Part shown: positions 1 to 64,000 of the stretch, piece by piece
How positions within the stretch are numbered: the first letter of the stretch is position 1
How the letters are laid out: every line of letters starts with the position of its first letter
Source: Gammaproteobacteria bacterium
GTDB lineage: Bacteria; Pseudomonadota; Gammaproteobacteria; Burkholderiales; Rhodocyclaceae
Reading direction: 5' to 3'
Assembly (NCBI GenBank): GCA_018825305.1
Contig: JAHJEO010000024.1
Coordinates: 1-64,000 of the forward strand
DNA: 64,000 nt
Made by a program: the position numbers and the translations under genes
Notes under the pieces: generated by a model
Told to the model about the DNA's origin: nothing
The model's database searches: none
Seen by the model: the letters and a program-made list of their open reading frames with translations, nothing else

Positions 1-1172
1 TCTGGCCGATGACTTCGTCCCGGGTGTAGCCGGTGACCCGCAGGAAGGCTTCGTTTACGTATTCGATTTCGGCGTCGATGTTGGTGATGACGATGCTTTC
101 GGGGCTTTGTTCGACGGCAAGGGAGAGTTTGCGGATCTGCTCCTCGTCCGCCTTGCGCTCGCTGATGTCGCTGGAAATGGAGAGGATGCAGGGAACGCCG
201 TCGAAGTCCATCACCGACGCGGACATCAGCCCCCAGATCAGTTCGCCGTTCTTGCGCCGGAAGCGGGCCTCGAGGTCGCGGCATTTGCCTTCGTGCTGCA
301 GCGCCTCGACCAGGCGCTGGCGGTCAGCCGGGTCGGCCCAGATGTTGAGCTCCAGCGAAGTGCGGCCGATGACGTCTTCGCGACGGTAGCCGAGGATGTC
401 GAGGAAGGCCTGGTTGACCTCGATATACAGGCCGTCGCTGAGGCGGTTGATATTGACGGCGCTGAGGCTGGTCTGGAAGGCTGTGCGGTAGCGCTCCTCG
501 CTTTCAATGAGCCGCTGCTGCAGCCGGTTGGACACCAGCAGCGGCAGGCAGATGCCGAGGATGATGTTAAGGGCGACGAGGAGGACCAAAACACTCACAT
601 AGAGCGGATGGTGGGCCGCCATGAATTCCTCGCCCGGCATATCCATGAAGGGCATGATGGCCGCACGCCCCCCCATGAACAGCGCGACTGCCAGGTAGGA
701 CCACCCCAGGAACCCGCGCACCAGGCGGTCGCGGTGGTCGCCGTGCCGCAGCATGACCAGGGCGCTGGCAACAAGGATGGCCGCCGTTGCAGCCGAGACC
801 GTTACCGTGCGCGCCGACAGGCTCGGCGCAACGAAGGTGAAATGGTAGAGCGCCGCAGGGGTGGCGACGACGACGAACCAGTACCACGGGAATTCGCGCG
901 ATCTGCCCAGGAAGCGCCGTTGTCCCAGGTAGAGACAGGTCGCGCCAAGGACCAGCAGGGTGTTGGCGACGACGATGGAGAGCAGGTCGGGAATGCCCCC
1001 GCGCAAGGCAAACAACCCGTAACCAATGGCGGAAACGCTTGCGCCCACGGCCCACAGGCGCAGGCCCGGATCCCGTGCGACGGTACGGTAAGCCAGATGC
1101 AGGCCCGCCGCCAGCAGCAAGGCGCTGACGAGGGCGATAAAGCTCAGGGTGCGATTGTCGAGACCTGTCATG
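1..1172 (-). CDS. membrane-anchored PAS-domain sensor protein (3' end outside window)
   Basis: The gene is open at the left edge: about 390 codons are visible, starting from ATG (MTGLDNRTLS) and reading leftwards off the window. The first ~200 residues are hydrophobic with several predicted membrane helices separated by short loops. A first PAS/PAC unit follows at about residues 225-345 (ending SSDISERKADEEQIRKL), and a second PAS begins at about 350 (AVEQSPESIVITN, then VTGYTRDEVIGQ at the edge). PAS domains sense ligand, redox or light cues and pass the signal to a C-terminal output. That output (histidine kinase, GGDEF or EAL) lies outside the window, so the role cannot be stated more exactly. 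It follows icmF on the same strand after 129 bases. Confidence 0.8.
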
Positions 1173-1270
1173 GCGATCCCGGGCTGGAGTTATCGAACCG
1201 GATTCAACGGCCGGATGGTCAAGCGTTTCCGGACTTCCAGCTTAGCACCATTACAAATCCATGCGCTGGC

Positions 1271-1294
1271 GCCGTGCCGCCAGCGCCGAGTTTT
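1271..1294 (-). repeat. dispersed motif copy 1
   Basis: Intergenic copy 7 bases past the icmF stop codon. Read on the minus strand it is AAAACTCGGCGCTGGCGG followed by CACGGC. Here it also overlaps a perfect 8-bp inverted repeat (1263-1270 with 1279-1286, GCGCTGGC / GCCAGCGC), so this copy could act as a transcription terminator on the plus strand, where CGAGTTTT follows the stem. Confidence 0.75.
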
Positions 1295-1301
1295 CCCGCC
1301 T

Positions 1302-4300
1302 TTACATCGAACGCCGGTACTGCCCGCCCACTTCGTAGAGCGCGTTGCTGATCTGCCCCAGCGAGCAGTGGCGCACGGCGCCCATCAGCACGACGAAGAC
1401 GTTTTCGTTGTCGATCACCGCCTGGCGCAGCTTGTCGAGCCATGCGGGCGCCACGCCGGCGTGGCGCGCCTGGAAGTCGCGCAGGCGCCTGAGCTGCGAC
1501 TGCTTTTCCTCATCGGTCGAGCGTGCCAGTTCGATCTCGCCGGCCACGCCGGAGCCGTGCGGGTTGAGGAAGGTGTTCACGCCGACGATGGGGTAGGAGC
1601 CGTCGTGCTTCTTCTGCTCGTAGTGCAGCGATTCTTCCTGGATCTTGCCGCGCTGGTAGCCGGTCTCCATGGCGCCGAGCACGCCGCCGCGCGAGGAGAT
1701 CGCCTCGAATTCCTTGAGCACGGCCTCCTCCACCAGGTCGGTCAGCTCCTCGATGACGAAGGCACCCTGGTTGGGGTTCTCGTTCCTCGCCACGCCCCAC
1801 TCGCGGTTGATGATGAGCTGGATGGCCATGGCGCGGCGCACGCTCTCCTCGCTCGGCGTGGTGATGGCCTCATCAAAGGCGTTGGTATGCAGCGAATTGC
1901 AGTTGTCGTAAACGGCGATCAGCGCCTGCAGCGTGGTGCGGATGTCGTTGAAGTCCATCTCCTGCGCGTGCAGGCTGCGGCCCGAAGTCTGGATGTGGTA
2001 CTTGAGCTTCTGGCTGCGCTCGTTGGCGCCGTAGCGCTGCTTCATCGCCACGGCCCAGATGCGGCGTGCGACGCGGCCGATCACCGAGTACTCGGGATCC
2101 ATGCCGTTGCTGAAGAAGAAGGAGAGGTTGGGCGCGAAGTCGTCGATGTGCATGCCGCGCGCCAGATATGACTCGACGTAGGTGAAGCCGTTGGCCAGCG
2201 TAAAGGCCAGTTGCGAGATCGGGTTGGCCCCGGCCTCGGCGATGTGGTAGCCGGAGATCGACACCGAGTAGAAGTTGCGGATCTGGTTATGCACGAAAAA
2301 CTCGGCGATGTCGCCCATCGTTTTCAGCGCGAACTCGGTGCTGAAGATGCAGGTGTTCTGGCCCTGGTCTTCCTTGAGGATGTCGGCCTGCACGGTGCCA
2401 CGCACGGTGGCCAGCGTCCATTCGCGGATCTTGTCGGCCTCGTCCTCGGTCGGCTCGCGGCCGTTGTCGGCCTGGAACCTGTCGAGCTGCTGGTCGATGG
2501 CGACGTTGAAGTACATGGCCAGGAGCATCGGCGCCGGGCCGTTGATGGTCATCGACACCGAGGTCGCCGGGTCGCACAGGTCGAAACCCGAGTAGAGCAC
2601 CTTGAGGTCGTCGAGCGTGGCGATGGAGACGCCCGAGTTGCCGACCTTGCCGTAGATGTCCGGCCGCTCGTCGGGATCGCAGCCGTAGAGCGTGACCGAA
2701 TCGAAGGCCGTGGACAGGCGCTTGGCCGGCATGCCGTCGGACAGCTTGCGGAAGCGGCGGTTGGTGCGGAAGGCGTCGCCCTCGCCGGCGAACATGCGCG
2801 TCGGGTCTTCGTTCTCGCGCTTGAAGGCGAAGACGCCGGCGGTGAAGGGGAAGGAACCCGGCACGTTCTCGCGCATGAGGAAGCGCAGGATCTCGCCCTC
2901 GTCCTCGAACTTCGGCAGGATGACCTTGCGGATTTTCGTGCCGGAGAGCGTCTCGGCGGTCAGCGCGGTGCGGATTTCCCGGTCGCGGATCTTCACCACG
3001 TATTCGTCGCCGGCATAGGCCAGCCGCATCGCCGGCCACTGGTCGATCAGCTTTTTCGCGCGGGCATCGAGCTCGCTGTCCTTCCAGGCGATCAACTCGT
3101 CGAAATCCGCCAGCGCTGTGGCGGGCTTGCCGCAGCCGGCGAAGATCTCCTGCGCCGTGCGCAGGCTCTGCCGCTCGCGGGCGAGGCGCGCCTGGCGCTC
3201 GACGTGCTGGTGGTAACCGCGCACGTTTTCGGCGATCTCGGCGAGGTAGCGCACGCGCTCGGCCGGCACCACCGCCCGTTGCTGCGAGGAGTGTTTCACC
3301 GTTACAACCGGCAGCCGGCCGGCAGCCAGCTTCAGCCCCTTTTCGGCCAGGCGCGGCAGCAGGGCCTGGTAGAGCGCGGTGACGCCGTCGTCGTTGAAGC
3401 GCGCCGCCATGGTGCCGAACACCGGCATGTCCTCGGGCCGCGCGGCGAACTGCTCGTGGTTGCGCTGCACCTGCTTCCTCACGTCGCGCAGGGCGTCCTC
3501 GGCGCCCTTGCGGTCGAACTTGTTGATGGCGACGCAATCGGCGAAGTCGAGCATGTCGATCTTCTCCAGCTGGCTCGCCGCGCCGAACTCGGGCGTCATC
3601 ACGTAGAGCGAGACATCGACCAGCGGCACGATGGCGGCGTCGCCCTGGCCGATGCCGGAGGTCTCGACCACGATCAGGTCGAAGCCGGCCACCCTGCAGG
3701 CGGCGATGGCGTCGGGCAGCGCCTTCGATATCTCGCTGCCGGTGTCGCGCGTCGCCAGCGAGCGCATGTAAATGTTGGGGTGCTCGATGGCGTTCATGCG
3801 GATGCGGTCGCCCAGCAGCGCGCCGCCGGTGCGCTTGCGCGAGGGGTCGATGGAGATCACGGCGATCTTCAGCGCATCGTCCTGGTCGAGGCGGAAGCGG
3901 CGGATCAATTCGTCGGTGAGCGAGCTTTTTCCCGCGCCGCCGGTGCCGGTGATGCCGAGGGTCGGGGTCGACGATGCCATGGACTTTTCCAGCAGTTGCG
4001 TGCGCAGCGCCTGCGGCCACGCGCCGTTCTCGAGCGCCGTGATGGCCTGTGCCAGGGCACGGTGGTCGCCCGCGACGAGCCCGTCGAGGGACGTCGGCGC
4101 CAGGGGCGCAAGGTCCACGTCGCAGCGCGCCACCATGTCGTTGATCATGCCCTGCAGGCCGAGCTTCTGCCCGTCCTCGACGGAATAGAGGTGGGCCACG
4201 CCGTAGTCGTGCAGCTGCTTCGCCTCGGCCGGCACGATCACCCCGCCGCCGCCGCCGAAGACCTTGATGTGGCCGCCGCCGCCGGCGCGCAGCAGGTCGA

Positions 4301-4574
4301 GCATGTACATGAAGTACTCGACATGGCCGCCCTGGTAGGACGACACGGCGATGCCCTGCACGTCCTCCTGCAGCGCGGCGTTGACGATCTCCTGCACCGA
4401 GCGGTTGTGCCCGAGGTGGATCACTTCGGCGCCGCTGGCCTGGAGGATGCGGCGCATGATGTTGATCGAGGCATCGTGGCCGTCGAACAGCGAGGCTGCG
4501 GTGACGAAGCGCACCTTGTGCTGCGGCTTGTAGGGGGCGAGGCGGGCGGACTTGGCTGCGGACAGGTCGGTCAT
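1302..4574 (-). CDS. icmF: fused isobutyryl-CoA mutase (coenzyme B12-dependent mutase with built-in G-protein chaperone)
   Basis: This 1090-residue cytosolic enzyme should interconvert isobutyryl-CoA and n-butyryl-CoA, or a related branched acyl-CoA pair, by an adenosylcobalamin radical mechanism. The IcmF order is complete: B12-binding domain at residues ~20-150 with DGHDASI (cobalt-ligand His33), a MeaB-like GTPase with P-loop GTGGAGKS at 210-217, then the acyl-CoA mutase barrel to the C-terminus. Length matches the family (about 1090). The frame stays open to 4742, but the ATG at 4574 (MTDLSAAKS) fits the family N-terminus and the upstream 56 residues look like translated noncoding sequence. 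An AraC regulator diverges from it. Known IcmFs differ in substrate (isobutyryl, isovaleryl or pivalyl), which I cannot settle here. Confidence 0.93.
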
Positions 4575-4707
4575 GGCGAATTCCGGGCAGGGTTTGCTGC
4601 ATCTTATGCCCTCGCCGGCGACGATGCCATTGCCAGCCCGGCCGGATATCGTGCAAACTTCGCCAACCGGGCACAAGCCGCCGGCACACGATCCACAAAC
4701 AGAAGCA

Positions 4708-5775
4708 ATGACAATTCGGCCGATATCTGCAAATTCCGCCACGCCGCCAGCGCATCACGGCACGGTAGCGGCGGGTTTCGTCAGCGGCATGCTGGCCGGC
4801 CCGCGCCGCGCCGGGATGCCGCCCGAGCCGCTGCTGGCCGCGGTCGGCATCGACCCCGGAATCATGCGCCGGCCATCGGCACGCGTCGGCCTGCACGCCT
4901 ATGCCGAGCTCTACAACCACATCTGCCGCGAACTCGACGACGAGGCCTTCGGCCTGTTTCCGATGCCGATGCGCGGCGGCAGCTTCGAATTCCTCTGCCG
5001 CGCTGTCGTCACCGCCGCCACCCTGGCCGAAGCGCTGGAGCGCGCGACGCGCTTCCTGCGCCTGGTACTGCCCAACCTCGACGTCAGCGTCATCCGCAGC
5101 CGCGGCGTTGCCAGCCTCGTCATCGAGGAAGCGCGACAGCTGGCGGCGGACGCCGCCGACCCGGCCCGCGTCTTCACCTTTGAGTGGCTGCTGCGGCTGC
5201 TGCACGGCCTGGCCTGCTGGCTGGCCGGGCGCGGCCTCGCGCTCGACAGCGTGGATTTCCCCTATCCGCGCCCGCCGCACGCCGACGACTACGCGCTGAT
5301 CTACACCGCGCACTCCACGTTCGAAGCGCCGCGCCTCACTGCCCGCTTCCAGGCCAACCTGCTCGACCTGCCGCTGCGCCGCGACGACGCGGCGCTCGCC
5401 GCCTTTCTGGTCGGCGCCCCCGGCCGCCTGGCGATGCTCTATCGCCGCGACCGCGAAACGGTGCTGCAGGTGCGCGACAGCCTGCGCCAGGCCCTGCCGG
5501 AAAACCTCGCGCTGGCGGATGTCGCCGGCCGCATGCACCTGTCGCCGCGCACCCTGCACCGCCGGCTCGCAACGGAAGGCACCAGCTTCCGCGCCATCAA
5601 GGAGGCTCTGCGCCGCGACCTCGCGCTATCGCGCCTGGCCAAGAGCCGGATCGGCGTGGCCCAGCTCGCCGCCGAACTCGGCTATGTCGATACCTCGACC
5701 TTCTACCGCGCCTTCATCGGCTGGACCGGCATGGCCCCCAGCGACTATCGGGCGCAACTGACCAAAGAGGCCTGA
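4708..5775 (+). CDS. AraC family transcriptional regulator with arabinose-binding-like domain
   Basis: The protein has 355 residues. Its N-terminal ~210 residues resemble the arabinose-binding-like domain (PF12625 type) of OruR/ArgR-like AraC regulators. The C-terminal ~90 residues hold two helix-turn-helix motifs ([21 protein letters not shown] and [20 protein letters not shown]) ending in the usual F-x-GxxPSxYR box. The ATG at 4708 is preferred; the frame extends to 4552, but that stretch overlaps icmF and is low in family-like sequence. The gene is divergent from icmF over a 133-base spacer and ends 3 bases before an esterase gene, so it may control either neighbour. The ligand is unknown. 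Confidence 0.85.
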
Positions 5776-5778
5776 CCC

Positions 5779-6753
5779 ATGCCCGTCACGAAACCCCAGG
5801 CCCGGTTGATGGCGTTGCTCGCGCTGCTGGCAGCCGCCTCGCCGGCCACCGCGGGAACCCTGGCCCCCGGCGACCATCGCTTCGAGCTCGGTAGCGGCAG
5901 CCGCAGCTATCTGGTGCATGTCCCGCCGCAGGCAGCCGCCGGACCGTTGCCGGTGGTGCTGAGCCTGCACGGCGGGGGCGGCAATGCGCGGCAGCATCGG
6001 CAGGATTCCGGCATGGATGCGGCGGCCGACCGGGACGGCTACATCGCCGTGTACCCCAACGGCAGCGGACGCCTGCGCCAGCGCCTGCTGACCTGGAACG
6101 CGGGCAACTGCTGCGGCCATTCGCAAACGCAGGACATCGATGACGTCGGCTTCATCGCGGCGCTGCTCGACGACCTGGAGCGACGGGCGGCCATCGATCC
6201 GCGCCGCATCTACGTCGCCGGCCATTCCAACGGCGGCATGATGGCGCACCGCCTCGGCGAGGCCATGCCGGGCCGGATCGCCGCCATCGTTTCCGTCGCC
6301 GGCGCCCATGTGCCGGCAGCCGTCGCCACCGGGCGGGCGATGCCGATGATGCATGTGCATAGCCTCGACGATCCCCGCGCCATCTACGGCGGCGGCCTCG
6401 GCCCGCCGTTTCCGCTGACCGGCAGCCGGGTGCTGCACCCGGCGGTCGATGCGACGGTGGCCGCGTGGGTGCGGCGCAACGGCTGCGCCGCGACGCCAGT
6501 CGAACGGGAATTCCACCAGGACGCCGGCCAGACGGCCCGGCGGCTGGTGCATGCCGGCTGCCGCGACGGCGCCGAAGTGGCGCTGTGGCAACTCACCGGC
6601 GTCGGGCACGGCTGGCCCGGCGCATCGACCCGGCGCGATGCCCTGGTGGGGCCGGCGACGCAGCTGATCGACGCCAACACCGAGATCTGGCGCTTCGTTT
6701 CGCGCTTCTCGCTGCCGCAGCCGGCCGCGACATCCGCGCCGGCAGGCAGATAG
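5779..6753 (+). CDS. secreted PHB depolymerase / LpqC-like esterase
   Basis: This 324-residue alpha/beta-hydrolase starts with a cleavable-looking signal peptide (hydrophobic core, then ASPATAG near residue 26). The nucleophile Ser lies in GHSNGG, the oxyanion segment is LSLHGGGGN, the catalytic His is in GHGWPG near residue 279, and an acidic residue in HSLDDPR fits the Asp position. Three Cys-rich spots (GNCCGH, RNGCAA, HAGCRDG) suggest disulfides outside the cytoplasm. Families with this layout cleave short-chain polyhydroxyalkanoate, feruloyl or acetyl esters, so the exact substrate is open. It lies 3 bases after the AraC gene and is probably cotranscribed. Confidence 0.82.
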   Translation: MPVTKPQARLMALLALLAAASPATAGTLAPGDHRFELGSGSRSYLVHVPPQAAAGPLPVVLSLHGGGGNARQHRQDSGMDAAADRDGYIAVYPNGSGRLRQRLLTWNAGNCCGHSQTQDIDDVGFIAALLDDLERRAAIDPRRIYVAGHSNGGMMAHRLGEAMPGRIAAIVSVAGAHVPAAVATGRAMPMMHVHSLDDPRAIYGGGLGPPFPLTGSRVLHPAVDATVAAWVRRNGCAATPVEREFHQDAGQTARRLVHAGCRDGAEVALWQLTGVGHGWPGASTRRDALVGPATQLIDANTEIWRFVSRFSLPQPAATSAPAGR

Positions 6754-6775
6754 CGCCGCGACACGGGGCCGGGGT

Positions 6776-9700
6776 TTACGCGCCGCCGCCGTTGCGGCGC
6801 AGCCGCCAGCCCTCGACCAGCGCATAGATCGCCGGGATCACCACCAGCGTCAGCACCGTCGAGGAGATCATGCCGCCGACCATGGGCGCGGCGATGCGGC
6901 GCATCACCTCGGAACCGGCGCCGGTGCTCCACATGATGGGCAGGAGGCCGGCCATGGTCGAGACCACGGTCATCATCTTCGGCCGCACCCGCTCCACCGC
7001 GCCCGCCATCACCGCGGCGTAAAGCTCGGCGGCATTCGCGCGCCGCCCCGCCAGCGCCGAGTTTTTGCGGGCGTCCTCCCAGGCATTGTCCAGGTACACC
7101 AGCATCACCACGCCGGTCTCCGCCGCCACGCCGGCCAGCGCGATGAAGCCCACCGCGACGGCCACGCTGAGGTTGTAGCCGAGCAGCCACATCAGCCAGA
7201 CGCCGCCGACCAGGGCGAAGGGCACGGTCAGCATCACGATCAGCGTCGGCGCCAGGCGGCGGAAGTTGAGGTAGAGCAGCAGGAAGATGATCAGCAGGGT
7301 GAAGGGCACCACGATCTTGAGCCGCTCCAGCGCCCGCTCCATGTACTCGAACTGGCCGCTCCAGGTGACGTAGGTACCCTGCGGGAAGGCCACCCTGGCC
7401 GCCACTGCACGCTTGGCCTCGGCAACGTAGGAGCCGATGTCGCGGTCGCGGATGTCGACGTAGATGTAGGCCGAGAGCAGCGCGTTCTCGGTGCGAATCG
7501 ACGGCGCACCCTTGACGATCCTGACCTGCGCCACCTGTCCCAGCGGCACCATCGTCGCGGCCTGCCCTGCCTCGGCCATCACCGGCACCAGCACGTTGGC
7601 GGCGATCTTCTGCGGGTCGTCGCGCAGCTCACGCGGGTAGCGTATCGACACGCCGAAGCGCTCGCGGCCCTCGACCGCAGTGGTCACCATCTCGCCGCCG
7701 AGCGCCGTGGCGACGACATCTTGCAGGTCGCCGACGAGGATGCCGTAGCGCGCCAGCGCGGCGCGATCAGGCTCGATGTCGAGGTAGTAGCCGCCGGTGA
7801 TTCGCTCCGCGTAGGCCGAGCTGGTGCCGGGCACCGCCTTGACCACGGTCTCGATCTGGCGCGCCAGCTTTTCCATCTCTTCGAGGTTCTTGCCGAAGAC
7901 CTTGATGCCCACCGGCGTGCGGATGCCGGTCGACAGCATGTCGATGCGCGCCTTGATCGGCATGGTCCATGAGTTGGCGATGCCGGGAAACTGCAGCGCG
8001 CGGTCCAGCTCGGCGATCAGGCCGTCCACCGTCAGGCCCGGCCGCCACTCGCTTTCCGGCTTGAGGTTGATCACCGTCTCGAACATCTCGATCGGCGCCG
8101 GGTCGGTCGCGGTCTGGGCGCGGCCCGACTTGCCGATCACCGAAGCGACCTCGGGGAAACTCTTGATGATCTTGTTCTGCGTCTGCAGCAGTTCCGCCGC
8201 CTTGGTCACCGACATCGCCGGCAGGCCGGTGGGCATGTAGAACAGCGTGCCCTCGTTGAGCGTCGGCATGAACTCGGCTCCAAGCTTCATCGCCGGCCAG
8301 ATCGAGACGGCCATGGCGGCGATGGCGATGGCGATGGTCGTCAGCTTCCAGCGCATCACGCCGGCGATGATCGGCCGGTATAGCGCGATGAGGATGCGGT
8401 TTACCGGGTTGCTGTTCTCGGAAATGATGCGGCCGCGCACGAACAGCAGCATCAGCACCGGCACCAGCGTCACCGACAGCAGCGCGGCGCCGGCCATGGC
8501 GAAGGTCTTGGTCCAGGCCAGCGGCGCGAACAGCCGTCCCTCCTGAGCCTCCAGCGTGAATACCGGCAGGAAGGAGACGGTGATGATGAGCAGCGAGAAG
8601 AACAGCGCGGGGCCGACTTCCCTGCAGGCGAGGATCATCGCTTCGAGGCGCTCGGCCGCGGTATGGTCATGCCGCAGCCGCTCCAGATGCTTGTGCGCGT
8701 TCTCGATCATCACGATGGCGGCATCGACCATGACGCCGATGGCAATGGCGATGCCGCCGAGGCTCATGATGTTCGAGTTCATGCCGAGCAGCCGCATGGC
8801 GATGAAGGCGATCAGCACGGCCACCGGCAGCATCAGGACGACCACCAGCGCACTGCGCACGTGCAGCAGGAATACGATGCAGACCGCGGCGACAATCAGC
8901 GCCTCCTCGACCAGCGTGGTCTTGAGCGTGGCGATGGCGCGCTCGATCAGCTCGGAGCGGTCATACACGGTCTCGATGCTGACGCCCTCGGGCAGGCCGG
9001 CGGAAACCTCGCGGATCTTTTCCTTGACGTTGCCGATCACTTCCAGCGCGTTCTGGCCGTAGCGCGCCACGACGATGCCGGACACCGCCTCGCCTTCGCC
9101 GTTGAGTTCGGCGATGCCGCGGCGCTCGTCGGGGCCGAGCTCGACACGGGCGAGGTCGCGCAGCAGCACCGGCGTGCCCTTGTCGGTTTTTACCACCAGC
9201 TGTTCGAGATCGCCGCGGCCGCGCAGGTAGCCGCGGCCGCGCACCATGTACTCGGTCTCGGCCATCTCGACCACGCGACCGCCGACGTCGCGATTGGAAT
9301 TGCGGATGGCATTGGCCACCGTCATCAGCGACACGCCGTAGGCACGCAGCTTGGCCGGATCGACCGTCACCTGGTACTGCTGGACGAAGCCACCGATGCT
9401 GGCCACCTCGGACACGCCGTGGGCCTTGGTGATCTGGTAACGCAGATACCAGTCCTGCAGCGTGCGCAGTTCCGCCAGCGTGTGGTTGGCACCCTGCACC
9501 ACGTATTGGTACACCCAGCCGACGCCCGAGGCATCCGGCCCGAGGCTGGGCGCGACGCCCTGCGGCAGGCGGCCGGCGACGGTGCTGAGATATTCCAGCA
9601 CCCGCGAGCGAGCCCAGTAGATGTCGGTGCCGTCCTCGAAGATGACATAGACGAAGGAGGCGCCGAAGAAGGAAAAGCCGCGCACCACCTTGGATTTGGG

Positions 9701-9928
9701 CACCGACAGCAGCGCCGTGGTCAGCGGGTAGCTGACCTGGTCCTCGACCACCTGCGGCGCCTGCCCGGGGTATTCGGTGTAGACGATGACCTGCACGTCG
9801 GAGAGATCCGGCAGGGCGTCGAGGGGCGTCTTGATCACCGCATAAATGCCCGCCAGGATGATGAACAGCGTGGCGAGCAGGATCAGAAACTTGTTGCGCG
9901 CCGACCAGTCGATGATGTTGGAAAGCAT
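6776..9928 (-). CDS. cusA: CusA-type heavy-metal RND efflux pump subunit
   Basis: At 1050 residues this is a complete inner-membrane RND transporter of the heavy-metal (HME) group, expected to expel Cu(I)/Ag(I) from periplasm or cytoplasm using the proton gradient. The start MLSNIIDWSARNKFL, the LDALPDLSDVQVIV segment and the membrane motif GVMVDAAIVMIEN match CusA rather than the divalent-cation CzcA type. Two large periplasmic loops lie between TM1-2 and TM7-8. It ends the order cusF-tolC-cusB-cusA on the minus strand, but an unusual 350-base spacer with inverted repeats separates it from cusB. A copy of the dispersed 25-bp motif is embedded in the coding sequence at 7041-7066, read as NSALAGR. 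Confidence 0.93.
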   Translation of the reverse strand: MLSNIIDWSARNKFLILLATLFIILAGIYAVIKTPLDALPDLSDVQVIVYTEYPGQAPQVVEDQVSYPLTTALLSVPKSKVVRGFSFFGASFVYVIFEDGTDIYWARSRVLEYLSTVAGRLPQGVAPSLGPDASGVGWVYQYVVQGANHTLAELRTLQDWYLRYQITKAHGVSEVASIGGFVQQYQVTVDPAKLRAYGVSLMTVANAIRNSNRDVGGRVVEMAETEYMVRGRGYLRGRGDLEQLVVKTDKGTPVLLRDLARVELGPDERRGIAELNGEGEAVSGIVVARYGQNALEVIGNVKEKIREVSAGLPEGVSIETVYDRSELIERAIATLKTTLVEEALIVAAVCIVFLLHVRSALVVVLMLPVAVLIAFIAMRLLGMNSNIMSLGGIAIAIGVMVDAAIVMIENAHKHLERLRHDHTAAERLEAMILACREVGPALFFSLLIITVSFLPVFTLEAQEGRLFAPLAWTKTFAMAGAALLSVTLVPVLMLLFVRGRIISENSNPVNRILIALYRPIIAGVMRWKLTTIAIAIAAMAVSIWPAMKLGAEFMPTLNEGTLFYMPTGLPAMSVTKAAELLQTQNKIIKSFPEVASVIGKSGRAQTATDPAPIEMFETVINLKPESEWRPGLTVDGLIAELDRALQFPGIANSWTMPIKARIDMLSTGIRTPVGIKVFGKNLEEMEKLARQIETVVKAVPGTSSAYAERITGGYYLDIEPDRAALARYGILVGDLQDVVATALGGEMVTTAVEGRERFGVSIRYPRELRDDPQKIAANVLVPVMAEAGQAATMVPLGQVAQVRIVKGAPSIRTENALLSAYIYVDIRDRDIGSYVAEAKRAVAARVAFPQGTYVTWSGQFEYMERALERLKIVVPFTLLIIFLLLYLNFRRLAPTLIVMLTVPFALVGGVWLMWLLGYNLSVAVAVGFIALAGVAAETGVVMLVYLDNAWEDARKNSALAGRRANAAELYAAVMAGAVERVRPKMMTVVSTMAGLLPIMWSTGAGSEVMRRIAAPMVGGMISSTVLTLVVIPAIYALVEGWRLRRNGGGA
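7041..7066 (-). repeat. dispersed motif copy 2 (inside cusA)
   Basis: On the minus strand it reads AAAAACTCGGCGCTGGCGG then GGCGGCG. It lies in frame near the cusA 3' end, in the hydrophilic segment encoded as KNSALAGRRANA. Confidence 0.75.
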
Positions 9929-10278
9929 GTCAGTTGCTCCACCGCGTTTCGCGCAATCCGTGGCACATGAAACGATTTGATCGTTTGGGCTCGGAGCGCG
10001 GCAAGGGCGACGGGTGGCCGACGCCGCTCGTGTCCCCCGGGCAGGGCTGCGCCCTGCCTTCCTCCTTTACCTCGCTGCATCGGCCACCCGCCACCCTTGG
10101 CAAGTCACGCCGGTGCGACTTTTCCGCCAAACACAGACGGCGTTCAAACGACGGGCCGGCGGGGTGCTCTGCACAGCGAAGTAAAGGGGGAGGCGGCGGT
10201 CGAAGACCGCCGACGGAGGACATGAGCGGAGCAGAGCACCCCGCCGGCCAGATCGCGCCCACAACGTAGAGTTTCATC
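9929..10278. repeat. structured 350-base cusB-cusA spacer with nested inverted repeat
   Basis: This is the only gene-free stretch above 300 bases. It contains a perfect 19-bp inverted repeat, 10154-10172 with 10231-10249, whose arms begin GGCCGGCGGGG. Nested inside is a 7-bp hairpin with a GAA loop, GGCGGTC at 10195-10201 and GACCGCC at 10205-10211. A 115-codon frame exists on the minus strand (9930-10277), but its Pro/Arg-rich composition and lack of recognisable domain argue against a protein. I see no promoter or terminator with a T tract. It may be an insertion of a palindromic repeat between two genes that are normally adjacent. Confidence 0.6.
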
Positions 10279-11838
10279 TCAGCGCTTCCTCGCTTCCAGC
10301 TTCGTGATCACCCACTCGCCCGGCTTGCGCTCGACGAACTCGAAACTGATCGGCGCACCCGGCTTGAAGTCAGCGACCAGTGCCGGATTCGCCGGCACGA
10401 ACTCCATGGTCATCGCCGGCCACTTGAGGCTGGCCACCGGCTCGTGCGTCACCGTGACGGTGCCGGCAGCGGCGTCGACCGCATCGAGCGTGCCGACCGC
10501 CTGATGGCCGACGGCGGCCTTTGGGGCTTCCTGCATGCCTCCCAGCGCAGCCTTGAGGTTGCTCTCCGAGTCGATCAGGAAATTGGCGACCACCACCACC
10601 GGCTCGCCCGCCGCGACGCCCTCCCGCACCTCGACGTGGTCGTCGCCGCGCATGCCCAGCTTGACTTCGCGCGGCTCGTATCTGCCCTCGCCCTTTTGCA
10701 CCAGCACGGTCTGGCGCGTGCCACTGTCGATCACCGCCGAGAGCGGCACGGTGACGACTTGCGCCGTGCCGCTAGCGCCGACCTTTACCTCGACGTTGGC
10801 ATACATCGCCGGCCGCAGCAGGCCGCCGGGGTTGGCCAGCTCGACGCGCACCGGCACCGTCCGCGTCTGCGGGTTGAGCGTCGGGTAGACGTAGCCCACC
10901 CTGCCCTCGAACACCCGGTCGGGGAAGGCCGTGAGCGTGACACTGGCCTTCTGCCCGACCTTGACGGCGGCGATGTCGCGCTCGAATACGTCGGCCAGCA
11001 CCCAGACGTTCGAGATGTCGGCGATCTGGTAGAGCGCCTCGCCCGGCATGAAGCGCATGCCCTGCACCGCCTTCTTCTCCAGCACCACGCCGGAAACCGG
11101 GGCGCGATAGCTCAGTGTGCGGCGCGCCTCGCCGCCGCCGCTCAGGGCCGCGATCTGCTCGGCGGAAATGTCCCAGTTGGCAAGCCGCGCCAGGCTGGCG
11201 TCGGCCACCTGGCGGATGCTGGCCTGCGCCTCGGGCGAAGCGTCCTTGAGCGCGATCAGGCCGCGGGCCGCAACCTGGTATTCGCGCTGCGCCGACACCA
11301 GTTCTGGGCTGTAGGCTTCGAACAGCACCTGGCCCCTGGCGACCGGCTGGCCGGTGGTATTGACGTGCAGCCGCTCGACCCAGCCCTCGAATTTCGGCGC
11401 CACCGCGAACAGGCGGCGCTCGTCCACCTCGACGCGGCCCGCCGCACGCAAGGGCCGCGACAGATCGCGCAGCGCCGCCAGTTCTGTACGCACGCCGAGC
11501 TTCTGCACCTTGGCGGTGCTGATCCTGACGCTGCCGGCATTGCCATCGTCGCCATCATCGCCGCCTTCGTAGACGGGAATGTAGTCCATGCCCATCGAGT
11601 CCTTCTTCGGCGTCGGCGAAGTGTCGGGCAGGCCCATGGGGTTGCGGTAGTACAGCAGCTTCCTGGCCGTACTTGCATCCGGCTGTGCCGGCTTTTCGCC
11701 GCTGCTCGCCGTGCCGCTGGCGCCGACTTTTTCTATGGTGCCCGGGGGCATGGCATTCTGGTGGGTGCCGGCCCAGTAGCCGGTGCCGGCGGCAATGCCC
11801 GCAACCAGGCCGAAGGCCAGGGTATTTAGCAGTTTCAT
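10279..11838 (-). CDS. cusB: CusB-type periplasmic adaptor with C-terminal CusF-like domain
   Basis: This 519-residue membrane-fusion protein links the RND pump to the outer-membrane channel and hands over Cu(I)/Ag(I). It has a signal or anchor segment at 1-23 and a heavy-metal-binding module at ~65-95 (YYRNPMG ... DSMGMDYIPVY). The lipoyl/barrel-sandwich and beta-barrel domains follow, and a CusF-like copper domain ends it (LKWPAMTMEF, about residues 445-515). Fusion of CusF to CusB is known in betaproteobacterial operons. The start overlaps the upstream tolC-type gene by 4 bases (ATGA). Two copies of the dispersed motif sit in its low-constraint segments, read as EKVGASGTA and VKVGASGTA. 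Confidence 0.92.
   Translation of the reverse strand: MKLLNTLAFGLVAGIAAGTGYWAGTHQNAMPPGTIEKVGASGTASSGEKPAQPDASTARKLLYYRNPMGLPDTSPTPKKDSMGMDYIPVYEGGDDGDDGNAGSVRISTAKVQKLGVRTELAALRDLSRPLRAAGRVEVDERRLFAVAPKFEGWVERLHVNTTGQPVARGQVLFEAYSPELVSAQREYQVAARGLIALKDASPEAQASIRQVADASLARLANWDISAEQIAALSGGGEARRTLSYRAPVSGVVLEKKAVQGMRFMPGEALYQIADISNVWVLADVFERDIAAVKVGQKASVTLTAFPDRVFEGRVGYVYPTLNPQTRTVPVRVELANPGGLLRPAMYANVEVKVGASGTAQVVTVPLSAVIDSGTRQTVLVQKGEGRYEPREVKLGMRGDDHVEVREGVAAGEPVVVVANFLIDSESNLKAALGGMQEAPKAAVGHQAVGTLDAVDAAAGTVTVTHEPVASLKWPAMTMEFVPANPALVADFKPGAPISFEFVERKPGEWVITKLEARKR
10762..10786 (-). repeat. dispersed motif copy 3 (inside cusB)
   Basis: Weaker copy. The minus strand reads AAAGGTCGGCGCTAGCGG then CACGGCGC, encoding VKVGASGTA between conserved adaptor segments. 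It has GG where the consensus has AG before TCGGCGC, and an A in the centre (CTAGCG). Confidence 0.6.
11707..11732 (-). repeat. dispersed motif copy 4 (inside cusB N-terminal linker)
   Basis: The minus strand reads AAAAAGTCGGCGCCAGCGG then CACGGCG, encoding EKVGASGTAS in the linker between the membrane anchor and the heavy-metal-binding module. Confidence 0.72.
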
Positions 11839-13106
11839 ATGTCCTCTCCGATGAGGCGTTCGATTTCGGCCATGCGCACCTGCTGATCGGCGCGGGCCCT
11901 CACCAGGTCCTCCCTGGCCTTGCGTATCTGGCGCTGGGCGTCGAGCACGGCGGCAAAATCCACCCGTCCCGTCTCGTATCCGGCCAGCGCCGCCTGCAGC
12001 GTCAACTCCGACTGCGGCAGCAGGCTGTTGGCAACCAGTTCCTCGACCCGGCGCGCCGACTTCATGCCGGCCAGGCTCTCGCTCAGTTCCGCCAGCGCCT
12101 GGTTGAGCGTCGCCTCCTTGCGCGACCGGGCCGCGTCCAGCGCCCGCTCCGCCGCGCGTTCCTCGTCACGGCGGCGACTCTGCTGCAGGGGAATGTTGAC
12201 CTCGACCATCAGGTCCCAGCCGGTGATGCGTTCGCGCGTCTGGATCGGCGACAGGCCGACGCTGAAATCGGGATAGCGGTTCTTGTAGGCCAGCTCGCGG
12301 TTCTTTTCCGAGCCGACGATGCGCGCGTCGTCGGAGGCCAGCTTCGGGTTGTTGGCCCGCAGCCGCGTTTCCAGCGCGGCGAATTCGATCCTGGCCGCGG
12401 GCGGCAGCGGCCGCAGCTGCTCCGGCGGGCGGATGCGGACATTGGCCGGCCGACCCAGCAGGGCGCGGATGCGTGCGCTGGCCTGGTCGCTCTCACCTTC
12501 GAGCATCGCCAGCTCGCTGCGCAGCGCGGTGCGCTCGGTCTGGGCACGAATCACGTCCTGCTGCGGCACCAGACCATTGGCGTAGCGCGCCTGGGCGATC
12601 TGCTCGATCTGCGTGAGCAGGTCGAGGTTCTCGCGGCGCAACCGCAGGCTGGCCAGGTGCACATGATGCAGCGCGTAGGTGAGCTTGATCTGGCGCGCCA
12701 GATCGGCCCAGGTGGCGCGTTCGCGGCCGCGCGCGTCGTCGGCCGCGGCTGCGGCCACCTCCTGTCGCAACTCGCGCTTGCCGTACCACGGCAGTGCCTG
12801 GCTGACCGTGTAGCGCGTATTGCCGACCAGCGCCGGCAGCAGGTTGGGGCTGGCGGCGGGATTGTTCTCGTTGCTGATGTCGCGCAATTCGGCGCGGAAC
12901 ATGGGTTCGGGCAGGGCGCCGGCCGGCGCCACCCGGGCGGCGGCAGCTTCGGCTTCCAGCCGCATCGCTGCAAACTCCGGGTGGCGTTCGCGCGCAAATT
13001 CGAGCAGGGACTCGACGTTGCCGCCGATGAGCTGCTCGGGTTCTGCGCGCGCCGTGACAGCGGCGACGGCCAGGGCCGTCGCCAGCAGCAGTGGCAGGGG
13101 TTTCAC
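11835..13106 (-). CDS. TolC-family outer-membrane channel of the copper efflux system (CusC role)
   Basis: This 423-residue outer-membrane efflux protein should form the trimeric exit duct for the CusBA pump. It has a signal peptide (about residues 1-21, ending TARA) and two repeats of long coiled-coil helices typical of the OEP fold: LESLLEFARERHPEFAA-like start, then RYANGLVPQQDVIRAQTE and the C-terminal GYETGRVDFAAVLDAQRQI. There is no lipobox Cys, unlike E. coli CusC. It is 9 bases downstream of the cusF-like gene and overlaps cusB by ATGA, so the three are translationally coupled. Confidence 0.87.
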   Translation of the reverse strand: MKPLPLLLATALAVAAVTARAEPEQLIGGNVESLLEFARERHPEFAAMRLEAEAAAARVAPAGALPEPMFRAELRDISNENNPAASPNLLPALVGNTRYTVSQALPWYGKRELRQEVAAAAADDARGRERATWADLARQIKLTYALHHVHLASLRLRRENLDLLTQIEQIAQARYANGLVPQQDVIRAQTERTALRSELAMLEGESDQASARIRALLGRPANVRIRPPEQLRPLPPAARIEFAALETRLRANNPKLASDDARIVGSEKNRELAYKNRYPDFSVGLSPIQTRERITGWDLMVEVNIPLQQSRRRDEERAAERALDAARSRKEATLNQALAELSESLAGMKSARRVEELVANSLLPQSELTLQAALAGYETGRVDFAAVLDAQRQIRKAREDLVRARADQQVRMAEIERLIGEDI

Positions 13107-13115
13107 GGCGCCGCC

Positions 13116-13424
13116 CTACTTGGCGGCTTCGATGCGCACGACGACGTAGCCGCCGCCGGTTTCCTCGGCGCGGAAACGTACCTTGTCGCCGGCCTTAACC
13201 CTCTTCAGCATCGCCGCATCCCTGGCGGCGAAGGTCATGGTCATCGGCGGCATGCCGAGGTTGGCGATGGGGCCGTGGGCCAGAGTCACGCGGCCGCCAG
13301 CCTGGTCGACCTTCTTGACGGTGGCTTCGGTGAGATCGTCCACGCCGGCGGCATGGGCGGAAAGGGGCAGACCAAGGGACAGGACACCGGCCGCGACGGC
13401 GAGTGCACGCAGAATGGATTTCAT
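13116..13424 (-). CDS. cusF: CusF-like periplasmic copper-binding protein
   Basis: The 102-residue precursor has a signal peptide (cleavage near SAHAAG, residue 26) and one small CusF-type OB-fold domain. It should bind Cu(I)/Ag(I) in the periplasm and deliver it to CusB. Ligand candidates are the His in LAHGPI and the two Met residues of PPMTMTF. The Trp that stacks on copper in E. coli CusF (NWPEMTM) is replaced by Met here (GMPPMTM), while the CusF-like tail of the neighbouring CusB keeps Trp. It is the second gene of the minus-strand copper operon, 9 bases before the outer-membrane channel gene. Confidence 0.88.
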   Translation of the reverse strand: MKSILRALAVAAGVLSLGLPLSAHAAGVDDLTEATVKKVDQAGGRVTLAHGPIANLGMPPMTMTFAARDAAMLKRVKAGDKVRFRAEETGGGYVVVRIEAAK

Positions 13425-13456
13425 GGAGAACCTCCGGATTACGATTGAGCAAAAGG

Positions 13457-13481
13457 AAAACTCGGCGCTAGCGACACGGCG
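13457..13481 (+). repeat. dispersed motif copy 5 (intergenic, degenerate)
   Basis: The plus strand reads AAAACTCGGCGCTAGCG then ACACGGCG. It lies in the 70-base gap between the Cys-rich protein gene and the cusF-like gene. It differs from consensus at two central positions. Confidence 0.6.
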
Positions 13482-13494
13482 CGCGCCGGGGATT

Positions 13495-13896
13495 TCAGCT
13501 CAGGCGTAGAGGCGGATGCTGTAGAGGTTCGGGTATGAAGCTAAGCGATGCGAGTACCGGCCGCACCACGTAAGTGCGAGTCACCGGCAGATCAGCGCTG
13601 CGGGAGTCCGTCGCCGGCATGTAGCCGCTGGAAGCGAGGTGGCACACCCCGCAGTCGTCGCAGCCCTGATCACAGTCGTGGCCAAGCGATGCCTCGGCCG
13701 CAAATGAAGGCGCAGGAACGGTCTCCGTCCCGCCTGACATCTGGCCATGGCAAGGCGCATCGTGGCTCATCGGCTCGGCCGGCACGGGCTGCTCCGACGC
13801 CAGCCGGCTGAACGGCATGACGATGCCGGCAACTGCCTGCAGCGGCAGCCACAGGGCGGTGATCAGCAGGAGCAGGAGGCGGGCCGAGCGACGCAT
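13495..13896 (-). CDS. small secreted Cys/His-rich protein heading the copper operon (DUF2946-like)
   Basis: 133 residues from ATG at 13896 (MRRSARLLLLL); the frame extends upstream but that part overlaps yqaA. The N-terminal hydrophobic segment is a likely signal peptide. A His/Cys cluster follows at about residues 80-96: HDCDQGCDDCGVCH, with further His and Met (PMSHDAPCHGQM). This pattern resembles DUF2946-type proteins found beside copper and divalent-metal efflux genes, whose function is not established. The position immediately before cusF supports a periplasmic metal-handling or sensing role, which is inference. Confidence 0.65.
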   Translation of the reverse strand: MRRSARLLLLLITALWLPLQAVAGIVMPFSRLASEQPVPAEPMSHDAPCHGQMSGGTETVPAPSFAAEASLGHDCDQGCDDCGVCHLASSGYMPATDSRSADLPVTRTYVVRPVLASLSFIPEPLQHPPLRLS

Positions 13897-13960
13897 AGCC
13901 GGGCCATTGTAGGTTTTGCCATGGTGGCCCGCAAGTCGACCTGAATTGCCAGTGCGGGCA

Positions 13961-14539
13961 TCACCCGCGCCAAAGCAACAGGCCGGCAGCGGCCAGTGCC
14001 ACCACGCCCCAGCCAAGACGATCGACGTAGCGATGCAGCAGCGCCTCCATCCGCGCCCCGCCCCAGGCCATCAGTCCGGCGACGAGGAAAAAGCGGGCGC
14101 CGCGCCCGATAAACGAAGCGATGGTGAAGGGCAGCAGCGCCATCGCCAGCGCGCCGGCGGCGATGGTGAACACCTTGTAGGGGATCGGCGAGAAGCCGGC
14201 GAGGAACACCGCCCAGAAGCCCCAGCGGCCGAACCAGTCGACCGCCTGCTGGTAGGCCGGCCAGTAACGGCTGTCCTGCAGCCAGGGCAGCAGCGTGTCG
14301 ATGGCGACATGGCCGATGGCGTAGCCGAAGAGGCCGCCCGCCACCGAGGCCAGCGTGGTCAGCAGCGCGAACCACCAGGCCCGCCGCGGCGTCGCCAGGC
14401 ACATCGGGGCCAGCATGACGTCGGGCGGGATGGGGAAGAACGACGACTCGGCGAAGCTCATGCCGCCGAGATACCAGGGCGCATGCGGATGCCTCGACCA
14501 GACCATGGCGCGGCGATAAAGCGGGGAAAATATTTTCAT
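13961..14539 (-). CDS. YqaA family (DedA-like/SNARE-associated) inner-membrane protein
   Basis: 192 residues with about four to five membrane segments and the DedA/VTT-type motifs: AESSFFPIPPDVMLAP near the N-terminus, then FLAGFSPIPYKVFTIAAG and an Arg-containing helix FIGRGARFF. Members of this superfamily are linked to lipid scrambling or undecaprenyl-phosphate and phospholipid flipping and to envelope integrity. The YqaA subgroup itself is uncharacterised. It begins 7 bases after the DUF2062 gene and is likely in the same transcript. Confidence 0.82.
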   Translation of the reverse strand: MKIFSPLYRRAMVWSRHPHAPWYLGGMSFAESSFFPIPPDVMLAPMCLATPRRAWWFALLTTLASVAGGLFGYAIGHVAIDTLLPWLQDSRYWPAYQQAVDWFGRWGFWAVFLAGFSPIPYKVFTIAAGALAMALLPFTIASFIGRGARFFLVAGLMAWGGARMEALLHRYVDRLGWGVVALAAAGLLLWRG

Positions 14540-14546
14540 GGGGTTC

Positions 14547-15077
14547 TCACGGTTGCCGCGACTTGTGCCGCCGCCGCATGACCTGCCAGTACCAACCCAG
14601 GCTGATCAGCGCATAGCAGAGCAGGCCGGCGACCGTGGCCATGGTCGCGACGCCGACCAGCAGCGGCAGGCCAAGGTCGGCGATGGCTTGCCAGAAGCCG
14701 CGTTCGCCGTCGGCTACGGGCGGCGCCTCCGGATCAGGCAGCGGCGTGGTTTGGTCCCCGGTGATCCAGGAACCAAGGCGATAGGCGAAGTAATAGATCG
14801 GGCCATAGGTGAGCGGGTTGCTCACCAGAGTGCTGGCAGCGGCAGCCGGCACGTTGGCGCGCAGGACGATGGCCGCGGCGGCCGACAGCGGAATCTGCGC
14901 GATCGGAACCAGAAAGCCGAAGAACACGCCGAGCGCCACGCCCAGCGCGACGCCGCGCCGCGACCAATGCCACAGCCTTGGGTGGTTGAGGAATGGAGCC
15001 AGCCAGCGCAACCAACGGTTGCCGGTCAGTTGCTCGCGGCTGGGGACAAGCTTGCGGAAACGATCGCTCAGCGGCAT
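14547..15077 (-). CDS. DUF2062 integral membrane protein
   Basis: 176 residues beginning MPLSDRFRKLVPSREQL. The family hallmark is visible: a basic N-terminus followed by RRGVALGVALGVFFGFLVPIAQ and the NPLTYGPIYYFAYRLG segment, with two to three membrane helices. DUF2062 proteins are common in proteobacteria and have no assigned reaction. It sits 41 bases downstream of the UspA gene and 7 bases before yqaA. Confidence 0.82.
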   Translation of the reverse strand: MPLSDRFRKLVPSREQLTGNRWLRWLAPFLNHPRLWHWSRRGVALGVALGVFFGFLVPIAQIPLSAAAAIVLRANVPAAAASTLVSNPLTYGPIYYFAYRLGSWITGDQTTPLPDPEAPPVADGERGFWQAIADLGLPLLVGVATMATVAGLLCYALISLGWYWQVMRRRHKSRQP

Positions 15078-15118
15078 CGAGCCACCCCAGACCTCGTGGC
15101 CGCGGCCTCCGCCACGAG

Positions 15119-15631
15119 CTAGCGCACCACCAGCACCGGCACGGTGCTGGTGCGGATCACCTGGGCCGCCACCGATCCAAGCAACAGCGATTCGATGGCA
15201 CCCAGGCCATGGCTGCCGATGACGATGCCGCCGCAGCCCGTACTTTGCGCCACCGCCACGATGCGCTCGGCCGTCTCGCCCATCGCCACATGCAGGCGCC
15301 AGGGATGGCTGCCGGCATCGAGCAGCGCACGCGCGGCGGCGGTCGTCGTCCAGGCCCGCTGCGCCAGTTCATGCTCCGCGGCTTCCTTGCTCAGCCAGGG
15401 TTCGACGTTGAGCAGATGCAGGGCACACCCGGGCATCTGGCCGGCGAGGCGAGCGGCGGCGGCGGCGGCCCGCAGCGAATGCGCCGAGCCGTCGATGGCC
15501 ACCAGCCAGGAGTTTCCGGCCGCCGTTGCAAAAGGTAACGGGCCGTCGACGACGAGGCCGACCAGGCGGCCATCGGCATCGCGTTCGACCCCTGACGGCG
15601 TCGGTGGCACCACTGCAGTCGTGTCGCTCAT
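15119..15631 (-). CDS. universal stress protein (UspA family)
   Basis: 170 residues. The USP fold spans about residues 45-170, with the nucleotide-binding signature near the C-terminus: GGIVIGSHGLGAIESLLLGSVAAQVIRTSTVPVLVV, which matches G-2x-G-9x-G(S/T). This suggests an ATP-binding subtype. A 40-residue N-terminal extension precedes the domain. The start ATG at 15631 overlaps the stop of the TerC/Alx gene by 4 bases, so translation is coupled to that membrane protein. Members act in survival of stress or growth arrest; the trigger here is unknown. Confidence 0.86.
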   Translation of the reverse strand: MSDTTAVVPPTPSGVERDADGRLVGLVVDGPLPFATAAGNSWLVAIDGSAHSLRAAAAAARLAGQMPGCALHLLNVEPWLSKEAAEHELAQRAWTTTAAARALLDAGSHPWRLHVAMGETAERIVAVAQSTGCGGIVIGSHGLGAIESLLLGSVAAQVIRTSTVPVLVVR

Positions 15632-16608
15632 GAGAGTTCCTCCGCGGTCGCCGGTTTGTCCTTCGACAGGGCGAGGCTCAAGACCACCGAAATCGCGATG
15701 ATGGCGCCGACGATGGACAGCGACCACTGTATCGGCAGGTGGAACCACGGCACAACCAGCATCTTGCCACCGATGAACACCAGCACGATGGCAAGGCCGT
15801 ACTTGAGCAGGTGGAAGCGGTCAGCCATGTCGGCAAGCAGGAAGTAGAGCGCCCGAAGCCCCATGATGGCGAATATGTTGGAGGTGAAGACAATGAAGGG
15901 ATCGGTGGTGACGGCGAAGATGGCCGGAATGCTGTCGACCGCGAACACCAGGTCGCTGGCTTCTATCAGCACCAGCACCAGGAACATCGGCGTCGCCCAC
16001 AGCACGCCGTTGTTGCGCACGAAAAAGGATTCGCCGTGGAAGCCGGGCGTGATGCGCAGGTGGCCACGCAGCCAGCGCAGCAGCGGGTTCTGCTCCAGGT
16101 CGGGCTCGTGCTCGGCGAACACCAGCATCTTGATGCCGGTGATGGCCAGGAAGGCGCCGAAGACGTAGAGCAGCCAGGCGAACTGGCTGACCAGCCAGAC
16201 GCCGGCGAAAATCATCACGGCGCGCATGACGATGGCGCCGAGCACGCCGTAGAGCAACACGCGGCGCTGCAATTCGGGCGGCACCGCGAAATAGCCGAAG
16301 ATCATGACGAACACGAACATGTTGTCGACGGACAGCGACTGCTCGATCAGGTAGCCGGCGAGGAACTCGAGCGTCTTGCGTTCGGCGATTTCCGCGCCGA
16401 CCGTGCCGGACAGATACCACCAGAGCAGCGCGGCGAAGGCCAGCGCCAGGCTGACCCAGACGGTAACCCAGGCCAGGGCTTCCTTGACGGACACGCGGTG
16501 CGCGCTGCGACCGCCGAAGACGAACAGGTCCAGCGCCAGCATGGCCAGCACGAAGACGATAAAACCGGCCCACATGGGGCCGGTGGCAAAGGTTTCGATT
16601 GGAGTCAC
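15628..16608 (-). CDS. TerC/Alx family integral membrane protein
   Basis: 326 residues with about nine membrane helices. Family motifs are present: the acidic EQSLSVDNMFVFVMIF and the second EASDLVFAVDSIPAIFAVTTDPFIVFTSN. These conserved acidic residues in the membrane are thought to handle metal ions, and relatives are Mn(II) exporters (Alx, MeeF/MeeY) or tellurite-resistance TerC. Length matches Alx (321). No yybP-ykoY (Mn) riboswitch is visible upstream, since the gene starts 9 bases after htpX. Context suggests a membrane-stress operon. Confidence 0.88.
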   Translation of the reverse strand: MTPIETFATGPMWAGFIVFVLAMLALDLFVFGGRSAHRVSVKEALAWVTVWVSLALAFAALLWWYLSGTVGAEIAERKTLEFLAGYLIEQSLSVDNMFVFVMIFGYFAVPPELQRRVLLYGVLGAIVMRAVMIFAGVWLVSQFAWLLYVFGAFLAITGIKMLVFAEHEPDLEQNPLLRWLRGHLRITPGFHGESFFVRNNGVLWATPMFLVLVLIEASDLVFAVDSIPAIFAVTTDPFIVFTSNIFAIMGLRALYFLLADMADRFHLLKYGLAIVLVFIGGKMLVVPWFHLPIQWSLSIVGAIIAISVVLSLALSKDKPATAEELS

Positions 16609-16617
16609 GTTATTCGA

Positions 16618-17490
16618 TCATCGACCTGGGTTGGCCAGCGCCGCAATGCGCTGCTCGATCGGCGGGTGGCTGGAGAACAGGGCCATCCAGCCGGGGCGGC
16701 CGCTGATGCCGGCGGTGGCCACGCTCTTCGGCAATTCGCCCGCCTCCACCCCGCCGAGGCGGCGCAGTGCGGACATCATCGGCTGCGGCGTGCCCATCAG
16801 CTGCGCGGCACCGGCATCGGCGCGGAATTCACGCTGGCGCGAGAAGTACATGACGATGATGCTGGCGAGGATGCCGAAGACGATGTCGCAGATCACCACG
16901 GTGATCATGTAGCCCGCCCCCATTCCCTCGCGGTTCTTCAGGATCACGCGATCGACGAAATAGCCGACGACGCGCGAAATGAAGATGACGAAGGTATTGA
17001 CCACGCCCTGGATCAGCGTCAGCGTCACCATGTCGCCGTTGGCAATGTGCGCCACCTCGTGGGCGATCACCGCCTCGGCTTCCTCGCGCGTCATGCTCTG
17101 CAGCAGGCCGGTCGAAACCGCGACCAGCGAGCTGTTGCGCGTGGCGCCGGTAGCGAAGGCGTTGGGCTCGCCCTCGTAGATCGCCACTTCGGGCATGGCC
17201 AGCCCGGCCTTGCCGGCAAAGCGCCGCACCGTCTCGACCAGCCAGAACTCCGTGGAGTTGGCCGGCGCCTCGATGACTTTTGCGCCGGTGCTCCACTTGG
17301 CGATGGTCTTCGACATCCACAGCGACAGGAACGAGCCGCCAAAGCCCATCAGCAGGGCGAAGAACAGCAGCTTGCCGAGATCGAGCCCCTCGGCGCTGAA
17401 GAAGCGATGGGCGCCGGTGAGGGTGCTGACGATGCCCAACACCACCATGATGGCGAGGTTGGTACCGATCAGCAGCATTACGCGTTTCAT
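16618..17490 (-). CDS. htpX: heat-shock membrane zinc protease HtpX
   Basis: At 290 residues this is a full-length HtpX (M48B). The zinc motif HEVAH lies near residue 140 ([18 protein letters not shown]), with the third ligand region at [12 protein letters not shown]. Two N-terminal and two central membrane helices place the active site on the cytosolic face. HtpX works beside FtsH to degrade misfolded inner-membrane proteins. It lies 28 bases after the BAX-inhibitor gene and 9 before terC/alx. FtsH-regulated YccA belongs to the same BAX-inhibitor family, so the pairing makes sense as membrane protein quality control. Confidence 0.95.
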
Positions 17491-17518
17491 AGTGTGACTC
17501 CGGGTGCTTGTGCCTGCG

Positions 17519-18199
17519 TCAGTCGCCGCTGTTCATGAAGCCGAGCAGGTGCAGCAGGCTGGTGAAGAGATTGAAGATCGCGACGAACAGCGTGACGGTG
17601 GCCATGACGTAGTTGGTTTCGCCGCCGTGGATGATGTTGCTGGTTTCGTAGAGGATCAGGCCGGACATCAGCAGCACGAAGGCGGCCGAAACCGTTAGTG
17701 ACAGCGCCGGGATCTCGAAGAAGATCGCACCCAGGCCGGCAAGGAAGGCGACCAGAACGCCAACGGCGAGGAAGCCGCCCATGAAACTGAAGTCCTTGCG
17801 GGTGGTCAGGGCGTACCCGGACAGGCCGAGGAAGATAGCGGCGGTGCCGGCCATGGCCATCATCACAACCTGCCCGCCGTTGGGCAAGGCCAGGTAGTGG
17901 CCGATGATCGGTCCCAGCGTGTAACCCATGAAACCGGTGAGGGCGAAGACGGAAACCAGTCCCCAGCCGCTATTGCGCAGCTTGGTGGTCGCGTAGAGCA
18001 GGCCGAAGTATCCGACCAGCGTCACGATCAAGCCGGGATGCGGCAGGCGCAACGCCACCGATACCGCGGCAGTCGCGGCAGCGAACAGCAGCGTCATCGA
18101 CAGCAGCATGTAGGTGTTGCGGATCACCCGGTTGGTGGCGAGGACTGACTCGCCGCCATGACGGGAAATGGAGACCGGTGCGGACTGGTAAGCGCTCAT
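17519..18199 (-). CDS. BAX inhibitor-1 family membrane protein (YccA-like)
   Basis: 226 residues with seven hydrophobic helices, beginning with a short polar N-terminus ([23 protein letters not shown]). The conserved acidic end of the BI-1 fold is visible ([32 protein letters not shown], described by key residues Y-E-T-S and N-L-F). E. coli YccA is a substrate and modulator of FtsH, and other members conduct Ca2+ or H+. It is the first gene of the htpX-terC-usp run, reading away from the LysR regulator. Confidence 0.9.
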
Positions 18200-18334
18200 G
18201 TTTTCCTCCTTCGGAAAAAATGGATAGGCCGCTACGGATAAGGGAGCGGGGTGTTCGTAAGTCTAGCAAGGAAAAGACATCGCACAAATCGAATATACTT
18301 TAACAACACATCGATTTACTCGAATACATAGATT
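18200..18334. promoter_or_regulatory. divergent control region with AT-rich inverted and direct repeats
   Basis: A distinctly AT-rich patch (18284-18334) sits between the BAX-inhibitor operon and a LysR gene. It holds an inverted repeat AAATCGA (18286-18292) / TCGATTT (18311-18317) and a direct repeat TCGAATA (18289-18295 and 18320-18326). LysR regulators commonly bind such sites and control the divergent gene, so this is a candidate operator. The promoter elements themselves are not clear enough to call. Confidence 0.5.
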
Positions 18335-19252
18335 GTGGCAGCCTCATTCAATTACAAGCACTTGCGATATTTCTGGATGGTCGCCAAGTCCGGCAGCATT
18401 GCACGGGCCAGCGAACAACTCCACCTCACGCCGCAGTCGATCAGCGGCCAGCTGAGCGAATTCGAAGCCGCGCTGGGGGTGGAGTTGTTCCGCCGCGTCG
18501 GACGCGGGCTGGAATTGACCGAGACCGGCCACCGCATGCTTGGCTACGCCGAGCAGATATTCGCGCTCGGTGACGAACTGCTCGATGCGATCCGCGACGA
18601 GTCGCAGATACCCAGCGTGCCGTTTCGCGTCGGCATCGCGGATTCAGTGCCGAAATTGGTGGCCTACCGGCTGGTGGAACCGGCGCTCGGGCTGGCCGAG
18701 CCGGTGCGACTGATCTGCCGCGAAGGCCGACTGGCGACGCTCCTGGCGGACCTGGCGGTGCATCGGCTCGACATGGTGATCGCCGACCGGGCGATGCCCG
18801 GCAACCTCAACGTGCGCGGCTACGATCACTTTCTCGGCGAAAGCGCGCTGACGGTATTTGGTACGGCAGCGCTGACCGCCGCCATGGCCGATGCGTTCCC
18901 TGCGGGGCTGGACGGCGCGCCATTCCTCCTGCCGGGGGGCGACACCGCGTTGTACCCGCGGCTGATGCGCTGGTTTGAATCGGCCCACCTTCATCCGCGC
19001 ATAGTCGGCGAGTTCGACGACAGCGCGCTGCTCAAGGCGTTCGGCCAGGCCGGGGCGGGACTATTCGTCGCACCGACGGTCATCGAGGACTACGTCGCGC
19101 GGCAGCACGGCGTACGGGCGATCGGCCGCATCGATGCCGTGCGCGAGCAGGTTTACGCCATTACCACCGAGCGCCGCCTGACCCATCCGATCACCGCGGC
19201 GATCTGCCAGTCCGCCCGCCGCATCTTTCTCGACGGCGCTGCGGCCGGCTGA
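18335..19252 (+). CDS. LysR family regulator, NhaR-like
   Basis: 305 residues from a GTG start (MAASFNYKHLRYFWMVAKSG). The N-terminal winged helix-turn-helix (residues ~5-65, SIARASEQLHLTPQSISGQLSEFE) and the effector domain match the NhaR branch, whose E. coli member senses Na+ and activates nhaA and biofilm genes. No nhaA lies in the window, so the regulated target may be the divergent BAX-inhibitor/htpX operon. The next gene downstream is convergent, with 53 bases between. Confidence 0.88.
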   Translation: MAASFNYKHLRYFWMVAKSGSIARASEQLHLTPQSISGQLSEFEAALGVELFRRVGRGLELTETGHRMLGYAEQIFALGDELLDAIRDESQIPSVPFRVGIADSVPKLVAYRLVEPALGLAEPVRLICREGRLATLLADLAVHRLDMVIADRAMPGNLNVRGYDHFLGESALTVFGTAALTAAMADAFPAGLDGAPFLLPGGDTALYPRLMRWFESAHLHPRIVGEFDDSALLKAFGQAGAGLFVAPTVIEDYVARQHGVRAIGRIDAVREQVYAITTERRLTHPITAAICQSARRIFLDGAAAG

Positions 19253-19305
19253 CGCGTCCCGGCACGACCCGGCCGGCGCGACAGCCGAACCGCAGCCGGA
19301 AAATG

Positions 19306-21357
19306 TTATTCGTCGTCCGTGCGCAACTCGTGGCCGGCAGCCAGCTTCTGCTGGAGCGGCGGCGGAACCTGGGCATGCCGGACGAACTCGATGGTATAGC
19401 CGCCCTTGCCGCCGGTCATCGATTTCAGGCGGGAGGCATAGTCGGTGATCTCCGCCAGCGGCACTTCGCCGGCGATGGCCATCGTGCCATGGCTACGCGG
19501 CGTGGTACCGGTGACATGGCCGCGCCGAGCCGACAGGTCGCCGGCCAGATCGCCCATGTTGCCTTCGGGCGCGATGATCTCGATGCTGACGATGGGCTCG
19601 AGCATGATCGGCTGGGCAGCGAGAATCGCCTCGATGGTGGCCTTGCGCCCGGCCGTGACGAAGGCGACTTCCTTGCCGTCGACCGCGTGGGTCTTGCCGT
19701 CGTAGACGATGACGCGGATGTCCTCGACCGGGTAGCCGGCGACCACGCCGTCTTCCAGTGCCTGCCGCACGCCCTTCTCGACTGCCGGCATGAACACGCC
19801 GGGGATGACGCCGCCCTTGACGTGATCGACGAACTCGAAGCCCTCGCCGCGCTTCAGCGGCTCCACCTTGAGGAAGACCTCGCCGAACTGGCCGGCGCCA
19901 CCGCTCTGCTTCTTGTGGCGGCAATGGCCTTCGGCCTGGCCGGTGATGGTCTCGCGGTAGGGAATGCGCGGCGGCGTGGTTTCCAACTCCATCTTGTACT
20001 GACTTGCCATTTTTTCGAGCTTGTAGCGCAAGTGCATTTCACCGAGGCCGCGAATGACGGTTTCGTTGGTGGTCGGGTGGCGCTCCATCGCGAAGCAGGG
20101 ATCCTCCAGTTCGAGCTTGTGCAGGATATCGAAGAGTCGCTGCTCATCGCCCTTCTTCTTCGTCTCCACCGCCAGTCCCTGCATGGGCTTGGGAAACTCC
20201 AGCGGCTTCAGGTGGATGTGGTCCTCGTCGTGCGAGTCATGCAGCACCACATCGAACTCGATTTCCTCGATCTTGGCCACTGCACCAATTTCGCCCGGCA
20301 GCAGCGCATCGACCTCGACAAAATCCTTGCCCTGCAGCTTGTAGAGATGGCCGGCCTTGAACGGGCGCTTGGCGTCGCCGACGAATAGTTGCGCGTCCTT
20401 CCTGATCGTTCCCTGATGCACGCGAAAGACACCGACCTTGCCCATGTAGGGATCGGCGATGACCTTGAACACGTGGGCCAGCACATGCTTGTCCGGATCG
20501 GGCGTGGCGGCAAACGCCTCGGTCACTCCGCCCGGCTCGCCCTTGTAGAACGGTGGCGGATTGCCCTCGGTCGGATTCGGAGCCAGCGTCTCCAGCACAT
20601 GCAGCAGTTCGGGGATGCCGGCGCCGGTGCGGGCCGAAACGAACAGGATCGGCACCAGGTGGCCGGCACGCAGCGCCTTCTCGAATGGCGCGTGGAGTTC
20701 CGCCGCGCTCGGCTCCTGGCCGTCTTCGAGGTACTTCGCCAGCAGGTCCTCGTCCTCCTCGATGATCTGGTCGATCAGTGCCCGATGTGCCGCGGTGACG
20801 GAATCGAAATCGGCGTCGCCGGAGTCACGCTCCAGCACCTCGACCACGTCCTGACGATCGTGCGCGGGCAGGTCGAGCACCAGGCACTCCTTGCCGAAGC
20901 GCTCGCGAATGTCATTGACGAGTCCGGGCAGGTCAACATTGTCGGCATCGATCTTGTTCACCACGATCATGCGGCACAGCGCCCGGCCGGCGGCCCACTT
21001 CATCATGCGCTCGGTTGAAAGCTCGATGCCGGTCTGGGCGTTGATCACCACCAGCGCGGTGTCGACGCCCGCCAGCGCGGCTATGGCCTGGCCGGCGAAA
21101 TCGGGATAGCCCGGGGTATCGATGAGGTTGATTTCGACGTTGCGGTCCGAGAAATGCACCACCGCGGAGTTGAGGGAATGGCCGGCGGCCTTCTCCTGTA
21201 CATCGAAATCGCAGACGGCGCTCCCCTTCTCGACCGATCCCTTGGCAGCGATGGCGCCGGCGGCATGCAGCAGGGCTTCGGCCAGCGTGGTCTTGCCGGT
21301 GCTGCCGTGACCGACCAGGGCTACCGAGCGGATGGATTCAACGGAAATGTTCGACAT
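19306..21357 (-). CDS. elongation factor G-like GTPase (EF-G paralogue)
   Basis: 683 residues with the EF-G domain order: GTPase (G1 GHGSTGKTT at ~16-24, DTPGYPDF, NKIDAD), domain II, and domains III-V (KLEKMASQYKMELETTPP, then C-terminal GDLSARRGHVTG). The switch I motif RGITI of true EF-G is absent (EKAAGHSLNSAV instead). This places it in the EF-G-like paralogue group with no proven translocase activity, not the housekeeping fusA usually next to tufA and rpsG. It follows glmS by 23 bases and may be the last gene of the glmU operon. Confidence 0.85.
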   Translation of the reverse strand: MSNISVESIRSVALVGHGSTGKTTLAEALLHAAGAIAAKGSVEKGSAVCDFDVQEKAAGHSLNSAVVHFSDRNVEINLIDTPGYPDFAGQAIAALAGVDTALVVINAQTGIELSTERMMKWAAGRALCRMIVVNKIDADNVDLPGLVNDIRERFGKECLVLDLPAHDRQDVVEVLERDSGDADFDSVTAAHRALIDQIIEEDEDLLAKYLEDGQEPSAAELHAPFEKALRAGHLVPILFVSARTGAGIPELLHVLETLAPNPTEGNPPPFYKGEPGGVTEAFAATPDPDKHVLAHVFKVIADPYMGKVGVFRVHQGTIRKDAQLFVGDAKRPFKAGHLYKLQGKDFVEVDALLPGEIGAVAKIEEIEFDVVLHDSHDEDHIHLKPLEFPKPMQGLAVETKKKGDEQRLFDILHKLELEDPCFAMERHPTTNETVIRGLGEMHLRYKLEKMASQYKMELETTPPRIPYRETITGQAEGHCRHKKQSGGAGQFGEVFLKVEPLKRGEGFEFVDHVKGGVIPGVFMPAVEKGVRQALEDGVVAGYPVEDIRVIVYDGKTHAVDGKEVAFVTAGRKATIEAILAAQPIMLEPIVSIEIIAPEGNMGDLAGDLSARRGHVTGTTPRSHGTMAIAGEVPLAEITDYASRLKSMTGGKGGYTIEFVRHAQVPPPLQQKLAAGHELRTDDE

Positions 21358-21380
21358 GATGATGCTCCCTTGCTTTTGAA

Positions 21381-23201
<1,821 letters not shown>

Positions 23202-23205
23202 GGTC

Positions 23206-24447
23206 TTATTCTTTCGCCTGGTCGAGTTGCTGCACCCAGACCAGTGCCTCGGCCAGGCAGGTACTCAAGATGGTTGCGGTAAGTTGCGGCAGCTGGTCCA
23301 TCAGTTCGGCCACGCCTTCCATGGTGCTGCTTTCCGATGATTCGGCCAGGCCCAGCAGCACGCCGACTTCACCGGCATGCTCGAGCAAAGCCCGCTTGAC
23401 CTCCGGCACGACGGCCAGCTGTTCGAGGATGTCCGCCATCGCCATGCCGAACACTGCGGGCATCAGCGACATGATGCCGGTCATGAAGGCGAGGTCCGCC
23501 AGCGCCCGATCCTTCGGGTGCAAGCGCATGGCCAGCAACTCCATGAAACGCCCCCGCGTGGCGGCCAGCATCAACATGGGATTGTGGCCGACACCGGCGG
23601 CATCGCTGTCGGCGTACAGCAACAGTTGCAGCCAGCGCTGCAATTGGCGGCGCCCGAGGATGGTGATCGCCGCATGGATGGAACCGATGCGATTGCGGGC
23701 GCCGATGGCCACGGAATTGGTCAGGCGCAACAGATTGAGCGTCAGCGCGGGTTCCAGCTTGAAGGCGGTCTCGATGGCCCCGGTCTCGGCATCCTCGGCC
23801 AGCAGGTTGAGCAGTCGCAGCAGCGTGGCCTGTGCCGGGCTCAGCTTGCGACCGGTAACCACGACGGGCTTGGCGAAGAAGTAGCCCTGGAACAGGTGAA
23901 AGCCAAGCTCGCGGCAGCGCTCCATCTGCTCGCGCGTCTCGACTTTTTCCGCCAGCAGCTTGATCGGCAGGCCGCGCAACTGCCCCACCAGATCGGGTAG
24001 TTTCTCGTCGCCGACCAGCGCCAGGTCGACCTTGACCACCGACACGACGTCCAGCATCAGGCGCATCGAGTCGCCGCAGTGAATCAGGTCGTCGAGCGCC
24101 AAAGTGTAGCCGCGCTGCTTCAGCTCGCGGCAGCGGGCAATGACTTCGGGCGTGATCTCGCCGTGCTCGAGGACTTCCAGCACTACCTTGTCGGCAGGCA
24201 GCAGTTCGATGGCGTCGTCGTTGAGGAAGTCCTTGTCGACATTGATATAACCGAGGCAATCGCCCAGCGCGCTGGCGATGCTGAACTGGCTGAAGGCGTG
24301 AGTGATGACCGTCGCCGTGGCATGGGCGTGGTCGGCGACCACAGCATGGCGGAAATTGTCCGGGTCGCGGAACAGCAGCTCGTAGCCGACCAGTTCGAGG
24401 CGATCGTTGACGATGGGCTGGCGGCCAAAGAGAACTTCTTCGCTCAT
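23206..24447 (-). CDS. EAL-HDOD signalling protein (degenerate EAL)
   Basis: 413 residues. An EAL domain (1-~205) is followed by a HDOD domain (~210-400, [21 protein letters not shown] then [18 protein letters not shown]). The EAL signature is altered to YELLFR and the DDFG box to DDLIH, while FAKP and a KVD motif remain, so cyclic-di-GMP phosphodiesterase activity is doubtful. Similar EAL-HDOD proteins act as binding or scaffold regulators of motility and surface behaviour. It overlaps glmU by 4 bases and ends 4 bases before glmS, so it is cotranslated between two UDP-GlcNAc pathway genes. Confidence 0.88.
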
Positions 24448-25805
24448 GATTTCGGCTTTTTCACGGGGCGCTTCCAGCCCGGTACGGAAAGCTGCCTGGC
24501 GCGCGAAACGGTAAGCTGATCAGGCGGCGCGTCGCGCGTCAGCGTGGTGCCGGCCCCGAGCGTGGCGCCGCGACCGACGGTGACGGGGGCAACCAGCTGG
24601 CTGTCGGAACCGATGAAGACGTCGTCCCCGATTACCGTGCGATGCTTGTTGGCACCGTCGTAGTTGCAGGTGATGGTGCCGGCACCGACGTTGACGCGAC
24701 TGCCCACGGTGGCATCGCCGATGTAGGCGAGGTGGTTTGCCTTGGAGTGGGCGGCGATGGTGGAGTTCTTCACTTCGACGAAGTTGCCGACGTGCACATC
24801 CTCGGCCAGCTGCGCCCCCGGTCGCAACCGCGCGTAGGGGCCGATCAGGCTTTGCGCGCCAACGCTCGCCCCCTCGATGTGACAGAAGGGATGGATGCGC
24901 GCGCCAGCACCGATGCTGCAGTCCTTGAGTACGCAGTGTGCGCTCACCGTGGCGCCAGAGCCTACTTTTACTTCGCCCTCGAAGACGCAGCCGACGTCGA
25001 TGAAGACGTCGCGCTCACAAGTCAGCGTGCCGCGCACGTCGATGCGCGCCGGATCGGCCAGCGTCACGCCGGCATCCATCAAGATCTCGGCGATGTTGCG
25101 CTGGTGGATGCGTTCGAGCGCAGCCAGTTGCGCCTTGCTGTTGATGCCGTCGGTTTCCCAACTGGCGTCGGGATGGGCAGTGGCGACGGCGATGCCTTCG
25201 GCGACCGCCATGGCGACGATGTCGGTCAGGTAATACTCGCCCTGGGCGTTGCGGTTGCCCAGTTGCGGCAGCCAGCGCGCCAGCTTGTCGGTCGGCGCGA
25301 CGAGGATGCCGGTGTTGATTTCGCTTATCGCGCGTTCTGCGTCGTCGGCATCCTTCTCCTCGACGATGCGGGTCACCTTGCCGTCGATGCGAACGATGCG
25401 GCCGTAGCCATGGGGATTCGGCAGGTGCGCAGTGAGCAGGGCCAAGGTATCGCCAGTGGCCACTTCGAGCAGGCGACGCAGCGTGGCGGCCCGGATCAGC
25501 GGCACATCGCCGTACAGGACCAGGGTCGGCGCAGCGGTGTCGAGATGCGGCAAGGCCTGCAGCACGGCATGACCGGTGCCCAACTGCGGCTCCTGCACGG
25601 CCCAGGCGAGGTCTGGCGCATCGAGTGCTGCGCGCACCTGCTCGCCACCGTGGCCGTGGACTACGCAAATCTTCGCAGCTCCAAGCTGGCGCGCCGTGTC
25701 GAGCACATGGCCCAGCATCGGCTTGCCGGCGATGGGGTGGAGGACCTTGGGCAGGTCCGAGCGCATGCGCTTGCCTTGGCCGGCGGCGAGAATGACGACG
25801 TTCAC
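24444..25805 (-). CDS. glmU: bifunctional GlcNAc-1-P uridyltransferase / glucosamine-1-P acetyltransferase
   Basis: About 453 residues from a GTG start ([14 protein letters not shown]). The N-terminal pyrophosphorylase has the L-A-A-G-x-G-x-R-M loop, LPKVLH and GDVPLI. The C-terminal left-handed beta-helix acetyltransferase has repeated hexapeptides ([42 protein letters not shown]). It produces UDP-GlcNAc for cell-wall and LPS synthesis. The frame continues to 25883, but those 26 residues include the gltD terminator region and lack family similarity. The Shine-Dalgarno before the GTG is weak. It is the first gene of the glmU / EAL-HDOD / glmS / EF-G-like run. Confidence 0.95.
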
Positions 25806-25866
25806 GATTTCTGGGCTGACACGCGGGCTAAAAGCGGGCTGGGAAAACGCACAGGGTTGAAACACA

Positions 25867-25903
25867 AAGGGCGCGGGAGACATTGTAGTCCGTCCGCGCC
25901 CTT
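25867..25903 (-). terminator. terminator after gltBD
   Basis: A perfect 10-bp stem, AAGGGCGCGG (25867-25876) with CCGCGCCCTT (25894-25903), has a 17-base loop. On the minus strand it is followed by TTTGTGTTT, so it fits a Rho-independent terminator of gltD and separates it from glmU. Confidence 0.7.
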
Positions 25904-25921
25904 CGCAACTTCATGGCTGGT

Positions 25922-27393
25922 TCAGCGCGGCAGGGTGCTGGTGCCCATCAGGAATTCGTCCACCGCACGGGCGCACTGGCGGCCTTCGCGGATTGCCCAG
26001 ACCACCAGCGACTGGCCGCGGCGCATGTCGCCGGCGGCGAACACCTTGGCAACGCTGGTGGCGTAGCTGCCGTCACCATCGGTGGTCGCGCTGGCGTTGC
26101 CGCGGCCGTCCTTGGCGACGCCGAAGCCGTCCAACACCGAGGCGATGGGATTGGTGAAGCCCATGGCGAGGAAGGCGAGGTCGGCCTTGACCAGGAACTC
26201 GCTGCCCGGTACTTCGCTCATCCGGCCACCCTGCCATTCCAGGCGAACGCATTTCAGGGCGGTCAGTTTTCCGTTCTCGCCGATGAACTCCTTGGTGGCG
26301 ATCGACCAGTCGCGGGCGCAGCCTTCGTCGTGCGACGAGGAGGTCCGCATCTTGGTCGGCCAGTAGGGCCATACCAACGGCTTGTTCTCGGACTCCGGCG
26401 GCTGCGGCAGCAACTCGAACTGGGTAACGCTGGCAGCACCGTGACGATTGGAGGTGCCGACGCAGTCGGAGCCGGTATCACCGCCACCGATGACCACGAC
26501 GTGCTTGCCCGCGGCCGAAATCGGGTTCTTGCGGCCGCGCATGTCGCCCGCATTGACTTCCTTGTTCTGCGGGATCAGAAACTCCAGCGCGTAATGCACG
26601 CCGTCGAGCTGGCGGCCGGGGATCGGCAGGTCGCGCGGCGTCTCCGAACCGCCGGCCAGCACCACGGCATCGAAGTCCTTCAACAGCTTCGCCGGCGCAA
26701 CGACCTTGACCGCGTCGTTGGCGACACCCTTGGGCATGTCCGTCCCGACCAGCGTCTTCGTCACGAACTTGACGCCCTCGGCCTGCAGCTGCGCCGCGCG
26801 CCAGTCGATCAGGCGCTTGTCGAGCTTGAAATCGGGGATGCCATAGCGCAGCAGGCCGCCGACACGGTCGTTCTTCTCGAAGACGGTAACCTCGTGGCCG
26901 GCGCGGGCCAGCTGCTGCGCGGCAGCGAGGCCGGCGGGGCCGGAGCCGACGACGGCGACCTTCTTGCCGGTCTTGACGCTGGCGACCATCGGCACCACCC
27001 AGCCGTTCTCGCCGGCCTTGTCGATAATGGCATGCTCGAGCGACTTGATGCCGACCGGGGCGGCGTTGATGCCCAGGGTGCAGGCGGCCTCACACGGGGC
27101 GGGACAGATGCGGCCGGTCATCTCCGGGAAGTTGTTGGTCGAGTGCAGGATCTCGATCGCCTCGCGCCAGTCGCCGCGATACACCGCGTCGTTGAAGTCC
27201 GGGATGTTGTTGTTGACCGGGCAGCCGTTGTTGCAGAAGGGAATGCCGCAGTCCATGCAGCGCGCCCCCTGCGTCTTGGCGCCGGCATCATCGAGGCGGG
27301 AAACGAACTCCTTGTAGTTCTTCAGACGCATCTCGACCGGCGCGTAGCCCTCGGAGAGACGTTCGAATTCCAGAAAACCGGTTGGCTTGCCCA

Positions 27394-27397
<4 letters not shown>
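25922..27397 (-). CDS. gltD: glutamate synthase (NADPH) small subunit
   Basis: 491 residues. It feeds electrons from NADPH through FAD and iron-sulfur clusters to GltB. The N-terminal 4Fe-4S-type Cys cluster is [20 protein letters not shown], with a second group [12 protein letters not shown]-binding [20 protein letters not shown] and NADPH-binding [12 protein letters not shown] motifs follow. Start codon MMGK overlaps the gltB stop by 4 bases (ATGA), so the two subunits are made together in ammonia assimilation. Confidence 0.97.
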
Positions 27398-32028
<4,631 letters not shown>

Positions 32029-32055
32029 CGTGCTTTTCCTGGAAATGCGGCCGTC

Positions 32056-32086
32056 AAAAAAAGCCGGCCCAAGGTGGTGCCGGCTT
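32056..32086 (-). terminator. intrinsic terminator between rlmI and gltB
   Basis: An 8-bp stem, AAGCCGGC (32061-32068) with GCCGGCTT (32079-32086), has a 10-base loop. On the minus strand seven T residues follow (complement of 32056-32062). It should stop rlmI transcription just upstream of gltB, or act as an attenuator if the gltB promoter lies before it. A separate small CCCCTAAGGGG palindrome lies at 32147-32157. Confidence 0.8.
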
Positions 32087-32158
32087 CGTGTCAACCCTTT
32101 GGGCGAACTGGTGAATATAGCGAAAATCGCCCCCCGACTCAATATCCCCTAAGGGGAA

Positions 32159-33361
32159 TCAGGCCACTTGCAGCAGCAGGCCCTTGAGGTATTCACCCTC
32201 GGGAAAGGTCAGTGCGACCGGGTGGTCGGCGGCACCCTGGAGGCGCTTGACGATGGCGGCATCGCGGCGGGCGTCCAGCGCGGCGGCAGCCGCGATCTGC
32301 TGGAACAGCTCGACACCGATGCCACCGGAGCAGGAATAGGTCATCAGCAGTCCGCCGGGCGCCAGCAGTTTGAGGGCATTGAGATTGATGTCCTTGTAGG
32401 CTCGGCTGGCCCGCTCGACATGGGCGGCCGAGGGGGCGAACTTGGGCGGATCAAGCACGATCAGGTCGAAGGTTTCGTTGGCATCGCGGCGGCGGCGCAG
32501 TTCCTCGGCCACGTTGGCTGCCAGCCACTGCGCGCGGGAAGCGTCAAGGCCGGGATTGAGCACCAGGTTGTCGCGCGCCAGCGCCAGTGCCGGCATGGAG
32601 CTGTCGACCGAAATGACCTCGCGCGCACCGCCAGCCAGCGCCTGCAGGCTGAATCCGCCGGTGTAGCAGTAACAGTTGAGCACGCGCCTGCCCGCTGCCA
32701 GCCCCCGCAGCATCAGCCGGTTTTCGCGCTGATCGAGGTAGAAGCCGGTCTTGTGGCCGGTGGCGACATCGACCGCCATGTTCACGCCGTGCTCGTCGAT
32801 GACGATGCGCGGGTCACCCTCGCCCAGCAGCCAGCCGCTTTGCGGCTCCAGCCCCTCGCGGGCGCGGACTTCGGAGTCGGAACGGTCATAGATGCGGCTG
32901 CAGCCGGTGGCCCGGGCCAGGGAGTCGGCGATGGCGGCACGCCACTTGTCGGCGCCGGCGCTGTTCAGCTGCAGCACGACGGTGTCGCCGTAGCGGTCGG
33001 CGATCACGCCGGGCAGGCCATCCGATTCGGCATGGATCAGGCGCACCCCTTGCTGCCCCGCCAGTTCCGGCAGGGCGGCGCGGCGCGCCACGGCCGCTGC
33101 CACACGACGCTTGAAGAAGGCATGATCGACCGTCTCGGTCGCGTCGAAGCTCCACACCCGCGCGCGAATCTGCGAGGCGGGACTGTAAGCCGCCTTCGCC
33201 AGCACCTGGCCGGCGTGCTTGCCGTCGCCGGCGACCACATCGACCGTGTCACCGGGCCGTGCCCGGCCCTCGAAGCCGGCCACCGAACCGGCGAATATCC
33301 ATGGGTGGCGGCGCAGCAGGGATTTTTCCTTGCCGTGGTTCAGAATCAGTTGTGCACTCAT
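32159..33361 (-). CDS. rlmI: 23S rRNA m5C1962 methyltransferase
   Basis: 400 residues from ATG at 33361 (MSAQLILNHGKEKSLLRRHPWIF). An N-terminal PUA domain (1-~75) precedes the Rossmann methyltransferase (~190-400), with VLNCYCYTGGFSLQALAGGA as SAM motif I, LDPPKFA as the catalytic/base-flipping motif IV, and the Cys of TYSCSG as nucleophile in motif VI. It uses SAM to methylate C1962 of 23S rRNA. Length equals E. coli RlmI (396). The frame upstream of 33361 (to 33409) is not family-like. Confidence 0.95.
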   Translation of the reverse strand: MSAQLILNHGKEKSLLRRHPWIFAGSVAGFEGRARPGDTVDVVAGDGKHAGQVLAKAAYSPASQIRARVWSFDATETVDHAFFKRRVAAAVARRAALPELAGQQGVRLIHAESDGLPGVIADRYGDTVVLQLNSAGADKWRAAIADSLARATGCSRIYDRSDSEVRAREGLEPQSGWLLGEGDPRIVIDEHGVNMAVDVATGHKTGFYLDQRENRLMLRGLAAGRRVLNCYCYTGGFSLQALAGGAREVISVDSSMPALALARDNLVLNPGLDASRAQWLAANVAEELRRRRDANETFDLIVLDPPKFAPSAAHVERASRAYKDINLNALKLLAPGGLLMTYSCSGGIGVELFQQIAAAAALDARRDAAIVKRLQGAADHPVALTFPEGEYLKGLLLQVA

Positions 33362-33414
33362 CGGAGGAATGTAACATCGGCACGGCATTCCGCCCACGCC
33401 ACGGAGCAAGCCCT

Positions 33415-33780
33415 ATGTATTCGCTGCTCGCCGACCTGGTGGTCGTGCTGCACTTCGGTTTCATCCTCTTCGTCATCGCCGGCGGGCTGCTGGCGCTGCG
33501 CTGGCCGCGCGCGGCCTGGCTGCACCTGCCGGCCGTCGCCTGGGGCGCCGGCATCGAGCTCGCCGGCGGAATCTGCCCGCTGACGCCGCTGGAAGTCAAA
33601 CTGCGCATCATGGGCGGCGGCACCTTGCAGCAGGGCGATTTCGTCGCCCGATTCCTGCTGCCGCTGATCTATCCGGACAAACTCACGCGCGAAATCCAGA
33701 TGCTGCTCGGGCTGGCCGTGATCGTCGTCAATCTCGCCATCTACGCCTGGGTGCTGCGCCATCAGCGGAGACGGCGCTGA
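33415..33780 (+). CDS. DUF2784 small membrane protein
   Basis: 121 residues beginning MYSLLADLVVVLHFGFILFVIAGG. Three membrane helices and the family-conserved CPLTPLE segment (GGICPLTPLEVKLR) and LIYPDKLTREIQ are present. DUF2784 has no known biochemical role. The gene is divergent from rlmI over 53 bases and convergent with xerC (15 bases apart). Confidence 0.8.
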   Translation: MYSLLADLVVVLHFGFILFVIAGGLLALRWPRAAWLHLPAVAWGAGIELAGGICPLTPLEVKLRIMGGGTLQQGDFVARFLLPLIYPDKLTREIQMLLGLAVIVVNLAIYAWVLRHQRRRR

Positions 33781-33795
33781 TACGCCAAACGGCGA

Positions 33796-34680
33796 CTACT
33801 TCTTTCGCGCTCGCGGGTGGGCGGCGTCGTAGACCCGGGCGAGGTGCTGGAAGTCGAGGTGGGTGTAGATCTGCGTCGTCGCGATATTGCTGTGACCGAG
33901 CATTTCCTGCACCGCGCGCAGGTCGCCCGAGGACTGCAGCACATGCGAGGCGAAGGAGTGGCGCAGCATGTGCGGATGCACGTGCAGGCCGAGACCCTGC
34001 TTCATCGCCCAGCGTTCGAGCCGGCGTTCGATCGAGCGCACCGCCAGGCGCGTGCCGCGGCGGCTGAGAAAAAGCGCCCGGTCAGCCGTCGCGAAACTGG
34101 TGCGCTCGGCCAGCCAGTCGGTCAGCGCAGCGGCCGCCCTGGTCCCGACCGGGACGGTGCGGGTCTTGGCGCGCTTGCCGGTGACGGTGACGGTTCCGGC
34201 GGCGAAATCAATGCCGTCGGCGTCCAGTCCGGCGAGTTCCGACAGGCGCAGGCCCGACGAATAGAACAGTTCGAACATCGCCTTGTCGCGGGTTTCGAGT
34301 TCATCGTCGGCCACGGCATCGAGCAGGGCCGAGGTCTGGTCGACCGACAGCGCCTTGGGCAGGGTACGCGGCTGCTTCGGCGCACGCAGGCCGTCGCAGG
34401 GGTCGATGGCAATGGCGCCGCGTTTCGCCAGCCAGCGGTAGTAGGCACGCCAGGCCGACAGCGTGCGTGCCAGCGAGCGCGCGGCCAGGCCGCGGCCGTG
34501 CAACTGCATCAGCGTACGGCGAAGGCGGGTATTGTCGAGGCCGGCCAGCTCGTGCCCTGCGTTGAGTTCGGCCAGGGCTGCCAGGTCGCGGCGGTAGGCG
34601 GCGACGGTATGCGGGCTGGCGACGCGCTGGTGGGCAAGGTCGGCGAGGAAATCTTCCGGCGTGACGCGCCGTTCCACCAT
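33796..34680 (-). CDS. xerC: tyrosine recombinase XerC
   Basis: 294 residues from ATG at 34680 (MVERRVTPEDFLADLAHQRV). The SAM-like N-terminal DNA-binding domain (1-~95) precedes the catalytic domain with the Arg in SSGLRLSELAGL, the H-x-x-R of HMLRHSFASH, the His of LGHSNI and the nucleophilic Tyr of IYTHLDF. With XerD it resolves chromosome dimers at dif. Gene order dapF-DUF484-xerC is as in E. coli (dapF-yigA-xerC), although here 154 repeat-bearing bases separate DUF484 from xerC. Confidence 0.95.
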   Translation of the reverse strand: MVERRVTPEDFLADLAHQRVASPHTVAAYRRDLAALAELNAGHELAGLDNTRLRRTLMQLHGRGLAARSLARTLSAWRAYYRWLAKRGAIAIDPCDGLRAPKQPRTLPKALSVDQTSALLDAVADDELETRDKAMFELFYSSGLRLSELAGLDADGIDFAAGTVTVTGKRAKTRTVPVGTRAAAALTDWLAERTSFATADRALFLSRRGTRLAVRSIERRLERWAMKQGLGLHVHPHMLRHSFASHVLQSSGDLRAVQEMLGHSNIATTQIYTHLDFQHLARVYDAAHPRARKK

Positions 34681-34834
34681 TAGCGTGAAATGACTCTCGG
34701 ATAGCGCGCCCAACAACCATCGAGCACAGCGAGCAAATCGGTCGCCCCCGACCGAAGGAAGTGCAAGGCCGCCCCGGGGCAGGGGATGGGGGGTGGGGGG
34801 CCGGATTGCCCCGAAGGGGAGAGTTGCAGCATCT
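34681..34834. repeat. G-run intergenic repeat (copy D) between DUF484 and xerC
   Basis: The segment contains four G runs in close succession at about 34777-34803 (GGGGCAGGGGATGGGGGGTG then further Gs), able in principle to fold as a G-quadruplex. A 12-bp imperfect hairpin (34821-34832 with 34837-34848, one mismatch, CTTC loop) has its right arm inside the DUF484 3' end. It resembles the C-run head of the repeats at 36342, 56186, 62880 and 63690. Confidence 0.55.
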
Positions 34835-35479
34835 TCATGCAGCAACTCTTCCCAGCGCCGCCGCAGCCATCTGGCCGATACGATCGAGGTAGAGCGTGCC
34901 CATCTCGGGATAGAAGCGGTGCGCCTCCTCGCTGGCCAGCACCAGCACGCCGAAGGTTTCGTCGCCGCGGCGCAAGGGTACCTGGGCCAGCGATCGCACA
35001 TGGCCGCCGCGCTCGCCGAACCAGTCGGCGGTTTCCTGCCCGGCCGAGGGACCGCAATAGGGGTGCTTGAGGGCGGCCGCAGCAGCGCGGATGCTGTCGG
35101 CCGTCGGCACGAACTCCGTGCCGCTGCCGCTGCCGGACCACAACCGCACCACGACATGCGGCACCGCGAAGGCGCCGCCGAGGTGGGCATAGAGGGCACG
35201 CAGCGCGGCGGGCAGGTCGGCAGCCGCGGTCAGCGCGACGCCAAGCTCATGGACCTTGTCGCCGATGGCGTCGTTTTCCTCGCCGAAGCGAATCAGCTCG
35301 GCCATCTTGATCTCGAGCTGCTTGGCCTTGTCGCGCAGCATCACCATCTGCCGCTCGGTGATGGAGATCGCCTTGTCGCCATGCGGACTGGGAATGTGGA
35401 TCTGCGACAGCAGCTCGGCATACTGCTCGAAGAACTCGGGGTGGCTCTTCAGGTATTGGGCAACTTCGTTGGCATCCAT
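34835..35479 (-). CDS. DUF484 (GAF-like) protein of the dapF-xerC cluster
   Basis: 214 residues. The N-terminus MDANEVAQYLKSHPEFFEQYAELL and the coiled segment LRDKAKQLEIKMAEL are typical of DUF484. The C-terminal ~130 residues have a GAF-like fold with a conserved SLAQVPLRRGDETFGVLVLAS. The molecular role is unknown, though linkage to xerC and dapF is conserved across proteobacteria. It starts 19 bases after the dapF stop. Confidence 0.88.
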   Translation of the reverse strand: MDANEVAQYLKSHPEFFEQYAELLSQIHIPSPHGDKAISITERQMVMLRDKAKQLEIKMAELIRFGEENDAIGDKVHELGVALTAAADLPAALRALYAHLGGAFAVPHVVVRLWSGSGSGTEFVPTADSIRAAAAALKHPYCGPSAGQETADWFGERGGHVRSLAQVPLRRGDETFGVLVLASEEAHRFYPEMGTLYLDRIGQMAAAALGRVAA

Positions 35480-35498
35480 GGCGGCTTTCTATGTAGGT

Positions 35499-36341
35499 TC
35501 AGAGTTGGCTTGGCAGTTCGATCTCGCCTTCGAAGACCCGGACGGCAGGACCGGTCATCAATACCGGCGCAGTCATTCCGGCCCAGGCGATGACGAGTTC
35601 GCCGCCGTGGGTGGCGACGCGCACCGGCGTATCGAGCAGGCCGCGGCGGATGCCGGCGACCACCGCCGCACAGGCGCCGGTACCGCAGGCCAGCGTTTCG
35701 CCGGCGCCGCGCTCGAACACGCGCAGCCTGATGGCATGGCGATCCACCACCTGCATGAAGCCGGCGTTGGCCCGCTGCGGGAAGCGCGGGTGGCTTTCGA
35801 TCAGCGGCCCGTACTTTTCCACCGGCGCCGTCGCGACATCGGCGACGACCTGCACCACATGCGGGTTGCCCATCGATACGGCTGTAATGTCAAACGTCGC
35901 GTCGCCGATCTGCAACGGCTGGACCACCGCATCGCTGTCGCTGGCGAAGGGGATCTCGGCCGGCGCGAAGCGCGGCGCACCCATGTCGACGGTGACTTCG
36001 CCGCTGGCTTCGAGGCGCGGCACGATGATGCCGGCCCGCGTCTCGACCCGGATCTCCGGCTTGTCGGTAAGGCCGTGGTCATGGACGAAGCGCACGAAGC
36101 AGCGGGCGCCGTTGCCGCACTGCTCGACCTCGCCGCCGTCGGCGTTGAAGATGCGATAGCGGAAGTCGTTCCCCGCCTGGGATGGCTCTTCGACGATCAG
36201 TATCTGGTCGCAGCCGACGCCGAAATGGCGGTCGGCAAGATAGCGCGCCTGCGCGGCATTCGGCACGAAGGACTGGTGGATGGCGTCGAGCACGACGAAG
36301 TCGTTGCCGAGGCCGTGCATCTTGGTGAACTTGATCTTCAT
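35499..36341 (-). CDS. dapF: diaminopimelate epimerase
   Basis: 280 residues from ATG at 36341 ([17 protein letters not shown]). It converts LL- to meso-diaminopimelate for lysine and peptidoglycan. The two active-site Cys residues are in QCGNGARC (about 73) and ACGTGAC (about 220), acting as a thiol acid-base pair. The ribosome-binding site GGAGGCGCC directly before the ATG is supplied by the end of an intergenic repeat that also precedes tolQ. Confidence 0.96.
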
Positions 36342-36453
36342 GGCGCCTCCGCCGGGCCGCCCCAAGGAGGCGCAAGCCACGGAACCGGAAGCCGCCTTGG
36401 CGGCTGAACCTCAGTCACCCCCTTCCTCGGGAAGGGGGATGGGGGGATGGGGG
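36342..36453 (-). repeat. C-run/hairpin intergenic repeat (copy A) ending at the dapF start codon
   Basis: Read toward dapF (minus strand) it starts with C runs and a CCCCCTTCC-CGA-GGAAGGGGG hairpin (36417-36437). Next come TGACTGAGGTTCAGCCGC, a GCCGCC/GGCGGC stem, and CTTGGGGCGGCCCGGCGG then AGGCGCC up to the ATG. Copy B before tolQ has the same order and the same final ~25 bases. The G-rich strand at 36430-36455 has four G runs. Confidence 0.75.
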
Positions 36454-36873
36454 TCATAAGAGCGCAGCGGCGTCCTTCCAGACGCAGCGATCCATGACGA
36501 CGACGATGCCGGCGGCGCGGGCGCGGGCGGCGGCAGGCTCGTTGACCACTCCTTCCTGCAGCCACAGCCGCTTGGCGCCGATGGCGATGCACTGGTCGAC
36601 GATTTCATCGACCGCCTCGGGGTTGCGGAAGACATCGACGAGATCGGGCGCGATGTTGTCCCCGGGCAGGTCGGTGAGCTGGGCGTGGGCCTTCTCGCCC
36701 AGCACCTCGCTCTGCGCCGGGCGCACCGGAATGATGCGGTAGCCAAGGGCCTGCATGGCCTTGGCCACGCGGTAGCTGGGGCGGGCCGGATTGTCGGAGA
36801 GGCCGACCACGGCAATGCTCTTCACCGTCTTGAGCAGGTCGCGGATTTCGTCAGTGGAAGGATTGGTGAACAT
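36454..36873 (-). CDS. CoA-binding domain protein (YccU-like)
   Basis: 139 residues forming a single Rossmann CoA-binding domain (PF13380 type). The nucleotide-binding stretch is SIAVVGLSDNPARPSYRVAKAMQ, followed by GYRIIPVRP and the conserved WLQEGVVNEPAAARARAAG and MDRCVWK near the end. Members bind CoA, but no reaction is known. It lies upstream of dapF on the same strand, separated by repeat copy A. Confidence 0.9.
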   Translation of the reverse strand: MFTNPSTDEIRDLLKTVKSIAVVGLSDNPARPSYRVAKAMQALGYRIIPVRPAQSEVLGEKAHAQLTDLPGDNIAPDLVDVFRNPEAVDEIVDQCIAIGAKRLWLQEGVVNEPAAARARAAGIVVVMDRCVWKDAAALL

Positions 36874-36921
36874 CGGGCAATGGTAGCGGAGATGGATGGC
36901 GGCAAAGTCGGAATAGGCGGC

Positions 36922-37791
36922 TCAATAGACCCCCTTTTCCCCGGGCGGACGGGTCTTGAAACGCTTGTGCAACCAGAAGTACTGCTCGGGCATCTTCAGC
37001 ACCTCGGCTTCGATGAAGGCGTTCATGCGCCGGGTGTCGGCCACGATGCCATCCTCGCCCGGACCCGGGTAGTCCGCCCAGGCCGGGCCGATGCCGACGA
37101 CGTATCCATCGGCTTCCATGCGCGTGATCACAGGCAGCACCGCCGCGCCGCTCATGCGCGCCAGCCGCGACAGGCCGGTGATGGTCGCCGCCGGCACATC
37201 GAAGAACGGCACGAAGATGGTGTCGCGTTCGCCGTAGTCCATGTCCGGCAGGTAATAGAACGGCATGCCCGCCTTCATGGCGCGGATGGCCGGGCGAGTG
37301 CCCTCCTGCCGCGACAGCAGCACCGACTTGCCAAAGCGGGTACGGCCCTTGTACAGCGCGGAATTGAACAGCAGGTTCTTCTGGTTGGCGTAAATGCTGA
37401 CCATGTCGAATTCGAGCGTCAGCCGCGTCCAGCCGATGTCGAGGCCGACGAAGTGGGGCACCAGCAGGATGACGGGACGATCGCGCACGGTATCGAGATG
37501 CTCGTGCCCCTCGATACGCACCAGCCGCCGCAGCCGCTCGGGCGACGCCCACCACAACAGGCCGCGCTCGAGGAAGCTGCGACCGAAAGCCTCGAAGTGC
37601 CGTCCCGCCAGCGCCGACTTTTCGTTGGCAGGCATCTCCGGGAAGCACAGGCCGAGATTGGTGAGCGCGACATGGCGCCGTTCGCGGGCAAAAACATTAA
37701 GCAACCGTCCGAACAGGCGGCCCACCGCCGCCAGCAGCGGCAACGGCAACCAGTGCAGCAGCCACATCAGCACCAGCGCGATGCGGCTCAT
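36922..37791 (-). CDS. lipid A biosynthesis acyltransferase (LpxL/LpxM family), second of pair
   Basis: 289 residues. An N-terminal membrane helix (MSRIALVLMWLLHWLPLPLL) anchors it to the inner membrane. The catalytic HX4D box is PHFVGLD near residue 130, and other family blocks are GMPFYYLPDMDYG and the C-terminal PEQYFWLHKRFKTRP. It should add a secondary acyl chain to lipid A from acyl-ACP. Its start overlaps the upstream acyltransferase by 4 bases. A motif copy at 37599-37622 is read as EKSALAGR. Confidence 0.9.
   Translation of the reverse strand: MSRIALVLMWLLHWLPLPLLAAVGRLFGRLLNVFARERRHVALTNLGLCFPEMPANEKSALAGRHFEAFGRSFLERGLLWWASPERLRRLVRIEGHEHLDTVRDRPVILLVPHFVGLDIGWTRLTLEFDMVSIYANQKNLLFNSALYKGRTRFGKSVLLSRQEGTRPAIRAMKAGMPFYYLPDMDYGERDTIFVPFFDVPAATITGLSRLARMSGAAVLPVITRMEADGYVVGIGPAWADYPGPGEDGIVADTRRMNAFIEAEVLKMPEQYFWLHKRFKTRPPGEKGVY
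37599..37622 (-). repeat. dispersed motif copy 7 (inside acyltransferase gene)
   Basis: The minus strand reads AAAAGTCGGCGCTGGCGG then GACGGC, encoding KSALAGR in a surface-helix segment of the acyltransferase. Confidence 0.72.
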
Positions 37792-38606
37792 GCTGCCGCC
37801 TCCGGCGCCCCGCTCGGTGCCTTGTAGCGGTTGTAGCCCCACAGGTACTGCTCGGGGCATTCGCGGATCAGGCCTTCGATGGCGCGATTGACCGCGGCCG
37901 GGTCGGTGAGCGGCTCGGCGGGCAAGCGCAGCTTGAGGTGATAGCCGGCGCCGTAGTGCAGGCGCTCGGCGTAGGCCAGCAGCACCGTCGCGCCGGTGGC
38001 GGCCAGGCGTGGGGCCAGCGTCATGGTGTAGGCGGGCTTGCCGAAGAACGGCGCCCAGACGCCCTCGCCGGCGCCCGGCGCCTGATCCGGCAGCATGCCG
38101 ACGGCCTCACCGGATCGCAGCGCCTTGAGCAGCTTCTTGACGCCGGACATGTCGGCCGGCGCCAGCCGCAGGTTGGCGCCGCGACCTTCCTCGATGATGG
38201 GCCCGAGCCAGGCCTGTTTGGGCCGGCGGTAGAGCACGGTCATCGGCCGGTAGCTGGCGTAGTACTGCGCGGTGATTTCGAAGCAGCCGAGGTGCGGTGT
38301 CAGGAACAGGATGCCGCGCCCCTCGTGCCATGCCGCTTCGACCAGATCCCAGCCGCTGACCTTGACGACGCGCTCCACCACCTCGTCGTGCGGCTGCAGC
38401 CACAGCTTGGGCAGTTCGAGCATGGCCTTGCCGGCTTCGGCGATGGCCCCGCCGCGCGCGGCGGCGAGCCCGGCCAGCGCAGTGTTCTCGCGCAGGTGGC
38501 TGCGGTAGCTCGGCGACAGCAACCAGGCCAGCCAGCCGACGACGGCACCGAGGTTGTGCAGCAGCGGCAACGGCAGGTGGGAAAGGAAACGGAACAGGGA
38601 ACCCAT
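37788..38606 (-). CDS. lipid A biosynthesis acyltransferase (LpxL/LpxM family), first of pair
   Basis: 272 residues from ATG at 38606 (MGSLFRFLSHLPLPLL); a TTG nine bases upstream is an alternative. The N-terminal hydrophobic anchor and the catalytic HX4E box (TPHLGCFE near 117) are present, with MLPDQAPGAGEGVWAPFFG and PEQYLWGYNRYK as family blocks. It overlaps the following acyltransferase by ATGA, suggesting two late acylations of lipid A are made together. It is divergent from metK. Confidence 0.88.
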   Translation of the reverse strand: MGSLFRFLSHLPLPLLHNLGAVVGWLAWLLSPSYRSHLRENTALAGLAAARGGAIAEAGKAMLELPKLWLQPHDEVVERVVKVSGWDLVEAAWHEGRGILFLTPHLGCFEITAQYYASYRPMTVLYRRPKQAWLGPIIEEGRGANLRLAPADMSGVKKLLKALRSGEAVGMLPDQAPGAGEGVWAPFFGKPAYTMTLAPRLAATGATVLLAYAERLHYGAGYHLKLRLPAEPLTDPAAVNRAIEGLIRECPEQYLWGYNRYKAPSGAPEAAA

Positions 38607-38638
38607 GGGGAACAAAGGCGGGGCAGAGGCGGGGGCGT

Positions 38639-38668
38639 TTGACCGACGACCGCGAAAAACGCTAATAT
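38639..38668 (+). promoter_or_regulatory. probable sigma70-type metK promoter
   Basis: TTGACC at 38639-38644 and TAATAT at 38663-38668 have 18 bases between them. Transcription would begin near 38675 and leave a leader of about 140 bases before metK. Confidence 0.6.
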
Positions 38669-38674
38669 TAAAGC

Positions 38675-38815
38675 TTCCGCCGAGTTAATCAGGACAACTT
38701 GCAGGGCGGCAGGCCGGATCACAGGCCTCAAATACTGCTAAAGCGTCGCCTGCTCGCCCCCGGAGCTGGTCACGCCGGACAACGTGGGGCCACACCAGCA
38801 ACAAGGAGCAGGCAG
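38675..38815 (+). ncRNA. structured metK leader, candidate translational riboswitch
   Basis: GCCTGCTC (38748-38755) is perfectly complementary to GAGCAGGC (38806-38813), which contains most of the Shine-Dalgarno GGAG (38805-38808; 7 bases from the ATG). The same GCCTGCTCGCCC (38748-38759) can instead pair with GGGCGGCAGGC (38704-38714), 11 bp with one bulged T. The two helices exclude each other, as in riboswitch expression platforms. Between the off-state arms lies a hairpin (38765-38770 with 38794-38799, extended by CACG/CGTG). I do not recognise a known SAM riboswitch class in it. Confidence 0.5.
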
Positions 38816-39982
<1,167 letters not shown>

Positions 39983-40001
39983 CAAGCAAGTCTTTTTCCG
40001 A

Positions 40002-40080
40002 CCCGAGGAGCGCTGCAGCGGCCCGACGATGTTCGGGCCGTCAGGCTCGGGGAGGATGTTCATGTAGCAACGGCGCTCGC
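40002..40080 (+). ncRNA. SAH (S-adenosylhomocysteine) riboswitch controlling ahcY
   Basis: The sequence fits the SAH element of beta/gammaproteobacteria. CCGAG (40003-40007) pairs with CTCGG (40046-40050). The core is GAGCGCTGCAGCGG. A stable arm CGGCCCGA / TCGGGCCG (40019-40026 / 40033-40040) follows, then CAGGCTCGG. GAGCGC (40008-40013) pairs with GCGCTC (40073-40078). Binding of SAH is known to turn on ahcY in this class. It lies 19 bases after metK and 21 before ahcY. Confidence 0.93.
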
Positions 40081-40101
40081 ACTCATCATTGGAGATAACC
40101 C

Positions 40102-41500
<1,399 letters not shown>

Positions 41501-41502
<2 letters not shown>

Positions 41503-41520
41503 CCTCATGGCAATGAGGTC
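41501..41520 (+). other. hairpin overlapping the tlyA start region
   Basis: A perfect 8-bp stem, GACCTCAT (41501-41508) with ATGAGGTC (41513-41520), has a GGCA loop. It covers the ahcY stop and both candidate ATGs of tlyA (41507 and 41513). No T tract follows, so termination is less likely than an effect on tlyA translation. Confidence 0.6.
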
Positions 41521-42364
41521 ATTCCACGCCCGCACGCGGAAAAGCGAGCAGCATTACGAGGGCATCGAGCCCGCGCGCGCGCCGCCGGAGCCACGCAACC
41601 GCCACGGCCTGGTGCGCGCGGACGCGCTGCTGGTGACGTGCGCGCTCGCTCCCTCGCGCACGGTGGCACAGCGCATGATCGCCGCCGGCCGCGTCAGCGG
41701 GCCCGACGGCCCCATAGACAAGCCTTCGTTTGAACTACCGGCCTCCGCCACCCTGCAGGTGAGGGAAGATGCCGACGATCGCTACGCCTCGCGCGGCGGT
41801 CTCAAGCTCGCCGGCGCGCTGGCGCATACGGGCATTGCGGTGCGCGGCCGCACCTGCCTCGATGTCGGCCAATCGACAGGCGGCTTCACCGACTGCCTGC
41901 TGCAATCCGGCGCGGCACGCGTGGTCGGCGTCGATGTCGGCCATGCGCAGCTGCGGCCCAAGCTGCGTGACGATCCGCGCGTCGCCTGCATCGAGGGCGT
42001 CAATGCCCGCGCGCTCGAGCGCGCGGATCTGGGCGAACATTGCCCGGAAAGCGGCTTCGAGCTCATCGTCGCCGATGTCAGCTTTATCTCGCTGACGCTG
42101 GTCCTGCCGCAACTGCCGGCCCTGCTGGCAACTGACGGCGAGATGATCCTTCTGGTCAAGCCGCAATTCGAGATGGGCAGTCCCGAGGCCGTCGGCAAGG
42201 GTGGCGTGATACGCGACGCAAAGGTTTACCCCCAGGTCGAGGCGAAGCTGCGCGCAGCGTGCGCCGCCGCCGGGTTGGCGGTGCTCGACTGGTTCGAGAG
42301 CTGCATTGTCGGCGGCGACGGCAACCGCGAATTCTTCATCCATCTCAGACATGAAAAAGACTGA
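41507..42364 (+). CDS. tlyA: TlyA/hemolysin A-type rRNA 2'-O-methyltransferase
   Basis: 285 residues by the longest reading. An S4 RNA-binding domain (RADALLVTCALAPSRTVAQ ... AGRVSGPDG) is followed by an FtsJ-type SAM methyltransferase with CLDVGQSTGGFTDCLLQSGA as motif I and the catalytic Lys/Asp set (YASRGGLKL, IVADVSFISL, LLVKPQFE). Members 2'-O-methylate 16S and 23S rRNA cytidines. No good ribosome-binding site precedes either ATG. A GTG at 41612 (VRADALLV) would give a more usual N-terminus and may be the real start. It overlaps metF by 14 bases. Confidence 0.88.
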   Translation: MAMRSFHARTRKSEQHYEGIEPARAPPEPRNRHGLVRADALLVTCALAPSRTVAQRMIAAGRVSGPDGPIDKPSFELPASATLQVREDADDRYASRGGLKLAGALAHTGIAVRGRTCLDVGQSTGGFTDCLLQSGAARVVGVDVGHAQLRPKLRDDPRVACIEGVNARALERADLGEHCPESGFELIVADVSFISLTLVLPQLPALLATDGEMILLVKPQFEMGSPEAVGKGGVIRDAKVYPQVEAKLRAACAAAGLAVLDWFESCIVGGDGNREFFIHLRHEKD

Positions 42365-43190
42365 ACTCTCCTGCGAATTCTTTCCCCCGCAAACCGCCGA
42401 AGGTGTCGAGAAGCTGCGGGCCGTGCGGGCCAGGCTCGCCGTGCTCCGGCCCGGTTTCTTCTCCGTCACCTATGGCGCCGGCGGCTCGACGCGAGATCGC
42501 ACGCTCGAGGTGGTCCATGACATCCAGCGCGAGGGCCATCCGGCCGCGCCGCACCTGTCGTGCATCGGCTCGACCCACGAGTCCATCAGCGCCCTGCTCG
42601 ACGAGTTCAAGGCCTCGGGCATCCGCCGCATCGTCGCCCTGCGCGGCGACCTGCCCTCGGGCATGGCCGACGCCGGCGAATTCCGCTACGCCAACGAACT
42701 GGTCGAATTCATCCGCAAGGAGACCGGCGACCACTTCCACATCGAGGTCGCGGCCTATCCGGAGTGGCACCCGCAGGCGCGCAGCCCGCGCGAGGACCTG
42801 CTGAACTTCAAGCGCAAGGTGGATGCCGGCGCCAACTCGGCCATCACCCAATATTTCTATAATGCCGACGCCTTCGAGCATTTCGTGGCCGAGGCGCGGG
42901 CGCTGGGCGTGGCCATCCCGATCATCCCCGGCATCATGCCCATCAGCAGCTTCTCCAAGCTCGCCCGCTTCTCCGACAGCTGCGGCGCCGAGATTCCGCG
43001 CTGGATGCGTCGCAAGTTCGAAAGCTATGGCGACGATGCCGACTCGATCCGCGCCTTCGGCCTCGACGTGGTGACCGGGCTGTGCCAACGACTGCTGGAA
43101 CGCGGCGCCCCCGGCCTGCACTTCTACACGCTTAACCAGTCGGCGCCGACCCTGGAGATCGCACGCCGCCTCGGCCTCATTCCAGCCTGA
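42351..43190 (+). CDS. metF: 5,10-methylenetetrahydrofolate reductase
   Basis: 279 residues. It reduces methylene-THF to methyl-THF with FAD, supplying the methyl group for homocysteine to methionine and closing the cycle begun by metK and ahcY. Motifs: CEFFPPQT at the N-terminus, SVTYGAGGS, ALRGD for FAD/folate, FKRKVDAGANSAITQYFYN, PGIMPIS and the C-terminal GLHFYTLNQS. ATG at 42351 lies inside the tlyA 3' end. The 3' end overlaps the convergent tonB-like gene by 14 bases. Confidence 0.96.
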   Translation: MKKTELSCEFFPPQTAEGVEKLRAVRARLAVLRPGFFSVTYGAGGSTRDRTLEVVHDIQREGHPAAPHLSCIGSTHESISALLDEFKASGIRRIVALRGDLPSGMADAGEFRYANELVEFIRKETGDHFHIEVAAYPEWHPQARSPREDLLNFKRKVDAGANSAITQYFYNADAFEHFVAEARALGVAIPIIPGIMPISSFSKLARFSDSCGAEIPRWMRRKFESYGDDADSIRAFGLDVVTGLCQRLLERGAPGLHFYTLNQSAPTLEIARRLGLIPA

Positions 43191-43722
43191 AGCGCACCGG
43201 CACGACGGCCTCGCGGGTATTTGCCGGCAGCGACGTCAGGCTGCGGACCGCGGCCAGGGCGGCGGCGTCGAGAATCGCATGGCCGCTGCCACGTTCGAGG
43301 CGGGCTTCCCGCACCCGGCCAGCGACATCGGTGCTGACATTGACCAGCACCTCTCCCTCCAGACCGCGCAACACGGCCTCGCGGGGGTAGAAGCGCGGCG
43401 GGTCGGCAGCCGGCTTAAGGTCGGCGCGCGGTGGCGAGGCCTTGGCGACGACCGGGGGCGGCGGTGAAGGTGGCGGTGGCGGCGACGGAAGCTCGGTGGG
43501 TGCGGCCGCAACCGGCGCCTCGACGACTGGCACCGGATCGGACGCGACCGGCTCGGCGGGTTCCGCTGGCGGCTGGGCGACGATCTCGGGCAGAATCAGC
43601 ATCGCCTCGATCAGCGACCGGGGCGGAGGCGGGCTCGGCGCATGCAGCCCCGCCCAATGGGCAAGGGTATACAGGGCGAGATGAAACGCCAGCGACAAGA
43701 CAAATGCGATACGCAGCGGCAA
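43177..43722 (-). CDS. TonB-like energy transducer
   Basis: 181 residues: an N-terminal membrane anchor (ILRIAFVLSLAFHLALYTLAHW-like), a Pro/Ala/Glu-rich periplasm-spanning linker (about 30-105, with SPPPPPSPPPP) and a TonB C-terminal domain (YPREAVLRGLEGEVLVNVSTD ... AVVPVRFRLE). It should couple proton-motive force to outer-membrane receptors. No exbB/exbD lies beside it. The nearby TonB-dependent receptor (47.5-49.5 kb) is a plausible client. Convergent with metF. Confidence 0.85.
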   Translation of the reverse strand: MPLRIAFVLSLAFHLALYTLAHWAGLHAPSPPPPRSLIEAMLILPEIVAQPPAEPAEPVASDPVPVVEAPVAAAPTELPSPPPPPSPPPPVVAKASPPRADLKPAADPPRFYPREAVLRGLEGEVLVNVSTDVAGRVREARLERGSGHAILDAAALAAVRSLTSLPANTREAVVPVRFRLE

Positions 43723-43771
43723 AACCAGGGGTCCGGATCAGTCAGGATGAAATTTCCGCCGGGATGATGGC

Positions 43772-44722
43772 ATGAAAATCCCGCTGGGCGCCCTCCTGCT
43801 TGCGCTCGCCGTGCTGGCAGCGCCGACTTTTTCTCCCGGCTTCGGATCCGTGGCATTCGCCGCGGCGCCCGCCGCGCTGCCGGATCATGTGCGCTTCGGC
43901 GCCGTGATGGAACTCGGCGACGTCGGCCGCGCCCGCGACTGGCTCGACGCAGGGCTTGACCCCAATTTCGTCGCTGACCGCGTCGGTACCGGCCTGATGA
44001 TCGGCGCCTGGACCGGCAACATCCCCCTGATGGAGCTTTTCGTCGCACGCGGCGCGGACATCCACCGCGCCAACGCCCTGGGAGAAACCGCCCTGATGCA
44101 CGCCGCCTGGCGCGGGCAGGTCGAAGCGACGAAGTGGCTGCTGGCGCGCGGCGCCAAGGTCAATCGCGACGGCAAAGCCTGGTCGGCACTGCACTACGCC
44201 GCTTTCGCCGGCCATGTCGAAACGGCGCAGTTGCTGCTGGACAGCGGCGCCGACATCAATGCCCGCACCCCCAACGGCTCGTCGGTGCTGATGATGGCGG
44301 CCTACGAAGGCCACGACGAAATGGCGCGCCAGCTGGTGCAGCGCGGCGCTGACCGCTCGATCCGCAACGAGAACGGCGACGGCGTGCTGGAATGGGCCGT
44401 CAAGTTCAATCGTGGCGACATCGCCCGCCTGGTGAGCAGCCCCGAGCAGTATGCCGCGGCGACAGCCGCAGCCGCCAAACAGCCGGCGGCGGTCGCAACG
44501 CGCTCCGTCCCCGAGCCGCCTGACATGGCGGAAATCCTGCGCGTCCGCCGCATCCTGCAGTCGCGCGGCATTTCGCTGGAAACCATTGACCAGCGCATCG
44601 CCGCCCAGCGTGCGCGCCATTTCCGCCCGCAGTTGCAGCCGCGCATTCCGGTGCTGGAAATCACGGCCAAGCGCGGTGCGCCGGACGAGCAGCGGATGCA
44701 GCTGCGCTATCCGGGTCCCTGA
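43772..44722 (+). CDS. secreted or periplasmic ankyrin-repeat protein
   Basis: 316 residues with an N-terminal signal-like segment (MKIPLGALLLALAVLAAPTF, possible cleavage near FAAAPAA). At least four ankyrin repeats follow (about 40-190): TALMHAAWRGQVEATKWLLA, ALHYAAFAGHVETAQLLLDSG, SVLMMAAYEGHDEMARQLV. The C-terminal ~100 residues are Ala/Arg-rich without a known domain. Partner unknown; bacterial periplasmic ankyrin proteins such as AnkB bind catalases or other enzymes. Dispersed motif copy 8 encodes part of the signal peptide (LAAPTFS). Confidence 0.8.
   Translation: MKIPLGALLLALAVLAAPTFSPGFGSVAFAAAPAALPDHVRFGAVMELGDVGRARDWLDAGLDPNFVADRVGTGLMIGAWTGNIPLMELFVARGADIHRANALGETALMHAAWRGQVEATKWLLARGAKVNRDGKAWSALHYAAFAGHVETAQLLLDSGADINARTPNGSSVLMMAAYEGHDEMARQLVQRGADRSIRNENGDGVLEWAVKFNRGDIARLVSSPEQYAAATAAAAKQPAAVATRSVPEPPDMAEILRVRRILQSRGISLETIDQRIAAQRARHFRPQLQPRIPVLEITAKRGAPDEQRMQLRYPGP
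43808..43832 (-). repeat. dispersed motif copy 8 (inside ankyrin gene signal peptide)
   Basis: The minus strand reads AAAAAGTCGGCGCTGCC then AGCACGGC. The core AAAAAGTCGGCGCTG is exact, with the downstream half degenerate. In the gene frame it gives AVLAAPTFS. Confidence 0.65.
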
Positions 44723-46611
44723 TTCAGCATCGACTGAAGCAGCGCCCGCAGGCGCGCCGGCTTCATCGGCTTGCCGAGCAGTGCCAGCTGGTGCCTTTCC
44801 GCCGCCTCGCGCACCGAGTCGGTCAGGTCGCCGCTCAGCAACAGCACCGGCAGGTCGCCGTAGCGCAGGCGCAGGGTGCGCGCAGTGTGGACGCCGTTCT
44901 CGAAACCGCGCAGCCGGTAATCGCAGATCGCTGCATCGGGCCTGCAGCCCGCCGCATCGCACTCACCCATCACCTCGGCCACGGAGGCCGCGGCAAATGT
45001 GCGGCAACCCCACGAAGCCACCAGCTGCGTGGTGCTCGCCAGCACCAGCGGGTCGTCATCGACGATGAGCACGGTTCCGGACATGCCGACCATCTCGGCA
45101 ACCGCCGGCGCCACCGCTGGCTCCGGCACTCCCGCAGCCAGCGGCACCTCAATGCGAAAGACGCTGCCATAGCCGGGTCGCGACTGCATCCGCAGCGGTG
45201 TGCGCAGCAGGCGGGCCAGGCGCTCGCAGATCGACAGGCCGAGTCCCAGCCCCTTGGCGCGATCGCGTTCGGGATTGCCAAGCTGCATGTACTCCTGAAA
45301 AACCGTGCGCTGCGCCTCGAGCGGAATGCCGATGCCGGTGTCCCAGACCTCCAGCCAGGCGGCATCGCCGCGCCGGCGGCAAGCCAGCAGCACCCCGCCA
45401 CGCTGAGTGTAGCGACCGGCATTCGACAGCAGGTTCATCAGGATGCGTTCAAGCAGGGCGGCGTCGGTAAGCAGCCACAGTCCCTCGCCGCCATGGCGCC
45501 GAAACTCCAGTCCCTTGCGGCGGATCGACTCGGCCAGCTCGATCTCGAGGCGATCGAACAAGCGCGACACGGCGACCGGCGCCAGCGTCGGCGTCACCAG
45601 GCCGGCGTCGATGCGAGAAATGTCGAGCAGGGTATCGAGCAAATCCTGCATCACCGAAACCGACGACTCGATGTAACGCACCACACCGTGGGCCTCGTGG
45701 TCGAGCGACATGCGGCCAAGGCGCGACACGAACAGTCCCAGCGCGTGCATCGGCTGGCGCAGGTCGTGGCTGGCGGACGCCAGGAAGCGGGACTTGGTGG
45801 CGGCCACTTCCTCGGCCTCGTCCTTGCGCTGGCGCAGCTCGGCCGTTGCCGCCGTGATCTGTTCACGCAAATTTCCCTGTGCGCTGGCGATGCGCTGCGC
45901 CATGTCGTTGATGCCGTGCTCCAGTTGCCGCACGGCATCACCGGCGTCGGGCGTCACCCGCGCCTGCAGGTCCCCGGCAGCGATCCGCCGCACCACATCG
46001 CTGATGTGCAGCACCGGCCGCGTCACGCCGCGGGCGATCCGCACCGCCAGCACGCCACCAACGATCAGGCCGAACAGCGCGACGATCAGGGTCGCCAGCA
46101 ACAGGTAGAAGCGCTCGCGCAGCAAGGGCGCCCGCGACAACTCCAGCACCACCAGGCCGCTGATGCGCCCCGCTGCCGCCGGCTGGCTGAATCCGGAGTA
46201 GATGTCCTCGACCGCAAGCACCTCGCGGCGGATCGGCGTCACCACGACCAGCGTTTCACCACTCAGAAAATCACGCTCCTCGCCTATCGGCGGCCACTCG
46301 GGCAGTACCGACAGGCCTTGGCGTACCAGCGCCGCGCCACCGGCGTCGATCACCGCCACGCCGGTGATGGCGCCATCGGCCTGGCTGAGGTTGCGTACCG
46401 CGCGTTCGAGAAAGTCGCGGTTGCCCGAGAAAAGGCCGAATTCCGCATTGCTCGCCAACTGACGTGCTTCTGCCCGGCCGCGTGCCAGCAGCGCCTCTTC
46501 GAGGCTGGCGACCTGCCGTGCCGTGAAAATCGCCGCCAGCGCCACGGCCACCAAGGCGGCCGGCAGCACCGCCGCCAGCAGCACCCGCAAATTGAGTCCG
46601 AGCGGCCTCAC
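44707..46611 (-). CDS. hybrid sensor histidine kinase with C-terminal receiver
   Basis: 634 residues. Two membrane helices (~10-30 and ~165-190) bracket a periplasmic sensor. HAMP (RIARGVTRPVLHISDVVRR) is followed by a HisKA dimerisation domain with SHDLRQPMHALGLF (phospho-His near 285), HATPase_c with NLLSNAGRYT, DTGIGIP and GLGLGLSI, and a REC domain with VDDDP, phospho-Asp in ICDYRL and Lys in LLGKPMKP. The gene overlaps the binding-protein gene by 4 bases, so the periplasmic protein probably presents the signal. No separate response regulator with output domain is present. Confidence 0.92.
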   Translation of the reverse strand: MRPLGLNLRVLLAAVLPAALVAVALAAIFTARQVASLEEALLARGRAEARQLASNAEFGLFSGNRDFLERAVRNLSQADGAITGVAVIDAGGAALVRQGLSVLPEWPPIGEERDFLSGETLVVVTPIRREVLAVEDIYSGFSQPAAAGRISGLVVLELSRAPLLRERFYLLLATLIVALFGLIVGGVLAVRIARGVTRPVLHISDVVRRIAAGDLQARVTPDAGDAVRQLEHGINDMAQRIASAQGNLREQITAATAELRQRKDEAEEVAATKSRFLASASHDLRQPMHALGLFVSRLGRMSLDHEAHGVVRYIESSVSVMQDLLDTLLDISRIDAGLVTPTLAPVAVSRLFDRLEIELAESIRRKGLEFRRHGGEGLWLLTDAALLERILMNLLSNAGRYTQRGGVLLACRRRGDAAWLEVWDTGIGIPLEAQRTVFQEYMQLGNPERDRAKGLGLGLSICERLARLLRTPLRMQSRPGYGSVFRIEVPLAAGVPEPAVAPAVAEMVGMSGTVLIVDDDPLVLASTTQLVASWGCRTFAAASVAEVMGECDAAGCRPDAAICDYRLRGFENGVHTARTLRLRYGDLPVLLLSGDLTDSVREAAERHQLALLGKPMKPARLRALLQSMLNQGPG

Positions 46612-47543
46612 GGCTTGCGCTCCGCGGCGCGCAACTGCTGCACCAGCGCCGCCTCGTCGCCAGGCCGCAAGGGGACGCCAAGCGAGCGGGCCACCTCGGC
46701 ATTGATGCCGACGACGAAATCGTGCGGCGCCTGCGGTGACTGCAGCGGCCGGCCAGACAAAAATACCCGCGCCATCTCCCCGGCCTGCCGGCCGACTTGC
46801 GTCGGACTCGAATACACCGCCAGCAGCGCCCCGGCCTTGACGTACGAGGGCGAAAACCCGACCAATGGCACGCGCTGGCGATAGGCTGCGGTCAGGATGT
46901 TCTGGACACTGGCGTTGTTGAACACCACCGAGTCGGCCACGGCGAGCAGCACGTCGCAGTCATCGAGCGTGCGTTGCAGGGTCCTGGCCAGGTCGTCCGG
47001 CGCACTGACACGACCAACCACCAGCGTCAATCCTGCGTCCGTCGCCGCCCGCTGATAGGCCGGCTCCTGCCAGCGCGACTCCGGACCGAACACGACGCCG
47101 ACACGGCGGCGATCCGGCAAGGCCAGGCGCAGGGCGGCGAACTGGCGCGCCGGCGGCTGGTCGAGCAGCACTGCCGAGTTGGAGCGGTCGTTGAATCCCG
47201 CCACACTGCGCTGGAAAGCCCATTCCGGCACCAGCACGGCCAGCAGCGGCACCCGCGGGCCACTCGCCAGCATGCCGCTCAGCGCCTGGCCGCCAACGGC
47301 GATGATCAGCCGCGGCGGCGGCCCCGACAGCTCGCGCCATGGCCGAATCAGCGCATCGCCCTGCCCCGCGCCGGTCCGCTCGATCTCCGCCTCGGCGGCC
47401 TCGGCGGCCTCGGCATGGGCGCCACCGGCATCGGAAAGCGCGACCCAGACCAGGGGCTCGGCCGCCAAGGCCGCACCACTAAATGCATATAGCATTATGC
47501 ATAGAAAGGCAAGGCCGAAGAGACGAATGAATCCGGCGTTCAT
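46608..47543 (-). CDS. ABC-type periplasmic substrate-binding protein (PF04392-like)
   Basis: 311 residues with a signal peptide (FLCIMLYAFSGAALA). The two-lobed type I binding-protein fold of the ABC_sub_bind family is suggested by RLIIAVGGQALSGML, RRVGVVFGPESRWQEPAYQRA and DVLLAVADSVVFNNASVQNILTAA. No ABC permease or ATPase is nearby. The gene is between a TonB-dependent receptor (3 bases upstream) and a hybrid kinase (4-base overlap), so a sensory rather than transport role is likely. Confidence 0.8.
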   Translation of the reverse strand: MNAGFIRLFGLAFLCIMLYAFSGAALAAEPLVWVALSDAGGAHAEAAEAAEAEIERTGAGQGDALIRPWRELSGPPPRLIIAVGGQALSGMLASGPRVPLLAVLVPEWAFQRSVAGFNDRSNSAVLLDQPPARQFAALRLALPDRRRVGVVFGPESRWQEPAYQRAATDAGLTLVVGRVSAPDDLARTLQRTLDDCDVLLAVADSVVFNNASVQNILTAAYRQRVPLVGFSPSYVKAGALLAVYSSPTQVGRQAGEMARVFLSGRPLQSPQAPHDFVVGINAEVARSLGVPLRPGDEAALVQQLRAAERKP

Positions 47544-47546
47544 CCG

Positions 47547-49541
47547 TCAGTACTCTAGGCGCAACGTCGCGTAGGCGCGACGGTCGAGGGTATATTGCGG
47601 CAGGAATTCCTGGCGCGGGCCATTGGCCTGCTGCACGACTCCCGCCAGTTCGCCGCCGGTCGGGCCAAAGCGGAATTTCCATGCCAAACGCAAGTCAAGC
47701 TGACTTTGACTCTTTAGGAGATCGACTCTACCCCCGGCGAATGGGTCGTAATTGCGCCAGGTCATGGCACCGGTGGTGGCGTACATCACGCTGGCCGTGA
47801 GGTTGCCGGGAAGGTCCTGAAACCAGGCCAGTGCCGTCGTGTCGGTCGGCCCGTTGTGACGCTCGGTCATTTCCGCCGAGTGAATGCGGGAGAATTGCTG
47901 ACTGAGAACGATGCGCGTGCCAGCGGCCGGCCGCCAGGTGGTCTGGTGCTCCCAACCGAAGAGATGCGGCCCCTGACGGTTGACCAGGTCATTGGTATCC
48001 AGGACCAGCAGGCCGAGTTTGTCATAGCGGCGCGCCACGACCAGGGTGTCGATGCGCTCGTCGAAAGCGCGCACGTCGACGCTCAGTCGCGCCCTGGGGA
48101 ACTCGCCGAGATAGCCCAACTCTCGCACCAGCATGGTTTCCGGTTGTGCGCCGCCAGTGGCTTTGATGGTGTTGGCCAGTAGCACACCAGGGACTGTGGG
48201 ATGATAGTAGCGGACATCGCCGCGCAACTCGTAAAGTGTCGGGGCGCGATGCGCCTCGGTGATCCCCGCGCGCAGGGTGTGGCCATTGGCTACATGTATG
48301 TTGGCCATCAACCGCGGCGACATGCGCGCACCGACGATGCTGTGGTATTCCCAAAGCCCGCCGGCATTGATCACCAGCCGCTCCAGCGGTCGCCATTCGA
48401 CATTGCCGAACCAGCGCCACTGTTGGCTGCTCAGGTCGTCGTCAACATAGTAGATGGCCTTGGACCTGACCGACTCATGCCGGTACTCGCCGCCCCACAC
48501 GGCACGAACACTGCTGCCAAGGCTGAAGCCATGTTGCGCCTGCACGCTGGCACGCCGCGCCGTACCACCAAAGTCGATCACCAAACCACGCAGCGCCGGG
48601 ACCGGGTAGGGGAAATTGTCACGAATCTGCTCACGATCGAGAGAGGCCATAACCTGCAAACTCTGCCCCGCGCCCATGTCGCGGCGCCAGCTTGCCTGAA
48701 GGTAGTCGCTGGCGAACTGTGACGTGCGCGGCATGTTGCCCGGCTCGGCGGGGAAACCGTCGCCGTAGGAATCGACAAGCTTTCCGGCATTAACGGAGAC
48801 TTCGTCCCCGATGGCAGGACGGAAATCCGCGCGCAGGTGAAGTTGCTCGACACGCTTGTCGTCGTAGAGGTGGTCAAGGCCACTGTCGGCACGCCGCGCC
48901 ACCGTGGCCCGAAGCGCCGCGCGGTCGTTGCCGACGCCGACCCGCACCATATTGTCGTCGATGCCGCGCTCACCCGAGGTGACGGACACCATGCCACCGC
49001 GCGCGTCGAAGGCATTGCGGGTGATGATATTGATCACGCCGAGAAAAGCGTTCGCCCCGTAGGCGGCGGAGTTCGACCCGCGCAGCACCTCGATGCGCTC
49101 GATGTCCTCCAGCACCACGCCCGTCATCCCGCGATGCGTATCGCCGAGAAGGAAACTCGAGTACACCGAGCGGCCATCGACCAATATCTGGAGGTGGCGG
49201 CTGATGTTGTCGTCGAAACCGCCGTGGTAAGTCGCCAACTGGTTGGCGCCGTTGAAACCGCCGATGATGAACCCTGGCACCAGCCGCAGGACATCAACGA
49301 GTTCGCGTGCGCCAGAGCGCCGGATCATGTCCCGGTCGATCACCGTTACCGCCCCCGGCGTCTCGTTGAGCGGCTGGGCCAGCCGCGAAACGGAAAGGAC
49401 AACCGGCATCTCGGCCAGGTAGGCGTCCTCGGTGATGCCTTTGGACTCGTGCTCCGAACCCATCGCCCAGGCTGAAGCGCCCGCCACGAATGACAGGGCG
49501 ATAATGCTTAGCCGGAAGAAACTATTGATTCGAAATGCCAT
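47547..49541 (-). CDS. TonB-dependent outer-membrane receptor
   Basis: 664 residues. A signal peptide (residues 1-~26) and plug domain (about 45-160: VLSVSRLAQPLNETPGAVTVIDRDMIRRSG, IEVLRGSNSAAYGANAFLGVINIIT) precede a 22-strand beta-barrel ending in the outer-membrane signature aromatic residue (ATLRLEY). It resembles the short IMPORT-type receptors for vitamin B12, siderophore or related ligands. The substrate is unknown. Operon position with a binding protein and sensor kinase suggests ligand-responsive uptake or signalling. Confidence 0.9.
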   Translation of the reverse strand: MAFRINSFFRLSIIALSFVAGASAWAMGSEHESKGITEDAYLAEMPVVLSVSRLAQPLNETPGAVTVIDRDMIRRSGARELVDVLRLVPGFIIGGFNGANQLATYHGGFDDNISRHLQILVDGRSVYSSFLLGDTHRGMTGVVLEDIERIEVLRGSNSAAYGANAFLGVINIITRNAFDARGGMVSVTSGERGIDDNMVRVGVGNDRAALRATVARRADSGLDHLYDDKRVEQLHLRADFRPAIGDEVSVNAGKLVDSYGDGFPAEPGNMPRTSQFASDYLQASWRRDMGAGQSLQVMASLDREQIRDNFPYPVPALRGLVIDFGGTARRASVQAQHGFSLGSSVRAVWGGEYRHESVRSKAIYYVDDDLSSQQWRWFGNVEWRPLERLVINAGGLWEYHSIVGARMSPRLMANIHVANGHTLRAGITEAHRAPTLYELRGDVRYYHPTVPGVLLANTIKATGGAQPETMLVRELGYLGEFPRARLSVDVRAFDERIDTLVVARRYDKLGLLVLDTNDLVNRQGPHLFGWEHQTTWRPAAGTRIVLSQQFSRIHSAEMTERHNGPTDTTALAWFQDLPGNLTASVMYATTGAMTWRNYDPFAGGRVDLLKSQSQLDLRLAWKFRFGPTGGELAGVVQQANGPRQEFLPQYTLDRRAYATLRLEY

Positions 49542-49559
49542 TTCGGTGGATTGTAGCCT

Positions 49560-50438
49560 CTAACCGCGGCGGCCAACCAGGGCCACGCCGGCGATCACCA
49601 GCAGCGCGCCGATCATCTGCCAGACCGAGATGGATTCGCCCAGCAGCCAGGCACCCAGGGCGATAGTCAGCAGCGGCCCGAGCATGCCGATGAGCGCGGC
49701 GCGGCTGCTGCCGATGCGACGGATGGCCACCGACTGGGCAAACACCGGGATCACGGTGGAGAAAATCGCCATGGCCAGGCCGTAACCGTAGATGGGCAGC
49801 GGCTGCACCAGCGCCGCCAGCGGCTGGGTAGCGAAGAAATGGCCGAAGGTGGCGGCGGTGGATACCAGCATGGCCAGCGCGGTGAAGCGGGCGGCGCCGA
49901 GCCGGATGATCATGCGCGCGCTGCCCGAGAGGTAAAGGGCGTAGGACAGCGACGAGGCGAAGACGAAGCCGCCGCCGATCCAGACGGCTGCGGAATCGAG
50001 GCTGGCGCCGAGGTCATGGGCGAAGGCTGCGGCGATGCCCAGATAGCACAACGCCAGCGCCGCCCACTCGCGCCGGCCGATGGACTGGCCGAGGAACAGC
50101 ACGCCGATGAGCACGACCAGCGTCGGGTAGGTGAACAGGATCAGGCGTTCGAGTCCGGCGCTGATGTAGCGCAGGCCGATGAAGTCGAAGATGCTGGCGC
50201 CGTAGTAGCCGAGCAGGCCGAGGGCGACGACCAGCAGCCAGTCGCGCCGCTGCAGCGGCAGGGCGCCGCGCGAGGAACGCAGACCGACCCAGAGGAAAAC
50301 CGGCAGGGCGAAGGCCATGCGCAGGGCCAGCAGGGTCACCGCATCGACCGGCGCGCTGGCGTAGGCAAGCTTGACGAGAATCGACTTGAAGGAGAAGCCG
50401 AAAGCGGCGAGAACCGCGAGCCACAGGCCGACGGTCAC
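49560..50438 (-). CDS. EamA/DMT-family transporter
   Basis: 292 residues with ten predicted membrane helices in two five-helix EamA repeats (first ends VVLIGVLFLGQSIGRREW, second IALGAWLLGESISVWQMIGALLVIAG). Members export amino acids, nucleotides or other metabolites. Substrate not predictable. Located 18 bases downstream of the TonB receptor start on the same strand, but it runs toward that gene as a separate unit. Confidence 0.85.
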   Translation of the reverse strand: MTVGLWLAVLAAFGFSFKSILVKLAYASAPVDAVTLLALRMAFALPVFLWVGLRSSRGALPLQRRDWLLVVALGLLGYYGASIFDFIGLRYISAGLERLILFTYPTLVVLIGVLFLGQSIGRREWAALALCYLGIAAAFAHDLGASLDSAAVWIGGGFVFASSLSYALYLSGSARMIIRLGAARFTALAMLVSTAATFGHFFATQPLAALVQPLPIYGYGLAMAIFSTVIPVFAQSVAIRRIGSSRAALIGMLGPLLTIALGAWLLGESISVWQMIGALLVIAGVALVGRRG

Positions 50439-50519
50439 GCCCCGGCCCCCGCGAGCCCGGCGCCCCGACCGCTCGGCATCGTTGGCGTCACGCCTTGCGG
50501 CCAGCGCAATGTGCCGTGT

Positions 50520-52046
50520 CTATCGCCGCCTGCCGCCGAGGATGGATCCGAGCACGCCGCGCACGATCTCGCGGCCGACCTGCGAGCCGATGGTGCGCAC
50601 GGCCGACTTGACCAGGGCCTCGCCAACGCCCTGGCGCCGGCTGCTGCCGCCGCCGAAAAAATCGCCGAGCATCGCGCCGAGGCCGCCGCCGGATGCCGCC
50701 TCGGCGGGCGCGGACGCCTCGGCCGCCGTAGCGCCAGCGCCGACTTTTTGTGGCGCACCCTTCAGCTTCTCATAGGCCGACTCGCGATCGACGGCCGCTT
50801 CATAATGGCCGAAGATCACCGAACCGGCGATGGCCGCCTTGCGCTCCTCCGCCGTCAGCGGGCCGATGCGCGAGAACGGCGCCAGCACGAAGCCGCGTTC
50901 GACCACGGTCGGGCTGCCCTTCTCGTCGAGGAAGGAAACCAGTGCTTCGCCGACGCCCAGCTCGGTGATGGCGGTCTCGGCGGAAAACGCCGGGTTGGCG
51001 CGCAGCGTCTCGGCCGCAGCGCGCACCGCCTTCTGGTCGCGCGGGGTGAAGGCCCGCAAGGCGTGCTGCACGCGGTTGCCGAGCTGGCCCAGCACCTTGT
51101 CTGGCACGTCGAGCGGATTCTGGGTGACGAAATAGACGCCGACGCCCTTGGAGCGGATCAGCCGCACCACCTGCTCGACCTTTTCCAGCAGCGCCGGCGG
51201 TGCCTCGGAAAACAGCAGGTGCGCCTCGTCGAAGAAGAACACGAGTTTCGGCTTGTCGAGGTCGCCGGCCTCGGGCAGCTGCTCGAACAGCTCGGCCAGC
51301 AGCCACAGCAGGAAGGTCGAGTAGAGCTTGGGCGAGTGCATCAGCTTGTCGGCCGCGAGGATATTGATGACGCCGCGGCCCCGCATTTCACCGTCAGTTG
51401 CGGCCTGCATCAGGTCATTGATGTCGAGCATCGGCTCGCCGAAGAAATGCTCGCCGCCCTGGCTGTCCAGCGCCAGCAGGGCGCGCTGGATGGAGCCGAT
51501 GCTGGCGGCGGAAACGTTGCCGTATTCGGTGGTGAATGTCTTCGCGTTCTCGCCGACGTGCTGCACCATGGCGCGCAGGTCCTTGAGGTCGAGCAGCAGC
51601 AGGCCGCGGTCGTCGGCAATCTTGAACACCAGCTGCAGCACGCCCTCCTGGGTGTCGTTCAGGCCCAGCAGGCGGGCCAGCAGCAGCGGCCCCATGTCCG
51701 AAATCGTGGCGCGCACCGGATGGCCGCTTTCGCCGAAGACATCCCAGAACACCACGGGGCTGGCGGCCGGCGCCCAGTCGGTGATGCCGAGCTTGTCGAG
51801 GCGGGCGGCCAGCTTTTCCGACTTGACGCCGGCGGCGCCGATGCCGGAGAGGTCGCCCTTGACGTCGGCCAGGAACACCGGCACGCCGACAGCGGAAAAC
51901 TGCTCGGCCAGGCGCTGCAGTGTGACCGTCTTGCCGGTGCCGGTGGCGCCGGTGATGAGGCCGTGGCGGTTGGCCAGCGCGGGCAGCAGGGCGAGTTCGC
52001 CGGCGTCGGATTGGCCGGTCTTGGCGATGGGTAGGGGTCGGCTCAT
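50520..52046 (-). CDS. DUF853/HerA-like ATPase (YjgR family)
   Basis: 508 residues. Walker A is [10 protein letters not shown] near residue 32, Walker B is [12 protein letters not shown] near 265, and [25 protein letters not shown] carries the Arg finger-type region. It belongs to the HerA/FtsK-like DUF853 family of hexameric ATPases with no proven substrate in bacteria. The C-terminus has a Gly/Ala/Ser-rich low-complexity linker, in which motif copy 9 gives [13 protein letters not shown], before a short basic tail. Divergent from yebC by 67 bases. Confidence 0.9.
50724..50749 (-). repeat. dispersed motif copy 9 (inside DUF853 linker)
   Basis: The minus strand reads AAAAAGTCGGCGCTGGCG then CTACGGCG, encoding KVGAGATAA in the low-complexity linker of the ATPase. 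Confidence 0.74.
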
Positions 52047-52113
52047 GGTGGTCGGTGCAGGTGGGTGGCAGGTGTAAAATCGCGCGCTTCGATTCTAGCA
52101 ATGGGAACACAAT

Positions 52114-52839
52114 ATGGCCGGCCATTCCAAATGGGCGAACATCCAGCATCGCAAGGGGCGTCAGGACGAAAAACGCGGCGCCGCCTTCTCCAAGATCGCC
52201 AAGGAAATCACCGTTGCCGCCAAGATGGGCGGCGGCGACGCCAACTTCAACCCGCGCCTGCGCCTGGCGGTCGACAAGGGCAAGGCGGTGAACATGCCCA
52301 AGGACAAGATCGAGAACGCCATCAAGAAGGGCACCGGCGAGCTTGAGGGCGTCAGCTACGAAGAGATCCGCTACGAGGGCTACGGCATCAGCGGCGCCGC
52401 CGTCATGGTGGATTGCCTGACCGACAACAAGGTGCGCACCGTCGCCGAAGTTCGCCATGCCTTCAACAAGTACGGCGGCAACATGGGTACCGACGGCTCG
52501 GTGGCCTTCATGTTCAAACATTGCGGCCAGATGATCTTCGCGCCGGGCACCGACGAAGCTGCGCTGATGGATGCGGCCATCGAGGCCGGCGCCGAGGATG
52601 TCGCCAGCAATGACGACGGCTCGATCGAGGTGATCACCGGCCCCGGCGACTTCCTCGCCGTCAGGGAGGCGCTGGAGAAGGCCGGCTTCAAGCCCGAGTT
52701 CGCCGAGGTGACGATGAAGCCGCAGAACGAGACCGAGTTCGCCGGAGAGGACGCCATCAAGATGCAGAAGCTGCTCGACGTGCTCGAAGGCCTCGACGAC
52801 GTGCAGGAGGTCTACACCACGGCGGTGATGGACGAGTAG
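52114..52839 (+). CDS. yebC: YebC/PmpR family protein
   Basis: 241 residues, beginning [22 protein letters not shown], which is the exact family start. The three-domain fold with an acidic patch ([31 protein letters not shown]) is complete. Members act as DNA-binding regulators and, more recently, as ribosome-associated factors that ease stalling at proline stretches. In many bacteria yebC precedes ruvC; here a transporter and a chemoreceptor lie between them. Confidence 0.95.
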
Positions 52840-52876
52840 TCGCGTCGGCCTTCCCCGCCCGCCAAACCGACTAATC

Positions 52877-52901
52877 GCCGTCCCGCCAGCGCCGAGTTTT
52901 T
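52877..52901 (-). repeat. dispersed motif copy 10 (immediately 5' of an EamA gene)
   Basis: The minus strand reads AAAAACTCGGCGCTGGCGG then GACGGC. It ends 2 bases before the ATG of the EamA gene at 52904, occupying the place where a ribosome-binding site would be. Confidence 0.75.
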
Positions 52902-52903
52902 CC

Positions 52904-53749
52904 ATGCTGGCCCGCTTCGCCCCCTGGCTGTTCGTCCTGCTCTGGAGCTCGGGCTTCATCGGCGCCAAGCTCGGCCTGCCGCACGCCGAGCCGCTTTCCT
53001 TCCTCACCGTCCGCTACCTGCTGGTGCTGGCATTGCTGCTGCCGCTGGCGCTGGCCATGCGCGCGCCGTGGCCGCGTGACCGCAGGCAGTGGCTGCACAT
53101 CGGCGTCAGCGGCCTGCTGCTCCACGGCACCTATCTCGGCGGCGTGTTCGTCGCCATCTCCCACGGCCTGCCGGCCGGCGTGACCGCGCTGCTGGTCGGC
53201 ATGCAGCCGCTGCTGACGGCCTTCGGCGCCGGCTGGCTGCTGGGCGAAACCGTCACACGCCGGCAGTGGCTGGGCCTGGCGCTGGGCCTGGTCGGCGTTG
53301 CGCTGGTGGTTGCGGGAAAGCTCGGCGACTGGCAGTGGCAGGCATTGTGGCCGGCGGGACTGGCGCTGCTCGGCATCACGGCCGGCACCCTGTACCAGAA
53401 GCGCTTCTGCCCACGCTTCGACCTGCGCACGGGTGCATTCCTGCAGTTCCTGCCGACGGCTATCGCCACCGCCAGCATCGCTGCAGTCGTGGAAGACTTC
53501 CGCATCGAATGGACCGGCGAGTTCGTTTTCGCCCTGGCCTGGCTGGTGCTGGTGCTCTCGGTCGGCGCCATCGCCCTGCTGAATTACCTGATCCGCTCCG
53601 GCTCGGCGGTCAATGTCGCCAGCGTCTTCTACCTGACGCCGCCGACCACGGCGCTGCTGGCCTGGCTGGCCTTCGGCGAAACGCTCACCGCGCCGATGCT
53701 CCTCGGCATGGCGCTGGCGGTCGGCGGCGTGTATCTGAGCCGCCGCTGA
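52904..53749 (+). CDS. EamA/DMT-family transporter
   Basis: 281 residues with ten predicted membrane helices in two EamA halves; the start MLARFAPWLFVLLWSSGFIGAKLGLP is typical of the RhaT/EamA exporters, and the second half ends PPTTALLAWLAFGETLTAPMLLGMALAVGGVYLS. Substrate unknown. The start has no Shine-Dalgarno: the 25 bases before it are motif copy 10 (CGAGTTTTTCC then ATG). Convergent with the chemoreceptor gene (9 bases). Confidence 0.86.
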   Translation: MLARFAPWLFVLLWSSGFIGAKLGLPHAEPLSFLTVRYLLVLALLLPLALAMRAPWPRDRRQWLHIGVSGLLLHGTYLGGVFVAISHGLPAGVTALLVGMQPLLTAFGAGWLLGETVTRRQWLGLALGLVGVALVVAGKLGDWQWQALWPAGLALLGITAGTLYQKRFCPRFDLRTGAFLQFLPTAIATASIAAVVEDFRIEWTGEFVFALAWLVLVLSVGAIALLNYLIRSGSAVNVASVFYLTPPTTALLAWLAFGETLTAPMLLGMALAVGGVYLSRR

Positions 53750-53758
53750 GAACAGGCC

Positions 53759-55387
53759 CTAGCCCAGCCTGAAGCGCGAAACCAGCTGCTGCAACTCGTC
53801 CGACAGCTGTTTGAGGTTGTGGGTGGCGGCGGTGGTTTGCCCGACGGCGGCGCTGTTGTCCTTCGCCATGTGGGCGATGCTTTCGATGCTGCCGGAAATC
53901 TCGCGGCTGGTGGCCGCTTGCCGGTGCGTCGATGCCACCGTTTCACGAATGACGTCGGCCACCTGGCGAATGCTGTCGTTGATCTTCTGCAGCGACTCGC
54001 CGGCCTGCTCCGCCAGGCGCAGCCCCGCATCCACCTGGCGGGTGCCTGACTCCATGTTGCTGACGGTGTCGCGGGTTTCGCTCTGGATCGACGCGATCAT
54101 GCTGGAGATTTCGGTGGTGGCATTGCTGGTGCGCTCGGCCAGCTTGCGTACCTCGTCGGCGACGACGGCGAAGCCGCGGCCCTGCTCGCCGGCACGCGCC
54201 GCCTCGATCGCGGCATTGAGCGCCAGCAGGTTGGTCTGGTCGGCGATGTCCTTGATCACGGCGACGATCTGGCCAATCTGGTCGGAGCGCTGCCCCAGTG
54301 CATCGACCAGCCGCGCCGATTCGTTGAAGGTGACGGCGATGTCACGGATGCCCTGCGCCGCCTGATTGACGACATTCTGGCCGCTGACGGCGAGGCCGCG
54401 GGTCTCCTCGGCCGCCGCAGCCGCCTGCTCGCTGCGAACCGACAGTTCGCCGATGGACTGGTCGAGGCCATCGGCGGAGGCGGCGGCTGCCGAGGCGGCC
54501 TCCGCCTGGTTGAGCGAAGCGTTGGCGACGCTGTCGGCGGTATTCGACACGGCGGATGAAGTTTCCGCCATGCGTGCCGAAGCCTGCTGCACCTGGCTCA
54601 GGATGGCCGAGAAGTCCTCGGCCATGCGGTTGAATGCCTTGCCGACCTGGCTCAATTCGTCATCGCCGGTCAGCGTCGAGCGCGCGGCGAGATCGCCCTC
54701 CGCCAGGCCCGACGCAGCCCTGACGAGGCCGGCCACGCCGCGGGTAATGGCACGCGTGATGAACAGGCCGGCGAGTATGGTCAGCGCGAGGCCCGCGACG
54801 ATGCTGACGATGGAAACCACGCGAATCTTGGCGGCATAGGCGGCAGCGCTCTCATACTCGGCCTTTGCCGAATCGGTCTGGAACTTCAACAGTGCGTCGA
54901 TCGCCGCCGACGCCTTGGCATAGGCCGGATCCATCACGTTCTTGCGCAGGGCGTCGGCTTCCTTGAAGTTCTCGGTCTGCAGCAGGTTGGTCATGGGCAA
55001 CACGCCGGTGCGGCCGAAATTCAGCCGGGCCTGGAGGAAGGCCTCGTAAAGCGCTTTCTCTTCCGCCGACTTGACCCGGGCCTCGTCGGCCTTGAGCAGG
55101 CCTTCGGTGCGGAATATCAGGCCGCCGATCTTGTCGGTCTGGGCGACGATTTCGAAGGCATCGGTCTCCAGCCGCGCCGCCGCCATGATGATCTGCATCT
55201 GCATCTGGTTGTTGCGAATGTCGCCAAGGCGCTCGGCGGCCAGAAGATGTTCGTTGTAGACGCGGGACGCCGCGCCGCTTGTGGACTGAATCCCCGACAG
55301 GCCGGTGGCCCCGACCCAGACCAGCATCAGCGCGGAAAACGCGATGAGCACGTAGAACCGGGTCCTGATCTTCATGTTGTTGAACAT
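53759..55387 (-). CDS. methyl-accepting chemotaxis protein
   Basis: 542 residues from ATG at 55387 ([17 protein letters not shown]). TM1 is at ~9-30 and a four-helix-bundle periplasmic sensor at ~35-185 (includes [18 protein letters not shown]). TM2 at ~190-212 is followed by HAMP ([20 protein letters not shown]) and the coiled-coil signalling domain with the hairpin tip [20 protein letters not shown] and [17 protein letters not shown]. It controls CheA/CheW. The ligand is unknown. The upstream reading to 55552 is rejected as it crosses the ruvC leader on the other strand. Confidence 0.93.
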
Positions 55388-55502
55388 TGATTCCACCCCT
55401 CCCTTTCGGGCGCTATCAAAGCACACTTTGGGCGACCCAGAAACACCGCAACCGCCAAAATGTGGCGCCTGCCGCGGCGGCCGTGTATCTTCTGCGGCTG
55501 CC

Positions 55503-55652
55503 ATGAGCACGACAATCCGCATACTCGGCATCGACCCCGGCCTGCGCATCACCGGGTTTAGTTCCGGCCGCTCGCCATGCTCGCTTAACCGGCTGCGCCG
55601 GTTAGCCTTCTCTGAAACCAGTGATCCATCGTTGCCCTATCACGCAGCATGA
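55503..55652 (+). pseudogene. truncated duplicate of the ruvC 5' end (RuvC leader ORF)
   Basis: 49 codons. The first 19 ([19 protein letters not shown]) match the RuvC N-terminus at 17 of 19 residues, yet seven of the shared codons differ silently from the true gene 146 bases downstream. After TTT the frame runs into unrelated sequence ([17 protein letters not shown]) with a TTAACCGG / CCGGTTA hairpin (about 55586-55604), and ends with TGA overlapping the real ruvC ATG. It looks like the displaced original 5' end of ruvC, and may still be translated and coupled to ruvC. Confidence 0.75.
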
Positions 55653-56182
55653 GCCAGGCGATCAGAATTCTCGGCATTGATCCCGGGCTGCGGATCACCG
55701 GTTTTGGCGTGATCGACAAGGTCGGGCAGAAACTTTCCTACGTCAGCAGCGGCTGCGTCAAGAGTTCTGACCGCGACAGCCTGCCCCTGCGCATCAAGAC
55801 CCTGCTCGACGGCATCGTGGAAGTGATCGCCACCCATCGCCCCGACGAGGCGGCAATCGAAAAGGTCTTCGTCAACGTCAATCCGCAATCGACGCTGCTG
55901 CTTGGCCAGGCCCGCGGCGCAGCCATCGCGGCGCTGGTCGGCGCCGGGCTGCCGGTTTCCGAATACACCGCGCTGCAGGTCAAGCAGGCCGTGGTCGGCC
56001 ACGGCAAGGCTGCCAAAGAACAGGTGGCCCACATGGTCTGCCGCCTGCTCGCCCTGCCCGGCGAGCCGTCGGCCGACGCTGCCGACGCACTCGCCTGCGC
56101 CATCGCCCACGCCCACGGCGGCCAGGGGCTGGGCAGCATCGCCACGCGCGGCCTGCGCGTCAAGAACGGACGGCTGGTGTGA
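55649..56182 (+). CDS. ruvC: Holliday junction endonuclease RuvC
   Basis: 177 residues. It resolves Holliday junctions as a dimer with RuvAB. Catalytic acidic residues are Asp10 (GIDPGL), Glu near 70 (AAIEKVFVN) and the C-terminal [14 protein letters not shown]. The first 19 codons use rarer synonyms (AGA, ATT, GAT) than the rest of the window and duplicate the upstream leader ORF, so the start was apparently replaced. The stop overlaps the next gene's GTG start (GTGA). Confidence 0.96.
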
Positions 56183-57438
56183 GCCGTCCCTCGGGGAGCG
56201 CAGCGAACACCCGTCACCCACTTCCCCGGGAAGGGGGTCGGGGGGGTGGGGGCCTCAATGTCTTCTACGCCTGGGAGTTCGGCGCCAACCTCGGTCATAT
56301 CGGCGCCTTCCTGCCGCTGGCCCGCGCCCTGCGCGACCGTGGCCATGCCGTGCATTGGGCCGTCGCCTCGAGCACTTCCGCCGCGCGACTGCTCGACGCG
56401 GAAGGCTTTGCCTGGCTGCAGGCGCCGACCTGTCCCGAGCAGGCGCGACCGGGTCCGCCGCTAACTTATGCCGACATTCTGCTGCGCTTCGGCTATGCCA
56501 GCAGCTCCGACCTGCTCGGCCTCACCGTGGCCTGGCGCGAGCTGATGCGCCTTTCCGGCGCGCAGGTCGTGCTGACCGACCACGCGCCCACCGCACTGCT
56601 CGCCGCCCGCACACTTGGCCTGCCGACGATGCTGTTCTCCAGCGGCTTCTGCGTCCCGCCTCCGCAATCGCCCACACCCAACATGCGGCCGTGGGCCCCG
56701 CTGCCAGTGGAACAACTTGCTGCCATTGAGCGGCCCGCGCTCGCCAGTGTCAATGCCGTGCTCAAACGCTTTGGCAAGCCGCCGCTCGCCGGCCTGGCCC
56801 GGCTGTTCGACGTCACCGAGGACACCCTGCTCGGCTTCCCCGAACTCGACCACTATCCCGAACGCGGGCCGGCACGCTACTGGGGCAACCTGCCCGACGC
56901 CGGCGTCGGCGAACCGGCACCGTGGCCCGTCGTGCCGGGCAAGCGGCTTTTCGCCTACCTCCGCGCCGAATGCCGTCATCACGAGGCGGCACTAGCAGCC
57001 CTGAACGCGCTGGGCCAGCCGACGGTGGTGTTCTTTCCGGGCGCGCCGGCTGAACTGGTCGCGCGCTTCACAGCGCCGCACCTTACCTTCGTCCAGACGC
57101 CCATCGACCTCGCCCGCACCGGCCGGGAAGCCGATGCCGCCGTCACCTATGCCAGCCTGTCCACGACCACGCGCTTCCTGCTTGCCGGCAAGCCGGTGCT
57201 GCTGCTGCCAGGGCATCTCGAGCAGTTCATGCTGGCCCGGCGTGTCGAGCAGATGGGTGCCGGACTGCTGGTAGACCCGGAACAAGCAGCCACCGACCTG
57301 CCGCAACGCCTGCATAAGGTGGTTTTCGACCCTTTCTTTTCGGGCAGCGCACTGGCCTTTGCGCGAAAATACGCGGCATTCCCGCAGGAGGTCGTCATCG
57401 CCAACCTCGTGCGGCGCATCGAGGAACTCGCACAATGA
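56179..57438 (+). CDS. MGT-like glycosyltransferase with repeat-derived N-terminus
   Basis: 419 residues from a GTG overlapping the ruvC stop. From residue 26 it is a two-domain GT-B protein: [28 protein letters not shown], then [11 protein letters not shown] and the acceptor-side [30 protein letters not shown], a pattern like UDP-glycosyltransferases. The first 25 residues ([19 protein letters not shown] then RGGGG) are translated from intergenic repeat copy C. No alternative in-frame start exists after the repeat. It ends 4 bases into ruvA (ATGA). Substrate unknown; it interrupts the usual ruvC-ruvA pair. Confidence 0.82.
56186..56258 (-). repeat. C-run/hairpin intergenic repeat (copy C), read into the glycosyltransferase
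   Basis: The minus strand shows CCCCCACCCCCCCGACCCCC, a CTTCCCGGGGAAG palindrome, then GTGGGTGACGGGTGTTCGC and TGCGCTCC. The head matches copies A and B. The plus strand carries four G runs at 56231-56255 (GGGAAGGGGGTCGG then GGGGGTGGGGG). Confidence 0.68.
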
Positions 57439-58031
57439 TCGGACGCATCAGCGGCACCCTTCTGGACAAGAGTCCGCCACAGATCACCGTCGATGCCGGC
57501 GGCATCGGCTACGAAATCGACGTACCGATGAGCACCTTCTACAACCTGCCCGCCGCCGGCGAGCGGGTGGGGCTGTTCACCCATCTGGTCGTGCGCGAGG
57601 ATGCGCACCTGCTGTTCGGCTTCCTCACCGAAGAGGAGCGCGCGATGTTCCGCCAGGTGCTGAAGATTTCCGGCATCGGCGCGCGCACCGCGCTGGCGAT
57701 CCTCTCGGGCCTGTCGGTCGGCGAAATCGCCCAGGCCGTGGTGATGCAGGATGCCGGCCGGCTGGTGAAGATTCCCGGAATCGGCAAGAAAACCGCCGAA
57801 CGGCTGCTGCTCGAACTCAAGGACAAGCTGCCCAAGGGCCAGCTCGCAGCCGGCGCACAAAAAGTCGGCGCTGGCGGCACGGCGCCCGACCCGGCTTCGG
57901 ACATCCTCAACGCCCTGCTGGCGCTAGGTTACAGCGAGCGCGAGGCGCTTTCGGCCCTGAAGCAGCTGCCGCCGGATGCGGGCGTTTCGGACGGCATCCG
58001 CCAGGCGCTGAAACTGCTGTCCAAGGCCTGA
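57435..58031 (+). CDS. ruvA: Holliday junction DNA helicase subunit RuvA
   Basis: 198 residues. Domain I (OB fold, [29 protein letters not shown]), domain II with two helix-hairpin-helix motifs ([31 protein letters not shown]) and domain III ([22 protein letters not shown]) are complete. It tetramerises on Holliday junctions and recruits RuvB. Motif copy 11 falls exactly in the flexible linker between domains II and III ([11 protein letters not shown]). It overlaps the glycosyltransferase by ATGA and the next gene by TGATG. Confidence 0.96.
57859..57884 (+). repeat. dispersed motif copy 11 (inside ruvA linker)
   Basis: Full consensus on the plus strand: AAAAAGTCGGCGCT then GGCGGCACGGCG. It encodes KVGAGGTA in the unstructured RuvA interdomain linker. 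Confidence 0.82.
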
Positions 58032-58524
58032 TGGCACAGGGCTTCCTCAGCCGGCTGCGGCTTTCGGCGGGGCTGCTGCGCTTCGGCATGAATCTGTGGC
58101 CGCCCTTCGTCGGCGCCGGCATCCATGTCATGGAAATCGCGCCGGATTTCCGCGCCGTGACGGTGCGGCTGCGACGCGGTCTGCTCAACCGCAACTATTT
58201 CGGCACCCATTACGGCGGCTCGCTGTTTTCGATGACCGATCCCTTCTTCGCCCTGATGCTGCTGCACAACCTCGAGCGCGGCTACGTCGTCTGGGACAAG
58301 GCCGCCACCATCGAATTCCTCGAGCCGGGGCGGAGTGACGTGTTCGCCCGCTTCCGCCTGAGCCAGCTCCAGATCGACGAGGTGCGCAGCCATACGGCCA
58401 ACGGCGCCAAGTACGAGCCGACCTGGAAGGTGGACGTGACCGATGCCGCCGGCAAGGTCATCGCCAGCGTCGCCAAGACGCTCTACATCCGGCCCGCCCG
58501 CCCCTCGGCTAAACTGACGTCGCC

Positions 58525-58528
<4 letters not shown>
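58031..58528 (+). CDS. DUF4442 hot-dog-fold protein (PaaI thioesterase-like)
   Basis: 165 residues. The hot-dog fold signature is [27 protein letters not shown], with the acid/Asn pattern of DUF4442 thioesterases; [26 protein letters not shown] precedes it. It likely acts on an acyl-CoA or acyl-ACP, substrate unknown. It starts at the ruvA stop (TGATG) and its own stop overlaps the ruvB ATG, so translation is coupled to both recombination genes. Confidence 0.85.
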
Positions 58529-59577
<1,049 letters not shown>

Positions 59578-59592
59578 AACCGCAGGCCGATT

Positions 59593-61521
59593 TTGGCTCC
59601 GTCACAGCATCCATTCGTTTCCTTCGCTCAAAACCGCGAAGACGTGGTGCTATTCCGGGCACTACGCAACATCAAAGACGGCTTCTACATTGACGTCGGC
59701 GCCAACGACCCAACGGTGGATTCCGTCACGCGGGCGTTTTACGACCGCGGCTGGCGCGGCATCAATCTGGAGCCCTCGACCGCCTGGTTCGCCCGCCTAG
59801 CCGCCGCCAGGCCGCGCGACATCAACCTCAATGCCGCCGCCGCAAGCTGCAGCGGCGAAACCAGTTTTCACGAGGTCGCGGGCACCGGGCTATCGACCTG
59901 CGACGCGGCTATCGGCAAGCAGCACCAAAAAGCTGGGGCATTCCCCGTCGCAGAGACTCGCGTCGCCACAGTCACGCTGGCGGAGGTCTGCGAGCAACAT
60001 GTCGCCACCGAAGTACATTTCTTGAAGATTGATGTTGAAGGCGCCGAGAAGGATGTGCTCGAAGGCATGGACTTCGGGAGGGTTCGCCCGTGGATCGTTG
60101 TCGTCGAAGCGCTCGATCCGATTGACCTCCGGTCGACGCACGAGCAGTGGGAGCCGTTGCTCGATACCGCCGGCTACGACTTCGCGCTGTTCGATGGCCT
60201 CAACCGTTTCTACTACGACCGACACCGTCCGGAACTCAAGGACCGGCTCGCCGCACCGGCCAACGTGCTCGACCATTTCGTGCCGGCCAGCCAATTTTTC
60301 ACGTCGCTGACTTTGCCCAAGGGTTTTGGCATCAACCTGCTCGGTCAATTCTCCAGCGCGACCGGCTTGGGCGTCACGGCGCGGCAGACGGCCCATGCAC
60401 TGGCGCGCGCCGGGATTCCAACTGTCTGCTTCGATGTCGGTTCCTACTATGCGACAGGAGATGTCGCAGAAGAGCTCGTCGGCATCGGCCACTTAATTAC
60501 ACGCGACCCGGCGGCGCTGCCCCATCCGATCAATCTCTACTGCCTGCCGGTGACCGATTTTCCAGGACTCACCAGCCGCATTCCCGCGCTATCCGCCGGC
60601 AACCGTTTTCACGTCGGTGTCGTCTGGTGGGAAACTACGCAACTGCATCCTGCCTGGGCCGAAGCCCTAAGCAGACTCGACGTCGTCATCGCCTATTCCG
60701 AGTTTCTCGCCAACGTAATCGCTAATTCCCTGCCGCTCACTCCAGTGATCACGGGGAAACAGCCCCTGTTCCTGCCAGACGGTGTGCGCACCAGCCGCAC
60801 CACTTTCGGATTGCCTGCCGACGTCACGGTATTTGCGAGCAGTTTCGATCCATCCAGCGACCCGGCACGCAAGAATCCCGTTGCAACGATCGCGGCTTTC
60901 CGCCATGCCTTTCCGGATTACGACGCCAATGTTCGGCTGGTTTTTAGATTAAACAACGCCGATGCAACGCAAATGGGGCGCGATTCGACCAGGCTATTAG
61001 TGGAAGCCGCCGAAGGTGACAGCCGGATCGGTTTCATCGTCAAGCCGTTAAGCTATCGCGAAGTACTCTCGCTTTACGCCAGCGTTGATGCCTATGTGTC
61101 GCTGCACCGCGCCGAGGGGCTCGGCCTCGGCATGCTGGAATCGATGCGCCTTGGCATTCCAGTCGTGGCAACCGCTTGGTCGGGCAACATGACGTTCATG
61201 GATCATGAATGCGCTTGCCTGGTGCGCTACCGTTTAACCCAGACCAGCGGCAATCACCCCTTCTACAAGCCCGAAGTGCTAGGGCCCGATGCCCGATGGG
61301 CCGAGCCGGTCATCGAGGATGCGATCACATGGATGCGCTGGTTACACGCAAATCCACTTGAGCGCAGGCTGCGCGGCGAAGCAGGCAGAAAACATGCCGA
61401 GCGCTACCAGGAAGAAGCGCTAACGCTCGGCTGGGTAAAGCAACTAGCGCACGCCTGGCATGACCACTCTCTACTGCCAAAAGTCCAGGAAAAGTTCAGT
61501 TTCACAGGTGCAATTCGATGA
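59593..61521 (+). CDS. FkbM-type methyltransferase fused to a GT4-like glycosyltransferase
   Basis: 642 residues. Residues ~1-215 form a FkbM methyltransferase (DGFYIDVGANDPTVDSVTRAFYDRGWRGINLEP as SAM region, KIDVEGAEKDVLEGM). Residues ~240-640 form a GT-B glycosyltransferase (GINLLGQFSSATGLGVTARQ, then RAEGLGLGMLESMRLGIPVVATAWSGN with the E-x7-E motif). It probably adds and methylates sugars in a surface glycan. The only in-frame start is TTG at 59593. Its base composition and codon use are more AT-rich than its neighbours, especially after 60.9 kb, suggesting horizontal acquisition. It overlaps the following gene by ATGA. Confidence 0.86.
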   Translation: MAPSQHPFVSFAQNREDVVLFRALRNIKDGFYIDVGANDPTVDSVTRAFYDRGWRGINLEPSTAWFARLAAARPRDINLNAAAASCSGETSFHEVAGTGLSTCDAAIGKQHQKAGAFPVAETRVATVTLAEVCEQHVATEVHFLKIDVEGAEKDVLEGMDFGRVRPWIVVVEALDPIDLRSTHEQWEPLLDTAGYDFALFDGLNRFYYDRHRPELKDRLAAPANVLDHFVPASQFFTSLTLPKGFGINLLGQFSSATGLGVTARQTAHALARAGIPTVCFDVGSYYATGDVAEELVGIGHLITRDPAALPHPINLYCLPVTDFPGLTSRIPALSAGNRFHVGVVWWETTQLHPAWAEALSRLDVVIAYSEFLANVIANSLPLTPVITGKQPLFLPDGVRTSRTTFGLPADVTVFASSFDPSSDPARKNPVATIAAFRHAFPDYDANVRLVFRLNNADATQMGRDSTRLLVEAAEGDSRIGFIVKPLSYREVLSLYASVDAYVSLHRAEGLGLGMLESMRLGIPVVATAWSGNMTFMDHECACLVRYRLTQTSGNHPFYKPEVLGPDARWAEPVIEDAITWMRWLHANPLERRLRGEAGRKHAERYQEEALTLGWVKQLAHAWHDHSLLPKVQEKFSFTGAIR

Positions 61522-62480
61522 CCTTGGCCGTGCGCAGGGCACTTGTCTTTGGTATTTCCGGGCAGGACGGCGCCTTGCTGGCCCGCTTGCTGCTTGCCAA
61601 AGGCTATGAAGTATTCGGGGCTTCGCGAGACGCCGAAACCCAGTCTTTCACCAACCTCGCAACCTTGGCCATCCGTGACCGCATCCGGACGGTCTCGGTT
61701 TCGCTCCTTGACTTCCGCAGCGTGCTTCAGGCGATCGCCCGCGTGCAACCAACAGAGATTTACAACCTGGCCGGACAGAGTTCGGTTGGGTTGTCCTTTG
61801 AGCAGCCCGTTGAAACTTTCGACAGCATCAGCGTGGCGTCACTGAATCTCCTTGAGGCTGTGCGGTTTCACGACTCTAGAATTCGCCTTTACAACGCCTG
61901 CTCGAGTGAGTGTTTCGGAAACACACAGGAGCCAGCGAACGAGGGCACACCAATGCGGCCACGCAGTCCGTACGCAGTCGCCAAGGCTGCGGCATTCTGG
62001 CAGGTGGCGAATTATCGCGAGGGCTACGGCCTCTATGCCGTTTCAGGAATCTTGTTCAACCACGAGTCGCCATTGCGCCCCGCGCGGTTCGTCACGCAAA
62101 AGTCGGCGCTGGCGGCACGGCGTATCGCTGCCGGAAGTAAAGAGAAATTGGCGCTAGGCAACCTCGATGTCATTCGTGATTGGGGTTGGGCGCCGGAGTA
62201 TGTGGAGGGAATGTGGCACATGTTGCAGCAGGAGAATCCGGACGACTTCGTTCTTGCCACGGGTCATTCATTCACATTGCGCGAACTGATTGCAGAAATT
62301 TTCGCCAATGCCGGTCTCGATTGGCGTAACCACGTTTTTCACGATCCGACGTTGAACCGGCCAACCGACCTGCTGCAAAGCCGCGCCGATCCGGCACATG
62401 CACTCGCCCAACTCGGTTGGCGAGCATCGAGCGCCATGCCCGAGGTTGCACGACGTCTGGTCGAGGGAGTCCTTGAGTGA
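61518..62480 (+). CDS. GDP-mannose 4,6-dehydratase-like NDP-sugar enzyme
   Basis: 320 residues of the extended short-chain dehydrogenase family. NAD(P)-binding GISGQDGALLARLLLAKGY matches the G-x-x-GQDG loop of GMD. NLAGQSSVGLSFEQP, the CSSECFGN serine block and the catalytic Y-x3-K (SPYAVAK) follow, with the RDWGWAPEYVEGMW substrate segment. It likely converts GDP-mannose to a 4-keto-6-deoxy sugar (route to GDP-rhamnose or GDP-fucose), feeding the upstream glycosyltransferase. Motif copy 12 encodes QKSALAARR. Confidence 0.87.
   Translation: MTLAVRRALVFGISGQDGALLARLLLAKGYEVFGASRDAETQSFTNLATLAIRDRIRTVSVSLLDFRSVLQAIARVQPTEIYNLAGQSSVGLSFEQPVETFDSISVASLNLLEAVRFHDSRIRLYNACSSECFGNTQEPANEGTPMRPRSPYAVAKAAAFWQVANYREGYGLYAVSGILFNHESPLRPARFVTQKSALAARRIAAGSKEKLALGNLDVIRDWGWAPEYVEGMWHMLQQENPDDFVLATGHSFTLRELIAEIFANAGLDWRNHVFHDPTLNRPTDLLQSRADPAHALAQLGWRASSAMPEVARRLVEGVLE
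62098..62122 (+). repeat. dispersed motif copy 12 (inside GMD-like gene)
   Basis: The plus strand reads AAAAGTCGGCGCTGGCGG then CACGGCG, giving KSALAARR. It is near-perfect although the host gene looks recently acquired and AT-richer. Confidence 0.8.
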
Positions 62481-62878
62481 GCTATACGCAGCTGTTCCGC
62501 GTCTACTACGAAGACACCGACTCCGGCGGCGTCGTCTATTACGCCAACTACCTGAAGTTCCTCGAGCGTGGCCGGACTGAACTGCTTCGCGGCCTCGGTT
62601 TCGAACAGGCGGAACTGGCACGGGATGCCGGCGTTGCTTTCGCCGTCCGATCCCTGCAGGTGGAGTACCTTGGACCGGCTCGGCTCGACGATAAGGTGGA
62701 GGTGCGTTCATCCATCGGGGAACTCGGTCGCGCCCAGGTGGTCTTCTCGCAGCGCATCGAGCGGGAGGGGGAGTTGCTGGTCGATGCCACCGTCCGTGTC
62801 GCCTGCCTCGATCTGGCCCGCGGCAAGGCGGCCGCGATACCGAAAAACATTTACGAAAAGCTCAAAGAACTGACATGA
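62477..62878 (+). CDS. ybgC: tol-pal system acyl-CoA thioesterase
   Basis: 133 residues from a GTG overlapping the upstream stop (GTGA). The 4-hydroxybenzoyl-CoA-thioesterase-type hot-dog fold shows RVYYEDTDSGGVVYYANYLKFLERGRTE, with the catalytic Asp of DTDSGG. It hydrolyses acyl-CoA and is conserved at the head of tol-pal operons, where it affects phospholipid metabolism. Normally it follows ruvB directly; here two glycan genes intervene. Confidence 0.95.
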   Translation: MSYTQLFRVYYEDTDSGGVVYYANYLKFLERGRTELLRGLGFEQAELARDAGVAFAVRSLQVEYLGPARLDDKVEVRSSIGELGRAQVVFSQRIEREGELLVDATVRVACLDLARGKAAAIPKNIYEKLKELT

Positions 62879-62879
62879 C

Positions 62880-62990
62880 ACCCTATCCCCCGCCCCCTTT
62901 CCAGCGGAAAGGGGTGACGCTTGTTCAGCCGCAATGCGGCTTCCCATTGATTGACTTGGCACCCCCTTGGGGCGGCCCGGCGGAGGCGCC
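62880..62990 (+). repeat. C-run/hairpin intergenic repeat (copy B) ending at the tolQ start codon
   Basis: C runs (CCCCCGCCCCC) precede a CCCCTTTCC-AGC-GGAAAGGGG hairpin, TGACGCTTGTTCAGCCGC, GCGGCTTCCC and finally CTTGGGGCGGCCCGGCGG then AGGCGCC before the ATG. Order and end match copy A before dapF. The tail provides the tolQ ribosome-binding site GGAGG (62982-62986). Confidence 0.75.
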
Positions 62991-63668
62991 ATGAACGTCA
63001 CCCAGGATTTATCCATCATCCAGCTCATCCTCGAAGCCAGCCTGGTCGTCAAACTGGTCATGGGGCTGCTTACCGTCGTTTCACTGATGTCGTGGTACTG
63101 GATCTTCCGCAAGTGGTTCGCGATCCGCGACGCACGGATCAAGACCGACCGCTTCGAGCGCGACTTCTGGAGCGGCGGCGACCTCAACACGTTGTACCAG
63201 TCGGCTGTCAATGATCGCCACAACACCGGCGCGCTGGAACGCATCTTCGAGTCCGGCTACCGCGAATTCACCAAGTTGCGGGGCCAGCGGACACTCGACC
63301 AGACCGCGGTCATCGACGGCGCCCGTCGCGCCATGCGCGCGACCTACCAGCGCGAAGCCGACGACCTCGAAGCGCATCTCGCCTTCCTCGCCTCGGTCGG
63401 CTCGGTGTCGCCCTACGTCGGCCTGTTCGGCACGGTGTGGGGCATCATGCACTCCTTCCGCGGGCTGGCGAGCATGACCACCGCCACGCTCGCCGCCGTC
63501 GCGCCCGGCATCGCCGAGGCCCTGGTCGCCACCGCCATCGGCCTGTTCGCGGCCATCCCCGCGGTCGTCGCCTACAACCGCTTTGCCCACGACGTCGATC
63601 GCGTCGCCGTCCGCCTCGAAAGCTTCATGGAGGAGTTCTCGAACATTCTGCAAAGGCAGATTCGATGA
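62991..63668 (+). CDS. tolQ: Tol-Pal system proton channel subunit TolQ
   Basis: 225 residues from ATG at 62991 ([21 protein letters not shown]). Three membrane helices: ~15-35, and the pair [17 protein letters not shown] and [20 protein letters not shown], which form the proton channel with TolR in the TolQRA motor for outer-membrane constriction at division. Length is normal (E. coli TolQ 230). Confidence 0.96.
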
Positions 63669-63867
63669 TGCGCGAACCTCGCCACCAACTCTCGCCGCGC
63701 AGCGGCGCACACCAGTCGCCCCTGCCCGGGCGGGGGGCGAAGGCGGGGTTGCGCGAAGCACCGCTTCGCGCCGCCGAAGCCGGCCGGCTGTGCAAAGCCG
63801 GCCGTGGAACGGGGGGTGGGGGCGTCATGGCCGCGTCAACCGGCGCTGCCTCATGGGTGCACCATCC
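63669..63867. repeat. hairpin-rich tolQ-tolR spacer (copy E)
   Basis: tolQ and tolR are usually adjacent; here 199 bases intervene. They hold a 9-bp hairpin GCGCGAAGC-ACC-GCTTCGCGC (63751-63771), a 9-bp hairpin CGGCCGGCT-GTGCAA-AGCCGGCCG (63781-63804) and a G-run patch (GGGGGGTGGGGG near 63810-63821). The segment ends in the left arm of a 21-bp palindrome shared with the tolR start. I see no convincing coding sequence. Confidence 0.6.
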
Positions 63868-63886
63868 ATGAGGCAGCGCCGGTTGA
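63836..63886 (+). other. 21-bp perfect hairpin over the tolR start codon
   Basis: Left arm 63836-63856 (TCAACCGGCGC then TGCCTCATGG) is the exact inverted copy of 63866-63886, which contains the tolR ATG and its first six codons; the loop is GTGCACCAT. In mRNA the tolR start would be buried in a 21-bp stem. Confidence 0.8.
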
Positions 63887-64000
63887 TGAATCAGATAAAC
63901 GTCGTGCCGTACATCGACGTGATGCTGGTGCTGCTGGTGATCTTCATGGTCACCGCGCCGATGATCCAGACCGGCAGCGTCGACCTGCCCAGCGTCGGCA
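63868..64000 (+). CDS. tolR: Tol-Pal system protein TolR (5' part only)
   Basis: 44 codons are visible before the window ends. [20 protein letters not shown] is the cytosolic tip and the start of the single membrane helix, with the conserved proton-path Asp in [15 protein letters not shown]. It partners TolQ and TolA. ATG at 63868 fits the family; in-frame ATGs at 63853 and 63886 are alternatives. The start lies inside a perfect hairpin. Confidence 0.92.

What the first reader, a model, noticed from the sequence alone, without database searches (positions are those of the whole stretch)
38675..38815. Candidate translational riboswitch in the metK leader
GCCTGCTC (38748-38755) can pair perfectly with GAGCAGGC (38806-38813), which holds the metK Shine-Dalgarno, or its extended form can pair with GGGCGGCAGGC (38704-38714). 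The two are mutually exclusive, as in a riboswitch. metK makes SAM and sits next to an SAH riboswitch, so SAM or methionine feedback would make sense. I cannot match it to a named SAM class.
Basis: partly seen in the sequence, partly recalled or inferred. Interest (0 to 1): 0.66.

Follow-up and report, generated by a model that had tools for sequence, protein, structure and literature searches.

The report
SAM-II-type riboswitch variant controlling metK
The RNA leader of the gene that makes the methyl donor SAM carries a divergent form of a known SAM-sensing RNA switch, shared by many betaproteobacteria but missed by the standard RNA library, and it most likely lets SAM shut down its own synthesis.

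Summary
GCCTGCTC (38748-38755) pairs perfectly with GAGCAGGC (38806-38813), which holds the metK Shine-Dalgarno. In 83 metK leaders this helix is species-specific (own pairing -15.4 versus -10.9 kcal/mol permuted; 0 of 10,000 permutations).

In 29 leaders all 406 base-pair cells are kept. A model built from them hits 118 of 121 genomes of the family and 257 of 399 of the order; 62 of 90 loci fetched from the order are metK. It differs from standard SAM-II by G for U at pocket position 10, a longer L1, an often inserted hairpin and an anti-SD platform. Rfam finds SAM-II at gathering score in none of 51 such leaders.

Leyn 2014 found no regulator for betaproteobacterial metK; a 2022 footnote reports an unpublished element in B. 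thailandensis. Verdict: a widespread, divergent SAM-II variant, probably a SAM-dependent OFF switch. Ligand and direction are inferred.

The parts
38639..38668 (+). Promoter-like site TTGACC-18-TAATAT; would start the transcript just before P1
   Evidence: 1 found in the scanned region, 0.3 expected; consensus match only
38677..38681 (+). P1, 5' strand (CCGCC)
   Evidence: 5 of 5 pairs kept in 29 of 29 leaders
38682..38692 (+). L1 (GAGUUAAUCAG): G8, A9, G10 (usually U in SAM-II), U11, U12; last bases are a variable-length extension
   Evidence: numbering by 2QWY, mapped from recall plus PMC3764141
38693..38695 (+). P2a, 5' strand (GAC)
   Evidence: paired in 29 of 29 but invariant there; outer pair G-C or A-U in the wider set
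38699..38704 (+). P2b, 5' strand (UUGCAG), holds U20, U21, G22, C23
   Evidence: two pairs with changes on both sides in 29 leaders
38705..38709 (+). P1, 3' strand (GGCGG)
38711..38728 (+). Inserted hairpin (AGGCC/GGCCU), variable in relatives and absent in some
   Evidence: 45 of 83 inserts fold at -3 kcal/mol or better
38735..38741 (+). P2b, 3' strand (CUGCUAA) with unpaired U44 at 38739; A47 is 38742
38745..38747 (+). P2a, 3' strand (GUC), directly next to the anti-SD
38748..38755 (+). Anti-SD (GCCUGCUC)
38756..38790 (+). Hairpin between anti-SD and SD; terminator-like in some relatives, not here
38806..38813 (+). SD strand (GAGCAGGC) of the metK ribosome-binding site
38816..39982 (+). metK, methionine adenosyltransferase
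   Evidence: Pfam; NCBIfam TIGR01034, 602.8 bits
39999..40085 (+). SAH riboswitch before ahcY (neighbouring element)
   Evidence: RF01057, 66.9 bits

Best explanation
The metK leader is a divergent SAM-II-type riboswitch. P1 (38677-38681/38705-38709) and the pseudoknot helices P2b (38699-38704/38735-38741) and P2a (38693-38695/38745-38747) form the aptamer, with L1 (38682-38692) lying along P2b. SAM binding should stabilise the short, 3-bp P2a. P2a sits flush against an 8-bp helix that hides the metK Shine-Dalgarno, so high SAM most likely turns metK translation off. Shown by comparison: the aptamer fold and the anti-SD:SD helix. Inferred: SAM as ligand, the OFF direction, and the ligand-free fold.
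For: P1, P2a and P2b pair in 406 of 406 cells in 29 leaders, 3 pairs with two-sided changes. In 61 distinct metK rows of the order U11, U12, G42, C43, U44, A45, A46, A47 are 61 of 61 (alignment fitted to the model). The same genome has sub-threshold RF00521 matches before metZ (31.3 bits) and metX (25.3 bits) (genes by NCBIfam), and the metK-built model finds both leaders (E 0.001 and 6e-4). Anti-SD:SD pairing is species-specific: 0 of 10,000 permutations. Contacts and conservation from PMC3764141 (passages); mechanism of SAM-II and SAM-V from PMC6061858 (passages). metK makes SAM.
Against: No ligand-binding data. RF00521 does not reach its cut-off in the metK leaders tested, and its best score among 10 loci searched at E up to 10 was 21.4 bits, E 0.87 (L012). 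No ligand-free partner of the anti-SD is clearly conserved. In one search the count of further pair types (5) equals the shuffles (5.0).
Confidence: 0.75

Rival explanations
1. Same SAM-II-like fold, but the U-to-G change at pocket position 10 makes it sense a metabolite other than SAM.
For: G10 in 29 of 29 family leaders and 56 of 61 distinct metK rows, where published SAM-II alignments have U10 completely conserved (PMC3764141); own metX and metZ leaders keep U10.
Against: 5 of 61 metK rows have U10, and G10 also occurs before other genes (10 of 40 other rows), so U and G look interchangeable; the direct SAM contacts are unchanged.
Confidence: 0.08
2. The main control is transcription termination, with the SD helix a side effect.
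For: 21 of 84 leaders pass a loose stem plus U-run scan, such as L019, L023 and L030.
Against: The window is not among the 21; anti-SD:SD pairing is species-specific across both sets.
Confidence: 0.07
3. A structured leader that only limits translation, or responds to a protein or temperature, with no small ligand.
For: No ligand data; the predicted ligand-free fold already hides the SD.
Against: Conserved unpaired letters match the SAM contacts, and related aptamers precede metZ and metX in the same genome.
Confidence: 0.06
4. Chance pairing without function.
For: Leader fold energy is only mildly better than shuffles (z -1.58).
Against: 406 of 406 pair cells kept in 29 leaders; 118 of 121 family genomes have a match.
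Confidence: 0.01

Closest known systems
SAM-II riboswitch (SAM_alpha, RF00521)
   Same: P1 plus H-type pseudoknot P2a/P2b in the same register as the own-genome metZ copy; U11, U12, U20-C23, G42-A47 present; promoter-like site just before P1, as described for SAM-II (PMC1273637, passages).
   Different: G at position 10; longer L1; often an inserted hairpin between P1 and the 3' strand; P2a of 3 bp followed directly by an anti-SD; below the Rfam cut-off; target metK. Leyn 2014 lists metX, metY and metA for SAM-II in alphaproteobacteria.
SAM-V riboswitch
   Same: Close relative of SAM-II in fold and SAM binding; short P2a; translational control (PMC6061858, passages).
   Different: In SAM-V the SD is in P2a itself; here it is a separate helix about 60 nt further on. 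No SAM-V match.
metXZ RNA element of betaproteobacteria (Leyn 2014)
   Same: Same group of bacteria and pathway; described as a pseudoknot with a terminator (PMC4239095). I suspect it is an unrecognised SAM-II (inference, their alignment was not seen).
   Different: Found before metX and metZ, not metK.
SAM/SAH riboswitch (RF01727)
   Same: Pseudoknot sensor before metK (PMC2864571, passages).
   Different: Reported only in Rhodobacterales; no match in the leader.

Membership tests
SAM-II riboswitch | P1 stem and pseudoknot P2 | tested here: met
   406 of 406 pair cells in 29 leaders; two-sided changes in 1 P1 pair and 2 P2b pairs
SAM-II riboswitch | Core U20, U21, G22, C23, G42, C43, U44, A45, A46, A47 | tested here: met
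   present in the window; invariant in A1 and 61 of 61 metK rows
SAM-II riboswitch | L1 with U10, U11, U12 | tested here: inconclusive
   U11 and U12 met; position 10 is G in the window and in 56 of 61 metK rows, U in 5. This is why I call it a variant
SAM-II riboswitch | RF00521 gathering score | tested here: not met
   0 of 51 metK leaders (window; 20; 16; 14, of which L165 is probably the same as L005). So it is not filed as an RF00521 member
SAM-II riboswitch | Binds SAM and rejects SAH | not testable with these tools
   needs in-line probing or ITC
Translational riboswitch platform | Conserved anti-SD:SD helix next to the aptamer | tested here: met
   0 of 10,000 permutations, 83 leaders
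Translational riboswitch platform | Conserved alternative fold that frees the SD | tested here: inconclusive
SAM-V riboswitch | SD lies within P2a | tested here: not met
   P2a ends at 38747, SD is at 38804-38808

The most novel reading that the evidence does not exclude
The metK subtype, marked by G at pocket position 10, is a SAM-II aptamer with altered ligand choice or affinity, so that metK reads a different signal or a different SAM level than the U10 switches of metX and metZ in the same cell.
Probability: 0.2. Interest if true: 0.75.

Novelty: new variant of a known kind. Interest (0 to 1): 0.52.

Why it matters
A 2014 survey of about 200 proteobacterial genomes left betaproteobacterial metK without a regulator and said attempts to find one failed (PMC4239095, passages). 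This element offers a specific, testable answer for much of the order: SAM feedback on its own synthase through an RNA that the Rfam model misses. It also provides a natural pocket substitution in SAM-II, next to U10 copies in the same genome.

Tried and rejected
Rfam over the window and over 38600-38900 at E up to 10 (one chance snoRNA match), and RF00521 and RF01726 over the own genome at E up to 10, did not list the metK leader. A wider search for a partner of the anti-SD in P1, L1 or the insert gave no clear answer. GCAGGGCG with the anti-SD was also tested: 1,389 of 5,000 in all 83, and worse than permuted in the family (4,875 of 5,000).

Results against a universal element: 142 of 399 genomes of the order have no R1 match (strict filters). 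Of 80 named metK loci, 50 have none, among them Gallionella, Nitrosomonas and Methylotenera, which are betaproteobacteria (recalled).

Rows dropped before counts: L031 has no aptamer (1 of 30). L090 was flagged metK by a motif but has no GCTAAAGCG landmark (84 of 85 kept; the landmark makes that string invariant by choice). L045 was left out because its start call gave a 249-nt spacer. Seven loci that repeat family genomes were used once. Identical rows were merged (62 metK loci, 61 distinct). The 60 loci were picked by me from the list, mostly one per genus, not at random.

Literature searches. No listing or passage I saw names the betaproteobacterial metK leader as SAM-II; the library lacks most subscription papers. 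Prior art: a table footnote in PMC8814607 (passages) says that B. thailandensis metK, metX and metZ 5'UTRs were suspected to have regulatory elements and that this was confirmed, unpublished. All papers were seen as search listings, outlines, passages or single sections, none in full.

Full report
The observation. The metK ATG is at 38816 and the Shine-Dalgarno at 38804-38808. Downstream lie an SAH riboswitch (39999-40085, 66.9 bits), ahcY, an FtsJ-type methyltransferase and metF (Pfam). A promoter-like site at 38639-38668 would start the transcript just before 38677. Minimum-energy folding of the leader is only mildly better than shuffles (z -1.58), so the case must rest on comparison.

Relatives. 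A 271-nt query with the leader and the 5' end of metK matched 54 of 61 genomes, own included; 30 loci were fetched. In 29 of the 30 a shared pattern stands before metK: [C/U]CGCC, GAGUUAA, a variable stretch, GACAACUUGC, [A/G][G/A], GGCG[G/A], a variable insert, then GCUAAAGCGUC, followed at once by the anti-SD. Small departures exist, such as GCGUUAA in L017 and CCGCU in L030. The insert is short in some (L010, L012, L021, L024, L029) and a hairpin in others, as in the window (38711-38728).

What it is. In the same genome RF00521 (SAM-II) gives sub-threshold matches before metZ (31.3 bits) and metX (25.3 bits) (genes by NCBIfam). Side by side, the metZ and metK leaders share P1, the UUGC strand, the A-rich strand and GCUAAAGCG in the same register. 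The metK-built model R1 finds both (E 0.001 and 6e-4). Published SAM-II contacts are U11 and U21 to the sulfonium, U44 to adenine, A47 to the methionine end and G22 to a ribose hydroxyl; U10-U12, U20-C23 and G42-A47 are reported as completely conserved (PMC3764141, passages). In the window all are present except U10, which is G (38684). Position 10 is G in 29 of 29 family leaders. In 61 distinct metK rows from the wider order it is G in 56 and U in 5, while U11, U12 and G42-A47 are 61 of 61 (this alignment is fitted to the model). The numbering of window bases uses my recalled metX sequence.

Structure test. On the MAFFT alignment of 29 leaders, P1, P2a and P2b pair in 406 of 406 cells. Three pairs have two-sided changes (9 cells; shuffles reach 3 pairs in 17 of 500 and 9 cells in 0 of 500). 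Slid partners pair in 29-59% and have at most 2 such pairs. The number of further pair types does not exceed the shuffles. P2a never varies in those 29, so they neither support nor oppose it. In the 61 wider rows its outer pair is G-C in 53, A-U in 4, G-U in 1, unpaired in 2, with 1 gap. P2b varies A-U, G-C and G-U at one pair, and G-C and A-U at the next.

Expression platform. Right after P2a comes the anti-SD. Pairing of each anti-SD (18 nt) with its own SD region averages -15.4 kcal/mol, against -10.9 (sd 0.31) when SD regions are permuted among 83 leaders; 0 of 10,000 permutations reach it, and the next 18 nt give 319 of 5,000. The own pairing is best or tied in 11 of 83 and in the top tenth in 43, as expected if relatives share SDs. 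In L018, L029, L069 and L098 both strands differ from the window and still pair. Permutation ignores relatedness, but the 29 family leaders and the 54 others each give 0 of 5,000. In 21 of 84 leaders a loose scan sees a stem followed by a U run here, so parts of the clade may use termination; the window is not among them.

It is 11 bp and -22.1 kcal/mol in the window, -14.7 in L003, and shows no species-specific matching in all 83, the 29 or the 54. Other partners are not convincing: P1 5' strand plus L1 gives 36 of 5,000 in all 83, but 685 of 5,000 outside the family. A kinetic switch, in which the local helix forms before the SD is transcribed unless SAM holds the pseudoknot, fits but is inference. 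The OFF direction rests on the published SAM-II and SAM-V mechanism (PMC6061858, passages) and on metK making SAM.

Distribution. R1 hits 118 of 121 family genomes (105 of 105 good ones), 257 of 399 of the order and 29 of 299 across the phylum, of which 18 are in the order and 11 in one other family. The hits are not all metK: of 90 loci and searches are metK with the aptamer. With names, 30 of 80 metK loci hit, for example Sulfuritalea, Accumulibacter, Cupriavidus, Burkholderia, Paraburkholderia, Achromobacter, Bordetella, Herbaspirillum and Oxalobacter. All 30 are among the 47 most similar loci (L165-L211); of the 32 loci L212-L214 and L216-L244, labelled mostly gammaproteobacteria with some other or unassigned groups, none hits.

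Known or new. RF00521 passes its cut-off in 26 of 150 genomes of the order, but in none of 51 metK leaders tested at gathering score (window; 20; 16; 14). SAM-II was noted in Bordetella in 2005 (PMC1273637, passages) and in betaproteobacteria in 2007 (PMC2258182, passages). Leyn 2014 reported SAM_alpha only in Rhizobiales and Rhodobacterales, a novel metXZ element in betaproteobacteria, and no success for metK. PMC8814607 mentions unpublished confirmation of an element in the B. thailandensis metK leader without naming a class in the passages seen. So the class is known and an element there had been suspected. The identification as a divergent SAM-II subtype with a pocket substitution and an anti-SD platform is, as far as these searches show, new.

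Noticed in passing
L051, L055, L064-L067, L077, L081, L084, L087, L101, L104, L108-L111, L114, L115, L123, L127: Of 27 non-metK aptamer loci fetched from the order, 20 have, within 120 nt, a small ORF starting MYDC or MFDC, and 16 then show a MATE-transporter-like motif. One MATE fragment (L104) matches PF01554; three of the small proteins have no Pfam match.
   Followed up: partly
G056, G062, G064, G067, G089, G112, G147, G155, G042 (for example L110, L111): In at least 9 genomes a SAM-II match (RF00521, over the cut-off in G056) lies shortly upstream of an R1 match on the same strand, a tandem. 44 tandem SAM-II examples are already reported (PMC9481103, section).
   Followed up: partly
L032 1501-1577 (+); L033 1501-1578 (-): SAM-II matches below the Rfam cut-off before metZ and metX in the window's own genome; the metX leader is followed by a terminator-like hairpin with a U run (by eye).
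   Followed up: partly
L156-L159, L163: R1-like elements with an inserted hairpin in 11 genomes of one other family of the class; in the five loci looked at, an ORF or start beginning M(T/N).. with no identified function follows.
   Followed up: no
window 36922-38615, - strand: Two adjacent lipid A biosynthesis acyltransferase genes (PF03279) run divergently from metK; the promoter-like site lies between them.
   Followed up: no
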